Part shown: in pieces, positions 1-64,000 of the stretch
Layout of the letters: each line of letters opens with the position of its first letter
Position numbering within the stretch: the first letter of the stretch is position 1
Source of the DNA: Gammaproteobacteria bacterium
GTDB lineage: Bacteria > Pseudomonadota > Gammaproteobacteria > UBA6429 > Thiohalophilaceae
Length of the DNA stretch: 64,000 bases
NCBI GenBank assembly: GCA_016194635.1
Contig: JACQBC010000030.1
Span: 62,001-126,000, forward strand
Reading direction: 5' to 3'
Notes under the pieces: generated by a model
The model's database searches: none
What the model was told of the DNA's origin: nothing
The model's input: only the letters and a program-made list of their open reading frames with translations
Translations under genes and position numbers: made by a program

Positions 1-519
1 TTCAAAACGACTGGGATCCCGTTGGGCGACCTGGGCGGCATAAGCATCGCTCACTGCAAACCCCGAATGCTGCAGATCGCGCTGCCCCTGCGGGGTATAA
101 CAATAATCAAACGCCAATAACATGCACTTTGCCTGCGGCGGAAAATCGGCCAATAAGCGTTGTAAGCGTGTGACATAACTGGCATCCACTCCCTGCGCCG
201 GGTTGACACAAGCGGCGTTCAGCAACATACGATAACGCAGGTATTGTGTTGGATGCGCCAGGCTACGCATGTCTGGATTGAGCCATACCCCTTGGCTTGA
301 ATCTCCCATCCCGACCAAATGCGCATGACAATCCCACACCTTGGTGGGATCGATACCTTCCCACGCCGCTTGTACGATGTCGTGTGTGAGCAAGTGCCGC
401 GGTGTATTCCCTGCCGGGCAGTCATTGAATAAACCTTCATCGGGCCATAACCAGGCGCCCCCGGCGGTCAATCCCACCGCACCGGCACCCAGCCAGGTTA
501 ACACGCGGCGGCGTTTCAT
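1..519 (-). CDS. Amidohydrolase-like exported protein, 3' part cut by the window edge
   Basis: The reading frame runs from an ATG at 519 to the first base of the window without a stop, giving the N-terminal 173 residues. Residues 1-22 form a Tat-like signal: three arginines at 3-5, then an Ala/Gly/Leu-rich stretch. Residues 63-67 read DCHAH, the metal-binding HxH start of the amidohydrolase TIM-barrel superfamily, preceded by a short strand (VW) as usual. Most of the barrel and its other ligands lie outside the window, so the substrate cannot be named. The ATG overlaps the stop of the preceding transporter remnant (ATGA), which suggests translational coupling in an operon running from aas. 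Because that transporter carries an in-frame stop, coupling may be impaired. Confidence 0.7.
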   Translation of the reverse strand, partial: MKRRRVLTWLGAGAVGLTAGGAWLWPDEGLFNDCPAGNTPRHLLTHDIVQAAWEGIDPTKVWDCHAHLVGMGDSSQGVWLNPDMRSLAHPTQYLRYRMLLNAACVNPAQGVDASYVTRLQRLLADFPPQAKCMLLAFDYCYTPQGQRDLQHSGFAVSDAYAAQVAQRDPSRFE

Positions 520-1505
520 GCTTGATTTTCCAGTGCATGGGCCATTTTAATTCCTTCGGCTTCATTAACGCGTGTCAGTAATACCGCACCGAGAATAAAC
601 AAAATGATCAACGACAAAATCGATAGCCGTGGATTAGCCGAAAAGTGACTCACCACCGCCATTAATAGTGGTCCGATGGCCGTGGCGAGTTTACCCAGCA
701 TATTATAAAAACCAAAGAATTCGGCGGATTTATCCGCCGGGATCAACCGCGCGTAAAGCGATCGACTCAGGGATTGAATACCGCCCTGCACCAGGCCAAT
801 CACAATTGCGAGAATATAAAAATCCTTTACGTCATTCATGAAGTACCCATACACCGTCACGCCGATATAGATGGCGATTGCAATCAGTATCGCGGCCTTG
901 GCGCCGATCTTTTCCCCCAGCTTACCGTAGGCAATCGCGGCGGGGAAAGCCACGAATTGCGTCATTAAAAACGCCATGATCAAATCACCCTGATCAAAAC
1001 CCACTCGACTGCCGTAGTCGCCCGCCATCACGCTAATAGTATCGACACCGTCGATATATAACCAGTACGCTAATAAAAACGTAAACACCACCTTGAGGTT
1101 ACGAATGGTATGAAAGGTGTGTAGCAGTTGTCGCAGGCCCTGACGTATCGCCACACCCAAGGCAACCGGTTCGACCGGTTTGCGTTCTTTGACCAGTAAA
1201 AGAATCGGCAACGAAAACACCGCCCACTAGACTCCAATGAATAAAAACACGTTTGGTATCTCATCCGCCGCCGTGATATGCTGAATTCCGAACTTGCCCG
1301 GATCAGCATATATAACACACGCCAATAAAGCCAAGCCGCCGCCCAGATAGCCTAAAGAAAAACCCAAGGCGGAAAGCATATCGAGTTTATCCTTGGGGGA
1401 CACATCGACGATCATGGAGTCATAAAAAATATTACCTCCGGCAAACCCAATGTAGCTTAATATATATACCAGCAACGCCATTTCCCGTTGACATGGATTC
1501 ACCAC
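516..1505 (-). pseudogene. MFS transporter of the UMF1/Atg22-like family, truncated and interrupted by an in-frame TAG
   Basis: Two stretches in the same frame, 1505-1227 and 1226-516, together resemble a transporter of the UMF1 (vacuole effluxer Atg22-like) family. The first part has YIGFAGGNIFYDS and ALGFSLGYLGGG, typical of the middle of these proteins. About 100 residues that normally precede it are missing, because the frame begins directly after the aas stop at a GTG. A TAG at 1227-1229 then interrupts it just before WAVFSLP. The family usually has a Trp-Trp pair there, so the TAG is most simply a TGG-to-TAG change. The second part (234 codons) still encodes several membrane helices and ends at the start of the amidohydrolase gene. 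A fragment translated from the ATG at 1218-1220 is possible but would lack half of the transporter. Confidence 0.75.
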
Positions 1506-1508
1506 CCC

Positions 1509-3668
1509 TCAATTTGTAGTTGATTCATTCACCAATTGTTGCACCGCGGGGTAATCGGTTTTACCCGAACCCAGCAGCGGTAGTTGTTTCACGGTAATAA
1601 TACGCCGTGGCACGCTGTTTTCCGCCATGGCTTGTTTACGCGCATAGGCCGATAACTCGTTGCGCTCGGCGCTGCCGCGGGTGGTAACCAAAACCAGTTG
1701 CTCGCCTTTTTGTTGATCGGGAATGGTCACGACCGCGTGTTTATCCTCCGGCCAAGCGTGTGCTACCAGTTCTTCCACCGCGGTGAGCGAGATCATCTCG
1801 CCGCCGATTTTGGCAAAACGTTTGGCGCGGCCGCGGACAAAAACAAAACCTTCCGTGTCGATACTGACAATATCACCGCTGTCATACCAACCGACGCCGT
1901 GCTGCGTCGCCGGGGGTTGTATCACCCCGGGTTTATCGTGTAATAAATACCCGCGCATTACATTCGGACCTTTTACGTATAAACGTCCCCCTTCATTTAC
2001 ACCTGGAACCGGCTCTAATTTATATTCCACCCCCGGTAAAAATTGACCCACGCTGCCGGGTTTATTTTCCATGGCGGTATTGGTCGCCAAGGCGGGACTG
2101 GTCTCGGTGGCGCCATAACCTTCTAACACACGCACGCCAAAACGCTCACTCCAGCTACGGCGGGTTTCGTCCTGGAGTTTTTCAGCACCGGCAAACACGT
2201 AGCGTATACTGTAAAAATCGTACGGGTGGGCGAACCGCGCGTACCCCACTAAAAAAGTGTTGGTGCCGAACATGATGGTGGCATTGGTTTCATACACCAT
2301 CTCCGGCACGATACGATAATGCAACGGCGTTGGATAAAAAAATACCTTCATCCCCGAGAGCAGCGGTAATAAGGTCCCGGCGGTTAACCCAAACGAGTGA
2401 AACATTGGCAGGGCATTAAAGATCACGTCTTGCGCGCTAAAATCGATACGGGTTGCGAGTTGCGCGCCGTTGGCCAAAATATTCGCGTGCGACAGTACCA
2501 CCCCTTTTGGTTTGCCTTCCGACCCCGAAGTAAACAATACAATCGCGGCCTCATCACAGTGGGCCTGTTGGGATTTGTGCCGGTAGGCGGCACGTGCAAA
2601 GTGCGCTTCGGTTAATCCGCGGATCCGATCCAGCCAACCAATTTTCTTGACCACATCCTCCAAATAAATAATTTGTACCTTTTGCGCCAGTTGCTCCAGT
2701 ATCTTTTCAAAACGGCCCAGCGTGACGAAGCGGCGCGAGGTATAAACCGTGCGGATCGCGGCAACCTCGCAGGCATTGAGCATGCCATTGGCACCGGTGG
2801 AAAAATTCATCAACGCCGGAACCCGTCCGTAGATTTGCAAGCCCAGCATCAGGATCACAGTACTCACGGTATTGGGCAACATGATGCCGACGTATTCATT
2901 GCGTACCGATTGGGGTGCAATGGTGTTACCTAGAATAAAGGCGCGGGTTAATAATTGCCGGTAGGTCAGCGGATGCCGTTCGATATCCTCCACCACCCGC
3001 TGGTTACCCCCATGGGTACGCATCGCGTCGAGGATACCTTCCAACATCGTACGCCGGTAATTGCTGGTGGCAAACATCATCTCGGTCATAATCGTGGACA
3101 ATTCCTTGCCCGCGTATTTACGCCGCGCACGTCCGCGCACTTCATCCGGCGCACGGATGGTACGCGGCGGCAAGATAGTAATGCTGATTTTGGGAAACCA
3201 GCGTAGGCGTACCCGCCCGCGCAAGCGCGAGAAAGGCGTGAATTGCGCGCCGTCGATACGTACCGGTAATAACGTCGCCCCCGAGCGGTCCGCCACCAAT
3301 CCAGGACCGTTATAGATTTTCATCAACGACCCGGTCACCGTGATGCGCCCCTCGGGAAAGATCACCACTTTTTTGTCGCCCTGCACATAACGGATCAAGG
3401 ATTTCAACGACAAGGGATTGGTGGGATCCATCACGAATAAATTCACAAACGGTTTAATGATCCGCGAGAACCAACGTTGCGAGATTTGGGTATTAATCGC
3501 GAAGCTCAGACGGTAGGGAAAGGCCGTCGCCAATAACAAGCCATCGAGAAACGAGGTGTGGTTGGAGACGATCAGTACGCGTTGCCCCGCCTGGGCGATA
3601 TTCTCCATCCCCTTAATTTCGACGCGATAGAACAGCCGCAATAACACCTTAAAAAAATACTTAAGCAT
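1509..3668 (-). CDS. aas: Bifunctional lysophospholipid acyltransferase / acyl-ACP synthetase Aas
   Basis: At 719 residues this is the same length as E. coli Aas. The N-terminal third is a PlsC-type acyltransferase with NHTSFLD (the NHx4D catalytic motif) and FPEGRIT. The remainder is an AMP-forming acyl-ACP synthetase with the P-loop-like LFTSGSEGKPKG, the adenylate motif GYGATE and the late motif YDSGDI. The enzyme activates free fatty acids on ACP and re-acylates 2-lysophosphatidylethanolamine at the inner membrane. In E. coli the partner is the MFS lysophospholipid flippase LplT. Here an MFS remnant of another family follows directly, so any replacement partner is broken. A TetR gene lies 9 bases upstream in the same direction and is probably cotranscribed or regulatory. 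Confidence 0.95.
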   Translation of the reverse strand: MLKYFFKVLLRLFYRVEIKGMENIAQAGQRVLIVSNHTSFLDGLLLATAFPYRLSFAINTQISQRWFSRIIKPFVNLFVMDPTNPLSLKSLIRYVQGDKKVVIFPEGRITVTGSLMKIYNGPGLVADRSGATLLPVRIDGAQFTPFSRLRGRVRLRWFPKISITILPPRTIRAPDEVRGRARRKYAGKELSTIMTEMMFATSNYRRTMLEGILDAMRTHGGNQRVVEDIERHPLTYRQLLTRAFILGNTIAPQSVRNEYVGIMLPNTVSTVILMLGLQIYGRVPALMNFSTGANGMLNACEVAAIRTVYTSRRFVTLGRFEKILEQLAQKVQIIYLEDVVKKIGWLDRIRGLTEAHFARAAYRHKSQQAHCDEAAIVLFTSGSEGKPKGVVLSHANILANGAQLATRIDFSAQDVIFNALPMFHSFGLTAGTLLPLLSGMKVFFYPTPLHYRIVPEMVYETNATIMFGTNTFLVGYARFAHPYDFYSIRYVFAGAEKLQDETRRSWSERFGVRVLEGYGATETSPALATNTAMENKPGSVGQFLPGVEYKLEPVPGVNEGGRLYVKGPNVMRGYLLHDKPGVIQPPATQHGVGWYDSGDIVSIDTEGFVFVRGRAKRFAKIGGEMISLTAVEELVAHAWPEDKHAVVTIPDQQKGEQLVLVTTRGSAERNELSAYARKQAMAENSVPRRIITVKQLPLLGSGKTDYPAVQQLVNESTTN

Positions 3669-3677
3669 CTTATGCTC

Positions 3678-4280
3678 CTAATGTTGCCCCAAACCCGCCA
3701 GAAAATTCTCCACTAACACCTCCACCACGGATTCGGTGGTGACTTGTTCTCCCCACTTGAGTTTGTCACTCAAGGCCAGCTCACATACGCCATGTACCCC
3801 ACCCCACAACGCGCGCGCCACACGGGCACGTTCACTGTGACTCGTATTGGCCTTAATTGCTTGTAACGGAGCTTCAATGATCGCAAACAGCTCACGCACC
3901 ATGAGGTCAAACCAGGCCGGCACCTGACTCCCTGGAGCTAACTGATGGGTAAATAATAACGACCACCGCGCGCGCTGATGTTTAGCATAGTCGCAATAAA
4001 CACGCGCAATACCGTGTAAAACCTCGTGCGGCCGTGGATGTTTAGTACTCTCCGCCTTGAGCATGCTTTCAAGTTCCTTTAAGGTCGCCGCATTGAGGTG
4101 TAGGATAAGCTCATCCAAATTTTTAAACACCAAATATAGCGTACCCACGGTATAACCGATGGCCTTGGCGACCTTGCGAGTGGAAAGGGCCTCTAGACCT
4201 TGCTGCGCGAGGATCGCGCTGGCCGCGGCCAGGGCCATGGATTTGATCTCTTCGCGACTATGGTCATTACGTCTTGCCAT
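3678..4280 (-). CDS. TetR/AcrR-family regulator with a WHG-type C-terminal domain
   Basis: This 200-residue protein has an N-terminal TetR helix-turn-helix (about residues 10-57, including the LSTRKVAKAIGYTVGTLYLVFKN recognition region). Its C-terminal ligand domain carries the ALWGGVHGVCELAL segment typical of WHG-class TetR proteins. It lies directly upstream of aas in the same direction, so it may control aas and the downstream genes and itself. The ligand is unknown; fatty acyl compounds would fit the context but nothing in the sequence shows it. The ATG at 4280 has a weak ribosome site. The region upstream (4281-4399) is AT-rich and holds the likely promoter. Confidence 0.85.
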   Translation of the reverse strand: MARRNDHSREEIKSMALAAASAILAQQGLEALSTRKVAKAIGYTVGTLYLVFKNLDELILHLNAATLKELESMLKAESTKHPRPHEVLHGIARVYCDYAKHQRARWSLLFTHQLAPGSQVPAWFDLMVRELFAIIEAPLQAIKANTSHSERARVARALWGGVHGVCELALSDKLKWGEQVTTESVVEVLVENFLAGLGQH

Positions 4281-4399
4281 CGGTGTCTATTCTGAGCACT
4301 GTTTAATTATAGGTAAATTTATTGAACAGCGTTCATAAAGTCAATCGATTCTTCTGTAGGAATTGCCTGATAAATATTTAGGCTTTTAATATCAATAGC

Positions 4400-4606
4400 T
4401 TAGATCGTCCTGAGTCTAGGCCCCAGGATATTTTTTGGGACATACACGGGATAGGCTACGTCATTGGGTGTAAGCACCGCCCCGTTGGCCCCGTCCGCTC
4501 CGTCCGGAAATAACACTCCTAACGGTTCAGTCCGATCATAAAACCCGAATCGCTTCACCTGAGCAAACTTGAAACTATCGACTATACACTTTTTGCCATC
4601 GCAATA
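4400..4606 (-). pseudogene. Open frame directly behind hcp, out of frame; possible remnant or extension of an Hcp cargo domain
   Basis: From 4606 down to a TAA at 4400-4402 the minus strand is open for 68 codons in a frame one base back (-1) from hcp. It overlaps the last 25 bases of hcp and has no start codon in a good position. The codon use looks coding, with segments such as RFGFYDRTEPLGVLFPDG and VAYPVYVPKNILGPR. At the join hcp reads GCA AAA AGT; re-pairing of tRNA-Lys one base back on the five-A run would lead into this frame. It may be a programmed -1 extension of Hcp, the broken C-terminal domain of an extended Hcp, or debris from a neighbouring effector gene. I do not recognise the domain. 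Confidence 0.4.
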
Positions 4607-5067
4607 TCATACCCGTAGCGCTTCGGGCCGGTGAGTTTATCGTCAACCCCGCTGCCGGAGTAACTGACCGCGAAGGCTGTGCCGTTCAAATATAACCGCT
4701 CCACCGGGACACCGTTGGGGCGATTCATGGCCAGGAATTGGTAAAACACCGGGATGCTGTTGTGTAGCGTGAAGGTCATGTATTGTTGCGACTGGCCTTG
4801 GCCGGTGCGAACAAAATGAAAGATGACTTTCTTGGCGCGGGATGAAAAGGTTTCTTGCAAAATACCGGTGGTCGAGCCGTCCAGCTTCTTACCGGTTTGA
4901 ATGGCATTCACAGTGGGCAGCCCGCTTTCGCGGTTCATCGCGCGGCCCGCGTGCGTGACAATGTTACGCTGCATACCAAACACGAAAAAATCCAATTGAA
5001 TCATCCCTTGATAACCTGTAGCCGTGGCATCGCCTTTAACGCCTTCATACTGCATGTAAATAAGCAT
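4582..5067 (-). CDS. hcp: Hcp1-family type VI secretion tube protein / effector carrier
   Basis: The 161-residue product starts MLIYMQYEGVKGDATATGYQG and contains the family landmarks: the NRESGLP segment (compare DRESSxPS), the KKVIFHFVRTGQG strand, and a C-terminus ending in YDIAMAKSV (compare YDLATAK). Hcp forms hexameric rings that stack into the T6SS tube and can carry small effectors inside the ring. A ribosome site (GGGGAGAA) lies 5 bases upstream of the ATG at 5067. The gene is last in a three-gene unit with an AHH nuclease and an Imm11-like gene, which marks an orphan effector cassette. No structural T6SS genes, VgrG or PAAR are in the window. An out-of-frame open tail follows (4400-4606). 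Confidence 0.9.
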   Translation of the reverse strand: MLIYMQYEGVKGDATATGYQGMIQLDFFVFGMQRNIVTHAGRAMNRESGLPTVNAIQTGKKLDGSTTGILQETFSSRAKKVIFHFVRTGQGQSQQYMTFTLHNSIPVFYQFLAMNRPNGVPVERLYLNGTAFAVSYSGSGVDDKLTGPKRYGYDIAMAKSV

Positions 5068-5093
5068 GGTTTGTTCTCCCCGTGTTAAGTCAA

Positions 5094-5699
5094 TTAATTT
5101 TCCCAGATTTTCATAAGCGCAAGGCCAAACAGTTCATTCTTCTCCACCACGTTTTTGAACGTATGGGGGTTGTCGTCGGGGTGGTGTTCGGCGTAGTAAA
5201 TGCTGGGGGCAGCTTCCTGCATCGTGAACAATTTAGCATGCGGCACTTTGTCGGCAAAGAAACCCGGTTTTAATAAATAGCCCACCTCGCCGCTTCGATA
5301 TATTTTGTACTTGGAATGCTCCCTATCCAGGGCATCATTGATCTGATTAAACACATTCATAAAATACCAGGTCTCGTCGTTGAAGGGCAGCGGCAACAAC
5401 TCGGCCACGTCGCTGATCACCGGACGTAGTAGTGTGGCGGTGGTGGGGCTCAATACCCAAGCCATGCTGACAATCCTGGCGATGTCGGGGTCGCGGTATT
5501 TATTCCTGTTGGGGCCGTCGTCGTCATACCAGCGTATCGCAGGGGGGCGCCAATCATGGGCTTTCTTTTGTCCTGTGCAATCGAAAACACTCGGTGGAAT
5601 CGTGCTTTTTCCCGCCAACAAGACGGCATTACTTTCTTGAAGAACCAAGGTTTTAATGTCATTCAAATTAGCGGGGGGTACTAACTCGTATACCACCAT
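5094..5699 (-). CDS. Imm11/DUF1629-like immunity protein for the adjacent nuclease toxin
   Basis: This 201-residue protein fits the Imm11 (DUF1629) pattern: a central VSMAWVLSP segment, then ELLPLPFNDETWYFMNV, an ALDREHSKY motif, and a C-terminal strand-helix unit (FKNVVEKNELFGLAL) ending near the C-terminus. Such proteins are immunity partners of polymorphic toxins. It follows the toxin gene with only 2 bases between them and precedes hcp by 26 bases. The ATG at 5699 is preferred over a TTG at 5705 because AGGAGG lies 8 bases upstream, inside the toxin 3' end. There is no signal peptide or membrane segment, so it would act in the cytoplasm, as expected for protection against a nuclease. Family assignment is by pattern only. 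Confidence 0.7.
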   Translation of the reverse strand: MVVYELVPPANLNDIKTLVLQESNAVLLAGKSTIPPSVFDCTGQKKAHDWRPPAIRWYDDDGPNRNKYRDPDIARIVSMAWVLSPTTATLLRPVISDVAELLPLPFNDETWYFMNVFNQINDALDREHSKYKIYRSGEVGYLLKPGFFADKVPHAKLFTMQEAAPSIYYAEHHPDDNPHTFKNVVEKNELFGLALMKIWEN

Positions 5700-5701
5700 A
5701 A

Positions 5702-6304
5702 TCAAGCCTCCTGATTTAGGCGTTCATAGAGGGGAAAAATACCTTCTTGTAAATCCTGCCCAATATCCTGAAGCGCTTTGACAATATCCGCCCGTGTCGC
5801 CCCCGGTGCCGCATCCGCTCTTCTGAGCAGATACGCCACGTTTTCATGACCAATCTTCGTATGGACCTTGCTATGGGCATAGGCCTGGGGCATGGCGGAG
5901 TGCGGTGTATGCCGGACAAAACGCGGCAGATAGATAAGGTTGGGTACATCGTGCGGGTCGATCCCCCACTTCAATAAAATTTCGAGCGCACGCGCTGCCC
6001 GCGGATCACTCCACGCCACAAGGTGGTGTACCGCCACATCGTCGGGCCGCAAGCTCTCAAGGAACGCCAGCAAGTTCTCGCTGGCCTGGTACTGCACCTC
6101 GCGGCGGGCCTTGCGGATTTCAGGACCTATGTTGTCCTTCATCTCCTGCAGGGTCTTTTTCAGTTCCCAGTCGTGTTTTTGGATGATCCGTGCGAAGAGC
6201 ACCTTCGCGATCCCCATGTTATTGTTGGTCAACTGCAACAACCCGTCCAACAGTTCTTCTTCTTCCACCAACACCACGTCCGGTTTTGAATCCGAGCTTG
6301 CCAT
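5702..6304 (-). CDS. AHH-family (HNH/EndoVII superfamily) nuclease, putative T6SS effector
   Basis: With the ATG at 6304 the product has 200 residues. The N-terminal half is helical and charged. The C-terminal half matches the AHH nuclease fold: VAVHHL (the His-His pair), then GIDPHDVPNLIYLP, then AYAHSKVHTKIGHENVAYLL with further histidines. These are the motif blocks of the AHH branch of HNH/EndoVII toxins. The start is chosen because GAGAGGGG sits just upstream; an alternative ATG at 6322 has AGGA 6-7 bases before it. The gene heads the toxin-immunity-Hcp unit, so the protein is probably a small cargo effector delivered through the Hcp tube to degrade DNA or RNA in a rival cell. No signal peptide is present. 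Confidence 0.75.
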   Translation of the reverse strand: MASSDSKPDVVLVEEEELLDGLLQLTNNNMGIAKVLFARIIQKHDWELKKTLQEMKDNIGPEIRKARREVQYQASENLLAFLESLRPDDVAVHHLVAWSDPRAARALEILLKWGIDPHDVPNLIYLPRFVRHTPHSAMPQAYAHSKVHTKIGHENVAYLLRRADAAPGATRADIVKALQDIGQDLQEGIFPLYERLNQEA

Positions 6305-6464
6305 GTGTCCCCTCTCTTCCATGCAAATCCTGACCGGATGATAACAAATGTTTTTAACAAAATCCGGTGGTTTTTGATCACGTTCACGTACCACGCATGC
6401 ACCCCCCTGGGTGGGTGACGGTATGCCTTGCAGACAAGCTTTTCCCTTAATATGAGTACACGTA

Positions 6465-6773
6465 TTACGCCGCCAACGTGGCCACAAGATATTCGTCCGG
6501 CGTTTTTACCTTGGGAGATTGATCGTCTACTACGGTAACGGGAAGAACCTCATGCCCGCGCACCGCTCCACCACGATAAAATTCCGCGCCGTCAGACGAC
6601 GGTTGCAACGAATTACCCAAAAACATCATAAGGGTGACACCGGCATCACGCCAATGCCCTATTACCGTTGCATGCCGGTCACAACGTGATGCGGACCGTG
6701 GCGTTGGTTCATCCAGCGGATCAGGGTTGAATAGGCTATCCCCGCCCGTAGTGCCGCCTGCGCTAAACTTCCA
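6465..6773 (-). other. Open stretch of unknown origin upstream of the toxin gene
   Basis: Between a TGA at 6774-6776 and a TAA at 6465-6467 the minus strand is open for 102 codons. The last 54 codons, from tandem ATGs at 6629 and 6626, encode a plausible soluble peptide (HEVLPVTVVDDQSPKVKTP near its end). No good ribosome site precedes these ATGs and I do not recognise the sequence. It overlaps a Fis-like fragment in another frame, so both cannot be genuine over the shared part. It is probably either a small unannotated gene of the toxin island or the 3' end of a degraded gene. The rest of 6305-7033 shows no other clear gene and must hold the divergent promoters. Confidence 0.25.
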
Positions 6774-6865
6774 TCATTATTCCGACGCAATGCGTTCTCA
6801 ACCGTCTCGCCATGAATCACACAAGGCAGGGAACATTTTCCGGGGAAAGTATTTATACCTAGCAC
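6662..6865 (-). pseudogene. Fragment with a Fis-type helix-turn-helix, possible tail of a sigma-54 activator
   Basis: Within 67 codons the frame encodes ETVENALRRNNDGSLAQAAL followed by RAGIAYSTLIRWM. This matches the HTH_8 (Fis) pattern that ends NtrC-type sigma-54 activators: ENAL-n-NN-x-SLAQAA-x-RAGI-x-x-STL. The preceding 18 residues do not look like any domain and there is no AAA module upstream. T6SS loci often carry such activators, so this may be the last piece of one lost from the island. A stand-alone small Fis-like protein is less likely because no ribosome site is apparent. Confidence 0.35.
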
Positions 6866-7033
6866 CTAACGCATCAAATCCACACGACGTGACCTACACC
6901 GCGTTCCATTTCGATCCCCTGCTTTCATTGTTCCGCGTGTTTTGGTAGTTTATATGCTTAACAAAGTGTCAGGGCCCTTAAAACGCGGCACGAAATCTCC
7001 ACAGCTTGTTATCCCATGCATAGGATCTTGTCG

Positions 7034-8788
7034 ATGACCGTAGATGCTGTACCCGTGTACCCCGCCAAACTCGCACAGGCGCTGCGCCGTTTCGCACCTT
7101 ACCTAAAACCGCACGCACTACGCATGTTGCTAAATGTATTAGTGGTTCTGGGTGCCACGTTTAGTTCTGCGCTGTTGATCTGGATGATCGGACACGGCTT
7201 CGATCTGTTGCATGCCAGCCGTTTTAAGGAGTTGCCGCGGTATTTTCTTGGGCTAACAATCTTAGTAATACTATTGCAAGGCTTGCGTTACGCGAATTAT
7301 TACTTGTACGAATCGATGGAGCAGCGCGTGATCTTCTCGATTCGACGCGCGCTCTATGCACAGCTGTTGTTGTTGTCAACCCCGGTTAAAACCCACTATG
7401 CGGCGGGCGATCTGCTGACACGACTAGGGCAGGACGTAAGCCGGGTATCGCAGTTGTTGGTGCTGGTGCCCGGTCAGTTGTTTGCCTACGGTTTGACTTT
7501 TCTGGTCTATGTGTCGGTAGTACTGTGGATCGAACCGCGGCTAACCCTGGTGGCATTGGTCTTGTTGCCTTTGTTCTGGTGGCAGCAACGCTACTTCTCG
7601 CTGCGGACGCGCCGCTCCTCCGGAACGTTTCTCGCCCACCAGGGAGAGCTGGGTGCCTTTGAAGAACAATCCCTCGCCAATCTGCAAGGGATCAATTCGT
7701 TCAGCGCCGAGACGGTGATGTTAACCCGCTTCGCGCGGCTGTTCACCGATTTTCGCCGTGCCGCGATGCGTAATTTGCTGACCCAGAATGCCTTTGTGGT
7801 GAGTTTTGAATTGCTAGCGGCGTTGTGCGCCATTGTACTGGTGATCTTCGGCGTGCAGGCGATCGGACGCGGCGCGTTGACCCTGGGCGGTTTGATCAAC
7901 TTTCTCCTATATATAGGCTACCTCGCCAAACCGCTGCAGGGCCTGGCCAATATTCCCGTGGAGTCGCAGATCCGCGCCGCCGCCGCTGCACGGGTGGCGG
8001 AAATCCTGGATACCGTGCCCATGGTGCAAGAGCGCGTACCGGCGCGGGTGTTGACGGAGGTTGCCGGTCATGTGCGCTTCGCCGCTGTCAGTTTTGCGTA
8101 TCCGGGCGGATCGCCGCTGCTACGCAACTTCAACCTCGATATCCGCGCGGGCGAATTTATCGGATTGGTGGGAACGAGCGGTTCTGGAAAATCCACGTTG
8201 GCACGGTTGTTATTACGCTTCTACGATCCCACCCACGGCAGCCTATCGCTGGATGGCCATGATCTGCGTGAACTAAGCCTGGCGTCGTTACGCGCCCAGA
8301 TCGCCGTGGTGTGGCAAGAGCCGTTTTTACTTGACGACAGCGTGCGGGCCAATCTACTACTGGCCAATGCGGGCGCGAGTGAAACGGATCTGATCAGCGC
8401 CGCACAACAAGCACAGGCACATGAATTTATTACTCAACTGCCACAGGGTTACGCGACACGGCTCGGCGCCCAGGGAGCGCGGCTGTCCAGCGGGCAACGG
8501 CAGCGCCTGGCGATCGCCCAGGCATTACTCAAAAAATCGTCCTTGCTGATATTTGATGAAGCGACCTCCGCGCTCGATGCACAGGCGGAGATGGCCTTGT
8601 TACAGGCCTTGACGTTTGTGCGCGGCGGGCGGACTACGATTGTTATCGCACATCGATACTCTACCCTGCAGGGAGTTGATCGGATTGTTTATTTAAACGG
8701 CGACGGTAGCGCCGATGTTGGTACCCATGCGGAATTAGTGCAATACCATGCAGGCTACCGTGCGGCGCTGGCGCATCAACGAAAATGA
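7034..8788 (+). CDS. ABC exporter, permease and ATPase in one chain (MsbA-like type)
   Basis: An N-terminal transmembrane domain of about six helices (residues 30-310) is joined to a nucleotide-binding domain. The latter carries Walker A GTSGSGKSTLARLL, a Q-loop glutamine in VVWQEPFLL, the signature LSSGQRQRL, Walker B LLIFDEATSALD and the H-loop AHRYS. All catalytic residues are present. Such half-transporters act as homodimers at the inner membrane and export lipids or hydrophobic compounds; the substrate here is not identifiable. An ATG at 7034 has AGGA 9 bases upstream and is preferred over the ATG at 7016, which has none. The 3' end overlaps the convergent next gene by 13 bases. Confidence 0.9.
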   Translation: MTVDAVPVYPAKLAQALRRFAPYLKPHALRMLLNVLVVLGATFSSALLIWMIGHGFDLLHASRFKELPRYFLGLTILVILLQGLRYANYYLYESMEQRVIFSIRRALYAQLLLLSTPVKTHYAAGDLLTRLGQDVSRVSQLLVLVPGQLFAYGLTFLVYVSVVLWIEPRLTLVALVLLPLFWWQQRYFSLRTRRSSGTFLAHQGELGAFEEQSLANLQGINSFSAETVMLTRFARLFTDFRRAAMRNLLTQNAFVVSFELLAALCAIVLVIFGVQAIGRGALTLGGLINFLLYIGYLAKPLQGLANIPVESQIRAAAAARVAEILDTVPMVQERVPARVLTEVAGHVRFAAVSFAYPGGSPLLRNFNLDIRAGEFIGLVGTSGSGKSTLARLLLRFYDPTHGSLSLDGHDLRELSLASLRAQIAVVWQEPFLLDDSVRANLLLANAGASETDLISAAQQAQAHEFITQLPQGYATRLGAQGARLSSGQRQRLAIAQALLKKSSLLIFDEATSALDAQAEMALLQALTFVRGGRTTIVIAHRYSTLQGVDRIVYLNGDGSADVGTHAELVQYHAGYRAALAHQRK

Positions 8789-11700
8789 AACGCCCACAAT
8801 GTTTCTTTATGTAATGCAAAGGTTTGTTGCTGAGTGAGTTCATCGATAACTTGCCGCAGGATACGGGTTCGCGCGGCTTCATCCTGTTGCGTAACTTGAC
8901 CGGCTAGCTTTTTTAAACGCTCTATTTCATTACTAATGGTTGTCGTCCATTGCTGGGTCTTGGCTGCGAACATACCGGGATTGCCGCTGTTGGTGTAATA
9001 ACGCAACAATACCAGCATCTGCGGGATGTCATCGGCGCCATGTAGATCAAGCCTATCCAAGGCGGCGCCTGCTACGGGTAAGTTGGTGCGGGCAACGGCC
9101 AATAACTGCCATTTGCGTTCCTCCGCGTCATGTGTACGAAGCGCGGCGAGATGAGACCAGTCCTTGGTTTTATACAGCAACTGCGCGTACACGGCATGCC
9201 GCACGGCGGGGTCTTTAATCCGTTGCAAGGTCTGCCGCGCGGCATTGATCTGGCCTTGTTGCGCCAATAACAGGGCATGTTGTTTATAGGTGCGGTCGGG
9301 CCATTGCCGGTATTGCGCATAGAGTCGCGCTGCAGTCGCGTAATCATAGGCCCGCCAAGCACGTTCATACTCCACACCCCGGCCGCGTATCGGATCGATC
9401 TTGGCAAGTTGCTGCGCGGCCTTTTCGGCAAGCTCGGTGTCATTCCAGAAGAAATAATGATCGGCTTGCGCGTACAACCGATCCGCCGCCTGTTCGCCAA
9501 GATAGGGAATTAGATCCAAATGAAAATGCTTGCGCAAAAATGTATAAGGATCTTCAGCGCCGCTGGGTTGAGTGGTCAGCGCCGACAAGCGTACTTCGGA
9601 AAGCAGGTTGGTATCGGTATTGGGCCTGGCAGTACCCGCGGCTGCCAGCATTTCATTACGCGACAGTGCAAAGTACCAGAGCAGATCCGCCGGTGTATAT
9701 ATATCGTGGGTGCTAAGGGTTGCCTTGATCTTAGGTTGTTCGAGAATACGGGCGATACGCGCGTAATCAAAACTGAGCGGCTGTTTTGATCCGATTAAGA
9801 TCAGGTCTCCGGTGTTGATGTTCGCGAAACTCAGGCCCTGTGGGTACACTTGATAAAACGCCTGAAACAGTGATTGTAGCGTGGTGGCGTCCATTCGAAA
9901 CAGGTTAACCCATTGTCCAAATACACCGTCGGGATTTAAACGGGATTTAGTCAGTGCCCAGAACTGACGTGTGAACACATTGGCGGCACCCGCCAGCCAC
10001 GGATGGGAAGGTTGCGCGACAATCAGATCGTAGTAGGTAGGTTCGACCAGCAGGGTATTGCGGGCGTCATTAAAATCCAGCCGCACGCGTGGGTCCTGTA
10101 GCGCGGGAATTTCTCCGTTGGAAACATGCCGATCCGCCTCAACCACGGCCGGTTCGAGTTCCACCACGTGGATCGACTCGAGATCGGTGAGCGTCAAGGC
10201 CCGTGTCGTGATCCCGCCGCCAAAACCCACCACGAACGCCGATTTCGGCGCAGGGTGTAACATATACGGGACGAGGCCAAGCAAAGTTTCAGTCAGCAAC
10301 GCCTGGTTGGGGTCGTGCATGTGGATCAAGGATTCATTCAACCCATTGTTCTGCAATTTCGCAATGGTATCGTCGTAAGTCACTAGACTGATGACACCGG
10401 CCTTGCCCTCGGCCAAGTATAAGAACTTGGGTTTCTTGCTATTCATAGCATCGGGGTCCCATTGATAATTCACGGAGGCAATCAATGCGGCATAACTTAA
10501 GTGCGGGGCCTGCCAAGCCGCTACTAACGCCAGGCTAACAGACGCCAGTAGGGCCATACGTCGCGCCATGCGCTGCAACCTGCCTAAAAAAATAAGCGCC
10601 AGTAGTAGGATCAGCGCCGCCATCAGCGTCAGTAAATGATCGGTCCCGTAGCGCGGGATAAACCAAAACCCGGCAAAGATCGCACCGAAAATACTGGCGA
10701 CGGTATTGATCGCATAGGCCTTGCCGATACGCGCACGCACCGCGTGTAGGCTCCCACAATATAATTTAAGATTGAGTGGGAACAAGGCGCCGAGCAAGAA
10801 GGTGGGGATAAACAACAGTGCAAACACGATGCTATATTTCGTCAAGTGCTGGAGTAAAGCCGCCGTCTTATAATGATTGACGGCGTCGTAAATTTGCGGG
10901 AGCAGACTAAAACCGGCCCGCGTCGCAACCAAGGCGAGGCCCAACAACACCAACCCCAGGGCCATCCACACGTGCGGCGCGCGGATCTTCTCAAGCCGCG
11001 ATTTAATGACCCAGGAACCCACGGCAATACCACTGAGGAACACCGTTAAGATCGCGGCGAATCCATACAGGGTGGTGCCGGTAAAAATGGCCAGATATTT
11101 TGTCCACCCCACCTGGGTAGCAATGGAAACAAAGCCGGTACAAGCCAAAATAATCAAGGCGCGCCGACGATCGATGCTGTCATCGGTGTTTGCCGTCGGA
11201 TCGGTGGATGTCGCCGCCGGCAAGACCTCGATAGGCGGCAAGACCCAGGTGCGGCTGGCGTAGAACGCCGCGATTACAATAGCCATGTTTATCGTAAAGG
11301 CGATATAGATCGAACCGTCCAAGCCCCAATGAGGAATAAAAACAAACCCCGTTAACGCCGCGCCTAAGACAGCGCCGGCGGTATTCAGGCTGTAGAGCTG
11401 ACTCATACGCAGGCCGATTTCATTGTGCTGGCGGATCAGGATCGAGGCCATGACGGGAAATGTGGCGCCCATGCACAAGGTAGGAAGGGACAATAACAGC
11501 AAGGCCACGGCAAACTTGAGACTGAGTGTTGTGCCCATCGCCGGAACCAAGGCCAGCACTCCATCCAGGTGCAGCAAGATCGGTAATAACATCAAGCCGC
11601 TGATGCCGATCAAAAGTTCCAACACAAGATAGGGAGTAAAACTATGAATCCGGTGGCGGGTGATGCGCTCGGCTAAATAACTGCCCATCGCCATACCCAG

Positions 11701-11841
11701 AAAAAATGCGGCCAGCACGGTGCTGATTGAGGCGCTGGTGGAACCCATGCTCAAGCCCAGCAGCCGCACCCAGGTTACTTGGTAGGTTAAACTGGCGATG
11801 CCCGAGAGCACTAGAAAACTAGCGGCAACTACGACGTGCAT
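8776..11841 (-). CDS. Fused MFS-like membrane protein / spermidine-synthase-like domain / TPR tail
   Basis: The 1021-residue product has three parts. Residues 1 to about 430 are a membrane domain of many helices in two similar halves, beginning LVLSGIASLTYQVTWVRLLG, the hallmark of fused MFS/spermidine synthases. Residues about 470-720 are a Rossmann domain like spermidine synthase, with VVGFGGGITTRAL, HVVELEPAVVE and YDLIVAQPSHPW. The final 250 residues are helical and TPR-like (WNDTELAEKAAQQLAKIDP and following). The reaction is unknown; homologues often lack the polyamine-site residues. It is transcribed divergently from the Met/Gly peptide cluster and shares its 270-base upstream region. 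Confidence 0.85.
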   Translation of the reverse strand: MHVVVAASFLVLSGIASLTYQVTWVRLLGLSMGSTSASISTVLAAFFLGMAMGSYLAERITRHRIHSFTPYLVLELLIGISGLMLLPILLHLDGVLALVPAMGTTLSLKFAVALLLLSLPTLCMGATFPVMASILIRQHNEIGLRMSQLYSLNTAGAVLGAALTGFVFIPHWGLDGSIYIAFTINMAIVIAAFYASRTWVLPPIEVLPAATSTDPTANTDDSIDRRRALIILACTGFVSIATQVGWTKYLAIFTGTTLYGFAAILTVFLSGIAVGSWVIKSRLEKIRAPHVWMALGLVLLGLALVATRAGFSLLPQIYDAVNHYKTAALLQHLTKYSIVFALLFIPTFLLGALFPLNLKLYCGSLHAVRARIGKAYAINTVASIFGAIFAGFWFIPRYGTDHLLTLMAALILLLALIFLGRLQRMARRMALLASVSLALVAAWQAPHLSYAALIASVNYQWDPDAMNSKKPKFLYLAEGKAGVISLVTYDDTIAKLQNNGLNESLIHMHDPNQALLTETLLGLVPYMLHPAPKSAFVVGFGGGITTRALTLTDLESIHVVELEPAVVEADRHVSNGEIPALQDPRVRLDFNDARNTLLVEPTYYDLIVAQPSHPWLAGAANVFTRQFWALTKSRLNPDGVFGQWVNLFRMDATTLQSLFQAFYQVYPQGLSFANINTGDLILIGSKQPLSFDYARIARILEQPKIKATLSTHDIYTPADLLWYFALSRNEMLAAAGTARPNTDTNLLSEVRLSALTTQPSGAEDPYTFLRKHFHLDLIPYLGEQAADRLYAQADHYFFWNDTELAEKAAQQLAKIDPIRGRGVEYERAWRAYDYATAARLYAQYRQWPDRTYKQHALLLAQQGQINAARQTLQRIKDPAVRHAVYAQLLYKTKDWSHLAALRTHDAEERKWQLLAVARTNLPVAGAALDRLDLHGADDIPQMLVLLRYYTNSGNPGMFAAKTQQWTTTISNEIERLKKLAGQVTQQDEAARTRILRQVIDELTQQQTFALHKETLWAFHFR

Positions 11842-11988
11842 GCGGCCTCCTCAAGGTAAAACGTAATATATCAATAGCAGGTAAAAGAGGCTGTTTATAA
11901 ATACAGTGTATGATTATTTCCATAATTATAATGTTATTTACTGTTTCTGCGAACTGTAGCGCGATCATACACAACGAAAATTCCAGAA

Positions 11989-12006
11989 CTGTCCGAAAAC
12001 GGACAG
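11989..12006. promoter_or_regulatory. 18-bp dyad CTGTCCGAAAACGGACAG, candidate Crp/Fnr-type operator
   Basis: The site is a perfect 7-bp inverted repeat around four A's. Read as TGTCC-N6-GGACA it has exactly the geometry of Crp/Fnr-family operators (5-bp half-sites, 6-bp spacer). The centre (11997.5) is about 42 bases upstream of the start expected for a TAATTT -10 hexamer at 12028-12033, the class II activator position. A matching dyad lies at 15391-15408 ahead of the oxidase genes, and a Crp/Fnr gene sits between the two. The rest of 11842-12113 is AT-rich and holds no gene; another short dyad, CTGT-N8-ACAG, is at 11891-11906. Confidence 0.6.
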
Positions 12007-12113
12007 ATGCAACCGGAAGGGTTCCAGTAATTTATCGCCTCGTTCAGCAGTCCAGGTGGATTACTGAATTCTGTCAAACTGAAACTTTAGTTAAACTCAA
12101 CTAGGAGGTATGT

Positions 12114-12206
12114 ATGGGTGGTGGAATGGGTGGTGGAATGGGTGGTGGAATGGGTGGTGGTATGGGCGGCGGCATGGGCGGCGGCGGTATGGGCGGCGGC
12201 ATGTAA
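12114..12206 (+). CDS. 30-residue (Met-Gly-Gly-Gly)n peptide
   Basis: The frame encodes five MGGG units, one MGGGG, one MGGG and a final Met: 8 methionines and 22 glycines with no other residue. AGGAGG at 12103-12108 is spaced 5 bases from this ATG; an overlapping ATG at 12110 is only 1 base from it and opens a Trp-rich frame, so 12114 is chosen. The codons drift from GGT/GGA in the first half to GGC in the second, so the repeat is kept at protein level and is not a pure DNA microsatellite. Similar Met/Gly tracts occur in the oxidase at 16611. Methionine clusters bind Cu(I) or Ag(I) in other proteins, so a metal-binding peptide is a reasonable guess. No signal or leader peptide is visible. 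It is followed by two hairpins and the asnB-type gene. Confidence 0.65.
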   Translation: MGGGMGGGMGGGMGGGMGGGMGGGGMGGGM

Positions 12207-12212
12207 CCGTAC

Positions 12213-12233
12213 GAGGGCTGAACCACGGCCCTC
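12213..12233 (+). terminator. Small hairpin after the Met/Gly peptide gene
   Basis: GAGGGC (12213-12218) pairs with GCCCTC (12228-12233) across a 9-base loop, 6 bases after the peptide stop. No T-run follows, so it is more likely an mRNA-stabilising or processing hairpin than a strong terminator. Confidence 0.4.
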
Positions 12234-12247
12234 TTACTGCGAAAATC

Positions 12248-12269
12248 AACGGCACCTTCGGGTGCCGTT
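12248..12269 (+). promoter_or_regulatory. TTCG-capped hairpin directly ahead of the asnB-type start
   Basis: AACGGCACC (12248-12256) pairs perfectly with GGTGCCGTT (12261-12269) across a TTCG tetraloop, a very stable cap. The ATG of the next gene is at 12276, only 6 bases further on. The hairpin occupies the place of a Shine-Dalgarno sequence, and no purine-rich site is seen. It may act as a weak terminator after the peptide gene, as a translational block on the downstream gene, or both. Confidence 0.55.
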
Positions 12270-12275
12270 GTCGTT

Positions 12276-14267
12276 ATGTGCGGTATCGCAATTATTTTCT
12301 ACCATAATGGCAGCACACCTGAGGCCTGGCGTGCGCGTGCCATGCATCGCGCACTCGCGCATCGTGGTCCCGATGCGGCCAATGTGGTATTACGTGCCGG
12401 TGTGGCCCTGGCGCACGCGCGTTTGAGTATTGTCGATATCCAAGGCGGCGCGCAGCCCATGCAGACCCCGGATGGACAGTATGCGATTACCTACAACGGT
12501 GAGATTTACAATTACCGTCAATTACGCCAATCGCTGATCGAGCGCGGCCTACCGTTTCGCAGCCAGTCGGATACCGAGGTGGTACTGAACGCCTACCGGG
12601 AATTCGGCGCGCGGGCGTTGGTCAAGTTGCGCGGCATGTTCGCGTTTGCGATCCATGATCGCTACCGCGGCGAACTGTTCATGGCACGCGACCGCTTGGG
12701 TATTAAACCGCTGTATTATTATAATGATGAGCGTGTGTTTGTCGCCGCTTCGGAGATCAAGGCCATCTATGCCTCTGGTCTGGTTAAACCGGAGTTGAAC
12801 CGCGCCTCAATACAAAACTATTTCAGTTATCAATTTGCCATCGCCCCGCACACAGCTTTCACGCATATTTATGAATTACCCCCAGCGCATAGCTTGTGTA
12901 TCAACGCTGGTAACGCGCCACGTATCAGCCGCTACTGGGATCTAAACTTCCCAGCCGCGGGGGATTACGAGAGCATGGACGAGACGTATTGGACTCAACA
13001 GTTTACCGATACATTTCAAAACGCGGTGACCAGCCACGGCATCGGCGAGGCACCGATCGGTAGTTATCTGTCCGGTGGCATCGACTCGTGCAGTATCACG
13101 CGTCTATTGGCCGATAGTCAGCCGCGGCTGCAGACCTTTTCCATCGGATTCGATAATGCCGACTATGACGAGTCATCCCAGTATCGTGCAATAGCCGCCT
13201 CCATGGGCGTGGCAAACGCAGAGTTGCGCTTGCAGGATGAACGGCCGCAGGGTTATCTCGATGACCTGGTGCAGTGTATTTATCATCTCGAACAACCGCA
13301 AAGAATGGCGGTCGACATCCCACATTATCTTTTATCCGGCTTGGTGCGGCAGAAAACTTATAAAGTTGTCTACACCGGCGACGGTGCGGATGAGCTATTG
13401 GCGGGTTACGATTGTTTTCGCCAGGACCAGATGCGGGTTTGGTCGAACGGTCCGCTAAAAAGCCGCTTACGGCGCTGGTATTACCTGCGTCGTCATACAC
13501 GTTATTTTCCGCGTGAGCATATGCGCCTGCTGCTTGCTCTGCACACGCGCCGTACACAACAGCACACTATAAACAGATTTGGATTTTATCCCGCATGGCA
13601 TGATTTCTGGCAAATCACACGACAACAGCGGACAGGTATCATGCGCGAAGACGCCTCGATAAACGGCGAAGCGCAGATGGACGCGCTGGTCGCGGGCATG
13701 CAATCGCATCTCGTCGGGCGTGATGCCCTCAATCAATCGCTCTATTTCGAGCTGAAAACCCGCTTGCCAGGATGGATTTTATGGAAAAGCGACCGCCTCA
13801 GTATGGCGCATGGGGTGGAGGCGCGGGTACCTTTTCTCGATCACCCCTTGGTTGAATTGATTGCGCGCATGCCACCGCAGATGAAACTCAACGGGTTGAA
13901 TGAAAAATATATTTTAAAGAAATCCATGCTGCCCCGGCTACCCGAGACCGCGCACGGCTACCGCAAACGCGGCTTCTATACACCGATCAGTGCTTGGTTT
14001 TTTACTTCCAACCGCAGAGAAGAGCTCGCGCCGTATCTTTCACGCGAGGCCCTGATTAAAACAGATCTGTTCGATCCTGAGCGCGTCATGGCCTTACAGC
14101 GGGAATTACAAGGGATCTCAAAACCGCTCGACCTGCAGACAGGTTACAGACTCATGCGGATCGAGTGGATATTATTCACTGTATTGACCACCCAAATACT
14201 CCATCACCTGTACATGGGTAACCACCAGCACATGATGCCGTCTAAACACACGGTTTTGGAATGCTAA
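12276..14267 (+). CDS. AsnB-type glutamine-dependent asparagine synthetase / amidotransferase
   Basis: The 663-residue protein begins MCGIAII, so the catalytic Cys2 of the class II glutaminase domain is intact, followed by HRGPDA and YNGEIYN. The synthetase domain has the PP-loop YLSGGIDSC and VVYTGDGADELLAGYD. It would make asparagine, or amidate another carboxylate, using glutamine and ATP. At 663 residues it is about 110 longer than E. coli AsnB and nearer to the amidotransferases found in secondary or envelope gene clusters, so its substrate need not be aspartate. Its start follows a stable hairpin with no clear ribosome site, and it probably shares the promoter of the Met/Gly peptide. 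It converges on the Crp/Fnr gene with a 35-base gap. Confidence 0.88.
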   Translation: MCGIAIIFYHNGSTPEAWRARAMHRALAHRGPDAANVVLRAGVALAHARLSIVDIQGGAQPMQTPDGQYAITYNGEIYNYRQLRQSLIERGLPFRSQSDTEVVLNAYREFGARALVKLRGMFAFAIHDRYRGELFMARDRLGIKPLYYYNDERVFVAASEIKAIYASGLVKPELNRASIQNYFSYQFAIAPHTAFTHIYELPPAHSLCINAGNAPRISRYWDLNFPAAGDYESMDETYWTQQFTDTFQNAVTSHGIGEAPIGSYLSGGIDSCSITRLLADSQPRLQTFSIGFDNADYDESSQYRAIAASMGVANAELRLQDERPQGYLDDLVQCIYHLEQPQRMAVDIPHYLLSGLVRQKTYKVVYTGDGADELLAGYDCFRQDQMRVWSNGPLKSRLRRWYYLRRHTRYFPREHMRLLLALHTRRTQQHTINRFGFYPAWHDFWQITRQQRTGIMREDASINGEAQMDALVAGMQSHLVGRDALNQSLYFELKTRLPGWILWKSDRLSMAHGVEARVPFLDHPLVELIARMPPQMKLNGLNEKYILKKSMLPRLPETAHGYRKRGFYTPISAWFFTSNRREELAPYLSREALIKTDLFDPERVMALQRELQGISKPLDLQTGYRLMRIEWILFTVLTTQILHHLYMGNHQHMMPSKHTVLEC

Positions 14268-14302
14268 GGCTTCCAAAAAAATTTGCTTTTAATATACACC
14301 CG

Positions 14303-15085
14303 CTACGGTTCGCTACACACTCGCACTGCATTCTTGCGCAGTTTTGTTGCCCTGCGATCGTTTGTCATCCTGCGATTGAACATCACGATACTGCTGGTGC
14401 CGTTGGCGATCTGGTGTAGGTCTTCAGGTTTTTTGATGATGATATAACGCCGATCGATATCGACAACCTCGCGGCGTTTCATTTCCGCCAAACAGGTACT
14501 CACCCCCTGGCGGCGCGAACCCACCATGTCGGCGATGTCTTGTTCGGTCAGTGGGATACCGATTCGAATGTATTCCCCGATTACCATACCCCGAGTTGCG
14601 CCTAGACGTAGGAGAAGTTGCGCGACCTCCATCTGGATATTGCCGCTGGCAAGACTTAAAAACCGTTGGCCAAGTTCACGCATCCGCTCCGCCATGATCT
14701 TCATCAGGGAAAATGTAATTTCTGGCTTCGTGGCAAGCCATGCAGTAAACTGAGCATGCGCAACACATAACACTTCACAGGGTTCTACCGCGTAGGCGGA
14801 AACCAGCCTGGGTATACTTTGCACGCACTCGGCCAAACCGAAAATTTCTCCCGCGAGGGAGAACCAGAGCAACACATCACGCCCTTCGGCCGAGCTCACA
14901 AAAAGTTTGACACGCCCATGTTTTAAAACGAATACTGTAAAGTCCGTTTCCCCTGCCGTAAATATGAAATCATTCTTGGCGTATATTCGGTTCCTACCGA
15001 CACGATAGAGTTCATTTCTGTCACTATCTTGTAGTTGGGACAAAAAATTTGTATGGGCACCGGTTGTTTGGTGCGAATCAGTCAT
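14303..15085 (-). CDS. Crp/Fnr-family transcription regulator
   Basis: The 260-residue protein has an N-terminal cyclic-nucleotide-binding-like beta-roll (about 20-130), a long dimerisation helix and a C-terminal winged HTH (LTEQDIADMVGSRRQGVSTCL). The recognition helix reads RRQGVST where Crp has RETVGR and Fnr has VETISR, so the usual glutamate is a glutamine and altered half-site preference is expected. No N-terminal cysteine cluster for a 4Fe-4S sensor is present, so it is not a classical oxygen-sensing Fnr. The basic tail after residue 230 (RRMTNDRRATKLRK) is extra. It sits between two matching dyads with Crp-like spacing (11989 and 15391), which are its most likely targets. AGGAG precedes the ATG at 15085. 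Confidence 0.9.
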   Translation of the reverse strand: MTDSHQTTGAHTNFLSQLQDSDRNELYRVGRNRIYAKNDFIFTAGETDFTVFVLKHGRVKLFVSSAEGRDVLLWFSLAGEIFGLAECVQSIPRLVSAYAVEPCEVLCVAHAQFTAWLATKPEITFSLMKIMAERMRELGQRFLSLASGNIQMEVAQLLLRLGATRGMVIGEYIRIGIPLTEQDIADMVGSRRQGVSTCLAEMKRREVVDIDRRYIIIKKPEDLHQIANGTSSIVMFNRRMTNDRRATKLRKNAVRVCSEP

Positions 15086-15191
15086 TAAGCTCTCCTTAAT
15101 ATTACGTATTATGTATCGTAGGACTAAATTTTGTTAGAGCATGGCGTGTTAGCGAATTTCCTAACGGTAACAAGCACTTTTCTACACAGTA

Positions 15192-15212
15192 AACGCGTAT
15201 CGAGTACGCGTT
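15192..15212. promoter_or_regulatory. Perfect 8-bp inverted repeat in the regulator-oxidase gap
   Basis: AACGCGTA (15192-15199) and TACGCGTT (15205-15212) form a perfect dyad around TCGAG. It lies 107 bases upstream of the Crp/Fnr gene and 275 upstream of the oxidase, within a 400-base gap that contains no gene. It looks like a protein-binding site, but the binder is unknown. Confidence 0.45.
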
Positions 15213-15252
15213 ATTACTCACAAAAATAGTGGTCTTAACCGATAAATATACA

Positions 15253-15281
15253 AACCATAACGGACCAAAATAACCATAACG
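15253..15281. repeat. Direct repeat AACCATAACG, two copies 19 bases apart
   Basis: AACCATAACG occurs at 15253-15262 and 15272-15281, so the copies lie nearly on the same helical face. This would suit tandem binding of a regulator between the Crp/Fnr gene and the oxidase operon. Confidence 0.4.
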
Positions 15282-15312
15282 TTATAGTAGCTTACTTTGA
15301 ACTCGACTCCTT

Positions 15313-15326
15313 TCACAACATTGTGA
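15313..15326. promoter_or_regulatory. Dyad TCACAACATTGTGA
   Basis: TCACAA and TTGTGA are perfect inverted repeats separated by CA. The half-site contains TGTGA as in Crp sites, but in the everted order, so it is not a standard Crp box. It lies 72 bases upstream of the CTGTCC dyad. Confidence 0.4.
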
Positions 15327-15390
15327 CGAAACCCATGTTACTGAAAATAATTTTAGAAATGCCACGCTATCGCAGTACTTTAATTTTCAC

Positions 15391-15442
15391 CTGTCCGATT
15401 TATGACAGAAAAGTTAAGAATTATAAATTTATAGTGCCGCAC
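15391..15442 (+). promoter_or_regulatory. Candidate class II promoter of the oxidase operon with a Crp/Fnr-type operator
   Basis: The operator CTGTCCGATTTATGACAG (15391-15408) shares its first eight and last five bases with the dyad at 11989 and has the same 18-bp span. TATAGT at 15430-15435 is a good -10 hexamer and predicts a start near 15441-15442. The operator centre (15399.5) then falls at about -41.5, the position used by Crp and Fnr in class II activation. No clear -35 hexamer is seen, as expected for an activator-dependent promoter. Confidence 0.6.
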
Positions 15443-15487
15443 CCTATGGCTTATTTTCTTTTGGTGTCAATGATGGAGAATGAATAA

Positions 15488-16528
15488 ATGAAAATGAACA
15501 GACGAGAGTTTTTACAGCGTGCCAGTGTTATCGGCGCAACCGTGGCTGGGTCCGCTGGATTGTTATCATGGGCCCCCAGTGCCGCAGCAGCACAAACGTA
15601 CGCGGTTAACTTGACGGCGATGAGCGGTGATGTCACGCAAATTGATGGTACCACCGCCTTCATGTTTGGTTTCAGTAATACCGGTGTACTGACCGTGCCC
15701 GGGCCGACGATCATTTGTCAAGCAGGCGATTCTATTCTGCTGACCTTGAGTAACACGCTGAACACACCCGTGGTCTTCGCAGTCCCTGGCACCAGTATCA
15801 AACTCACCACCCCCGCCAATGGTTCGCTGCAATTTGCCTTTGCGGCGCCCGCTCCTGGCAGCTATCTCTATTGCGACGATCAAAACAGCGGTGTGAATCG
15901 CGTCATGGGCTTGCATGGATCCTTGGTTGTCATGCCGTTAGGAATTAAAAACCAAGCGTTCACAGCCGGGCCGAAATTCAAACGTCAATTCAAATGGCTG
16001 TTGGGCAATGTCGATCCCGTGTGGGGTAACGCGGTAAAGGCCAACGGTGATAATTACGTTAAATCTATCGTTGCCTCCAGTTTCCTACCCCGTTATTTTA
16101 CCATCAACGGTAACAGCTTCGATAAAACCCACGAACCCAATACCGATCTGTACGGTTTATACGGTGAGCCGGCGCTGGTACGCCTGATGAATGCCGGGGG
16201 GATGGTGCACTCGCCGCATTTCCACGGTAACCACGTTGAAATCTGCAGTATCAATCGCACCAACTTCAGTAGCAATCGCCTGCTCAAGGATGTTGTATCG
16301 ATGTACCCACTGGATTGTCGCGATGTGATCTTTCCGTTCATACAACCGCCGGACGCATGGCCACCGATTACCGTTGAGCCACAAAACTACCCCATGCATT
16401 GCCATTCGGAAATGTCGCAAACCGCGGGCGGTGGCATGTATCCGCATGGCCTGCATTGCGCCATGGGGCTTGGCAAGCTTCCGCTCGTTGAATCGGATTT
16501 GACCCTGGGCGTAGCAGCGCTTCCCTGA
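15488..16528 (+). CDS. Tat-exported multicopper-oxidase-like protein carrying only the C-terminal copper motifs
   Basis: A clear Tat signal (NRREFLQ at residues 4-10, then a hydrophobic stretch to AAAA at about 35) shows export in the folded state. The first cupredoxin-like domain (about 36-150) has lost the usual HxHG and HxH ligands: it reads VVFAVPG and YLYCDDQNSG where these would be. The second domain keeps the C-terminal motifs HSPHFHGNH (241-249; HxxHxH) and HCHSEMSQTAGGGM (304-317). In the latter the usual third His of HCHxxxH is Ser. A full trinuclear site therefore needs ligands from elsewhere, and the next gene encodes a partner with exactly the missing N-terminal motifs. GGAG lies about 10 bases upstream of the ATG. 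Confidence 0.85.
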   Translation: MKMNRREFLQRASVIGATVAGSAGLLSWAPSAAAAQTYAVNLTAMSGDVTQIDGTTAFMFGFSNTGVLTVPGPTIICQAGDSILLTLSNTLNTPVVFAVPGTSIKLTTPANGSLQFAFAAPAPGSYLYCDDQNSGVNRVMGLHGSLVVMPLGIKNQAFTAGPKFKRQFKWLLGNVDPVWGNAVKANGDNYVKSIVASSFLPRYFTINGNSFDKTHEPNTDLYGLYGEPALVRLMNAGGMVHSPHFHGNHVEICSINRTNFSSNRLLKDVVSMYPLDCRDVIFPFIQPPDAWPPITVEPQNYPMHCHSEMSQTAGGGMYPHGLHCAMGLGKLPLVESDLTLGVAALP

Positions 16529-16610
16529 AGCTATATACTATACGTCACGGAAACGAGAGCTGCCACCACTTTACAGCAGCAGCGTAAACACACATGAGGA
16601 TTTAAATAGT

Positions 16611-17693
16611 ATGCTAAGTCAATTTGGAAATAACACTTATGTAAAACAGCAAGCCATGGGCGGTGGTATGGGCGGTGGCGGTGGTATGGGGGGCGGCGGT
16701 TGTGGCCCCGCCGGTATCACGGGCAACTGTGGTCTGAACCCCGATGCACCAGCGACACCCGGACCACCCATCACGCCGGATATAGAATTTTTCCGGGTCA
16801 CCTTCATGCAAGGCAGTCAAGTGATCAACGGCGTCACCGTACCGGTATGGGGTTTTAACGACGCTGCCGGCGGTGGCGGCATGGGCGGCATGGGCGGACG
16901 TTTTCCGGCCCCCCTCATCCGCGTACGCCAAGGCCAAATCGTGCATACGCATCTGAACGCCATGGCGATGATGGTGCCGCACACTATCCACCACCACGGT
17001 ATCGAACCCTCTACGTTTAACGATGGGGTTGGACATTACTCATTTGACGTCCTGGGGGACTATACCTACCAATGGCGCGCCTCACAGGCAGGTACGTACT
17101 TTTATCATTGCCACGTCAACACCGTCTTACACGCCGAGATGGGCATGTATGGCGCGTTGATTGTTGACCCTCCCACCGGCCCTGGAACCCCCTTTGTCGG
17201 CGGACCCGCGTACGACGTCGAGGCCATCTGGGCGGTCGACGATATCGATCCGACGTGGCACTGCCTGCCCTGGAATGCCGCACTGTGCGGGGGCGATGCG
17301 CGCCTGAATAATTTCAATCCGACCTTGTTTTGCATCAACGGACTGGGCGCGGACCTCACCCAAACCGACCCCACGGTCGCCATCACGGTACCGCGCGGTA
17401 GGACCTTGTTGTTGCGATATATCATGGCGGGTTATGTCCCACAGCGGGTAAAATTTCCCACCGGCATCGGCGCCATCACGATCGTTGCCCAGGATGGTCG
17501 GCCATTAAAAGCGGCGCAAACGCTCGCGGCGGGTAGTTCGGTCAGTATGACCTCCGCGGAGCGTTATGAATTTATTATTAAGCCAACCACCGCCGGCACC
17601 TTCCCCGTTGATATCAGCTATTTCAACTACCGTGCGATCAGCGGCACATTGAGCCAGATCGGTACCATTCGTTCCATCATTACGGTGACCTAA
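16611..17693 (+). CDS. Multicopper-oxidase-like protein with Met/Gly-rich N-terminus and only the N-terminal copper motifs
   Basis: Residues 16-30 are Met/Gly tracts (MGGGM, MGGGG), echoing the free peptide at 12114, and a second tract lies at 87-96. Residues 112-130 contain HTHLNA and HTIHHHG, and 165-179 contain YHCHVNTVLHAEMGM with Cys, His and Met able to form a type 1 copper site. The second half (about 235-360) is cupredoxin-like but has no His ligands and lacks the C-terminal HxxHxH and HCH motifs. It therefore complements the preceding protein. It has no signal peptide, and the upstream frame offers none, although the partner has a Tat signal. Co-export of a folded heterodimer would explain this. 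The gene follows its partner by 82 bases. Confidence 0.8.
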   Translation: MLSQFGNNTYVKQQAMGGGMGGGGGMGGGGCGPAGITGNCGLNPDAPATPGPPITPDIEFFRVTFMQGSQVINGVTVPVWGFNDAAGGGGMGGMGGRFPAPLIRVRQGQIVHTHLNAMAMMVPHTIHHHGIEPSTFNDGVGHYSFDVLGDYTYQWRASQAGTYFYHCHVNTVLHAEMGMYGALIVDPPTGPGTPFVGGPAYDVEAIWAVDDIDPTWHCLPWNAALCGGDARLNNFNPTLFCINGLGADLTQTDPTVAITVPRGRTLLLRYIMAGYVPQRVKFPTGIGAITIVAQDGRPLKAAQTLAAGSSVSMTSAERYEFIIKPTTAGTFPVDISYFNYRAISGTLSQIGTIRSIITVT

Positions 17694-17705
17694 GTCGCAG
17701 CAAAG

Positions 17706-17739
17706 CAGCACGCCGGGTGGGATTCCCGCCGGCGTGCTG
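17706..17739 (+). terminator. Strong hairpin between the oxidase pair and the ankyrin gene
   Basis: CAGCACGCCGG (17706-17716) pairs with CCGGCGTGCTG (17729-17739), an 11-bp perfect stem with a 12-base loop. No long T-run follows, so partial read-through into the ankyrin gene is likely; the hairpin may set a lower level for it. Confidence 0.6.
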
Positions 17740-17768
17740 CCGTATTAACCCAGGAGTATACGAAAATT

Positions 17769-18500
17769 ATGCGCCTTCATTCTTATCTCGCATTGTTACT
17801 GTGCGTAGCGTTACCACTGCCCGCCGCGGCCAACATGGCCAACGTTGTGGTTAGTCCCGCCGATCACGAATTGCTTATGGCGGTCGGTCAAGGTCAAATG
17901 GCGCGTGTCGAAACCTTGTTACAAATGGGTGCGAACGTCAATACCCGGCATCCGCCTTGGCAACTCACCCCGCTGCTGGTCGCCAGTGAAATGAATTCCG
18001 CGATGGTAAAATTACTTTTAGGCCATAGCGCTGAAGTAAACGTCTCCGACCGCGAAGGTATGACCCCTTTGATGAAAGCGGTTGACCTGCGCGATCTGTC
18101 GATGGTCGCCCTGCTATTGGATGCCGGCGCACGCGTTAACACCCAGGACCAGCGCGGCCATACCGCCCTCAGCCACGCCGTGTTGCGCAGCGACGCCGCC
18201 ATCTTGAAGCTCTTGATCAAGCGCGGCGCCGACGTAGATGTCGTTGCGGCACTGGGCACGACACCCTGGAGTATCGCGCAGCGAATGCACGCCGCGGCCT
18301 TAGCGATGCACGACGATCTCGATGCGGAAGCCCATGCGCACATGCATATGCACATGCCGGGACATGCCAGCCACCCCATGCGCAATAAGCAAGAATCCCT
18401 AGCTCAAACCCAGGCGGTGTTGGACATACTCGCGACGACGGGGGTGCAACGCCCACAACAACCTGTAAAATTCGATGCGCTGGAGCTGCATGGTCATTAG
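17769..18500 (+). CDS. Exported ankyrin-repeat protein with a His/Met-rich segment
   Basis: The 243-residue protein starts with a Sec signal (residues 1-21, ending PAAA). About four ankyrin repeats follow (about 30-175), recognisable from LLQMGANVNT, LLLGHSAEVNV, LLLDAGARVNT and LIKRGADVDV. After them, residues 187-204 alternate His, Ala and Met (AHAHMHMHMPGHASHPM), a likely soft-metal-binding segment in the periplasm. AGGAG lies 12 bases upstream of the ATG. Its position behind two copper oxidases and its His/Met tail suggest a metal-handling or scaffold partner, as ankyrin proteins elsewhere accompany periplasmic redox enzymes (for example AnkB with catalase). The precise role is unknown. 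Confidence 0.85.
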   Translation: MRLHSYLALLLCVALPLPAAANMANVVVSPADHELLMAVGQGQMARVETLLQMGANVNTRHPPWQLTPLLVASEMNSAMVKLLLGHSAEVNVSDREGMTPLMKAVDLRDLSMVALLLDAGARVNTQDQRGHTALSHAVLRSDAAILKLLIKRGADVDVVAALGTTPWSIAQRMHAAALAMHDDLDAEAHAHMHMHMPGHASHPMRNKQESLAQTQAVLDILATTGVQRPQQPVKFDALELHGH

Positions 18501-18565
18501 CCCATCGTATTATCAATGGGAACACAAGCACGCGATACCGCTACGGGTAAGACACGATGGGTGAA

Positions 18566-18682
18566 CTATAAATCTACGGCCCAGATGTCGTTATCCATAT
18601 CCTGCAGCGTGCTCATGACCGCGGCACGCGGTATGCCCGTGCGTGGAAATTTCTGATTGGAAATTAATAGATTTGGTGTCCG
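18566..18682 (-). other. Short open fragment downstream of prfC, unrecognised
   Basis: Between a TGA at 18683 and a TAG at 18566-18568, 38 codons encode a protein-like segment (KFPRTGIPRAAVMSTLQD, then NDIWAVDL before the stop). No suitable start codon with ribosome site is present, and it could be the tail of a lost gene. Nothing else is seen in 18501-18693 apart from the convergent gene ends. Confidence 0.2.
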
Positions 18683-18693
18683 TCAGGCAGTTT

Positions 18694-20283
18694 TCAGTGC
18701 TCGCGGGTTTTATGAAAGCGTAGATCCGGCCAGCGTTCTTGGGTTAGTTCGAGATTGACGCGGGTCGGCGCGAGATAGGCGAGGTTCTCTCCGGCATCCA
18801 AGGCTAGATTATCGTTGACCTTGTGGCGAAACTCATCCAATTTACGCGGATCCTCCGCGTCGATCCAGCGCGCGGTCACCACGTTCACCGCTTCAAACGC
18901 ACACTCCACCCCGTATTCGCTCTTTAAACGAAACGCCACCACATCAAATTGCAGCACCCCCACGGCGCCAACGATAATATCATTGGAATTCAAGGGACGA
19001 AATACCTGTGAGGCGCCCTCTTCACTCAATTGGTCCAATCCTTTTTGTAACGCCTTCACGCGCAGGGGATCGCGTATCCGCACCCGGCGAAACAATTCCG
19101 GCGCGAAATTGGGGATACCGGTGTATTTCAGGTCCTCCCCTTCGCTAAACGTATCACCGATCTGAATGGTACCGTGATTGTGTAAGCCGATAATGTCACC
19201 CGGATAGGCATCCTCGACCTGTTCGCGTTCATTGGCCATGAAGGTGATCGCGTTGTTGATTTTAACTTCTTTACCCAAGCGCACATGTTGCAGTTTCATA
19301 CCTTTTGCATAGCGCCCGGAACAAACCCGCAGGAAGGCGATCCGATCCCGGTGCATGGGGTCCATGTTGGCCTGGATTTTAAATACGAAACCGCTGAACT
19401 TCTCTTCCGAGGCAAGCACTAGCCGCGATTGGGTTTGGCGCGGTAACGGGCCTGGAGCCACTTCCACAAAATAATCGAGCAACTCCTGTACCCCGAAATT
19501 ATTGATCGCGGAACCAAAAAACACCGGGGTCAGCTCGCCGCGCAAATAAGCCGCCTTGTCAAAACTATGGCTTGCGCCTTTGACCAATTCAATCTCTTCG
19601 CGCATTTCACGCGCCATGTCTTCCAAGATTTCATCCAAGCGGGGATTATGCAGTCCGGCAATCACTTCACCGGTCTGAATCCGTCCGCCGTGGGTGGGAC
19701 TGAATAAATGCACCTGGTCTTGGTATAAATGAAAAACCCCTTTGAACCGTTTGCCCATGCCTATCGGCCAGGTCATCGGCGCGCAGCGGATTTTCAACAC
19801 GGCCTCGACGTCGTCGAGCAGGTCCACCGGGTTACGACCCTCGCGGTCGAGTTTATTGATGAACGTAATGATCGGGGTGGCTCGCATCCGACACACCTCC
19901 ATCAATTTAATTGTGCGTTCTTCCACCCCCTTGGCGCTGTCGATCACCATCAGCGCCGAATCCACCGCGCTCAGGGTACGGTAGGTGTCCTCGGAAAAAT
20001 CCTCGTGCCCTGGGGTATCCAATAGATTCACGGTATGTTCCCGGTAGGGAAACTGCATCACCGCCGAGGTCACCGAGATACCGCGTTGTTTTTCCAGCTC
20101 CATCCAGTCTGAGGTGGCATGGCGGGCCGCCTTGCGGCCTTTGACGGTACCGGCCAGTTGGATGGCGCCGCCAAATAATAAAAGCTTTTCCGTTAAGGTG
20201 GTCTTGCCGGCATCCGGGTGCGAAATAATCGCAAACGTCCGGCGCCGCGCCAGTTCGGTGAGAAATGCCGCCATTATATTCAA
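18694..20283 (-). CDS. prfC: Peptide chain release factor 3
   Basis: The 529-residue GTPase matches RF3 in length and order of motifs: G1 [10 protein letters not shown], the switch region RGISVTS, G3 [14 protein letters not shown] and G4 [10 protein letters not shown]. Beta-barrel and C-terminal domains follow. RF3 removes RF1 and RF2 from the ribosome after peptide release. The ATG at 20283 and a second one at 20274 (MAAFLTEL) are both usable; the second fits the family N-terminus better. It is a single-gene unit, divergent from the DUF805 gene across a 240-base AT-rich gap. Confidence 0.95.
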
Positions 20284-20523
20284 CCTATTGATAATAAAAG
20301 ATTTTAATTGGAAATGGTTAATGCTTGCCCAGTTCTAAACGGGTTATTGTAGCAACAAACTCACGGCCCGGATAATGCCCGTGTCAGTCGTACCCTAAAA
20401 GAGCCATAGTGATTTGGTTTGGATGCGAAAATTCATTGTGAGTCTGTCAATAAATGGCTATCTTTGCTTAACTACAACTTACGACAACCAACAACCATAT
20501 ATACATATATAAAGGAGCAAACC

Positions 20524-21183
20524 ATGGCCACTAATCCCTATAATGCCCCTCGCGCCCGGGTCGCGGATCAAGACGCAATCGGCGAAGTCAAATTCTGGTC
20601 ATTCTCGGGTCGTCTGGGGAGACTGCGCTATTTAGCATATGGAACCGCCGCCAGCGTTCTGCTCGTCATTGCCATTGCGGCGATTGGCGGTATTGCGGCT
20701 GTCCTGGGTGCGGGTATGGGGCAATCCGCCGGTTGGTTATCGTTACTGTTGATTATACCGTTATATATTTTAATGATTGTAATTTCCTTTATGCTGGGTA
20801 TCCAACGTGCGCATGATTTTAATTCGAGCGGCTGGCTATCATTACTGCTGTTAGTACCGTTGGCCAATCTGATTTTTTTATTTATTCCCGGCACCAAAGG
20901 CACGAATAATTTCGGGCCACCACCTCCTCCCAATAGCGGCGGGGTGATCGCCCTGGCGGTGATTCTCCCGATATTTTTTGTCGTGGGGATTTTAGCCGCG
21001 ATTGCGATCCCGGCTTATAACGGTTATCTGCAACGAGCAAAGATGCAGCAATCTAGAAACACTGATAGCCCTCAAAGTGAACCCGCCGCCGAGGATCTGC
21101 AACGCCAAATGGATGCCTTACAACAACAAATGCAACAAGAACAGCATGGACAAGAACAACCCGTTCAAGGCCAACAAAAATAA
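20524..21183 (+). CDS. DUF805 membrane protein with a pilin-like helix and Gln-rich tail
   Basis: The start at 20524 follows AAAGGAGCAAACC; an earlier in-frame ATG at 20419 lacks a ribosome site. Residues about 20-130 are a DUF805 domain (FWSFSGRLGRLRYLAYG, three to four helices, RAHDFNSSGWLSLL). A separate helix, ILAAIAIPAYNGYLQRAKM (about 160-178), closely resembles the N-terminal helix of type IV pilins, though without a prepilin cleavage Gly-Phe before it. The C-terminal 40 residues are Gln-rich (QQQMQQEQ). The function of DUF805 proteins is not established. A perfect hairpin follows the stop. Confidence 0.85.
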   Translation: MATNPYNAPRARVADQDAIGEVKFWSFSGRLGRLRYLAYGTAASVLLVIAIAAIGGIAAVLGAGMGQSAGWLSLLLIIPLYILMIVISFMLGIQRAHDFNSSGWLSLLLLVPLANLIFLFIPGTKGTNNFGPPPPPNSGGVIALAVILPIFFVVGILAAIAIPAYNGYLQRAKMQQSRNTDSPQSEPAAEDLQRQMDALQQQMQQEQHGQEQPVQGQQK

Positions 21184-21199
21184 TCAACAAACTCTTCGC

Positions 21200-21228
21200 C
21201 CGCGGGCAAACTAAAGGCTTGCCCGCGG
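21200..21228 (+). terminator. Hairpin after the DUF805 gene
   Basis: CCGCGGGCAA (21200-21209) pairs with TTGCCCGCGG (21219-21228), a 10-bp stem with a 9-base loop. There is little T-run, so termination may be partial and the next operon may receive some read-through. Confidence 0.6.
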
Positions 21229-21255
21229 TTGATTACGTCGTTAACACTGCATACG

Positions 21256-21936
21256 ATGCTGGACACTCACCGTGACATTGAAACCCCAGAAGGCGTGGAA
21301 TTGCAGCTGCGCCCGGCGGGCCCGATCGCGCGGGCGATTGCATGGTTTATCGACGGCTGTTTGCGCATAGGGATCAATATGCTGGCCGCCTTGGTATTAC
21401 AATTCTTGGGGAAATTTGGCATGGGGGTATTGCTGATTTTCATGTTTCTATTGGAATGGTTTTATCCCGTGTTATTCGAAATTTACTGGCACGGCGAAAC
21501 CCCGGGCAAGCGCTGGTTGGGCTTGCGGGTATTAAATGATAATGGCACGCCGATTGGCTGGGGAGCCTCGCTGATTCGTAATTTGCTCCGCAGTGTGGAT
21601 TTTTTACCGTTGTTTAACGGTTTTGGACTCATCTGCATGTTGCTCAATCGAGATTTTAAGCGGCTGGGCGATCTCGCCGCGGGAAGCATCGTGGTCTATA
21701 AAGATAGTCTACAACACACCAGTTTGGTTCCTAACCTCCCCGCCTATACCCCTCCCGTCGCCTTACGCTTGGAAGAACAACGTGCCATCATTAATTTCGC
21801 CGAACGCGCCCAGCGTCTGACCGATGTGCGCGCGGCCGAATTGGCCGATATCGTCGAACCGATTACCGGCGCGCGAGGTTTTGCGGGGATCCAACGCCTC
21901 TACGCCATGGCCAACTGGTTTTTAGGTAAACGATGA
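21256..21936 (+). CDS. RDD-family membrane protein
   Basis: From the ATG at 21256 (MLDTHRDIETPEG) the product has 226 residues. The RDD domain spans about 20-150, with the arginine-bearing helix PAGPIARAIAWFIDG, the second helix pair, and GETPGKRWLGLRVLNDNG followed by LGDLAAGSIVV. The name-giving Arg-Asp-Asp pattern survives as the Arg of helix 1 and the Asp of the second helix. A TTG further upstream (21229) lacks support. It opens a six-gene operon with SpoIIM, DUF4129, DUF4350, MoxR and DUF58 members, in which RDD proteins are frequent companions. The exact role is unknown. Confidence 0.85.
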   Translation: MLDTHRDIETPEGVELQLRPAGPIARAIAWFIDGCLRIGINMLAALVLQFLGKFGMGVLLIFMFLLEWFYPVLFEIYWHGETPGKRWLGLRVLNDNGTPIGWGASLIRNLLRSVDFLPLFNGFGLICMLLNRDFKRLGDLAAGSIVVYKDSLQHTSLVPNLPAYTPPVALRLEEQRAIINFAERAQRLTDVRAAELADIVEPITGARGFAGIQRLYAMANWFLGKR

Positions 21937-22904
21937 ATCAACAAGATTTTGAACAGCGTAACTCCCCGGCATGGTCGCGGCTTGATGCCATGTTGGTGAA
22001 TATGAGTAAAAAAATTCCTCCTCAAAACGCCGGGGCGCGCAGTGAATTTCCACACTTATACCGCCAAGTGTGTCATCACCTGGCGATCGCGCGAGAACGG
22101 CAATACACCACCCACCTGATTGATCGTTTGAACCAACTCATGCTGCAAGGCCATCAATACCTATATAGCGCCCGCGCCGGGAATTTTTCCCACTTGTTGG
22201 GTTTTATCGGCGGGGGATTCTCGGCGCTAATACGCCGTGAGGCAGGCTTGTTTTGGCTGGCCTTGGGATTGTTCTTGTTACCGGCCGTCATCCTAGGGCT
22301 AAGCGTGTATTTCTGGCCAGAAATGATCTACACCTTAATGGACTCCGCGCAAGTGTCGCAATTTGATTCGATGTACAGTCCCGACGCAACCCATATCGGT
22401 CGGCGCGGCGCTGACGACGACGTCGCCATGTTCGGATTTTATATTTACAACAACATCGGAATCGGCTTTCGTACATTCGCGGGCGGGATGTTATACGGAT
22501 TAGGCAGTATCTTTTTCCTCTTCTTTAACGGATTACATATCGGTGCGGTGGCCGGGTACCTTACGCAGCGCGGCTACGTTAACACCTTCTGGCCGTTTGT
22601 GATTGGGCACGGCGCCTTTGAACTTACCGCGATTGTATTCGCCGGCATGGCGGGATTAAAAATCGGTTTCGCAATGCTCGCGCCAGGACGCAAAACACGT
22701 TTAGCCGCCTTGATCGACGCCGGACGTATCAGCATTAAGATTATTTACGGGGTCATCGCCATGTTGGTGATCGCCGCGTTTTTAGAAGCCTTTTGGTCGT
22801 CGATCAAACTCATTAGCCCGCAGATCAAATACGCCGTGGGTGCCGGTTTGTGGTTGTTCGTCATCGTGTATTTTTTATTGCTTGGACGTGGCCGTGCAGA
22901 TTGA
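21933..22904 (+). CDS. SpoIIM-family (stage II sporulation protein M-like) membrane protein
   Basis: The 323-residue protein has a cytoplasmic N-terminus (1-95), then at least five membrane helices. It shows the family core NNIGIGFRTFAGGMLYGLGS and the GHGAFELTAIVFAGMAGLKIG motif. It overlaps the RDD gene by 4 bases (ATGA) and the next gene by 11. In non-sporulating bacteria SpoIIM-like proteins travel with MoxR ATPase and DUF58 genes, as here. A role in assembling or activating an envelope complex is inferred from that association only. Confidence 0.88.
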   Translation: MNQQDFEQRNSPAWSRLDAMLVNMSKKIPPQNAGARSEFPHLYRQVCHHLAIARERQYTTHLIDRLNQLMLQGHQYLYSARAGNFSHLLGFIGGGFSALIRREAGLFWLALGLFLLPAVILGLSVYFWPEMIYTLMDSAQVSQFDSMYSPDATHIGRRGADDDVAMFGFYIYNNIGIGFRTFAGGMLYGLGSIFFLFFNGLHIGAVAGYLTQRGYVNTFWPFVIGHGAFELTAIVFAGMAGLKIGFAMLAPGRKTRLAALIDAGRISIKIIYGVIAMLVIAAFLEAFWSSIKLISPQIKYAVGAGLWLFVIVYFLLLGRGRAD

Positions 22905-24393
22905 CAAGGTTACCGTGGCGATCCGTCCACGTGAAAATTGGGAAGCCGCGGATTTAGGTTATCGCATGGTGCAACACTGGTGGAAGGCGATCTATGGCCC
23001 GTGGTTGATCATCACGCTCAGCGTCGCAGGGATCATCTTTTATGTCAGTTGGGAACTTCATCAGCTATGGTTATACGTGTTGTTGGTGTGGTGGTTCAAA
23101 CCGATATTCAGCCGCATCCCGTTATTTGTGTTGTCGCGCACGGTGTTCGGTCAGCAGATGACCACGCGGCAAACCTTGCGCGCCCTGCCAAGGATATTCA
23201 TGATTTCCCCCCTGTGGCGGCTGTTATTCATGCGGCTTAGTCTATTGCGCAGTTTTGATCTGCCGGTGGTGATCCTAGAGGGTTTAAAGGGCAAGGAACG
23301 CCGCGAACGCATGCGGGTATTACGGCGTAACTCGGCCGGAACCATCGTGTGGTTAACGATCAGTTTCTTTTTATTTCAGATAATAGTCTACTTTACCCTG
23401 CTGGCGGTCATCGCCATGATCATCCCTCCCGATGCCCATGTGCAGTGGTACCACGTCCTGTTTCCCTTTGCCTCCGAGGTGTCCTTGGTATGGAAACTCA
23501 CCGGGCTCATCAGCTATACCTGCGCGATTGTCGCGTTAGAACCGTTTTATATCGGCGCTGGGTTTGCCCTCTACCTGAACCGGCGCACCCTGCTGGAGGC
23601 ATGGGATATTGAAATTGCTTTCCACCGCATGGTGGATCGCTTCCATCCCGCAGGTGGATTCACCAAGGTGGCCATGCTTGCGTTACTGCTCAGCAGTGTA
23701 TTTTTTGCTGCGGGGCTTGTCCCGTCACCGGTTCACGCCAGCAACCGCGCTCCAGACACGATTCAGGCCAAGAATCAAATCGAGACCATCCTCCAATCAG
23801 CCGAGTTTAACCACAAAGAAGTACGTAGCTACTACCGTTTTAAACAACGTCCCAGTGTTAAAACAGCGAAGAAACCCCCTGGTAAAAATTTTTCCTGGCT
23901 ATTTGAAAGTTTCGCGGAATTTTTCGCTGTGATGTTCAAAGCGGTATTGTTAATTTTATGCCTCATGTTGATCATCTGGTTAGTGGTAAATCATGAACGT
24001 TGGTTGGGATGGATACGCGGCGTCAGGCCCGCCCCCAAGATTAGCGTGCCACAACAACTGTTCGGCTTGGATATTCGCCCCGAGTCCTTACCGGAGGATA
24101 TCGCTAACCAAGCCCTCGCCCTCTGGCGCGCGGGTAAGCCACGTTTGGCCTTGAGTCTCTTATACCGAGGCGCCTTATCACGCTTGGCCACGCGTGACGC
24201 TGTCGCCCTCAAAGAAAGTTTCACCGAAGGCGATTGCCTGGGTGCGGTCACACGGGTTGTAGGCTCCGCCAAAAGCCACTATTTTACCCAGTTGACCCGG
24301 GCTTGGCAGTTCATCGCTTACGCCAATCGTGTTCCCGATAATGGCGAAGCACTATGTAAGCAATACTCTACGCACTTTGAGGCGACAGCGTGA
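22894..24393 (+). CDS. Membrane protein with C-terminal DUF4129 domain
   Basis: A GTG at 22894 within the SpoIIM 3' end is chosen as start (VQIDKVTVAIRPREN). The longer frame from 22840 would need translation through the overlapping gene in another frame. The 499-residue product has six or so N-terminal helices, a periplasmic linker (about 285-340), another helix (about 345-365) and a C-terminal DUF4129 segment, QALALWRAGKPRLALSLLYRG. DUF4129 resembles the C-terminal part of transglutaminase-type proteins found in MoxR/DUF58 operons. It overlaps the next gene by ATGA. Its function is not established. Confidence 0.82.
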   Translation: MQIDKVTVAIRPRENWEAADLGYRMVQHWWKAIYGPWLIITLSVAGIIFYVSWELHQLWLYVLLVWWFKPIFSRIPLFVLSRTVFGQQMTTRQTLRALPRIFMISPLWRLLFMRLSLLRSFDLPVVILEGLKGKERRERMRVLRRNSAGTIVWLTISFFLFQIIVYFTLLAVIAMIIPPDAHVQWYHVLFPFASEVSLVWKLTGLISYTCAIVALEPFYIGAGFALYLNRRTLLEAWDIEIAFHRMVDRFHPAGGFTKVAMLALLLSSVFFAAGLVPSPVHASNRAPDTIQAKNQIETILQSAEFNHKEVRSYYRFKQRPSVKTAKKPPGKNFSWLFESFAEFFAVMFKAVLLILCLMLIIWLVVNHERWLGWIRGVRPAPKISVPQQLFGLDIRPESLPEDIANQALALWRAGKPRLALSLLYRGALSRLATRDAVALKESFTEGDCLGAVTRVVGSAKSHYFTQLTRAWQFIAYANRVPDNGEALCKQYSTHFEATA

Positions 24394-25583
24394 GGCCGGT
24401 TCGCGCCGCCTTGATCGCGGTAGGCGTAGTGGCGGTAGCTGTGAGCATCGGTTATTTCTTTTACAGTAATTTTGAAAAGGTCAGCGAAGAAATCAATACC
24501 GGCTGTCAAGAAGAAGCGCGCAACAATCCATTACTCGCGGCGCAACGGTTTTTTGAGGCCAACGGCTTGAGCGTCAGTAGCCATGAGGGATTAACCGAAC
24601 TGGCGCCGACCACGGCAACCATGATCATTCCATCGGATCGGATCGAGATGGGATTAAAGGACGCCGAGCGTTACCTGCAATGGGTACAAAACGGCGGCCA
24701 CTTGGTTGTGGCCGCCGGCCACGAGATCTTTTTTAAAGCCCCGCGACAAGATTTTTTGTTGGACTTGGCCGGGATAGGTCTCCACAAGATTGAATACCAT
24801 GACGATGCGGAAAGCGATACGCTAGAGGACGACGATTCCGTGACGGAAAAAAAAATATCCCCTAACAGAGAATATTTTGTCTATGTGGATTGGCCTGGGA
24901 GTCCTGATTATTTGACGGTGCACATGAATAACTTCTACCGGCTCAAGATCACCCAGCAAAAATTTCCAGTGTTAATAAACCTATCGGACGACGCCGGTAG
25001 TTATTTTCTACGTTTGCGTATCGGACGCGGTTATCTGAGCGTGGTATATAACAGCGCTTTCATGGAGAATTATGAAATTGGTCAATACGATCACGCCGCG
25101 TTTTTGTGGCGCGTGGCGACGGTAGACACGCCCCGGCCGCTGTGGCTTGTTTATCGTGATCAAATGCCATCGCTCGCCGCCTGGTTAGCACACTTTGCTT
25201 GGACGGCCCTGGTCAGTGTTGCGGTATTTTTGGGGTTATGGCTGTGGTATGCCAGCCGACGTTTTGGCCCGCTATTACCCTCATCCACGCCAACCCGCCG
25301 CCGATTATTAGAACACGTGGCGGCAACCGGGCGTTTCCTCTGGCAGCGCGGTGATGGTCAGCTGTTATATAAAGGTGTTTATCACGTCTTAGTACGTACA
25401 CTTGAAATGCGCCATCCCGCTTGGCTAAGTTTGTCGTCCGCCGATCTAAAACAACGTCTGGCAGATATTTCTCGTTTACCCCTGGCACAAGTGACTCAAG
25501 CGATGAGTTATTCCCACAGTAAAAACGAACATGAATTTGCTAAATCCATTCAAATCTTAGAACACATAAGGAAGTCACTATGA
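24390..25583 (+). CDS. DUF4350 domain protein, membrane anchored at both ends
   Basis: The 397-residue protein has an N-terminal helix (about 6-26), a soluble domain with PLLAAQRFFEANGLSV and YLQWVQNGGHLVVAAGHE (the DUF4350 core resembling a glutamine-amidotransferase-like fold), and a second helix at about 268-285 before a cytoplasmic tail. The start is an ATG within GTGAGGCC context overlapping the DUF4129 gene stop (about 4 bases). DUF4350 proteins typically sit between DUF4129 and MoxR genes, as here. The biochemical role is unknown. Confidence 0.85.
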   Translation: MRPVRAALIAVGVVAVAVSIGYFFYSNFEKVSEEINTGCQEEARNNPLLAAQRFFEANGLSVSSHEGLTELAPTTATMIIPSDRIEMGLKDAERYLQWVQNGGHLVVAAGHEIFFKAPRQDFLLDLAGIGLHKIEYHDDAESDTLEDDDSVTEKKISPNREYFVYVDWPGSPDYLTVHMNNFYRLKITQQKFPVLINLSDDAGSYFLRLRIGRGYLSVVYNSAFMENYEIGQYDHAAFLWRVATVDTPRPLWLVYRDQMPSLAAWLAHFAWTALVSVAVFLGLWLWYASRRFGPLLPSSTPTRRRLLEHVAATGRFLWQRGDGQLLYKGVYHVLVRTLEMRHPAWLSLSSADLKQRLADISRLPLAQVTQAMSYSHSKNEHEFAKSIQILEHIRKSL

Positions 25584-26572
25584 ACGAACCTACCCAACCC
25601 AGCACGGCAACCGATAAACTTGCCCAAGCCGCCGCTATTGGTAATCGAATTAAGGCCGAAATCAATAAAGCCTTTATCGGCCAGTCACAAGTCGTGGAGC
25701 AGATCCTGCTGGCGCTGTTCGCAGGCGGCCACGTGTTGATCGAAGGTGTTCCGGGTTTGGGTAAAACCCTGTTGGTGCGCGCGCTGGCCAAAACCTTTGA
25801 CGGCAGCTTTACACGGATCCAATTTACTCCGGACCTGATGCCCTCCGATGTCACCGGCCACGCGATGTATGATCTGAAGAGCGATCAATTCCGGATCCGC
25901 AAAGGCCCGGTGTTTACCAATTTATTACTCGCCGATGAAATCAATCGCGCCCCGGCCAAGACCCAAGCCGCGTTACTGGAGTGTATGCAAGAAGCGCAAG
26001 TCACCATTGAAGGACAGGCCCTCACCCTACCAACACCGTTCATGACCTTGGCGACCCAAAACCCGATCGAACAAGAAGGCACCTACCCACTGCCCGAGGC
26101 GCAATTGGATCGTTTTCTACTTAAGGTTTTGATAAGTTACCCCAACGAAGCAGAAGAAAAAGCCATGCTCACCGCGGTGACCTCCGGCCAAGTCGGCGAT
26201 ACGTTAAATGTCTCGGCGGTTAATACCCTGATAAAACCCGCTACTATTACGACGCTGCAGCAAATAGTGTCCACCCTCATAGTGGATGAACGCGTCAGTG
26301 AATACGCGGTGCGCATTACCCGCAAAACCCGCGAATGGCCGGGTATCGCCATGGGCGCAGGCCCACGCGGCGGCCTGGCCCTGGTCCGCACCGCCCGCGC
26401 CAAGGCGCTCCTGGCAGGGCGCGATTTTGTAACCCCGGATGATATTAAAAATGTGGCCCTACCCGCCTTACGTCATCGCGTTAGCCTCGCGCCTGAATTG
26501 GAAATTGAAGGACACCACCCCGACGATATCTTAACGGCGCTATTAGAGAAGATTGAGGCCCCACGCAAGTGA
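25580..26572 (+). CDS. MoxR-family AAA+ ATPase
   Basis: The 330-residue ATPase has Walker A GVPGLGKTLL, Walker B LLADEINRAPAKTQAALLE, sensor 1 ATQNPIEQEGTYPLPEAQLDRF and the C-terminal lid with GPRGGLAL. MoxR proteins act as chaperone-like ATPases that mature or activate protein complexes, usually with a VWA or DUF58 partner, here the next gene. It overlaps its neighbours by 4 bases on both sides (ATGA upstream, GTGA downstream), which indicates strict co-translation. Confidence 0.93.
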   Translation: MNEPTQPSTATDKLAQAAAIGNRIKAEINKAFIGQSQVVEQILLALFAGGHVLIEGVPGLGKTLLVRALAKTFDGSFTRIQFTPDLMPSDVTGHAMYDLKSDQFRIRKGPVFTNLLLADEINRAPAKTQAALLECMQEAQVTIEGQALTLPTPFMTLATQNPIEQEGTYPLPEAQLDRFLLKVLISYPNEAEEKAMLTAVTSGQVGDTLNVSAVNTLIKPATITTLQQIVSTLIVDERVSEYAVRITRKTREWPGIAMGAGPRGGLALVRTARAKALLAGRDFVTPDDIKNVALPALRHRVSLAPELEIEGHHPDDILTALLEKIEAPRK

Positions 26573-27873
26573 GGCCCTCCGGTGTCGCTTTAACCCTCGC
26601 CTTACTGTGGTGTGCGATTGGCGTTGCCGTCGCCATCGTACCGGGCTGGCAGTGGTTATGGTATGGCAGCGGTGTAGTAATCCTGCTCGCGCTACTGATC
26701 GATCTGTGGTTACTGATCTTTGCACCCATTCCCAAGGTACAACGGCATGTCGCAGGCTCACTGCCGGTGGGCGTATGGAGCCCGGTGCGCATACGGATAG
26801 ATAATCCGGGTCGCAGTCGCGTACGGCTCGATGTGTTTGATCATTACCCGGCCATCTGTGATATTGAGGCCTTACCGCAACGCATCCAGATTGCGCCTCA
26901 AGCCTGGACCGATATGTCGTATCGGATCCGTCCCAATGAACGCGGTGAACAGCAATTCGCTCAAACCCAAGTATTGATCCATTCCCCGCTGCGGATCTGG
27001 CGACGCAACCGTTACCTAGGCAGTACGTTCACGATTCGGGTTTATCCTAATTTCGCCAGCATGGTGAATTACGCCTTGTTCGCGACCGAAAACCGCCTGA
27101 GTCTGTTAGGCATACGCAAACGCCGCCGCCGCGGTGAAGGCTTGGATTTTCATCAACTGCGTGAATACCGTGAGGGTGACGCCCTGCGCCAGATCGATTG
27201 GAAGGCCACCTCGCGCCTGAAACGGCTTATTTCACGCGAATATCAGGACGAACGCGATCAACAGGTGGTATTTCTGATCGATTGTGGCCGGCGTATGCTC
27301 GCCAAGGATGGCGATTTAGCCCATTTTGACCACGCCCTCAACGCCATATTATTACTTTCGTATGTCGCGTTACGCCAAGGGGACGCGGTGGGGTTTTTGG
27401 CCTTTGCCGGAATGGAACGGTTTCTTGCCCCGATCAAGGGCAACCCGTCTATCAATGTAATGTTAAACAGCGTTTATGATTTACAAGCCTCCAGTCACGT
27501 GCCCGACTATGCCCGCGCCTCCACCGAATTGCTCAAACGTTTGCGCAAACGTTCCTTGGTCGTATTGATCACTAACCTGCGCGATGAAGACGCCGACGAA
27601 TTGCGCCCGGCGGTGAGTATTCTACGGCGCCAACATTTGGTGGTGCTGGCCAGTTTACAAGAACGTATTTTAACCGAAGTGCAAGAACAACCGATCCAAG
27701 ATTTTCACGGGGCCATCCGCTTGGCGGCAACCGATTTGTTTTTAGAAGAACGCCGCCAGGCGCACGAGGCATTAAAACATTACGGTGTCATGGTGCTCGA
27801 TGTGGCGCCTGAACAATTAGCCATCTCGCTGGTAAACCGTTATCTGGATATCAAACTCAGCGGCCGGTTGTAG
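26569..27873 (+). CDS. DUF58 protein, MoxR partner
   Basis: The 434-residue protein begins at a GTG overlapping the moxR stop. Two N-terminal helices (about 3-50) anchor it. The DUF58 core GEGLDFHQLREYREGDALRQIDWKAT follows at about 185-210, and a VWA-like domain starts FLIDCGRRMLA with DxG-x-x-M in place of a full MIDAS DxSxS. It is the last gene of the operon. DUF58 proteins pair with MoxR ATPases; the target complex here is unknown. Confidence 0.9.
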   Translation: MRPSGVALTLALLWCAIGVAVAIVPGWQWLWYGSGVVILLALLIDLWLLIFAPIPKVQRHVAGSLPVGVWSPVRIRIDNPGRSRVRLDVFDHYPAICDIEALPQRIQIAPQAWTDMSYRIRPNERGEQQFAQTQVLIHSPLRIWRRNRYLGSTFTIRVYPNFASMVNYALFATENRLSLLGIRKRRRRGEGLDFHQLREYREGDALRQIDWKATSRLKRLISREYQDERDQQVVFLIDCGRRMLAKDGDLAHFDHALNAILLLSYVALRQGDAVGFLAFAGMERFLAPIKGNPSINVMLNSVYDLQASSHVPDYARASTELLKRLRKRSLVVLITNLRDEDADELRPAVSILRRQHLVVLASLQERILTEVQEQPIQDFHGAIRLAATDLFLEERRQAHEALKHYGVMVLDVAPEQLAISLVNRYLDIKLSGRL

Positions 27874-27883
27874 ACCCGACCCG

Positions 27884-28387
27884 TTACCCACTGGCGGCAC
27901 TGCTTAACATCTCTCTAACTTCGGGTATGGTAATCAAGGCGGCATAATAAACGATGGTAAGCACCAAGGTTACCGCCATCACTATACTGGCCAACATCCA
28001 GAATTTCTTCTGCCGAAATAATACCTCAACCAATTGGTCTTGTTTACCGCTCATTACCAAACGGTCGATAGCGGAATTGAATTTTGTCAAAAATAATCCG
28101 AGTAAGAAATACACCACCGCGGCAACACTCACCACCAATCCTATGACTAAAAATAGCGAGGGCATTTTGCCGGCCTGCTCCAACTGGGTCATGGCCAGGG
28201 CACCTAGAAAAATCATTCCGCTGGCCAATACCAGCAACACGGTCATGATGAAAATGAGAATCACTATAAACAAAGACCAAGGTTTGGTACGACGTAGTTG
28301 GTCGACAATACCATGGCTTACCTCACCCCCGCTAACCTGGGTTATATCCGCCACCACCGCCTTGGGGGGTAAATAGTTATTCTCCAT
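27884..28387 (-). CDS. Small membrane protein, DUF5362-like
   Basis: The 167-residue protein has a cytoplasmic N-terminus (LRRTKPWSLFIVIL) and four predicted helices. It resembles the next upstream gene in layout: an Arg-x-Thr-Lys/Arg-x-Trp segment before the first helix and a late VLFRQKKFW cytoplasmic loop. Its start codon directly abuts the stop of the upstream gene (28388), so the two form a pair. The family assignment is by pattern and the function is unknown. It converges on the DUF58 gene with a 10-base gap. Confidence 0.75.
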   Translation of the reverse strand: MENNYLPPKAVVADITQVSGGEVSHGIVDQLRRTKPWSLFIVILIFIMTVLLVLASGMIFLGALAMTQLEQAGKMPSLFLVIGLVVSVAAVVYFLLGLFLTKFNSAIDRLVMSGKQDQLVEVLFRQKKFWMLASIVMAVTLVLTIVYYAALITIPEVREMLSSAASG

Positions 28388-28816
28388 TTAGGTGGTCCCT
28401 TGGCTGCTGGCGAGCATAGCCATAACCACGTACACCATCATGAGCAGCATAACGGCGATAAACACCACGGCGTAGATACCCGCGGTTTTCCAGTATTGGC
28501 GGTTGACATTGAGTGCGCTTTCCAATTCAGACGGCTGACCGGAGTGGAGGTACAAACCAACCCGGGACGCATACACAAATAAACAATACCCCAACAGGCT
28601 TTCAAAGATCACGTTCACCACCCCCAACGCCGCCGTCATATGTAACTCCTGCTCGCTGGTTTGCGGCAGGGTTAATAAATGCTGGTCCATCACCGCATCG
28701 ATAGTGGAAAATAACGATAACACGGCACTGGCGAAAAATAATGTCCCCGCAAAACGCACCCACGCGCGGGTACTGCGCAACACTGTGGAGATGTCTGCGC
28801 TTAAAGTGTCGGCCAT
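28388..28816 (-). CDS. Small membrane protein paralogous in layout to its neighbour, DUF5362-like
   Basis: The 142-residue protein has LRSTRAWVRFAGTLFF at residues 13-28 leading into the first of about four helices, with NRQYWKTAGIYAVVF in the C-terminal loop. This matches the arrangement of the downstream gene and of DUF5362-type proteins. The two are adjacent with no gap and probably form one membrane complex. The region 28817-28948 upstream contains no gene. Function is unknown. Confidence 0.72.
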   Translation of the reverse strand: MADTLSADISTVLRSTRAWVRFAGTLFFASAVLSLFSTIDAVMDQHLLTLPQTSEQELHMTAALGVVNVIFESLLGYCLFVYASRVGLYLHSGQPSELESALNVNRQYWKTAGIYAVVFIAVMLLMMVYVVMAMLASSQGTT

Positions 28817-28948
28817 GTTAGTTATTCCCCCGGTTTATTTTCAACCTTGCTATGATCATGAGTGCGGATAACAGCGTCATCTCCCCGGCCCCTATTAATA
28901 TTTATTGTGTGATTATAATACAACCCAGCGCCTTTGGCGTACAACAAA

Positions 28949-29752
28949 TCATCGGCTTGCGACACCCAGCACACGGCGCCACAGTATAAAATGCGCCTGA
29001 GTAACGGCCAATACTGCTGAGCGCGATTCTAACCCGCCCTGGAATACCGGTTCACCTTGCAAGCTACACGCGTAGCCACCGGCTTCTTCCAGGATCAAGG
29101 AGCCAGCGGCAAAATCCCATAACTGCTGCTTACCATGAACATATACCTGGGCGCGGCCCGCGGCAATCCAGCACCAATCCAACGCCACCGAACCAAAACT
29201 GCGCTGCGATCGATAGGGTGGCGCGCTCACAAGCTGCGCCGCCAACGGAGCAGGTAGACGTTTGAAATCCACGATAGCGAGTTGAATGGCTTCAGGGTGG
29301 GTTTGTTTGGCCAAGTGCAACGGTTGATCGTTTAACCACGCCCCCCGACCGCGCACCGCGCTAAACACTTCATCGAGCAGCGGATCGTATACCACCGCCA
29401 TTTCGATCTTATTTTCTACGAGCAACGCCACCGACACCGCGAAACAAGGTACGCCGCAACTAAAATTGCTTGTTCCGTCGAGGGGATCGACAATCCATAA
29501 ACCTGCGCGTTGCTGCGCGAATAAGGCCTGTTGTTGCTGTACGGGCATTTCTTCGCCCAATAATGCTATCTGCGGCCAGGCGGTGGCTAAGCGTATTGTT
29601 AACTGTTGCTGCATGGCGAGATCCGCTGCGGTTACGACGCTGCCATCGAGTTTCAGGTGGGCCTGAACCTGCCTGAACCGGGGCAGCAATTCTTGGCGCG
29701 CCACGGTCCGAATCAGTTGCACCAAGCGGGGAAGATCATTAGAATTTAACAC
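28949..29752 (-). CDS. Inositol-monophosphatase-family phosphatase
   Basis: The 267-residue protein has the family metal-binding motifs LLGEEMP (Glu), WIVDPLDGTSNF (DPxDGT) and WDFAAGSLILEEAGG (WDxAAG). It hydrolyses a sugar or nucleotide phosphate with Mg2+. The family includes SuhB, CysQ and fructose bisphosphatases, and the sequence alone does not settle the substrate. It starts at a GTG (29752) 28 bases downstream of rimI and is probably cotranscribed with it. Confidence 0.85.
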   Translation of the reverse strand: MLNSNDLPRLVQLIRTVARQELLPRFRQVQAHLKLDGSVVTAADLAMQQQLTIRLATAWPQIALLGEEMPVQQQQALFAQQRAGLWIVDPLDGTSNFSCGVPCFAVSVALLVENKIEMAVVYDPLLDEVFSAVRGRGAWLNDQPLHLAKQTHPEAIQLAIVDFKRLPAPLAAQLVSAPPYRSQRSFGSVALDWCWIAAGRAQVYVHGKQQLWDFAAGSLILEEAGGYACSLQGEPVFQGGLESRSAVLAVTQAHFILWRRVLGVASR

Positions 29753-29780
29753 GCAACGACCGAAGACAAATTATTAATCA

Positions 29781-30248
29781 CTATTTGATCAAGGCTAGGG
29801 CCATTATCATCGCATTCTCACGCCCACGTAAGGCCGGGTAATAATTTAAGCGAACCCCGACTTCATTAAAACCCATACTTTGATACAAGCTAATGGCGAC
29901 ATGATTGGAAGGGCGGACTTCCAATAACACCGTATCGACCTCGCATTGTCCGGCGAGGGTTAACAAATGCGATAAGAGTAATCTACCGATACCTTGGCCG
30001 CGGTAATCTTCCCGCACCACCAAGGTTAGAATATGGGCTTCTCCCGCTCCCTGGGACATCACCCCATAGGCAATAACGCGGTGGTTTACCTCATAGACCC
30101 AGCAGGAATAACCCACCTGCAAGCAATCGCGGAAAATACCGTAGCTCCAGGGAAAATCGTAACTGCTTTCCTCAATCAGCACGATCGCTTCAAGATCCGT
30201 GCTCAACATCGGGCGTAATACAAATTGGGGCTGGAGTACGGCGCTCAT
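29781..30248 (-). CDS. rimI: Ribosomal protein S18 alanine N-acetyltransferase RimI
   Basis: The 155-residue GNAT enzyme shows the acetyl-CoA loop VREDYRGQGIGRLLL (RxxGxG) and the C-terminal VRPSNHVAISLYQSMGFNEVGVRLNYY, which is characteristic of RimI. It acetylates the N-terminal alanine of ribosomal protein S18. It follows the uracil-DNA glycosylase gene by 63 bases in the same direction, a common arrangement. Confidence 0.88.
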   Translation of the reverse strand: MSAVLQPQFVLRPMLSTDLEAIVLIEESSYDFPWSYGIFRDCLQVGYSCWVYEVNHRVIAYGVMSQGAGEAHILTLVVREDYRGQGIGRLLLSHLLTLAGQCEVDTVLLEVRPSNHVAISLYQSMGFNEVGVRLNYYPALRGRENAMIMALALIK

Positions 30249-30311
30249 GGTGTCTAGGTTGCCAGTAACGGTGTTAATAACTTAGGCCAAATAGCGCACA
30301 AAATGCAAGTG

Positions 30312-31073
30312 TTATTTGGTCGTCTCGCGCAAGGTATTACGTATATACAATAAATCTTCCCAGGCTTTGCGTTTGTCTTGGGGTGAACGTAATAAATACG
30401 CCGGGTGGTAGGTCACAATCAACGGAACCCCCAAGCCCTCGGGGTGATGCTGCTTCTGGCGTAACCTCACTAAAGGTGTGTCCGTTTTGAGCAGCCGCTG
30501 GGCCGCAATACGTCCCAGGGCCACCAGTAAACGAGGCTGAACGATTTCAATTTGACGTTGCAGGTAAGGCCAACACTGCGCCGCTTCCTCGGGTTTAGGG
30601 TCACGGTTATTCGGCGGACGGCATTTCAATATATTGGCGATATACACCTGGCTGCGTTGCAGCTCTATCGCCAGCAACATCTGATTCAAAAGCTGCCCGG
30701 CACGCCCCACAAACGGTTCCCCCTGTCGATCTTCCTCCGCGCCGGGAGCCTCGCCAATGAACATCAATTGCGCCTTGGGATCGCCCACCCCAAATACGGT
30801 TTGAGTACGTGTCTGGTGCAGCCCACAGGCGGTACAACCACGCACCGCCGTTTGTAATGCCGCCCAATCTAACAAGGTTAGTTGAGTCGGAGAATTGCTT
30901 GGAGGGGTGAGAGGTATTGGTTCTTGAACTTGACTAAGCGATTTATCTTCCGGATCGGGTGTTATCGCGCCGGCGGCTGTCGTCAATAATTGCACACACG
31001 GCGCATCCTGCCTCTGATAAACATCAATACCCATCGCATGTAAATAACTTCGTTGTTTGTCGGACAGCAGCAT
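30312..31073 (-). CDS. Uracil-DNA glycosylase, family 4/5 type
   Basis: With the ATG at 31073 ([17 protein letters not shown]) the product has 253 residues. A variable N-terminal part is followed by the catalytic domain. This has four cysteines for a 4Fe-4S cluster (CTACGLH, then ILKC and the AAQC helix), motif 1 [20 protein letters not shown] and motif 2 [10 protein letters not shown]. The enzyme removes uracil from DNA. A longer frame to 31169 is less likely because its extra residues do not resemble the family. The gene precedes rimI. Confidence 0.87.
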
Positions 31074-31238
31074 TGTCATACACACCATTTTATGTAGGTC
31101 ACCCTCGGTAGTGTTGTGCCGAGGGACGTATTTACGGCGGGTCACACCCGGTGGGAACGCCTGCACCACCGATGCAACCCCTAACGCGTCAATTTACTCC
31201 GTTAGAAATAACAAGTTGTTAGTAACCATGTTCTATCG

Positions 31239-31372
31239 TACTAATGAGGCGTATGGAAAGGCTACCCACCCACCAAGACCGTCCGCCGCAGGGATGCTGC
31301 TGTCGAGCCTACAGGGAGGTATTGACGGCGTGTCTTGGTGGAGGGGTATCCTTTCCATGTGACTCAGTAATA
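31239..31372 (+). repeat. Structured palindromic repeat, copy 1 (134 bp)
   Basis: The segment matches 40449-40580 over its full length. Both begin TACTAATGAGG and end GTAATA. Inner arms GGAAAGG...ACCAAGAC and GTCTTGGT...CCTTTCC pair across the element, so the whole folds into one long hairpin with a branched tip containing GCCGCAGGGATGCTGCTG and GAGCCTACAGGG. The ends are imperfect inverted repeats with TA at both borders. It lies between leuA and the uracil-DNA glycosylase gene, outside any gene. A non-autonomous mobile element (MITE) or a REP-like RNA structure are both possible. Confidence 0.75.
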
Positions 31373-31414
31373 TGTTTCCGTTTTAATACAACTATATTTG
31401 AACAACACGGCCCT

Positions 31415-32962
31415 TCACACATCTCCGGTTTGCGGATTGGCGCTCGGCGGCCTCGAACCAATTTTATTCAGCGCATTAATATACGCCTTGGCCGAGGCAA
31501 TCACGATATCGGTATCCGCACCCTGACCATTCACAATCCGCCCGGCCTTCTCCAACCGCACCGTCACCTCGCCCTGTGCATCCGTACCGGTGGTAATATT
31601 ATTCACCGAATACAATAACAATTGGCAGCCACTGGCCACAATCGATTCAATCGCCTTAAACGACGCATCCACCGGCCCCCCGCCATCGGCGGTGGCGGTT
31701 TTTTCCTGGTTGTCGATGACCATGTTAATTCTAGCGCGTGGGGTCTCACCGGTCTCCGAGCAAACCCGCAGGGCCACTAACTGGATATGTTCATTTTCGG
31801 CTTCCAGGTTAGCCTCGGTCACCAAGGCTTGTAAATCGTCGTCGTAGATTTCGTGTTTTTTATCCGCAAGGTCCTTAAAACGGCCAAACGCCTCGTTGAG
31901 TTGCGCCTCGGAATTAAACTCAATGCCCAGTTCTTTCAACCGGGTGCGAAACGCGTTACGGCCGGAATGTTTGCCCATCACCATGCGATTCGCCGACCAG
32001 CCCACGTCCTCGGCGCGCATGATTTCATATGTCTCGCGATTTTTGAGCACGCCGTCTTGGTGAATACCCGATTCGTGCGCAAAGGCATTGGCGCCCACAA
32101 TCGCTTTATTGGGTTGCACGGGAAAACCGGTGATGCCCGACACCAATCGCGAGCAATGCAAGATTTGGGTGGTATCTAAATGATCGACGCTACAGGGGAA
32201 AACGTCTTTGCGGGTTTTCACCGCCATCACGATCTCTTCCAGCGCGGCATTACCGGCGCGTTCACCCAGCCCGTTGATCGTACATTCCACTTGACGCGCG
32301 CCGTTCAAAACCGCCGCCAACGAATTAGAAACCGCCAATCCTAAATCGTTATGACAATGTACTGAGAAGACGGCCTTATCCGCATTGGGAATGCGCTCGC
32401 GCAATTGTTGGATCAACCGACCAAAATATTCGGGGATGTTATAGCCCACGGTATCGGGAATATTGATGGTCCGCGCGCCGGCGGTAATCGCCGCCTCCAC
32501 CACCCGGCATAAAAATTCCAATTCCGACCGGCCCGCATCCTCGGGCGAAAATTCAACGTTATCGGTATAGTGGCGGGCCTTTTTCACCGCCTTCACCGCC
32601 TGGGCTAAGACCTGATCGGGTTCCATACGCAATTTCATTTTCATATGGATCGGTGAAGTCGCGATGAAGGTGTGGATCCGCGCCGAATTAGCCTCTTTAA
32701 GAGCCTCACCGGCCCGTTCGACATCCTTATCTAGGGCGCGGGCCAAGCCGCACACGGTGCTGTCCTTAATCGCACGGGCCACGGCTTGGACCGCCTCGAA
32801 ATCGCCGGGGCTGGCAATGGGGAATCCCGCCTCGATGATATCCACGCGCATGCGTTCCAAGGCCTTGGCGATACGGACCTTCTCGTCCTTGGTCATGGAT
32901 GCGCCGGGACTTTGTTCCCCGTCACGCAAGGTGGTATCAAAGATAAATAATTTGTCGCTCAT
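31415..32962 (-). CDS. leuA: 2-isopropylmalate synthase
   Basis: From the ATG at 32962 ([23 protein letters not shown]) the product has 515 residues, close to E. coli LeuA (523). The DTTLRDGEQ motif, [18 protein letters not shown] and [15 protein letters not shown] mark the catalytic TIM barrel, and the C-terminal third is the leucine-feedback domain. It condenses acetyl-CoA with 2-oxoisovalerate in leucine synthesis. GGAG lies 7 bases upstream of the chosen ATG; an adjacent ATG at 32965 is an alternative. It follows ilvI-ilvH-ilvC-pssA on the same strand after a 250-base gap that may hold its own promoter or leader. Confidence 0.95.
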
Positions 32963-33215
32963 CATAATGCTCCGTTTCAACCCACCGGGCACGGCCAAGC
33001 GGGCGATATTGGGTGGAAACTATACTGGAATTTGGGGTGCGCTGGTTAGCGCAAACGTAGGTGAGTTGCCCTGCCGGGCAGCAGTCGCAGCGATACGCGG
33101 TGGGATAGCGCCCAGACAACCCCCACCGCGTGACGGTGAGCAGCGTGTTGCATGGGTTGTTTAGTCGTCATGAGCGTCAGTATGATATTGGCTTAACGTC
33201 TTTAAATATAGGAGG
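32963..33215 (-). other. pssA-leuA gap, possible leader region
   Basis: No gene is evident. On the minus strand an ATG near 33170 opens about 45 codons with a few leucines (SLRLLPG, then LRLR before the stop), which could be a leader, but there is no run of leucine codons and no hairpin with a T-run. I see no firm evidence for attenuation here. Confidence 0.25.
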
Positions 33216-33995
33216 TTATGGTTTTTTTTCCAAGTTTTTAGTGCTCAGTTGCGCCGCAACCTTGCGTTGCATACGTTTATGCTGCAATTGCCATAAAGTA
33301 ATCACCGGACCGGATAAGGCATAGAGTAAAAACAAGACGAACAATACCAAGGGGGGATCGCTGTTGATCACAGCCAGCGCCATCATCAACGCCACGATGA
33401 CCACAAACGGTACCTTGCTGCGAAAATCAAACCCCTTAAAGCTGTGGTAACGGATATTACTCACCATCAGGACTCCGGCAGTGACGGTAAAGACCATCGC
33501 CAGCACATTCATGTGACGGATATTCAGCTCATAGGTGTAACCCAGCCAGACAAACCCGGTCACTATCGCCGCGGCCGAGGGGCTGGGTAAGCCTTGAAAA
33601 AACCGCTTATCAGCCACGCCAACCTGGGTATTAAATCGCGCCAATCGCAACGCGGCCGCTGCGGTGTAAATGAATGCCGCCACCCAACCCATTTTTCCCA
33701 AGGTGCGGAGCGACCATTCATACATCACCAAGGCCGGCGCCAGACCAAACGAGACCATGTCGGCCAGGCTGTCGTATTCCGCGCCAAAATCGCTTTGGGT
33801 GTTGGTCCAGCGGGCCACACGCCCGTCCAGGCCATCGAGCACCATAGCCACAAAGATGGCGATGGCGGCAGACTCAAACTTTCCTTGGGTCGCGCCCACA
33901 ATGGCGTAAAACCCGGAGAATAACGCGGCCGTGGTAAAAAGATTGGGTAAAAAATAAATGCCACGGCGGCGCGGTTTGTTGGATTCAGGGTGCAT
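33216..33995 (-). CDS. pssA: CDP-diacylglycerol-serine O-phosphatidyltransferase
   Basis: The 259-residue membrane enzyme (ATG at 33995, MHPESNKPRRRGIYFLPNLFT) carries the CDP-alcohol transferase motif DGLDGRVARWTNTQSDFGAEYDSLAD, in which all the conserved Asp, Gly and Arg residues are present. It makes phosphatidylserine, the precursor of phosphatidylethanolamine. It sits between ilvC and leuA, a position seen in many proteobacteria. A second ATG at 34001 adds two residues. It follows ilvC by 14 bases. Confidence 0.92.
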   Translation of the reverse strand: MHPESNKPRRRGIYFLPNLFTTAALFSGFYAIVGATQGKFESAAIAIFVAMVLDGLDGRVARWTNTQSDFGAEYDSLADMVSFGLAPALVMYEWSLRTLGKMGWVAAFIYTAAAALRLARFNTQVGVADKRFFQGLPSPSAAAIVTGFVWLGYTYELNIRHMNVLAMVFTVTAGVLMVSNIRYHSFKGFDFRSKVPFVVIVALMMALAVINSDPPLVLFVLFLLYALSGPVITLWQLQHKRMQRKVAAQLSTKNLEKKP

Positions 33996-34009
33996 GTCCA
34001 CAGTGTATG

Positions 34010-35569
<1,560 letters not shown>

Positions 35570-35570
<1 letters not shown>

Positions 35571-37288
35571 TAGGCCAACTCCCGTTCCGAGGACAAGTGC
35601 ATTTCATTATGCGCCTTACCAGCGGCAATCATCGGATAGACATTTTCTTTCTGATCAGTGATGAAATCCAGGAATACCAAGCGGTTCTTCAGCGCAAACG
35701 CTTCTTTGAGCGCGGCTTCGACCTCACCCGGCTTATCGATACGCATACCGACATGGCCATAACTTTCGGCCAGTTTGACAAAATCCGGCAGGGCTTCCAT
35801 GTAGGAGTGTGAGTAACGGCTTTCGTAGAAAAATTCCTGCCACTGCCGCACCATGCCCATGTAGCGATTATTCAAATTGATAACCTTCACCGGCAGGCTG
35901 TATTGCATCGCCGTGGATAATTCCTGGATACACATCTGAATACTCGCCTCCCCGGTGACGCAGGCCACCGTAGCCTTGGGATGGGCTAATTGCACCCCCA
36001 GGGCGGCGGGCAGGCCAAACCCCATCGTGCCTAGGCCGCCGGAGTTGATCCAACGCAGCGGTTGATTAAATTTATAAAATTGCGCGGCCCACATCTGGTG
36101 TTGACCCACGTCCGAGGTGATGTAGGCTTCGCCCTGGGTTATCTCGTACAATTTTTCAATAACCGCTTGCGGTTTGATCAACTTGCTGGCGCGGTCGTAG
36201 CGTAGGCAGTCTTTACCGCGCCACGCATCGATTTGCTTCCACCAGGCGGCTAACGCCGTGGCATCGGGTTTACGCTTGTTGTCCTGCAATAAGGTGATCA
36301 TGTCAATCAAGACGTGTTTGACATCGCCGACGATCGGAACATCCACCCGCACGGTTTTGGAAATCGAAGCCGGATCAATGTCAATGTGAATAATCTTTGC
36401 ATGCGGGCAAAACAGCTTGGTATCGCCGGTAACCCGGTCATCAAAGCGCGCACCCACCGCCAGTAACACATCACACTCATGCATGGCCATATTGGCTTCG
36501 TAGGTACCGTGCATGCCCAACATCCCGATAAACTGCTTGTCGGTGGCGGGATAGCTACCCAGTCCCATAAGGGTATTGGTGATGGGATAACCCAAACGAC
36601 GGGTGAAATCGGTCAATTCTTTGGAGGCATGGCTCCATACGACCCCCCCGCCGGTATAAATCATGGGTTGCTTGGCGGCGAGCACTAACTCCAAGGCGCG
36701 TTTTATCTGGCCCGGATCCCCCTGCGGGGACGGCTGGTAAGACCGTAGACTCACCGACGCGGGGTAGAGATACGGGATTTTAATCTTGGGATCGGTGATG
36801 TTCTTGGGAATGTCCACAACCACGGGACCGGGACGGCCAGTGGTGGCAATGTAAAAGGCTTTTTTCAGCGTAGCCGCCAAGTCATGGGCATTTTTCACTA
36901 GAAAATTATGCTTCACACAGGGACGGGTGATGCCCACCGCATCCACTTCTTGAAACGCATCCGAACCGATCGAGGTTGTCGATACCTGACCGGTGAGCAC
37001 CACCATGGGAATCGAATCCATATAGGCCGTGGCAATCCCGGTCACCGCATTGGTGGCTCCCGGCCCCGAGGTGACCAGCACCACCCCCGGTTTGCCGGTG
37101 GAACGCGCATAACCGTCGGCCGCGTGGGTTGCCCCTTGCTCGTGGCGTACTAGGATGTGCCGGACCGCTTCTTGTTGGAACAGGGCATCGTAAATGTGCA
37201 GCACCGCCCCGCCGGGGTAACCAAACACATACTCAACACCCTCATCTTTGAGGAACTGGACAATGATTTCGGCCCCACTTAACTGCAC
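35570..37288 (-). CDS. ilvI: Acetolactate synthase large (catalytic) subunit
   Basis: The 572-residue thiamine-diphosphate enzyme begins [27 protein letters not shown] with the catalytic glutamate in [15 protein letters not shown], and has the cofactor motif near [12 protein letters not shown] (GD in most enzymes is GE here) and [13 protein letters not shown]. It makes acetolactate and acetohydroxybutyrate. It is the first gene of the ilvI-ilvH-ilvC-pssA-leuA unit. Two hairpins precede the start, suggesting attenuation. Confidence 0.95.
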
Positions 37289-37311
37289 GACATAAACTCC
37301 TCACGACTCAT

Positions 37312-37335
37312 AAAAAAATGCCCGTAAACCGGGCC
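37312..37335 (-). terminator. Terminator-like hairpin 24 bases ahead of ilvI
   Basis: On the minus strand GCCCG-GTTTA-CGGGC (37334-37320) is followed by A and seven T's (37318-37312), a textbook intrinsic terminator lying between promoter and start codon. Such a position indicates attenuation of the ilv operon rather than an end of transcription. Confidence 0.75.
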
Positions 37336-37349
37336 TGTTATCCCACCGA

Positions 37350-37395
37350 AAAACCAGTAAAACTACTGATTTTGGGTGTGAAGGTCAAGGAACAT
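37350..37395 (-). promoter_or_regulatory. Upstream hairpin and possible leader peptide of the ilv operon
   Basis: On the minus strand AAAATCAGTA (37373-37364) pairs with TACTGGTTTT (37359-37350) around GTTT. A ten-codon frame from an ATG at 37395, MFLDLHTQNQ, ends inside the first arm of this stem. It has two CTT leucine codons but no run of branched-chain codons, so its role as a classical leader is uncertain. Confidence 0.4.
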
Positions 37396-37526
37396 CACAT
37401 ATATTTTATCCACGGACGATACCTCGGAGGAGGGGGTTTGGCCGTTGGGTTGACTGAATCACGTTTTAGAAGGGTGATTACCCCGATTCAGTAGGCAAAT
37501 CTGAATATTTGATTTATCCTTCATGC

Positions 37527-37985
37527 ATGCCAACCCCCTTACGTCCGCTCGTAGTGATCTGCCTGTTTGGCCTATTCAGCACCGGCCTATCCGCTGCTAC
37601 CTATAAATTCACCGACAGTGACGGCAATGTCACCTATTCCAATACCCCCCCAAGCGGCGGCCGCCGCTATGAAAAGGTCCCGTCGGACTCCACACACAGT
37701 GAATACGGTGATCCGGGCACCACCGATAGTTCCGCCAGTAGCCCCGGGACTAGTGGCACTGGCAGTGCTGAGACGGGTGGCGGTAAAGAGACACTAAAGA
37801 AGGAAATGCAAAAAAACCAGGCGTTGCGCGAACAAAACTGTGAAGCCGCTAAGAAAAACTTAGAAGCCTATACCGTCTACCGCCGGATCCGTGATAAAGA
37901 CGGCAATACTATCATCCTCGATGATAACGAGCGCGCCAAAAAAATCGAAGAATCCCAGAAACAGGTCGAAGACTACTGTAATTAA
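37527..37985 (+). CDS. Exported DUF4124 protein
   Basis: From the ATG at 37527 ([10 protein letters not shown]) the product has 152 residues: a Sec signal (about 1-23, ending GLSA), then the DUF4124 core [19 protein letters not shown] (typical YKW-x-D-x-G-x-x-x-Y form), a Ser/Gly/Thr-rich linker and a charged helical C-terminus ([12 protein letters not shown] region, ending in DYCN). DUF4124 proteins are periplasmic; their role is unknown. It is divergent from the ilv operon and 76 bases ahead of proS. Confidence 0.85.
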
Positions 37986-38061
37986 CCCGGCGCGCCATGA
38001 CGCAGCCCCTGCGTCTGTTTTACAATTCCCGCTTAAACCATCACAACCTAAAAGATTTGCC

Positions 38062-39771
38062 ATGCGCACCTCTCAAGTATTGCTCGCCACCCTGAAAGAA
38101 ACCCCTGCCGACGCTGAAGTGATCAGCCATAAGCTGATGTTGCGCGCCGGGATGATCCGCAAACTCGCCGCCGGCTTGTACAGCTGGCTGCCCATGGGCC
38201 TGAAGGTACTGCGCAAGGTGGAAACCATCGTGCGCGAGGAAATGAACCGTGCCGGTGCTCAAGAGGTCCTTATGCCAGCGGTGCAACCGGCGGAGTTGTG
38301 GCAGGAATCCAACCGCTGGGACAAATACGGTCCGGAATTGTTACGCCTGAAAGACCGGCATAAACGCGAATTCTGCTTCGGCCCGACCCATGAAGAAGTG
38401 ATTACCGATCTGATCCGCCATGAGATCCGCAGCTATCGGCAGCTACCGGTGAATTTTTATCAGATCCAAACCAAGTTCCGTGATGAAATCCGCCCACGCT
38501 TCGGCGTAATGCGGGCGCGCGAATTTCTGATGAAAGACGCCTATTCGTTCCATCTCGATCAGGCGTCACTGGACACCACCTATCACACCATGCACCAGAC
38601 CTATTGCCGGATATTTGATCGTCTCGGTTTGGACTACCGGCCGGTCAGTGCGGATACAGGCGCTATCGGCGGCAGCGTATCGCACGAGTTCCATGTGTTA
38701 GCCGCCTCGGGGGAAGACGCTATCGCCTTTAGTACCCAGAGCGATTACGCCGCCAACGTTGAGCTGGTGCCTACCCTACCCGCCAAGACACCTCGTCCGG
38801 CGGCTAAGGCAGGCCTGCAAAAAATCGCCACTGCGGGTAAACACAGCATTGCGGAAGTCAGCGCGTTTCTTAGTATCCCAGCGGCCCAATGCGTCAAAAT
38901 GTTACTAGTCAAGGGTAGCGCCAGCCCCGTGGTGGGCTTGGTATTACGCGGCGATCACAACCTCAATACCATCAAGGCGGAGAAATTAGCCGAGATCAGT
39001 CAACCGTTGCGCTTCGCCAGTGAAGACGAAGTGCATAGCTACTGCCAATGTTCACCCGGCTCGATCGGCCCGCTGGGTGTATCGATCCCGCTGCTGGTGG
39101 ACCACGCCGCCGTGGCCTTAACCGATTTTGTCTGCGGCGCGAACCAAGACGGGTATCACCTCAGCGGGGTTAACTGGGGCCGCGATCTGCCCGAACCCAC
39201 CGCAGCCGATTTGCGCAATGTGGTCGAGGGAGATCCCAGTCCCGACGGTAAAGGCCAGTTACAGATCAAACGCGGTATTGAGGTAGGCCACATCTTCCAA
39301 CTTGGGCAGAAATACAGTACCGCCATGCGGGCCACCGTGTTGGATGATACCGGCCAGCCGGTAGTGATGACCATGGGTTGTTACGGTATTGGTGTATCGC
39401 GGGTGGTGGCGGCGGCCATCGAACAAAACCACGATGACAAGGGGATCCTCTGGCCCGATACGATTGCGCCGTATCAAATCGCGCTTATCCCCATGAATTA
39501 CCAACGCAGCGACAGCGTGCGTCACGCCACCGATGGGCTTTATCAACAACTCAGCCAACTGGGTTACGAAGTATTGCTGGATGATCGCGGCGAACGCGCC
39601 GGGGTGATGTTCGCGGATTGTGAATTGATCGGTATTCCTCACCGCGTGGTGATCGGCGAACGCGGTTTACAACAAGGGGTGTATGAATACAAACAGCGGC
39701 GTGCGGAAAAACCCCAGGATATTCCAACCGCCGATCTAATTGAATATTTGCAACACCATGTCCAACGGTAA
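38062..39771 (+). CDS. proS: Prolyl-tRNA synthetase (bacterial type)
   Basis: From the ATG at 38062 ([20 protein letters not shown]) the enzyme has 569 residues, near E. coli ProS (572). Class II motifs 1-3 are present ([59 protein letters not shown]). The insertion domain (about 230-385) carries the editing fold that clears Ala-tRNA-Pro. The stop overlaps the next start (TAATG). An upstream extension of the frame into the DUF4124 gene is not used. Confidence 0.96.
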
Positions 39772-40364
39772 TGAATTACTTACGACCTATGAGCGGTGCA
39801 CCGCTAGCCAGCCTTGTCATAGTACTGTTGCTGGTTAGCACGGCCCATGCCAACCCACAGCGTCAACCGGTGGATGCGACGCTGCGTGAATTGGTCAAAA
39901 CCGCCATCGCTACCACCGACAGTTTCGTGGATCGTTATGACGCCGAGGTGTGGTTGGTGGACATGTCGACCCGCTTGGCGCGTTTTGTCGCGGACGATCA
40001 AAAACGCGTGGAATTACTGCGCCACATTCACTACGAAGCCAGCCGCGCCAACCTCCCGCCGGAGTTGGTCTTGGCCGTCATCGAAGTCGAAAGCCGTTTC
40101 GATCGGCATGCCATCTCTAAGGCCGGGGCTATGGGTTTGATGCAGATCATGCCGTTTTGGTTAAAAGAAATTGGCCGGCCCAACGAGAATTTATTCGATA
40201 CCCGCACCAATTTACGCATGGGTTGTACCATCTTGCGCTATTACCTGGATCTCGAAAAAGACAATATCACCCACGCCTTGGCGCGGTATAACGGTAGCAT
40301 CAACAGTTATCAATACACCAACCTGGTTTACCGCGCCTTGGACAAGCGTTGGCGGCGACGTTAA
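39771..40364 (+). CDS. Lytic transglycosylase (SLT domain), exported
   Basis: The 197-residue protein has a signal peptide (about 1-28, ending AHA) and an SLT domain with the catalytic Glu in LAVIEVESRFD, then SKAGAMGLMQIMP and ALARYNGS. It cleaves peptidoglycan to anhydromuropeptides in the periplasm. The start overlaps the proS stop by one base, so it is translationally coupled to proS. No LysM or other binding domain is present. Confidence 0.9.
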   Translation: MNYLRPMSGAPLASLVIVLLLVSTAHANPQRQPVDATLRELVKTAIATTDSFVDRYDAEVWLVDMSTRLARFVADDQKRVELLRHIHYEASRANLPPELVLAVIEVESRFDRHAISKAGAMGLMQIMPFWLKEIGRPNENLFDTRTNLRMGCTILRYYLDLEKDNITHALARYNGSINSYQYTNLVYRALDKRWRRR

Positions 40365-40448
40365 TCTTTTGCTAAGAAACTATTCCGGATCTTTATGCGT
40401 TTGCGTACCGCTTCCACGCGTGACTCTCTGCGCCCCCGTACAAGAGGA

Positions 40449-40580
40449 TACTAATGAGGTGTATGGAAAAACACCCCCCACCAAGACCGTCTGCCGCAAG
40501 GATGCTGCTGTCGAGCCTACGGGAGGTATTGACGGCGTGTCTTGGTGGGGGGATATCCTTATCCATGTGACTCCGTAATA
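40449..40580 (+). repeat. Structured palindromic repeat, copy 2 (132 bp)
   Basis: This is the second copy of the element at 31239-31372, same strand, with the same borders (TACTAATGAGG and GTAATA) and near-identical core (GATGCTGCTGTCGAGCCTAC, GTATTGACGGCGTGTCTTGG). Differences fall in paired arms and mostly keep pairing. It lies between the convergent transglycosylase and acylphosphatase genes and could serve as a bidirectional terminator for both. Confidence 0.75.
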
Positions 40581-40654
40581 AGTGCGGGGAAATAAATTTA
40601 AGGCTCCCGCCCTGCCCGCTTAGAAGGAAGGGACGCACCCCGGTTGCAAGTTCG

Positions 40655-40924
40655 TTAACCGATACTAAATTGGGCCGGCGCGGGTATCTCGACGGTCTGA
40701 CACTGCACCGTATCAACCTTCGCCGCCGCAGGCCCGTGCCACAACCATGCCTTGAGCGCATCAACAAACTCTGCCTCCCCACAGGCAAGCACTTCGACAT
40801 GTCCATCCGGCAAATTTTTAGCATGCCCGGTGACACCCCACTGCCGCGCCTGCGCTTGGGTGGAGGCACGGAAGAACACCCCTTGCACTCGACCCGACAC
40901 GATGCAGCGGTAACACAGCGTCAC
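40655..40924 (-). CDS. acyP: Acylphosphatase
   Basis: The 89-residue enzyme has the phosphate-binding loop VSGRVQGVFFRAST (catalytic Arg) and GHAKNLPDGHVEVLACG with the catalytic Asn. It hydrolyses carboxyl-phosphate bonds. It overlaps the membrane-fusion protein gene by 4 bases and is the last gene of a five-gene minus-strand operon. Confidence 0.93.
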   Translation of the reverse strand: MTLCYRCIVSGRVQGVFFRASTQAQARQWGVTGHAKNLPDGHVEVLACGEAEFVDALKAWLWHGPAAAKVDTVQCQTVEIPAPAQFSIG

Positions 40925-41709
40925 GGCAATACCACGCTGGCCTGTTGCCCGGCACGCAATAATTGATTATTCGTGGCAAATTCGACGCTAACCGGATAAC
41001 GCACGCCCTCGGCTGGATTTTTTCCAGGTTCCAAGCCAATCGATTTAATGCTACCGACAAATTCTTGTTTATCGATCTTGACCTTGGCCGCCGCGCCGTT
41101 TTTTAATCCGGCCAAGTTGTTTTCATCAACGTAAATAAGCGCCGTCATATGATCCGCTTCCGCTACGACGAATAAGGCTTCCGGGTTGAGCTCGGCGGAG
41201 ACCACCTTGCCGGGCTCGGCTTGACGTGACAATACCCAGGCATTAAACGGAGCGCGCAGCTTGCTATAAAAGAGGTTGTTTTTTGCCAAGGTTACCGCGG
41301 CACGGGCGCGTTGCAGCTCAGCGCTGGCTTGCACTTGATTGTTTTTAGCCACTTGCAAGTCATGTTCGGATAACAAGGTGCGATTATATAACTCGGTGGT
41401 ACGTTCCAATTCACGTTGCGCCTCTTTAGCTTGCTCTTCTTGATTTGAAAGCGCGGCCTGCGCCGCTTGTAGACGCGCCGAAAATACCTCGTCGTCCAAG
41501 CGCAGCAATACCGTGCCTTTAGCAACTTTTTCCCCCACTTGCGCGCTCACCTCTTTTACCACACCGCTGACCGGTGTACTGAGTTCAACCCGCTTCGACC
41601 ATTGCAGGGTCGCTGCATAGGTCTGCGCCATGGCCTGCGGGCACAGGAAAATAATACAGCTACTGGCTATGTATATCCGATAATTAGATAACACGCTACG
41701 GTTTGTCAT
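40921..41709 (-). CDS. Membrane-fusion (HlyD/RND adaptor) protein
   Basis: The 262-residue protein has a signal peptide (about 1-28, ending AMAQ), a lipoyl half (VSTPVSGVVKEVSAQVGEKVAKGTVLLRLDD), a helical hairpin (about 75-130), the second lipoyl half (APFNAWVLSRQAEPGKVVS) and a beta-barrel. It bridges an inner-membrane pump to TolC. It overlaps the TolC gene by 14 bases and acyP by 4. No pump gene lies in the window, so its inner-membrane partner must be encoded elsewhere. Confidence 0.88.
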   Translation of the reverse strand: MTNRSVLSNYRIYIASSCIIFLCPQAMAQTYAATLQWSKRVELSTPVSGVVKEVSAQVGEKVAKGTVLLRLDDEVFSARLQAAQAALSNQEEQAKEAQRELERTTELYNRTLLSEHDLQVAKNNQVQASAELQRARAAVTLAKNNLFYSKLRAPFNAWVLSRQAEPGKVVSAELNPEALFVVAEADHMTALIYVDENNLAGLKNGAAAKVKIDKQEFVGSIKSIGLEPGKNPAEGVRYPVSVEFATNNQLLRAGQQASVVLP

Positions 41710-43009
41710 GGGTGGTCACCGTGTTGGATAAAGGGTATTGGCCGGTCAAGATGTCCAGCCGCAGCCAGTCAAGCAGCATTTTATAATCGGTTTGCGCGGA
41801 TTGGTATTGCGCATCGGTTATCAAGACCATTGCATCCCCCAGATCGGCATTCACTTCCATTTCGTATAAGGCGCGGCTGCGGTCTAAGTTTAATTCACGG
41901 AATTTCGTCAGCACCGCCATTTCCTCGCGCTGCGCGCGTAAGTTGCCCAGTTCCAACCATAATTGCAAAATCGTCTGGCGTAAATCACTTTCAGCCTGTT
42001 GTACTTGGGCACGGCTACGTTGTAAGTGCGCTTGCGCCAGGGCAATAGCCGCATCGGTGCGGCTTCCGGTATACAGTGGCACGGTTAAGGTGACGCCAAT
42101 TCGGTGTTCATCGTTCGAGGACAATTCGCGTGAATACTTAAACGCCTCGGCGCTACCGCGCAACACCGGATTATCCTGTGCCCGTGCCGCCGCTACCGCT
42201 TGTTCGGCGGCACTCACCTTGGAACGTAAGGCTAATATGTAATAATTACTTTTCAGCGCCAAATCCACCGCCACCTCGTACTCGGGTAAGACCCGCGTCA
42301 AGGCCTGGGTGGTAGGTGGATCTAACGTTTCTGGCAGGGACTTAGGACGGTTCAGCGCTTCGGCAAGGCTCGCGCGGGTACGGCGTTGTTCCGTCTGACT
42401 CTGGTAACGCGCCACACGGCTTTTCTGATAACGCGCCTCGGCCTCGAACACTACCACGTCGGAGGATTGACCCACGGCTTTGCGTTTACGCAAACGATCA
42501 AACCGTACGTAATCCGACGACATCCGCTCGTCGTCGCGATTGAATTGCAAATCCGCCAGCAAAACGTCGTAATACCGCTGCGCAATGAGTAAACGGCGGC
42601 GGCTACGCGCATCGAGAAAGTTTAAACGCCGCGATTCGAGCTCATAATAAACCGTACTGACTTGCGCGCTATGCTTCCCAAAATCATAAATGTCTTTATT
42701 GATAACCAGACCATAGCGATTATCATTGTGTGACTGGTCGGCTGAAATTCTCGGCGGATCGACATAACGGGCGCGCGCTTCTAAATAAGCCTCGACATCC
42801 GTGGCCGCGTCAACCTGCAGCTGTTGCGCTTGGGCTTGGGCTAATTCGGCTTGTTGGGCTTGCAGATCAGGGGTTAACTCGTCGGCGAGCGACAGCGCGT
42901 AGTCCAATGTTAACGGCGAAGGGAGGGTTTGTGGAGCGGACTGCTGCGCGGCAAATGACAGCGTCGTCACCATCCCCAGAATCAACGACGCGCCAATATA
43001 ATGTGGCAT
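41696..43009 (-). CDS. TolC-family outer-membrane efflux protein
   Basis: From the ATG at 43009 (MPHYIGASLILGMVTTLSFAAQ) the product has 437 residues: a signal peptide, then the two OEP repeats rich in long helices (LDYALSLADELTPDLQAQQAELAQAQAQQLQ and the parallel region after VPLYTGSRTDAAIALAQAHLQ). It forms the trimeric exit duct. A longer frame to 43147 would overlap the upstream thioredoxin gene and is rejected. It overlaps the adaptor gene downstream. Confidence 0.88.
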   Translation of the reverse strand: MPHYIGASLILGMVTTLSFAAQQSAPQTLPSPLTLDYALSLADELTPDLQAQQAELAQAQAQQLQVDAATDVEAYLEARARYVDPPRISADQSHNDNRYGLVINKDIYDFGKHSAQVSTVYYELESRRLNFLDARSRRRLLIAQRYYDVLLADLQFNRDDERMSSDYVRFDRLRKRKAVGQSSDVVVFEAEARYQKSRVARYQSQTEQRRTRASLAEALNRPKSLPETLDPPTTQALTRVLPEYEVAVDLALKSNYYILALRSKVSAAEQAVAAARAQDNPVLRGSAEAFKYSRELSSNDEHRIGVTLTVPLYTGSRTDAAIALAQAHLQRSRAQVQQAESDLRQTILQLWLELGNLRAQREEMAVLTKFRELNLDRSRALYEMEVNADLGDAMVLITDAQYQSAQTDYKMLLDWLRLDILTGQYPLSNTVTTHDKP

Positions 43010-43016
43010 TACAATC

Positions 43017-43565
43017 TTATTTGTCCTTGGCTTGCGTCTGTTGTAGCGATTGTTTATAGCGAATAAACGGCATTGTTTGGTAAGCCCCAGAAACCACGTA
43101 CTCGCCCAGTTGCATGAATTCCTCCACACCGGTGGTCTTGCCGACATGATGATAGGTTTTTTTGCCGTTTAAATCAAAAAATGCAATCACCGGGGTGGCA
43201 CGCACGCGGTGTTCGCGAAACGCGAAATCCTTCTGTTTCATGCTTTTACCCTGCATATCTTTTATATCCAAATCACCCTCAATATCCACGCTAAACAACA
43301 AAAAATGTTGCCGGTAATACGCCTGCACGGCGGGTCGATTCAGCACATTGGTTTTCATGTAATGGCAAAACGGACAGTCATTCATTTCAAAAAAAATCAT
43401 AATGCCCTGCTTGCCCTGCGCCTTGGCATTGTTCAATTCTTCGTGAAAATCACCCCAGGTTTCATTAAAGAAGAATTTATACGGGTCACGCGGATCTTCG
43501 GCATGGGCCACCCCCAGCGAGCAGCTGATCAGCAGTAACCACGCAAAACAACGGTTTCGCCTCAT
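43017..43565 (-). CDS. Exported thioredoxin-fold protein with CPFC site
   Basis: The 182-residue protein has a signal peptide (1-22, ending AHA) and a thioredoxin-like fold with NDCPFCHYM (residues 62-70 region) and the cis-Pro strand VRATPVIAFFDLNGKK. It resembles SoxW and other thioredoxin_2-type periplasmic proteins. It likely reduces or isomerises disulfides of exported proteins. The start overlaps the upstream TlpA-like gene by 4 bases. Confidence 0.85.
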   Translation of the reverse strand: MRRNRCFAWLLLISCSLGVAHAEDPRDPYKFFFNETWGDFHEELNNAKAQGKQGIMIFFEMNDCPFCHYMKTNVLNRPAVQAYYRQHFLLFSVDIEGDLDIKDMQGKSMKQKDFAFREHRVRATPVIAFFDLNGKKTYHHVGKTTGVEEFMQLGEYVVSGAYQTMPFIRYKQSLQQTQAKDK

Positions 43566-44056
43566 ACCTTGTTCTTTTGCGCCATCTTAGTTTTTTGTTG
43601 CGCGATAAAGTCTTCCAGATACGCCCGGGTTACTCCCCCCACCCGCTGACTGACAATTTCGCCCTTGGGAGAAATGATATAGGTAGTAGGCAAACCATCG
43701 ATACTGCCGAAAGGCTCTGTGTGATCCTGATCACCACGCAGGATCGGATAGGAAATTAAATATTCACTCACAAAGTTTTTAAGGTAACTGGCTTCCACAT
43801 CCTCAAAATTGATGCCGAGCACCACCGCGTCTTTGGCCTTGTGTTTTTCATGAAAGTCGACCAGTTCGGGGATCTCGTCCAAACAGGGGGGACACCAGGT
43901 GGCCCAAAAATTCACAACCACCCATTTACCACGGTAATCGGATAAATGATGGGTTTTACCTTGCAAATCCTGCAGCGAGAAATCCACCGCTTGGGGCACT
44001 GCCGCGAATAATCCAGAACTGAATAAACATAATACCAAGAGAAGCCGCTTTGTCAT
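43562..44056 (-). CDS. TlpA/ResA-like exported thioredoxin
   Basis: The 164-residue protein has a signal peptide (1-18) and a redoxin core with WATWCPPCLDEIPEL and the cis-Pro loop IDGLPTTYIISPKG. Such proteins keep cysteines reduced outside the cytoplasm, for example in cytochrome c or copper-centre maturation. It is the first gene of the five-gene operon; 44057-44204 upstream holds its promoter and no gene. Confidence 0.9.
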   Translation of the reverse strand: MTKRLLLVLCLFSSGLFAAVPQAVDFSLQDLQGKTHHLSDYRGKWVVVNFWATWCPPCLDEIPELVDFHEKHKAKDAVVLGINFEDVEASYLKNFVSEYLISYPILRGDQDHTEPFGSIDGLPTTYIISPKGEIVSQRVGGVTRAYLEDFIAQQKTKMAQKNKV

Positions 44057-44204
44057 TGTTACTACCTACACTGTGGGAACTGAACTACTAGACCTAGGAT
44101 TGCCGCCGGTTATGACAATGGATCATAGCAAATCCCAAGAATATGAATGCGGTTAATGAGCGAAGACAATAGCAGTGGGATGTATTTCAATGATTTAGGA
44201 TAGT

Positions 44205-44516
44205 TTAGCGCTGTTGTTGATTCAGGGCTTCGTTGCGAGCCTTCATCGCCAATTTTTGCGCCGAGACGGCAAACTCGCGCGCCCGGTTATAATCACCCAT
44301 TTCTAAGGCGCCGGTGGCCTGTTCCAGCATCTGCCGGGCTTGGGTCATTTGCGAGGGGGAAAGTGTATCGGCTTTAGCTTCACTGGCGGCCTGCAAGGTT
44401 TGACGGGCATTGCTCATTTCCTGCACCGGAGGAACCACGCTACAACCTGTAGCTACGCCTAGGAACAGTAGGCAAAGGGACAGATGGCAATGGCTTAAAG
44501 AGACACGTATCCCCAT
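44205..44516 (-). CDS. DUF4398 lipoprotein
   Basis: The 103-residue protein has a lipoprotein signal ending in the lipobox GVATGC, then the DUF4398 helix pair with MTQARQMLEQATGALEMGDYNRAREFAVSAQKLA, resembling a single TPR-like hairpin. It should be anchored in the outer membrane. Function unknown. It is divergent from wrbA. Confidence 0.85.
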   Translation of the reverse strand: MGIRVSLSHCHLSLCLLFLGVATGCSVVPPVQEMSNARQTLQAASEAKADTLSPSQMTQARQMLEQATGALEMGDYNRAREFAVSAQKLAMKARNEALNQQQR

Positions 44517-44518
44517 AA

Positions 44519-45247
<729 letters not shown>

Positions 45248-45314
45248 ACCCGCACTGCATACCGCGCGGGGTGGGTTGCGCCACATTAATCCCTCGGTCC
45301 CCCCTAGGTGAGGG

Positions 45315-46592
45315 CTAGGGGGTGGGAAGGTGAAGATCAGGCATACATGCCGCCGCCCGTTCGAGCAGCAAGGTACGCTCGCGGATATTGTGCGTCAGTG
45401 CGGCCGCACGTGTGAATTCCACCTGGGCCTCGTCATGACGGCCAAGTTTGTTCAATAGATCACCGCGCACACTGGGCAAGAGATGATAATTCTTTAGCGC
45501 CGGTTCGGATAACAATGCGTCAACCAGTTCCAGACCAGCGGCCGGGCCGAAAGCCATGGCGACCGCGACGGCGCGATTTAATTCCACCACCGGCGAGGGT
45601 GCCAATTGCGCGAGGGCATCGTAGAGGGCGGCAATGCGTGGCCAGTCGGTGTCATCGGCGCTGTGAGCGCGCGCATGACCCGCGGCGATCGCGGCTTGCA
45701 GACAATAGGGACCGTGCGCGCTGCCCAGGGACTCGGCACGTTCGAGTGACTGCAGGCCGCGGCGGATCAACAAATGATCCCAGCGCGCGCGGTTTTGATC
45801 CAATAACAATACCGGTTCACCCGCTGGCCCTGTACGCGCGCGTAACCGGGATGTTTGGATCTCCATCAGCGCCACCAGTCCGTGAACCTCGGGTTCCTGC
45901 GTAGCGAGTGTGGCCAGGATGCGCCCCAAACGTAACGCTTCTTGGCACAACGCCGGCCGCATCCAGTTATCACCGGCGGTAGCCGAATACCCTTCATTAA
46001 AGATCACATAAATCACTTCGAGCACCGAGGCCAAACGCGCGGCAAGTTCGTTGCCGCGCGGTATCTCAAAGGGAATGCGTGCTTCACTAAGCGTGCGTTT
46101 GGCGCGCACGATACGTTGCGCCACCGTGGGTTCGGGTACCAGATAGGCGCGAGCGATCTCTTCGGTGCTAAGACCACCTAGTAACCGTAACGTCAAGGCG
46201 ACGCGCGCATCGGATGAAAGCACCGGATGGCAGGCGGTAAAAATGAGCCGCAGCACATCGTCATCAATATCAGCATCGATCGCCTCACTATTCATCACGC
46301 TGGCCTCCTGTTGCAGATCCAACTCGTAGCCAAGCTGCTGGTGTTTGCGTTCAAGCAGCTTATTACGGCGAAAATAATCGATGGCGCGGTGCTTGGCTGT
46401 GGCCATCAGCCAGGCAGCAGGATTATCCGGGATGCCGGTGTGGGGCCAACGCTCAAGGGCGGCGACCAGCGCGTCTTGCGCCAATTCCTCGGCCAAGCCG
46501 ATGTCCCGCACCCGCCGCGTGAGTCCGGCAATGATCTTGGCGGACTCGATGCGCCAGACCGCCTCAATGGTGCGATGAAGATCCACTGTCAC
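45315..46592 (-). CDS. ECF42-type RNA polymerase sigma factor with C-terminal extension
   Basis: The 425-residue protein begins at a GTG. Sigma region 2 (about 10-80; EELAQDALVAALERWP, NPAAWLMATAKHRAIDYFRR) and region 4 (about 120-170; LRLLGGLSTEEIARAYLVPEPTVAQRIVRAKRTL) are followed by a 230-residue helical, TPR-like extension. This layout and the two DGPF/YCII genes upstream define the ECF42 group. No anti-sigma gene is present, as usual in the group; the extension is thought to control activity. The gene is the last of a four-gene unit. Confidence 0.92.
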   Translation of the reverse strand: MTVDLHRTIEAVWRIESAKIIAGLTRRVRDIGLAEELAQDALVAALERWPHTGIPDNPAAWLMATAKHRAIDYFRRNKLLERKHQQLGYELDLQQEASVMNSEAIDADIDDDVLRLIFTACHPVLSSDARVALTLRLLGGLSTEEIARAYLVPEPTVAQRIVRAKRTLSEARIPFEIPRGNELAARLASVLEVIYVIFNEGYSATAGDNWMRPALCQEALRLGRILATLATQEPEVHGLVALMEIQTSRLRARTGPAGEPVLLLDQNRARWDHLLIRRGLQSLERAESLGSAHGPYCLQAAIAAGHARAHSADDTDWPRIAALYDALAQLAPSPVVELNRAVAVAMAFGPAAGLELVDALLSEPALKNYHLLPSVRGDLLNKLGRHDEAQVEFTRAAALTHNIRERTLLLERAAACMPDLHLPTP

Positions 46593-46640
46593 GTGCCAAG
46601 CAAGCTCAGGCGCCGATAGGGGGGATCACTGTTACAATCG

Positions 46641-47018
46641 TCATAGGCGTTTGGTTTGGACTTCATCGATGAAACAAGGACCCACCTCGCGTACCTCGAC
46701 GGTGGCCCAGCTGGCGGCGGGGCACTCGCTGGCAAAGGCAATCGCCTGTTCCCGGGTTGCGCAATCCAGCAGAAAAAAACCACCGACCATTTCTTTGGCC
46801 TCAGCGAACGGACCATCGCGCAGGGTGCGCTTGCCCTCGCGCAAGGATACCCGCACGCCCTGGGCGTCGGACTGCAAGGATTCCACCGCCTTGAGTACCC
46901 CGCGGGCTTGCAAAGACTGACTGAATTCCACCATTTGTGCATAGGCATGCTGCCCTTCTTGCAAAGTGCGTTCAGCGCGTTGCCCACGGGGTTCAATGAT
47001 CAAGAGTAAATACGCCAT
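46641..47018 (-). CDS. DGPF/YCII-family protein
   Basis: The 125-residue protein has the YCII fold with the family motif GKRTLRDGPFAEAKEMVGGFFLLD and a C-terminal VEVREVGPCF. YCII proteins resemble muconolactone isomerases; DGPF members accompany ECF42 sigma factors, but their reaction is unknown. It lies 48 bases upstream of the sigma gene. Confidence 0.88.
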   Translation of the reverse strand: MAYLLLIIEPRGQRAERTLQEGQHAYAQMVEFSQSLQARGVLKAVESLQSDAQGVRVSLREGKRTLRDGPFAEAKEMVGGFFLLDCATREQAIAFASECPAASWATVEVREVGPCFIDEVQTKRL

Positions 47019-47066
47019 GAGTGTCCCTGTTGTTGCTTGTTACTGTCGTGTGTTGCTGCACCGGGC

Positions 47067-47483
47067 TTAGGCCTTTGAACCTACCCCCATCTCGCGAAAC
47101 CGATCCACCGCCGCGCTCGGCTCGAAGTCTTCCATTTCAAACATCTGCCGTACTTCGATCACGCCCTGTTTGCCATCGATGGCGGGATTGGGAAAACGCC
47201 GTGTCCACTCCAGGGCCTCCTCGCGTGTCTTCACTTGAATCAAGGTATAACCGGCGATCAGTTCCTTGGCTTCTGTGAAGGGGCCGTCGATGACAGTGCG
47301 TTTGTCACCGGCATAATGAATACGCCAACCCTTGGCACTGGCTTGCAGACCGGAGGCATCAAGCAATACCCCGGCCTTGGCCAGTTCCTCGTGGTAGGTT
47401 GCCATCGAACTCATCAGTTTCTCGCTGGGCATCACCCCGGCTTCGGAGTCTTTAGTGGCTTTTACAATGATCATGAATCGCAT
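47067..47483 (-). CDS. DGPF/YCII-family protein, second copy
   Basis: The 138-residue protein (MRFMIIVKATKDSEAG) has the longer YCII form with KRTVIDGPFTEAKELIAGYTLIQVKTREEALEW and EVRQMFEMEDF. It is a paralogue of the next gene, from which it is separated by 48 bases. The pair probably acts together with the ECF42 factor. AGGAGC precedes the ATG. Confidence 0.88.
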   Translation of the reverse strand: MRFMIIVKATKDSEAGVMPSEKLMSSMATYHEELAKAGVLLDASGLQASAKGWRIHYAGDKRTVIDGPFTEAKELIAGYTLIQVKTREEALEWTRRFPNPAIDGKQGVIEVRQMFEMEDFEPSAAVDRFREMGVGSKA

Positions 47484-47539
47484 GGGATTGCTCCTTTGGG
47501 TTCAATTGAACTGTTAGCTGCAGAATTACACGGCGGTTG

Positions 47540-47959
47540 TCACTGTTTTGCTTCGACAATGATCATCCAACTGACGCCGAAACGGTCAGCGACCATACCA
47601 AAACGGGGTGAAAAAAACGTCCGGGCCAAGGGCATCTGCACTTGCCCACCCTCGGCCAGCGTGGCGAATAAGCGATTGGCCGCGGCCTCGTTGGGTGCCG
47701 ACAAGGACAGCGAAAACCCCTGAAAATTCGCTTGGCCGGTGCAGCGGCCGTCCGAGGCCATGAGCGTGGTTGTACCGATACGAAAACTCGCGTGCATGAT
47801 TTTGTTACTATCCATGGGCGGAGTCATCGCGGAATCGCAGGGTTCGGGGTTATCCTTGAAGCGCATCAGCATGGTTACCTCGGCGCCGAGCGCCTGGCGG
47901 TAGAAATTGAGCGCCTCTTCGGCACGACCGTCAAAAAACAGATAGGGCTGAACGTACAT
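47540..47959 (-). CDS. VOC-superfamily (PhnB-like) protein
   Basis: The 139-residue protein has the PhnB/glyoxalase-like fold with MYVQPYLFFDGRAEEALNFYRQALGAEVTMLMRF, the SDGRCTGQANFQGFSLSLS strand and the C-terminal RFGVSWMI. Such proteins often occur in ECF42-YCII clusters. The metal ligands and reaction are uncertain. It is first in the four-gene unit; GGAGAT precedes the ATG. Confidence 0.88.
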   Translation of the reverse strand: MYVQPYLFFDGRAEEALNFYRQALGAEVTMLMRFKDNPEPCDSAMTPPMDSNKIMHASFRIGTTTLMASDGRCTGQANFQGFSLSLSAPNEAAANRLFATLAEGGQVQMPLARTFFSPRFGMVADRFGVSWMIIVEAKQ

Positions 47960-48122
47960 AACATCTCCTTATTGGGTTTGAGTTTAGTGCGAAGCGGCCG
48001 GATTAGGGATGGATAGCACGCCTCGCTACGGTACGTCGAACCAGCGACCCGCCGATCGACACGTGGGGCAAAAAAATATTGTGGTATACCTGATCCCCGC
48101 CTTTCCCGCGCGGCAGAAGGGG

Positions 48123-48812
48123 TTATACTGTTTTGATCCAATTTTTAACAAATGGAATCGTTAAGCGTCGTTGCTGTTGTAACGACGCCTGATCTAAACG
48201 ATCCAGCATGGCAAACAGGTGGTGCATATCGCGTGGTAGTTGTTTAAGCAGATACCCCGCCACCTCGCCGGAAAGCTCAAGACCACGCCGCTGGGCGCGC
48301 AATTGCAAGGCCGCGATCTTTTGAGCATCGGTTAAGGTTTGGAGTTGAAACGTAAGTCCCCACGCCAAACGCGAGGCAAGGTCACTCAGCTGTATTTCCA
48401 GGGCGGTAGGCGATACCTTGGCCGTAACATACAAGCGCCCACGTTGATCCCGCACCCGGTTGAATAAATGAAACAGTTCTTCTTCCCATTGGGTTTGCCG
48501 CGCGATGCTATCGACATCGTCGATACAAACAACATCAGCATTATCCAAGCCTTCAAGCACCGCCGGGGTTAAACTTTCATCGCCACGCAGCGGCAAATAC
48601 ATGACCGAGTCGCCACGCTGTACGGCGGCGTGACACGCGGCTTGCAGCAGATGGCTTTTACCTGTGCCCGCAGCACCCCATAGGTATAACAAGGGTTCCG
48701 TGCCCTCTTGTAAGACGCGTACCAGGTCACGATTATCCGCGGGGTAAAAATTCTCGAAGGTAGTCGCCGCGTCAAGGCGAATGCCTAAGGGCAGTTGCTC
48801 CGGCGCCGTCAT
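48123..48812 (-). CDS. hda: DnaA regulatory inactivator Hda
   Basis: The 229-residue protein is a DnaA-like AAA+ domain without the DNA-binding C-terminus: Walker A WGAAGTGKSHLLQA, Walker B VVCIDDVDSIA, and the DnaA-type FNRVRDQRGRLYVTA. An N-terminal QLPLGIRL peptide fits the beta-clamp-binding motif of Hda. With the clamp it stimulates ATP hydrolysis by DnaA and limits re-initiation. It lies 4 bases downstream of the permease gene. Confidence 0.92.
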   Translation of the reverse strand: MTAPEQLPLGIRLDAATTFENFYPADNRDLVRVLQEGTEPLLYLWGAAGTGKSHLLQAACHAAVQRGDSVMYLPLRGDESLTPAVLEGLDNADVVCIDDVDSIARQTQWEEELFHLFNRVRDQRGRLYVTAKVSPTALEIQLSDLASRLAWGLTFQLQTLTDAQKIAALQLRAQRRGLELSGEVAGYLLKQLPRDMHHLFAMLDRLDQASLQQQRRLTIPFVKNWIKTV

Positions 48813-48816
48813 AGTT

Positions 48817-49869
48817 TTATGGGTGTGAATACAGCCGGCTGGTTAGGTAATGCTCGTGCATATAACGTATGACTACGGCAATCACGGCAGCCGTGGGCAG
48901 CGCCAGTAACACTCCTAAAAATCCAAACAATTGCCCGCCGGCCAGCACCGCGAAGATCACCGCCAGCGGATGCAAGCCAATCCGATCACCTATCAATAGA
49001 GGAGTCAACACCATGCCTTCAAACAATTGGGCAATGCCAAATACAATCGCAACATAAATAATATGCGTTGCATCATGAAATTGCATGGCCGCCGCCAAAC
49101 ACGCCAATAACAAACCGATAATAAGCCCAAGATACGGGACAAAACTCAACATACCGGCGACCACCGCGACGAACAAAGCCAGATCCAAACCGACAATACT
49201 CAAACCAACGCTATAAAATAACACCAGCGCAAGCATAACCAGCAATTGTCCACGCAAAAACGCCCCCAACACCTGATCGGATGCCTTGGTCAATCGCACC
49301 ACCACCGGTTCGATACGGCGCGGTAATAAGGTATGGATGCGAGTAATGAATACATTCCAATCGCGCAACAGGTAAAAAGTCACCACGGGGATCAATAACA
49401 AAGTCGCAAGCCACGAGAACAATGTCACGGTTGAGCGGGTAATATACTTTACGATCGAACCGGCCGCGCCGCCCGCCTCTTGCCAATGCGCTGTCAGGGT
49501 GGATTTGAGTTGTTCGGTATCAAACGACATATCGATTCCGAGTTTTTGCTGCGCCCATGGGACAAATTGTTGTTGTACGACGTCGATATAGTGCGGTAAC
49601 ACCTTAAACACCAATAACAGTTGCCGTTGTAACATTGGCAACAAGAGCATAATCGCAGCCACAAACACCGCACCAAAAGCGATAAAAACCAGGATCACCA
49701 CAACGGTCCGGGAAACACGCCAACGCACCAGACGCTCTACCACGGGATCGGCGATATACGCCAAGATCGCCGCGCTCATGAACGGTGTGAGTATCGGCGC
49801 CAACAGGTATACCAGCACCGCCGCTACGACCCCGCCACCCAGCCAAAACCACTTATCGGAATCTATCAT
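48817..49869 (-). CDS. AI-2E family transporter (PerM-like)
   Basis: The 350-residue protein has about eight helices and the family segments LAPILTPFMSAAILAYIADPVVERL, VVTFYLLRDWNVFITRIHTLLP, FVPYLGLIIG and the C-terminal GGQLFGFLGVLLALPTAAVI. PerM is a common neighbour of hda in gammaproteobacteria. The substrate is not known from sequence. It overlaps the CDP-alcohol transferase gene by 4 bases. Confidence 0.9.
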   Translation of the reverse strand: MIDSDKWFWLGGGVVAAVLVYLLAPILTPFMSAAILAYIADPVVERLVRWRVSRTVVVILVFIAFGAVFVAAIMLLLPMLQRQLLLVFKVLPHYIDVVQQQFVPWAQQKLGIDMSFDTEQLKSTLTAHWQEAGGAAGSIVKYITRSTVTLFSWLATLLLIPVVTFYLLRDWNVFITRIHTLLPRRIEPVVVRLTKASDQVLGAFLRGQLLVMLALVLFYSVGLSIVGLDLALFVAVVAGMLSFVPYLGLIIGLLLACLAAAMQFHDATHIIYVAIVFGIAQLFEGMVLTPLLIGDRIGLHPLAVIFAVLAGGQLFGFLGVLLALPTAAVIAVVIRYMHEHYLTSRLYSHP

Positions 49870-50435
49870 GCGCTAGACCGGGTTTTAAGACTGAGCAAGA
49901 TGCGTCGTGACCAGCACTGTATATAGGCAAACCCGCTGAGCAAGGTCGATAACGCCGTTATACTGATGGAGAATTGCAGCATTAACGGCGGGAACCCCCC
50001 CGCCCCGGGCAATGCCGATAGACTAAACAACAACTCCAGAATTAAAATAATTTGCAGCACGGTGTTAACTTTACTGATCCATAACGGTTGCATGGTGGCG
50101 TCCTTGACCGCGTAACGGTATAGCGCCGCGCCCACCACGATAATACTGTCCCGGCCCAAGACTAAGACCACCAACCACGCCGGTAACCGTTCCTCTATAC
50201 CTAATACCAGGTAACATCCCACCAGCAATAATTTATCTCCGATGGGATCCAAGTAACTGCCCAAGCGGGTCCGCCAATTGAACCGTCGAGCCAGAAAACC
50301 ATCAACCGCATCGCTAACGCCTGCGATCAAAAATAATAGTAATGCCTTGTTATAGTCGTGGTGCCAGAGCAAATACAGGGTCGGTGCAACCACGACGATG
50401 CGTGCAATACTGATAATATTCGGCAAATATTTCAC
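49866..50435 (-). CDS. CDP-alcohol phosphatidyltransferase (PgsA-like)
   Basis: The 189-residue membrane enzyme shows DAVDGFLARRFNWRTRLGSYLDPIGDKLLL, the complete D-G-x2-A-R-x8-G-x3-D-x3-D motif. The early NIISIARIVVVAPTLYLL and size fit phosphatidylglycerophosphate synthase or a close relative; cardiolipin-type synthases of this family are an alternative. It overlaps both neighbours by 4 bases. Confidence 0.87.
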   Translation of the reverse strand: MKYLPNIISIARIVVVAPTLYLLWHHDYNKALLLFLIAGVSDAVDGFLARRFNWRTRLGSYLDPIGDKLLLVGCYLVLGIEERLPAWLVVLVLGRDSIIVVGAALYRYAVKDATMQPLWISKVNTVLQIILILELLFSLSALPGAGGFPPLMLQFSISITALSTLLSGFAYIQCWSRRILLSLKTRSSA

Positions 50436-51559
50436 GGTACCAGTCGATAGGTCAATTCAGGTGTCGGTGTAGCGATCTGACTCGCACCAATCGGAGTTGG
50501 GCTTGGGCTCGCCGCCGCGGTCGTATCTTGTACCTCGGCACTGAATATTTCACTCAATGAAACAGCCCGCGCCAACCCTAACCTGCCACCCTGTGTAGTG
50601 ACGCGAAATATGGCCATATCGGCCTGAACCCACTGTGGGCTCACCGATTTCACCTGACTAAGCGAGCGCAAGTATTTTACGCTGCGATTAAAATCGGTGA
50701 GTGTATGGATCCCCTTTACCTGGACCAGTACCACGGAATCTTCCCCCTGTACCAACTGCGCATAGCGTTGTGCGAGAGCTTCGGCGGTTTTATCCACCCC
50801 CAGCCCCACCGCCGCCTCCAGGTCGACATTATTCACCGCCCAATCCAGTTTGCGGCCTTCATGATATAGCGTCCAATTCGCATTCCATTGACCGTTCGGC
50901 AACAACAATAGCCGTCCGACCAAAATAGCATCGCTCGGGTAATGTTGCGACGCCTGGCGAATGGCGACATCATTATTGACCCATACATCATTAATTTGAA
51001 TGGTATTGCGATCATTCAAATCCATTTGTGGCAAGCGTATCGGCAGACCACGCCGCTGCGCACGCTGTTCAAGAGCAAGCCGCAACGGATTATCGCTGGC
51101 CTGACCAATCACATCACGCCGCGCATGTTCGTCGCTCACCAGCCACACCAACGTGGACGGCCGGGTTTTATCCCACACCGGAATGTTATTTTCACGTAAT
51201 AGTTTATTGACAACGACCGGATCAAATTTAACCCATAACTCTAGATTATTCCCGTCTGCGCCTGCGGCCCCCGCCGGGGTGGCTTCACGATACCGGAATT
51301 GTTGCGCATAATTGGTGGCATTCACCAATGAGGCCTTGATGCGCGGATACTCCTCGGATTCACCGATTTGGCTACGCCCCGAGACCCGGGTTAATACCTC
51401 AACCAGCGCCGCACGAATCGCGTCATCCCGCGCTTGCCGATCTTGTGACTTCACCGGGATCGTGGCTTCATACATGTCGGCGACCACGTCGGCCCGGCTA
51501 AGCGGGAGCGATAGCAGTACTACCAGGGCTAGCAGCGGATAAAAACAACGGTACAGCAT
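50432..51559 (-). CDS. Exported DUF2066 protein
   Basis: From the ATG at 51559 (MLYRCFYPLLALVVLL) the product has 375 residues: a signal peptide (about 1-24), then the DUF2066 core (VADMYEATIPVKSQDRQARDDAIRAALVEVLTRVSGRS) and SPQWVQADMAIFRVTTQGG. The C-terminus is low in complexity (ASPSPTPIGASQ). DUF2066 genes usually stand next to purM in gammaproteobacteria, as here; the role is unknown. The frame extends to 51610 but that start is less likely. Confidence 0.88.
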   Translation of the reverse strand: MLYRCFYPLLALVVLLSLPLSRADVVADMYEATIPVKSQDRQARDDAIRAALVEVLTRVSGRSQIGESEEYPRIKASLVNATNYAQQFRYREATPAGAAGADGNNLELWVKFDPVVVNKLLRENNIPVWDKTRPSTLVWLVSDEHARRDVIGQASDNPLRLALEQRAQRRGLPIRLPQMDLNDRNTIQINDVWVNNDVAIRQASQHYPSDAILVGRLLLLPNGQWNANWTLYHEGRKLDWAVNNVDLEAAVGLGVDKTAEALAQRYAQLVQGEDSVVLVQVKGIHTLTDFNRSVKYLRSLSQVKSVSPQWVQADMAIFRVTTQGGRLGLARAVSLSEIFSAEVQDTTAAASPSPTPIGASQIATPTPELTYRLVP

Positions 51560-51701
51560 TATTGCGGCCTTCTTGTTGTGGGACAAACGATGGTGCATTC
51601 CCTGCCTCAAGCGAACTTGTTAAGATCGTATTATCACCTACCCCGTGGCGGCGCACAAAGCCCGCGCCTCGCATATATAGTTAATTTAAAAGGAAATCGC
51701 C

Positions 51702-52763
51702 GTGTCACAACCTAAAAACCCTAGCGGACCCCGCCTGAATTCACTGAGTTATCGGGACGCCGGGGTGGATATCGATGCCGGCGATGCCCTCGTCGAACGG
51801 ATTAAACCCTTCGCTAAACGCACCCTGCGCCCGGAAGTGCTGGCCGATCTCGGTGGGTTTGGCGCATTGTTTCGCTTGGACCTGAGCCGTTTCCGTAAAC
51901 CGGTCTTGGTCTCGGGTACCGATGGGGTGGGGACTAAACTCAAACTCGCCATACAACTGCGCCAACACAACACCATTGGGATTGATCTGGTCGCCATGTC
52001 GGTGAATGACGTGGTTGTACAAGGGGCTGAGCCGCTGTTCTTTTTAGACTATTACTCGACAGGCCAACTGCAGGTGGATACCGCCGCCGAGGTGATTAAA
52101 GGGGTTGCCGCCGGTTGTGAACAGGCTGGTTGCGCCTTGATCGGCGGTGAAACCGCCGAAATGCCCGGCCTGTATGCCCAGGACGATTACGATCTCGCCG
52201 GGTTCTGTGTCGGTATCGTGGATGAAGAAAAAATCATTAATGGTTCGAGCGTGGCCGTGGGCGATGCCATCATCGGACTGGGTTCCAGCGGTCCGCATTC
52301 CAATGGCTATTCGTTAATTCGCAAGATCATTGCAACGGTCAACGCCGATCTCGGCCAATCCTTTGAGGATACCACCTTAGGGGACAAACTGTTGACGCCC
52401 ACCCGGATCTATGTCAAGCCCTTGTTATCGCTATTTGCCAACGTAACGGTGAAGGCGCTGGCACATATCACCGGGGGCGGGCTATTGGAAAATATACCCC
52501 GCGTATTACCTATGCACACCATCGCGAGCCTCCAGGCCAATGCCTGGCACACGCCGGCGATATTCCAATGGCTACAACAGCAGGGGAATGTCGCATCACA
52601 GGAAATGTACCGCACCTTTAATTGTGGTATTGGTATGGTGGTGGTGGTTGATCAGCAGCACACGGCACGTGTATTACAGCACTTTATTACCCACCAGCTT
52701 CCCGCCTGGCAGATCGGCACCATCATCCCCGGTAAAGGGGAACCGATCGTGCAAATAAATTAA
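51702..52763 (+). CDS. purM: Phosphoribosylformylglycinamidine cyclo-ligase
   Basis: The 353-residue enzyme (GTG at 51702, AAAGGAAATCGCC upstream) begins with [24 protein letters not shown] and has [25 protein letters not shown] and GPHSNGYSL. It closes the imidazole ring in purine synthesis. purN follows by 10 bases. Confidence 0.96.
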
Positions 52764-52773
52764 CCCCAGGGAA

Positions 52774-53430
52774 ATGAGTCTCCCCCCTGCAAGTAGTTTT
52801 TCCCTGGTCGTTCTGATTTCAGGTGAAGGCAGCAACCTACAGGCCATTCGCGACCATATCGCTGCGGGTGAGTTACCCGCGCAGATTGCCGCCGTGATTA
52901 GCAACCGTTCCCAAGCCCCGGGATTATTGCGCGCGCAGCAGGCCGGAATCACAACCCAGGTGCTTGAAAAAAACCTCTATCCCGACCCTAACGCGTATGA
53001 CCGTGCACTGCTGGCGATAATCGATCAATACCGGCCTGCGCTGGTGGTGCTAGCGGGATTTATGCGGATTCTGACCGACGATTTTGTCCGGCATTACTCC
53101 GGCCGGCTGATCAATATTCATCCTTCTTTGTTACCGAAATACAAGGGATTACATACCCATCAACGCGCCCTGCAGGCGGCAGACAGTGAACACGGCGCCA
53201 GTGTGCATTTTGTCACGCCGGAGCTCGACAGCGGCCCTGTTATTCTGCAAGCCAAGGTACCTATCTTGCCCGGAGACGACGCGGAAAAACTGCGCCAACG
53301 GGTGCAGCAGGTCGAACATCGGCTCTATCCTGAGGCGCTACGCCTCCTGGCGACAGGCCGGGTTCAGCTTTTGGGTGCTACAGTGTATCTCGATGGACAA
53401 CCCCTACTGCGACCACCTGTCAGCACCTGA
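52774..53430 (+). CDS. purN: Phosphoribosylglycinamide formyltransferase
   Basis: The 218-residue enzyme has VLISGEGSNLQAI, the catalytic NIHPSLLPKYKGLHTHQRAL (Asn and His) and GASVHFVTPELDSGPVILQ (Asp). It transfers a formyl group from formyl-tetrahydrofolate to GAR. It is cotranscribed with purM and followed by a DUF3108 gene 10 bases on. Confidence 0.96.
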   Translation: MSLPPASSFSLVVLISGEGSNLQAIRDHIAAGELPAQIAAVISNRSQAPGLLRAQQAGITTQVLEKNLYPDPNAYDRALLAIIDQYRPALVVLAGFMRILTDDFVRHYSGRLINIHPSLLPKYKGLHTHQRALQAADSEHGASVHFVTPELDSGPVILQAKVPILPGDDAEKLRQRVQQVEHRLYPEALRLLATGRVQLLGATVYLDGQPLLRPPVST

Positions 53431-53440
53431 GCACCGCAAA

Positions 53441-54163
53441 GTGAACCCACGACGCGCTACGTCATTGGTATGTTTGTTATTGGGTTGTGCTCCAGCCATG
53501 GCCGCAAACTGGCTCGATCACGGCTTCAACGCGCACTATAGCGTGACCCGCAACGGGGCTTACCTCGGCGTAAGCCAGAATAGCTGGAAAAAATTGGACA
53601 ACAACCAATGGGAATACCGCGCCGAAATTGAGCCGCGTGGTTTGGTGAGCTTATTTGTCTCGGATCACATCACTGAAATAAGCACCATCGCAACCAACCC
53701 CAATGGACTGCATCCCTTGTTTTATTCACACCTCCACCAAAAACGCAAAAACGACAAAAAATACGAGCTGCGTTTTGACTGGGATAAAAAACAGGTTAAA
53801 TGCACCGATTTTGCACAGCCCTTGGTATTGCCGGAAAATACCCAGGATGTACTGAGTTTTCAATTATATTTAATGCAGCAAGCGCAACAACACTTGGCTT
53901 CATTATCGATCCCCATCGCCACGCGCCGTGATATTACCTTCTACCAGCTGAATTATACCGGCCCAGGAAAACTTGCAACCCCGGCCGGAAAATTTACCAC
54001 CCACAAATTTGAATCAGCCAAGGATGACAAAGAACACTACCAGCTGTGGTTAGCCCAGGAATTAGATTTCTTTCCGGTAAAAATTCAAAAGACCGAAGCG
54101 GATGGGACGGTCATCGAATTGGAATTGCAATCGCTCACCAAAACCACGGCGACAGAGCATTAA
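53441..54163 (+). CDS. Exported DUF3108 protein
   Basis: A GTG at 53441 gives 240 residues; the frame upstream lies inside purN and is not used. A signal peptide (about 1-23, with LVCLLLGCAPAMAA) precedes the DUF3108 domain (HYSVTRNGAYLGVSQNSWKKL, YTGPGKLATPAGKFTTHKFE, LWLAQELDFFPVKIQKTEADG). DUF3108 genes commonly follow purN in gammaproteobacteria. Function is unknown. The 143 bases after it (54164-54306) hold nothing recognisable. Confidence 0.88.
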   Translation: MNPRRATSLVCLLLGCAPAMAANWLDHGFNAHYSVTRNGAYLGVSQNSWKKLDNNQWEYRAEIEPRGLVSLFVSDHITEISTIATNPNGLHPLFYSHLHQKRKNDKKYELRFDWDKKQVKCTDFAQPLVLPENTQDVLSFQLYLMQQAQQHLASLSIPIATRRDITFYQLNYTGPGKLATPAGKFTTHKFESAKDDKEHYQLWLAQELDFFPVKIQKTEADGTVIELELQSLTKTTATEH

Positions 54164-54306
54164 CCTACAACAATACCCCTCCCCAGCTAGCGGCTGTGCA
54201 GCAGGTCGGCCTTTTAGGCGGGCAACGTAGCGACCGGCTTGAAACCCAGGCTACCCCTAAGCCTGCGCCGTTCTGAACCGTGGCTGCAATCCACCGGAAT
54301 CGGCCT

Positions 54307-54873
54307 TTAGGTTTTGGGCAGGGTAACCCCTTTCTGACCTTGGTATTTTCCCCCGCGGTCTTTGTAAGACGTCTCGCAAACCTCGTCGGATTCAAAAAAC
54401 AACATCTGCGCCACCCCTTCGTTGGCATAGATCTTGGCGGGCAAGGGCGAGGTATTGGAAAACTCCAAGGTCACATGACCTTCCCATTCGGGTTCTAACG
54501 GCGTGACATTGACAATGATCCCGCAACGCGCGTAAGTGGATTTACCCAGACATATGGTCAACACGTTACGCGGAATACGAAAGTACTCCACGGTGCGGGC
54601 CAAGGCGAACGAATTGGGTGGGATAATGCACACCTCACCTTTAAAATCCACGAAACTGTGCGCGGAGAAATCCTTGGGGTCAACAATCGCGGAATTGATA
54701 TTGGTGAAAATTTTAAATTCGTTGGCGCAGCGTACATCGTAACCGTAGCTGGAGGTACCGTAGGAAATAATTTTCTGGCCATTGACCTGGCGCATCTGCC
54801 CCGGCTCAAACGGCTCGATCATATTGTGCTGCGCCGCCATGCGGCGTATCCATTTGTCTGCTTTGATACTCAT
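54307..54873 (-). CDS. dcd: dCTP deaminase
   Basis: The 188-residue enzyme (bacterial Dcd about 193) shows [44 protein letters not shown] and [27 protein letters not shown] with the catalytic Glu. It deaminates dCTP to dUTP for dTTP synthesis. It is followed upstream by mrp on the same strand (81-base gap), a common pairing. Confidence 0.96.
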
Positions 54874-54953
54874 CGCGCCCGCCCTGAAATTAGCAACGCG
54901 CGCATGCTAACGTGTGGGCGGGTGGTGTACAAGCTATGGGTAGGGTCGATGTG

Positions 54954-56045
54954 TTAGTTATTCTGAATAACAATCTTCGGAAACGCCGCGCTGAAGTCCT
55001 TGGCCTTCTGCGACAGCTTGGCGGCGATACGGCGGGCGATATCGCGGTAAATCTGCGCGATTTTGCCTTCCGGATCGGCCACCACCGAGGGCTTACCGGC
55101 GTCCGTGGATTCACAGATCGACATATCCAAGGGCAGCGAGCCGAGTAAATCAATATGGTATTGATCCGCCATGCGCTGACCGCCGCCGGCCCCAAAAATA
55201 TGCTCGGCATGGCCGCACTTGGAGCAGATGTGAATACTCATGTTTTCAACAATACCCAGGACGGGCACTTCAACCTTTTCAAACATCTTTAAACCCTTGC
55301 GGGCATCGAGCAGGGCAATGTCTTGCGGCGTGGTGACGATCACCGCGCCCGTGACCGGCACTTTCTGGGCCAGGGTCAATTGGGTATCACCGGTTCCGGG
55401 AGGAAGGTCAACGATTAAATAGTCCACGTCTCTCCACTGGGTGTCGTTGAGCAATTGTTCTAACGCTTGGGTCACCATCGGGCCGCGCCAGATCATCGGG
55501 GTTTCTTCGTCGATGAGAAAGCCAATCGACATGGATTGCAGGTGATAACTCATTACCGGCTCCAGGGACTTGCCGTCCTTGGATTCAGGTTGCTGGTGTA
55601 CACCCAGCATCCGCGGTTGGCTAGGACCGTAAATATCGGCATCCAAAATACCCACCGTAGCGCCTTCGGCCGACAGCGCCAGGGCCAGATTCACGGCGGT
55701 GGTGGATTTACCCACGCCGCCCTTACCGGAGGCGATGGCGATGATGTTCTTCACACCGTTGATCATCTTCACACCTTTTTGCACGGTGTGCGCGGTGATT
55801 TTACAGCTGACATTGACTTCAACGTCGCTTACCCCAGGAAGGGTTTTGATTTTTTCTTTGAGGGTAGCGGTAAGCACCGGGATATAACCTTTGGCAGGAA
55901 ATCCCAGTGCGATATCCACTTTGATTTTATCACCGTTGATTTTTATATCTTTAACGGCCTTGCTGGTGACTAAATCCTTCTCCAGGTACGGGTCGATGTA
56001 TTCTTTGAGTTTGTCTTCAACCTGTTGGGGGGAGACGCTCGCCAT
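54954..56045 (-). CDS. mrp: Iron-sulfur carrier ATPase Mrp/ApbC
   Basis: The 363-residue protein has an N-terminal DUF59 domain (1-95) and a P-loop ATPase with ASGKGGVGKSTTAVNLALALS and DLPPGTGDTQLTLAQ. The C-terminal CSKCGH provides the CxxC that bridges a 4Fe-4S cluster in the dimer. It delivers Fe-S clusters to apoproteins. It lies back-to-back with metG, with a SpoU gene between, across a 237-base gap. Confidence 0.94.
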   Translation of the reverse strand: MASVSPQQVEDKLKEYIDPYLEKDLVTSKAVKDIKINGDKIKVDIALGFPAKGYIPVLTATLKEKIKTLPGVSDVEVNVSCKITAHTVQKGVKMINGVKNIIAIASGKGGVGKSTTAVNLALALSAEGATVGILDADIYGPSQPRMLGVHQQPESKDGKSLEPVMSYHLQSMSIGFLIDEETPMIWRGPMVTQALEQLLNDTQWRDVDYLIVDLPPGTGDTQLTLAQKVPVTGAVIVTTPQDIALLDARKGLKMFEKVEVPVLGIVENMSIHICSKCGHAEHIFGAGGGQRMADQYHIDLLGSLPLDMSICESTDAGKPSVVADPEGKIAQIYRDIARRIAAKLSQKAKDFSAAFPKIVIQNN

Positions 56046-56282
56046 ATAATTCTCCTGAATTTCGAGGGTTAAATAACCGAGTAATTTAATCGGACATATT
56101 CTACAACAAATTTTTTAGGATTTCCTAATATACCCCAAATGGACAGTCGTTAGCAGACATCGGCAAGCGTGATAGTCCCTAAGCTAGATTCCGAAGTCCT
56201 TGGACAACCTGGCGGGAAGCGGTGTTGACCCGCACCGAAATGCTCGATTAGCATCGCATCGGACCTCCACCCCGAGCCTCTT

Positions 56283-56873
56283 ATGGAAAACAAGCAACTC
56301 GAACACACGCAGTTCCAACGAGAACCGTGTAAGTATCCGCTGCGTATTCTTGCCGATAATTTTGATCTGCCCACGAATGTTGGAAGCATCTTCAGGATCG
56401 CGGATGCCTTGGGGATTGAAAAGATCTATTTAACCGGCACTTCCCCGTTGCCACCCAATAACAAGCTGCGCAAAGCCTCCCGTGCAACGGAAAAATCCGT
56501 CTCTTATAGCTACCACCGCGATCCACTGGATGTCATCAACCCATTAAGACAACAGGGTTATCGCATCATTAGCTTGGAAATAACCTCAACCAGCACGGCC
56601 CTGCGGGAGTTCCAATTTAATGGCCTAGGCAAACTCTGCCTAATCTTGGGGGCCGAGCGTGCCGGAGTAAGCCAAGCCCTGCTCGACGCGTCGGACCACA
56701 CCGTGCATATTCCGATGTTGGGTCAAAATTCATCATTAAACGTGGCCATGGCATGCGCCATCGCCGTGTATGAACTCACCCAGAAATATTTTGGACGACA
56801 CCCTTCGGAGACACCTCTTTTGGGAGAAAACAATGACAGGCTATTCACTATTTCAGAACCGCCGTTTAGCTAA
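56283..56873 (+). CDS. SpoU/TrmH-family RNA methyltransferase
   Basis: The 196-residue SPOUT enzyme has motif 1 [21 protein letters not shown], motif 2 [16 protein letters not shown] and motif 3 [25 protein letters not shown]. It 2'-O-methylates a tRNA or rRNA nucleotide; the target is not clear (a TrmL or TrmH relative). The gap 56046-56282 before it shows no gene. Confidence 0.9.
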
Positions 56874-56950
56874 TCGATGCACCCAACTGGCGATTCGCGA
56901 ATGAAACTGCTAGGGTACGTGGCTTTCGCTACCCACAACTGTATACACAC

Positions 56951-58993
56951 ATGCCAACCGATTCCACACCCCGTCATATCTTGGTTACCAGCGCCCTGCC
57001 CTACGCCAATGGCCCGATCCATTTGGGACATTTGGTGGAATATATCCAAACCGATATTTGGGTACGTTTCCAGAAGCTGCAGGGACATCACTGTACCTAT
57101 GTCTGCGCCGATGATGCCCACGGCACGCCGATCATGCTCAATGCGCAAAAGCTCGGGATTACGCCCGAACAACTGATCGCCCAAACCGATAAAGAACATC
57201 GGGCCGACTTCGCGGGGTTTCTGATTGAGTTTGATAATTATCACTCGACTCATTCCAACGAGAATCGTGAATTAGCCGAATACATTTACCAACAGTTACA
57301 AACCAAGGGTTATATTGTTTCCAGAACCATCCAGCGCCCGTATGACGATAGCAAACAGATGTTCCTGCCGGATCGGTTTATCAAAGGGGAGTGTCCACGT
57401 TGCGGCGCCGCGGACCAATACGGCGATAGTTGCGAAGTCTGCCATGCAACCTATTCCCCCAGCGAGCTTAAAAATCCCCGCTCGACCCTCTCGGGCACCA
57501 CCCCCAGCAACAAAGATACTACCCAGTTCTTTTTTGAATTGGGCAAACTTGAAACCCAACTGCGGCAATGGACCAAGGCTGGAACACTACAACCCGCCAT
57601 CGCCCACAAGCTTGAGGAGTGGTTCATGGTAGGCTTGCAAGATTGGGAAATCTCGCGTGATGCCCCCTATTGGGGTTTTGAAATCCCCGCTGCGCCGGGC
57701 AAATATTTTTACGTGTGGTTGGATGCACCGATTGGCTACATGGCCAGTTTTAAAAATCTTTGTGCGAAACGCCAGGATTTAAAGTTTGCTGACTATTGGA
57801 ATGCCGACAGTCGCCACGAGGTGTATCATTTCATTGGCAAGGATATCGCCTATTTTCATACCTTGTTTTGGCCAGCCATGTTACACGCGGCCGGTTTTCG
57901 GATGCCCAGCGCGGTATATTGTCATGGTTTTCTCACGGTGAATGGCCTGAAGATGTCGAAAAGCCGTGGCACCTTCATTAAGGCACGGACCTACCTGGAC
58001 CATCTCAATCCCGAATATTTACGCTATTACTTTGCAGCGAAGCTAGGCAATGAAATAGATGATCTGGATCTGAATCTAGAAGACTTTACCCAACGGGTAA
58101 ATGCGGATTTGGTTGGTAAAGTGGTTAATATCGCCAGTCGCTGTGCGATGTTTATTAATAAATATTTTGATAACCAACTCTGCCCCGTGACGGGAGAAAC
58201 GCTATTACTATCGCAGTTTAGCCATGCCCTACCGCTAATCGCCGACGACTATGCACAACGGGCATTCAGTTCCGCCATCCGACGGATCATGGCGTTGGCC
58301 GACAGTGCCAATCAATATATCGACGCACAAAAACCCTGGGCGCTGATTAAACAATCCGATCAAACCGCCAAGGTGCAACAGATCTGCAGTGTGGGATTAA
58401 ACCTATTTCGGATCTTGATAGGCGCACTCAAGCCCGTGCTACCCGCTCTTTGCAGCCAAGCGGAAAGTTTTCTCAACATAACACCGTTGACTTGGAACGA
58501 TTTGTCGCGTCCGCTCGGTCCACACCGAATAAACGAATTCACCTCACTGCTCTCCCGTATCGAACCTGCCAAGGTAACCGCCATGGTCGACGCCTCAAAA
58601 GAAGATCTCGCTCCAAGCTCAACCCCAGGCCAGACACCACGACCGGAAAGTGAACCTCTTAAAGCAGAAATCAGCATCGATGATTTCGGCAAAATTGATT
58701 TACGCATTGCCAAAATCATCAGCGCCAGCCATGTCGAGGGCGCGGACAAACTATTACAGCTCAGCGTCGACCTGGGCGAAGGCACACTGCGCAACATCTT
58801 TGCCGGCATCCGCAGCGCCTATGACCCCAAAACCTTGGAAGGACGATTCACCGTGGTGGTTGCCAATTTAGCGCCGCGCAAGATGAAATTCGGTCTGTCC
58901 GAGGGCATGGTCTTGGCCGCCGGGCCCGGTGGCAAAGACCTGTGGATCCTTTCCCCGGATAGCGGTGCACAACCGGGAATGCGCGTAAAATAA
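56951..58993 (+). CDS. metG: Methionyl-tRNA synthetase with C-terminal tRNA-binding domain
   Basis: The 680-residue enzyme (E. coli 677) has the HIGH-type [14 protein letters not shown], the zinc knuckle [17 protein letters not shown], and KMSKS in [11 protein letters not shown]. The C-terminal domain (about 575-680) is a Trbp111/EMAPII-like OB fold ([26 protein letters not shown]). It charges tRNA-Met. It lies between the SpoU gene and rsxB. Confidence 0.96.
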
Positions 58994-59018
58994 CTACGGA
59001 GAATACCGTGCTATCGTG

Positions 59019-59182
59019 TGTCTGGATGAAGGGGATGTCGATTTGTGACCGTCGGCCGCAGGGACGATGTACAGGGAAGTACAAGTGTCGCGGTAGGGCA
59101 GGATGCCGTGAGCAACTGCGGCCGTCGAGCTACAGGAACGTATTTATGCGTATCACAAATCGACATTCCCATCATCCAGGCA
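59019..59182. repeat. MITE-like palindromic element, 164 bp
   Basis: The left end (59019-59048) and right end (59153-59182) are 30-base inverted repeats that match at 27 positions, both carrying ATGTCGATTTGTGA. A second pair, CGGCCGCAG (59053-59061) and CTGCGGCCG (59116-59124), is nested inside. The core shares GCCGCAGGGA and GTCGAGC-TACAGG with the repeats at 31239 and 40449, so the three belong to one wider family with different ends. No transposase is encoded. It lies between metG and rsxB. Confidence 0.7.
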
Positions 59183-59256
59183 AACAAGCTCGCTGCTGCT
59201 ACGGCTAAAACGATTAAACACCAACCCCTTATGTCGGAAATTAAATAACCTATTCG

Positions 59257-59940
59257 ATGGACACGAATTTCGTATATAACGCAACACTCATCGATCGCAT
59301 CGACGCGATTTTGCCGCAAACCCAATGCCGTCAATGTAGCTTTCAAGGTTGCCGCCCCTATGCCCAAGCAATGGCCAAGGGTGAGGCCGATATTAATCAA
59401 TGCCCGCCCGGGGGCGAACAAGTAATTCTGGAACTCGCCAGGTTACTAGGCCAAGAACCCAAACCCTTAAATGAAGCCTATGGACGACACGGCCCAAAAA
59501 CCGTGGTGGTGATTGATGAACTGTTGTGTATCGGCTGCACCCTTTGTATCCAAGCCTGCCCGGTGGATGCCATTCTTGGTGCGGCCAAACTGATGCACAC
59601 CGTCATCACCGAAGAATGCACGGGGTGTAATTTATGTCTTGCCCCCTGTCCGGTGGATTGCATACACAGTATTCCCGCGCCACAACCTCTGGATACCACA
59701 CTCGCCAAACAAAAATCCGCTATTGCCCGCGAGCGTCACCGTTGGCATCTAACCCGGTTGGAAATCCGGAAAAAACACGAAACAGAGCGCAAACAGCAAG
59801 CATCGCCACAGAAAACCACGGCCACGGCAAACTCGCGAAAAGCCGCCATCGCGGCGGCGGTACAGCGTGTCCAGGCTAAAAAAATTGCGCGTGCCGCGCT
59901 AGCGGCTCAAAACGCTCAGAAAAAATCTCCTGCCGAGTAA
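59257..59940 (+). CDS. rsxB: RnfB/RsxB-like ferredoxin, stand-alone form
   Basis: The 227-residue protein has an N-terminal 4Fe-4S module with [13 protein letters not shown] plus a distal Cys (QCPPGG), and two ferredoxin motifs [12 protein letters not shown] and [12 protein letters not shown]. The C-terminal 70 residues are Ala/Lys/Arg-rich and variable. Unlike full RnfB it lacks the N-terminal membrane helix, and no other rnf gene lies in the window. It therefore probably acts as a soluble electron carrier. It converges on nth (107-base gap); rsxB next to nth recalls the end of rnf operons. Confidence 0.85.
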
Positions 59941-60047
59941 GCCCTCGATCTAGATCTAACTCATCGTTAGTTTTTTTGAAACGCCGATGCAGCGCGCAGT
60001 AAGACACTAAAAATTAATTGTTGCGCACAGTCGGTCTTGTTAACTGA

Positions 60048-60686
60048 TTACCCTGGTGGGGTTTTATCCGGGAATTCACACAAATCGGCGATCACGCATT
60101 CCCCACATTTGGGTTTACGCGCAGTACACACATAACGTCCGTGCAAAATCAACCAATGGTGCGCGTCTTGCTTAAATTCTACTGGGACTACCTGGAGCAA
60201 TTTATCCTCAACGGCACGCACATTTTTCCCCGCGGCAATGCCGGTACGGTTAGATACCCGAAAAATATGCGTATCCACCGCGATAGTGGGATGTCCGAAT
60301 GCCGTGTTAAGGATCACATTCGCGGTTTTCCGTCCCACCCCTGGTAATGCTTCCAACGCCGCGCGGTCTTCAGGCACCACCCCAGCATGCCGCTCCAATA
60401 ACAACCGACAGGTTTGAATAATATTTTTGGCCTTGGTGTTAAACAACCCAATCGTCTTGATGTACTTTTTGAGACCGGTTTCTTTTAAAGCAAGGATGGC
60501 CGCTGGCGTATTGGCCACCGCAAACAAAACGGCGGTGGCTTTGTTGACACTTTTATCCGTGGCTTGGGCGGATAAAATCACTGCCACGAGTAACTCAAAA
60601 GGTGTGCTATAGCGTAACTCGGTGGTCGGCGCGGGGTTAATGCGTTGCAGCCGCTGAAAGAGTAGTTTACGTTGCCTTGGAGTCAT
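60048..60686 (-). CDS. nth: Endonuclease III
   Basis: From the ATG at 60686 (MTPRQRKLLFQRLQ) the enzyme has 212 residues (E. coli 211). The helix-hairpin-helix LPGVGRKTANVILNTAFG holds the catalytic Lys, VDTHIFRVSNRTG the catalytic Asp, and C-x6-C-x2-C-x5-C at the end binds the 4Fe-4S cluster. It is a glycosylase/AP lyase for oxidised pyrimidines. The frame runs to 60764 but the longer start is unlike the family. Confidence 0.95.
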   Translation of the reverse strand: MTPRQRKLLFQRLQRINPAPTTELRYSTPFELLVAVILSAQATDKSVNKATAVLFAVANTPAAILALKETGLKKYIKTIGLFNTKAKNIIQTCRLLLERHAGVVPEDRAALEALPGVGRKTANVILNTAFGHPTIAVDTHIFRVSNRTGIAAGKNVRAVEDKLLQVVPVEFKQDAHHWLILHGRYVCTARKPKCGECVIADLCEFPDKTPPG

Positions 60687-60764
60687 GGATACCGAGTCGT
60701 GGATGCCAACGGCAATTATCGTGAACAAGTTCTGATTCGCAAACCCATCACGATACTGACGCAC

Positions 60765-61130
60765 ACTGCATGGTTAAAACTTAATCGTTCTGAATTAAAT
60801 GTGTTTATTAAGGTATCAATTTGCAAATTGGCTAAAAACTAAAATAGTTCGGCCTGACAATGTGCGTTAATTTTTTAATTGGCCCACTATCGTTCCGACA
60901 AAAGTGTGTGTAATATCGCCGCCCAACACACGAGAAACCCCAGCGATCCTATATCAGTGCCGTAGTATTTTACCAGGGTTGTGTGCGAAGCTGAGGAAAA
61001 TCAATTTAGACTAAGTCTATGATTAGACAACAGGAAAATTTCTGGGTAGCGTGAACTTCATACATACCCCTCTCTCTAAGCCTGTGTATTTGAAATGCAT
61101 AAGTGATTTAAACCTGGTGTGTAAAGTTGA
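60765..61130. other. Gap between nth and the small exported proteins
   Basis: No gene is visible. A 13-base dyad TAGACT-A-AGTCTA lies at 61007-61019 with another TTAGAC just after it (61023-61028), a possible operator. The rest is AT-rich with scattered TTAATT runs. Confidence 0.3.
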
Positions 61131-61170
61131 TTACCCCTGTATACACACTAGGTCAAACAAAAAGGGGTAA
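61131..61170 (+). promoter_or_regulatory. Dyad TTACCCC-N26-GGGGTAA ahead of the first small protein
   Basis: TTACCCC (61131-61137) and GGGGTAA (61164-61170) are perfect inverted arms separated by 26 bases. The same pattern with the same 26-base spacing stands ahead of the next small gene (61657-61698). Centre-to-centre the arms are about 31-33 bases, near three helical turns. It may be a cooperative operator or a large stem in the 5' UTR. Confidence 0.55.
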
Positions 61171-61202
61171 GTGATTCCAGTAAATTAATGGAGAGAACGC
61201 TC

Positions 61203-61427
61203 ATGAAAATCCAAGCAATCGCCCTTGCCTCTATCTTCGCCCTGGCTGTAGGTACCTCGGTCGCGGCTGATGCAGCTGCCCCAGCCGCTCCGGCCGCTCC
61301 TGCTGCTGCCCCAGCCGCTGCTCCTGCAGCTACCCAGGCGAAGGAAGAAAAGAAACATGCCGCTAAGAAAAAAGGCAAAAAGAAAGCTAAGAAAGCCAAA
61401 GCCAAAGACGAAGGCGCAGCTAAGTAA
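61203..61427 (+). CDS. Small exported Ala/Pro- then Lys-rich protein, Cys-less
   Basis: The ATG at 61203 follows GGAGAGAACGCTC and gives 74 residues: a Sec signal (1-20), an Ala/Pro segment (APAAPAAPAAAP) and a Lys/Ala-rich basic tail. Its signal and ADAAAPAA sequence match the next small gene, as do the ribosome site (ATGGAGAGAA) and the upstream dyad, so the two are paralogues. This one lacks the Lys-Cys-Gly motifs. Its role is unknown; a periplasmic polyanion or membrane binder would fit the charge. Confidence 0.7.
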   Translation: MKIQAIALASIFALAVGTSVAADAAAPAAPAAPAAAPAAAPAATQAKEEKKHAAKKKGKKKAKKAKAKDEGAAK

Positions 61428-61454
61428 TCTAGTGCTACCTTTAGTGAAGTCGAG

Positions 61455-61482
61455 CGGCGGAACCCCGGTTCCGCCGTTTTTT
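61455..61482 (+). terminator. Terminator after the first small protein
   Basis: CGGCGGAACC (61455-61464) pairs with GGTTCCGCCG (61467-61476), followed by six T's: a strong intrinsic terminator. Confidence 0.85.
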
Positions 61483-61656
61483 GTGCTCATTGCAGTCCCT
61501 CTTACCTGCCTGAACCATTTTAATTGTCAGCTGACTCCTAACGGTTGATCGTAGGGCATCATTCATAGTAGTTTCACACTGTCAGTATTTTCGTTTACTT
61601 AAGGTCTTTATTCCTGGTCTTAGGTATCGTATCTTTAACCACCTGTCACATATAGT

Positions 61657-61698
61657 TTTACCCCTAATATATGTGGGAGGAATAATAACTGGGGTAAA
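61657..61698 (+). promoter_or_regulatory. Dyad TTTACCCC-N26-GGGGTAAA ahead of the KCG-repeat protein
   Basis: TTTACCCC (61657-61664) and GGGGTAAA (61691-61698) are perfect 8-base inverted arms with a 26-base spacer, the twin of the dyad at 61131. It ends 25 bases before the start codon of the KCG-repeat gene. Confidence 0.55.
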
Positions 61699-61723
61699 TT
61701 GAAATAGTATGGAGAGAATGTCA

Positions 61724-62065
61724 ATGTCAAAGAAAATTTTAGCAATGATTATCGGTTCATTTTTCGCAGCCAGTCTGGCGCTGACTCAACTCGCTGTCGC
61801 CGCTGACGCTGCAGCACCGGCTGCTGAGGCTACCCCTGCTGAACACAAAGAGGGTAAATGCGGCGGAGATATGAAGAAAGAAGGTAAATGCGGTGCCGAT
61901 AAGAAGAAAAAAGACGGTAAGTGCGGCGGCGATAAGAAGAAAAAAGACGGCAAATGCGGTGGCGATAAGAAAGATGGCAAGGACGGCGCTGACAAGAAGA
62001 AAGACGGTAAATGCGGTGAAGGCAAGTGCGGTGGCGACAAGAAAGAAGGCGACACCAAGAAATAA
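61724..62065 (+). CDS. HvfA/bufferin-like copper-binding RiPP precursor with Lys-Cys-Gly repeats
   Basis: The ATG at 61724 follows GGAGAGAATGTCA and gives 113 residues. A Sec signal (about 1-26) and an Ala/Pro/Glu linker lead to a low-complexity region (43-113) with six KCG motifs (Cys 46, 56, 67, 78, 97, 102), most as EGKCGGD or DGKCGGD, plus one degenerate KDG at 86-88. EGKCG-type repeats mark HvfA precursors, whose cysteines are turned into oxazolone-thioamide copper ligands by an MNIO (DUF692) enzyme with a DUF2063 partner, exported and used against copper stress. The following gene is DoxX, a usual companion. The MNIO and DUF2063 genes are absent here, so modification must occur in trans or not at all. 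Confidence 0.78.
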   Translation: MSKKILAMIIGSFFAASLALTQLAVAADAAAPAAEATPAEHKEGKCGGDMKKEGKCGADKKKKDGKCGGDKKKKDGKCGGDKKDGKDGADKKKDGKCGEGKCGGDKKEGDTKK

Positions 62066-62112
62066 ACCGGTTAGGTTCAGCGGTGAAACATTACCGCAGC
62101 TCCTGTTCCACC

Positions 62113-62143
62113 ACAACGGCGGATCATATCCGCCGTTGTTTTT
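62113..62143 (+). terminator. Terminator between the KCG-repeat gene and DoxX
   Basis: ACAACGGCGGAT (62113-62124) pairs perfectly with ATCCGCCGTTGT (62128-62139), a 12-bp stem with a 3-base loop, followed by a short T-run. DoxX would be expressed by read-through or its own promoter. Confidence 0.85.
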
Positions 62144-62182
62144 CACCTAGCTTTAAAAATCGTTTGAATATGTGGATAAACG

Positions 62183-62653
62183 ATGAAGACTTTATTCGCC
62201 CGCACCTATAACCTAGTATTTAGCCCATTAAACTCCCTCGGCCATTATCTTCCAGCCGCGGGACTACGCCTGCTGCTTGCTTATGAATTTTGGGAATCCG
62301 GGATAGAAAAACTTCACGGAACTAACTGGTTTGGTGATATCTATGACAAGTTTCCGTTTCCATTGAATCTGCTATCAACAGACCTGAATTGGTTCTTGGC
62401 CACCTGGTCAGAACTACTCGGCGCGACCGCTCTAGTACTTGGTCTGGCCACGCGTTTTTCTAGCATCACCTTGATTTTTGTTACCGTTATCGCCTGGATT
62501 ACCAGCCATCCCGGTGGTTATTCGATTTCAAACGGTGGTTACAAATTACCCCTCATCTATGTAGTCATGCTCTTGCCCTTGCTGTTTTGTGGGCCGGGCA
62601 AGTTGAGTCTGGATCACCTTATCAGCCGCAAATATAACCGGGAGAAACACTGA
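62183..62653 (+). CDS. DoxX-family membrane protein
   Basis: The 156-residue protein has four helices typical of DoxX, with LRLLLAYEFWESGIEKLHG in the first and LATRFSSITLIFVTVIAWI. DoxX proteins are frequent members of hvf/buf operons, which supports reading the preceding gene as an HvfA-like precursor. Its biochemical role is unsettled; quinone-linked thiol chemistry has been proposed for relatives. It lies 118 bases after the precursor gene, across a terminator, and converges on argG. Confidence 0.87.
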   Translation: MKTLFARTYNLVFSPLNSLGHYLPAAGLRLLLAYEFWESGIEKLHGTNWFGDIYDKFPFPLNLLSTDLNWFLATWSELLGATALVLGLATRFSSITLIFVTVIAWITSHPGGYSISNGGYKLPLIYVVMLLPLLFCGPGKLSLDHLISRKYNREKH

Positions 62654-62677
62654 ATAATGGCTTCGGATTTAACCGCG

Positions 62678-63889
62678 CTAACGGTGTTTGTGTTTAGCAG
62701 CGATGCGCATCCGCAAGGCATTGAGTTTAATAAACCCTTCCGCGTCTTTTTGGTTATAAGCGCCGGCATCGTCTTCAAAGGTCGCGATACTGGCATCGAA
62801 TAAACTGTCGGTTGTGGACTTACGGCCAGTCACGATCACATTGCCTTTGTATAATTTCAATCGCACCAGACCATTAACCGTGACCTGGGAAGCATCGATC
62901 ATGGCTTGCAGCATCTTACGCTCCGGCGACCACCAATAACCGTTGTAGATTAGACTGGCGTAACGCGGCATGAGATCATCTTTGAGATGCGCGACTTCAC
63001 GGTCCAAGGTAAGGGATTCTATCGCCCGATGCGCCTTAAGCAATACCGTACCCCCCGGGGTTTCATACGCACCACGCGATTTCATCCCGACATATCGGTT
63101 TTCAACGATATCAGCACGGCCAATGGCATTCGCGCCGGCCACTTGATTCAAGTGGGCCAGCACTTGCGCCGGGCTTAAACGTTTGCCGTCGATGGCTACC
63201 GCATCACCTTTTTCATAGGTCAGTTCGATAATCGTGGGCATGTCCGGCGCCTCTTCAACCGCGACACTCCACCGCCACATATCCGCTTCGGGTTCGAGCC
63301 AAGGATCTTCTAACACCCCGCCTTCATAAGAGATATGCAGTAAATTCGCATCCATCGAGTAAGGAGACTTATTGCCTTTTTTAAAGTCGATGGCAATGCC
63401 ATGGGTTTGCGCATACTGCATGAGTTTTTCACGCGAGGTCAGATCCCATAAACGCCAAGGAGCGATGATTTTCACATCCGGCATTAACGCATAGGCCCCC
63501 AGCTCAAACCGTACTTGGTCATTACCTTTGCCGGTTGCACCGTGGGAAATAGCATCGGCCCCAGTCAGCTTGGCGATTTCCACCAAACGCTTGGCAATCA
63601 ACGGCCGCGCAATCGAGGTCCCCAACAAGTATTCACCTTCGTAAATCGTGTTGGCGCGCAACATCGGAAACACGAAATCACCCACGAACTCTTCTTTGAG
63701 GTCTTCTATATATATTTCTTTGACGCCCATCTTCTGGGCCTTGAGGCGGGCCGGTTCAAGCTCTTCGCCTTGTCCGATATCGGCGGTAAAGGTCACCACT
63801 TCACAATGGTAGGTTTGTTCTAGCCATTTTAAGATGATTGAAGTATCCAAACCACCAGAATAAGCCAATACGACTTTGTTCACCGCCAT
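62678..63889 (-). CDS. argG: Argininosuccinate synthase
   Basis: The 403-residue enzyme (ATG at 63889, [17 protein letters not shown]) has the PP-loop [15 protein letters not shown], then [26 protein letters not shown] and [13 protein letters not shown]. It joins citrulline and aspartate in arginine synthesis. GGAGG lies 8 bases upstream. It converges on the DoxX gene (24-base gap). Confidence 0.96.
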
Positions 63890-63945
63890 AAGCCACACCT
63901 CCGAAGTTAACTCGAAAATATCAGGCGCGTATTATAACGGAAAAA

Positions 63946-64000
63946 CTAACCCTTTGGTTTTTTGTCACGGTGCAAAACAACCTGTACCTGATCGGATTTT
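63946..64000 (-). CDS. Possible 3' end of a gene upstream of argG
   Basis: A minus-strand frame enters from the window edge and ends at a TAG (63946-63948), coding DQVQVVLHRDKKPKG at its C-terminus. The codons look coding, but 18 codons are too few to identify a product. Confidence 0.3.
   Translation of the reverse strand, partial: KSDQVQVVLHRDKKPKG

Follow-up and report, generated by a model that had tools for sequence, protein, structure and literature searches.

An apparently undescribed family of free-standing Met/Gly micro-proteins divergent from an MFS/spermidine-synthase-like gene

A short open reading frame (ORF) coding for nothing but methionine and glycine, found in a 64,000-nucleotide stretch of a gammaproteobacterial genome (the window; its genome is G000), seems to belong to a conserved and so far undescribed family of stand-alone micro-proteins composed almost only of these two residues. 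The ORF recurs in relatives, at the same position beside a gene for a fused MFS/spermidine-synthase-like (MFS/SpdSyn-like) membrane protein. A search of the open literature, with subscription papers and small-protein catalogues outside its scope, returned no description of such a gene. As to its role, we tentatively favour an envelope or exported peptide that would hold soft metals.

Results

A Met/Gly-only ORF with its own ribosome site

12103-12108 (+): AGGAGG ribosome-binding site, 5 bases before the ATG; comparable sites in all 12 ORF-bearing genomes
12114-12206 (+): ORF of 30 codons and a stop for a Met/Gly-only micro-protein; 11 further genomes have an ORF in the same place

The ORF translates as MGGGMGGGMGGGMGGGMGGGMGGGGMGGGM (the coordinates include the stop). 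The original prediction had described a peptide of 8 Met and 22 Gly and nothing else behind a well-placed ribosome site, and both the translation and the AGGAGG with its 5-base spacer agree with this; the drift in codon choice along the repeat was likewise found, the first units using GGT and GGA and the last units GGC. Successive units differ in base only at third codon positions, and in length once, by one codon. An in-frame TAG stands upstream of the start, with three codons between it and the ATG. The peptide has Met as its sole functional or reactive side chain, no signal peptide is apparent on it, and no leader precedes the Met/Gly run in the ORFs read. The 30 residues have no match in Pfam and are not fused to a cupredoxin domain; with Pfam and PHROGs no family passed the cut-off for the peptides tested, such models being scarcely able to match a two-letter sequence.

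The DNA pattern for (MGGG)2MGG has its sole occurrence in the window genome in this ORF and, among 58 genomes (G000 and 57 relatives), it was found in one further genome, within an oxidase homologue. A scan of 1,134,058 bases for an ATG, at least 15 ATG or GGN codons and a stop, made on question-targeted DNA with duplicates included and not on a random genome sample, matched ORFs of the window kind (6 genomes) and five GroEL 3' ends, and nothing else.

Recurrence in five families of one class

8776-11841 (-): membrane protein fusing MFS and spermidine-synthase-like parts, C-terminal part helical; conserved divergent neighbour of the ORF; NCBIfam MFS_SpdSyn over cut-off

The clade of the window's MFS/SpdSyn-like gene has members in 16 different genomes. 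In the whole-genome searches, which are samples, it was counted in 8 of 369 genomes of the class, 6 of 24 in the order of G335, 5 of 5 in that of G137 and 1 of 3 in that of G072; among the 398 genomes of the phylum sample the only one to have it was the window genome. G414 (448 bases upstream, then the contig end) and G425 (contig beginning inside the gene) were excluded as neither presence nor absence. A short Gly-rich ORF behind a ribosome site and divergent from the MFS/SpdSyn-like gene is present in 12 of the 14 readable genomes, window included, which gives a positive outcome to the check for short Met/Gly frames in relatives that had been put forward at the outset. The 12 genomes represent five families of one class.

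The seven complete ORFs (G000, G072, G422, G412, G409, G423 and G424) range from 29 to 60 codons and consist of Met and Gly only, apart from one Arg in G412. Six of them end in MGGGM-stop; the seventh, that of G409 (8 Met in 60), ends in GGGM-stop. Internal Met is found in 10 of the 12 ORFs, those of G137 and G352 having only Gly in the readable part after the start. The genomes are mostly draft assemblies, several of them broken or N-filled at the repeat: the ORF of G335 runs into the contig end after 28 Met/Gly codons, NN interrupts the frame in G069 and G352, and in G137 Met and nine Gly are followed by other codons up to the contig end. As an observation apart, the peptide of G408 (L171, 5753-5974, minus strand) is built of MSGGGGG units and changes frame in mid-ORF, each half being Met/Gly/Ser in its own frame; the change is either a sequence error or real. 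The loss of the ribosome site, or a shift of frame in the repeat, had been named beforehand as speaking against the gene: the site is kept in 12 of 12, whereas the repeat changes frame in one genome (G408) and is interrupted by NN in two (G069 and G352).

No such ORF is present in the readable divergent slot of G163 or G194. In the 47.8 of 50.9 kb of the G163 contig that was read, neither such an ORF nor the ABC gene was found. In a tree of the MFS/SpdSyn clade, several forks of which are open, the ORF is present across the groups and G163 is sister to the window gene, which suggests that the ORF was lost in G163. Of the viral scans, one gave no match and another one pattern stretch but no relative; a plasmid tblastn search gave no match at E<=1e-40.

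A second Met-Gly ORF, with an Ala/Pro-rich tail and convergent to the ABC exporter gene, was seen in both members of one genus, G423 (L173, 11887-12081, plus strand), where it starts MGMGGGM, and G424 (L174, 10998-11183, plus strand).

Coding and selection

A ribosome-like site precedes the run in all 12 ORF-bearing genomes. Start codons were chosen by a script that requires such a string, and in readings free of that requirement the runs begin at the same ATG; in G422, G412, G072 and G409 the frame is open some way further upstream, so that there the start is placed by the ribosome site. In the eight gap-free ORFs (the seven complete ones and that of G335; G069, G352, G137 and G408 were left out for gaps, contig edge or frame change), GGG accounts for none of 237 Gly codons; in the neighbouring genes of these eight genomes it accounts for 85 of 504. 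Under equal codon use the chance of this would be about 1e-20; avoidance of long G runs may contribute to it. Between G423 and G424 the ORF differs by 7 substitutions, all of them at the third codon position, and has indels of 6, 3 and 3; in the flanks, indel lengths of 1, 2, 4 and 16 are among those seen. Amino-acid composition is kept across the relatives; codons and length vary.

On the strength of the presence in 12 of 14 genomes, the conserved ends, the lack of GGG codons, the substitutions confined to third positions and the indels of 3 or 6, the Met/Gly ORF is, as far as comparison of genomes can tell, a conserved protein-coding gene. The claim that the pattern is maintained at the protein level, made originally from the window alone, is strongly supported.

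In G072, G422, G412, G069 and G352 a hairpin (about -20 kcal/mol, scored without shuffle controls) followed by a T-rich tail lies about 90 to 190 bases after the ORF. The hairpin is weaker in G423 and G424, and only a poor one occurs in G408; none that resembles a terminator was found in G000, where 69 bases were scanned, or in G409. Lying between convergent genes, these hairpins may serve the ABC gene too.

The MFS/spermidine-synthase-like partner

By the gene orders compared, the constant partner of the Met/Gly peptide is the MFS/SpdSyn-like gene. The predicted fold of its product is weak (mean pLDDT 61) and was used for the helical ends only. The SpdSyn-like domain reads QPSHP where 1uir has DLTDP and 1iy9 has DSTEP, QPSHP being invariant in 7 aligned members, and it has no acidic residue at the GGG[E/D]G position of the solved synthases. 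Acidic residues in these motifs belong to the active site of aminopropyltransferases. Because of both replacements polyamine synthesis by the domain appears unlikely, and we rejected 8776-11841 as a true spermidine synthase.

On the far side of the SpdSyn-like gene, the genomes of f65 and f102 (L169, L170 and L173-L175) carry UspA, multihaem cytochrome and molybdopterin-like genes; one cytochrome and one molybdopterin-like gene were scanned, and they resemble QrcA and QrcB below the NCBIfam cut-offs. In G423, formyltransferase-like and 2OG-Fe(II) oxygenase genes stand between the two Met-Gly ORFs, and by eye similar ORFs are found there in G424.

The ABC exporter neighbour

7016-8788 (+): MsbA-like ABC exporter; converges with 8776-11841; neighbour of the module in relatives

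In 10 genomes (G000, G194, G352, G069, G072, G412, G408, G409, G423 and G424) the module has, at a distance of up to about 6 kb, an ABC gene matching that of the window. None was found in G422 in the 1.9 kb between the ORF and the contig end, and the contigs of G335, G137, G414 and G425 end too soon to judge. Nine of these genes share 33-59% identity with one another and 31-39% with one generic exporter, which makes most of them likely orthologues, with weak support in the case of G000 and G194. In G352, G069, G072, G412 and G408 the ORF and the ABC gene converge, with a terminator-like hairpin between them in the first four; in G409 the ABC gene lies 0.7 kb downstream on the same strand. In G423 and G424 other genes separate the first Met/Gly ORF from the ABC gene, which the second one adjoins.

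This neighbourhood bears on an explanation in which the peptide is the substrate of modification and export, the SpdSyn-like protein or another tailoring enzyme acting on it (for example on the Met sulphur or the ends) and the ABC protein exporting it, in the manner of a RiPP. The pairing of the ORF with a SpdSyn-like domain and, mostly, with an ABC exporter agrees with it, as do the formyltransferase-like and oxygenase genes of G423 and their look-alikes in G424. Yet the peptide offers almost no modifiable side chains and no leader, the SpdSyn-like domain is without the aminopropyltransferase acidic residues, and the three exporters tested have no peptidase domain, so that we hold this explanation to be unlikely. 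Its double-glycine variant was rejected. Export of that kind employs an exporter with a C39 peptidase domain and a cleavable leader, and for the exporters of G000, G412 and G423 only ABC_membrane and ABC_tran came over the cut-off, with no C39 domain, nor does a leader precede the run.

Downstream genes and putative regulatory sites

11989-12006: palindrome CTGTCCGAAAACGGACAG; not conserved upstream of the peptide in relatives
12248-12269 (+): hairpin AACGGCACC-TTCG-GGTGCCGTT between the ORF and asnB; without a T run, not scored as a terminator
12276-14267 (+): asparagine synthase-like amidotransferase (asnB); no match in the relative loci compared
14303-15085 (-): Crp/Fnr-family regulator
15391-15408: CTGTCCG-N6-GACAG matched exactly a second time, ahead of the oxidase operon

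In the window asnB follows the ORF by 69 bases on the same strand, behind the hairpin. This arrangement, and more loosely that of G409 with its ABC gene 0.7 kb downstream, would suit a function at the RNA level, in which translation of the Gly/Met run, or stalling on it, controls the neighbouring gene and the peptide itself is idle. We judge such a leader function very improbable: in the five genomes G352, G069, G072, G412 and G408 ABC, the next gene known, runs towards the ORF, the hairpin lying in between in the first four, so that the ORF is not a leader of ABC there; composition is kept while codons and length vary; and Rfam gave no match at E<=1 in 11700-12400. A leader of asnB as the general role was rejected.

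The original prediction had placed the peptide and the oxidase described below in one regulon. The two 18-bp sites, the first with a spacing that we take to be like that of a Crp/Fnr-type site, are the only exact matches in the window genome, and near matches stand at about the control level (genome-wide, 109 against 86 in the forward and 108 against 103 in the reverse direction; within the window, 43 where 40.5 were expected). Among the 11 other genomes, a distantly similar TGTC-N8-GACA precedes the peptide in G137 only. The comparison thus did not uphold the shared regulon, for which the pair of sites is at best suggestive.

The multicopper oxidase

15488-16528 (+): cupredoxin-type protein, partner of the oxidase; the Tat-like N-terminus is our reading of the sequence
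16611-17693 (+): multicopper oxidase-like protein with Met-Gly tracts at 16656-16700 and 16869-16898

Multicopper oxidases of the CueO type have Met-rich segments. Met/Gly tracts had been reported inside the nearby oxidase, and they are indeed there, at residues 16-30 and 87-96 of a protein coded 4.4 kb from the ORF. The oxidase family was found in 22 of 369 genomes of the class at E<=1e-30. A run of at least 10 Met/Gly residues with at least 2 Met lies inside the oxidase in 9 of 18 oxidase regions, and by this count the tract is a recurring feature of the family; the first 140 residues of the oxidases of G137 and G352, which are distant, contain no Met-Gly tract. The 18 regions (three of them from G194, several cut by contig ends) yielded no free Met/Gly ORF. 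Directly after the window's oxidase comes an ankyrin-repeat protein with an HMHMHM stretch (17769-18500, plus strand), and homologues of it take the same place in L079 and L080.

In the class sample, oxidase matches are more frequent in genomes with the MFS/SpdSyn clade (5 of 8) than in the others (17 of 361; p=2e-5, or 2.5e-4 when the seed genome is dropped and 2.5e-3 when, in addition, only one of the congeners G137 and G352 is kept), values in which kinship is corrected for that one genus only. In G194 the order is ABC, oxidase, cupredoxin and the divergent MFS/SpdSyn gene, the oxidase operon thus occupying the slot of the peptide. G335 has the peptide, yet does not belong to the 22 genomes that have an oxidase match at E<=1e-30, and G335, G069 and G163 alike have the clade gene with no such match. 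An exclusive tie of the peptide to the oxidase was rejected on account of G335, and we regard the copper-oxidase link as secondary. The tract of the oxidase resembles the peptide in being Met-Gly, coded nearby in the window and found in the same slot in G194; it differs in being part of an enzyme, whereas the peptide occurs in G335 with no oxidase match. The notion of a free version of an oxidase domain therefore holds in part: the tracts of the family and the shared slot speak for it, and the constant MFS/SpdSyn-like partner and G335 against it. A local duplicate of the oxidase N-terminus was also set aside; the G194 slot leaves such an origin possible, but homology is unprovable from low-complexity sequence.

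The same slot would accord with a functionless relic or spill-over, copied from the N-terminal tract of the oxidase or from a GroEL tail, or arisen by GGN/ATG expansion; low-complexity repeats expand easily, the complete ORFs vary between 29 and 60 codons, and there is the frame change of G408. Against this, the start, the ribosome site, the mostly MGGGM-stop end and the codon bias are kept in five families of a class, and among readable slots the ORF is absent in G163 and G194 only. We consider a relic the least probable of the explanations weighed here.

GroEL tails and other Met/Gly sequences

The GroEL tail is, in the DNA scanned, a main other source of Met/Gly runs. When genome contigs were scanned for AGGAG, a short spacer and (MGGG)2M at an ATG, the one match was a GroEL C-terminal tail in an Accumulibacter record; the pattern is narrow and would miss most of the relatives' ORFs, and the window's own genome was possibly outside the scan. 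Like the window ORF, the Gly-Gly-Met tail of GroEL is a Met/Gly-only run at a stop codon. Unlike it, the tail closes a chaperonin of 550 aa, whereas each ORF described here is a gene in its own right, with a start and a ribosome site, to which several genomes add a terminator-like hairpin. The single GroEL detected for the window genome lies on another contig and ends in HGHGAPGGMGGMDGMM; a GroEL tail fragment was therefore rejected as the nature of the ORF, which moreover has an in-frame TAG shortly before its ATG. The GroEL proteins of the window genome and of G001, of the same genus (L120 and L119), were seen to have a His/Gly-bearing tail with few GGM repeats. GroEL genes or GroEL-like tails were also noted in G408 (L171, 1578-3239, near ABC), in G012 (L154, 5106-6719, near a more distant SpdSyn homologue) and in G352 (L148, 15118-15201); a test for GroEL found no match in 14 of 16 loci, having missed the tail-like fragment at the edge of L148.

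The likeness raises a structural or chaperone-like role, in which the peptide would form polyproline-II-type bundles as the GGM tail of GroEL may do, and would work in trans as part of a protein or membrane complex. Apart from the ORFs, GroEL tails were the one class of such stop-ending runs found, PPII bundles have been modelled or proposed for them (PMC12571646), and GroEL lies near the genes named above in G408 and G012. This role is nonetheless distinctly unlikely in our estimate: Met spacing is irregular rather than every third residue, the genome's own GroEL tail is different, and most loci are without a GroEL match.

Bufferins carry a Cys motif and a signal peptide and have an MNIO (DUF692) partner. 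The window peptide differs in having no Cys, no leader and no adjoining MNIO gene, and a bufferin or other MNIO RiPP was rejected, the peptide lacking Cys and no MNIO family being found among the neighbouring proteins scanned. Elsewhere in the window, a small protein with a signal-like N-terminus and repeated EGKCGG/DGKCGG motifs (61709-62065, plus strand), presumably similar to bufferin precursors, is followed by an ORF (62183-62653, plus strand) that we take to be DoxX-like. Bufferins and the Met/Gly peptide are alike in being small ribosomal peptides, bufferins being described as MNIO-modified copper-chelating RiPPs (PMC12452194); a soft-metal role is only proposed for the peptide studied here.

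Synthetic Met/Gly peptides bind gold. M6G9 (MMMGGGMGGGMGGGM) binds gold nanoparticles at 26.5 nM by calorimetry, with the leading MMM needed and the GGGM repeats not critical (PMC13323719). The window peptide opens with the 13 residues that close M6G9, MGGGMGGGMGGGM; unlike the natural ORF, M6G9 serves as a surface-display tag. MGGGM has been used in gold break junctions, where the thioether binds gold (PMC11317557).

Discussion

The explanation that we tentatively favour is that of an envelope or exported soft-metal peptide. Such a peptide would be a flexible, uncharged chain of thioether ligands binding a soft metal, with Cu(I) the likeliest, and would be moved or processed at the envelope by the ABC exporter and the MFS/SpdSyn-like membrane protein. 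In the window genome and in G194, the same chemistry would also be present as the Met-Gly tracts of a multicopper oxidase coded close by. We rank this reading above modification and export, and the latter above a structural role, because Met is the sole reactive side chain, because the clade and the oxidase family co-occur and because Met/Gly peptides bind gold. Points against this reading are that Met is not constant (none after the start in the readable parts of G352 and G137, 8 in 60 in G409), that G335, G069 and G163 are without an oxidase match at E<=1e-30, that the oxidases of G137 and G352 are distant and tract-free at the N-terminus, that no signal peptide is apparent and that gold binding by M6G9 depended on its leading MMM. 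As judged from composition and context, copper binding by the peptide is a plausible conjecture.

All together, it is possible, if less assured than the soft-metal role as such, that these ORFs represent a new class of two-letter (Met/Gly) metallopeptide, a leaderless thioether polymer that would be released or processed by the MsbA-like exporter and the MFS/SpdSyn-like protein and would hold soft metals at the envelope, the same tract being also built into a multicopper oxidase family.

Genes so short and of such low complexity are easily missed by annotation and by low-complexity filters, and the comparison made here leaves a clear record of selection on one of them. If the peptide is metal-binding, it would be a minimal natural ligand of Cu(I) or Ag(I) made without Cys or His. 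In that case the MFS/spermidine-synthase fusion proteins, for which we know of no test of their role, would gain their first testable partner.
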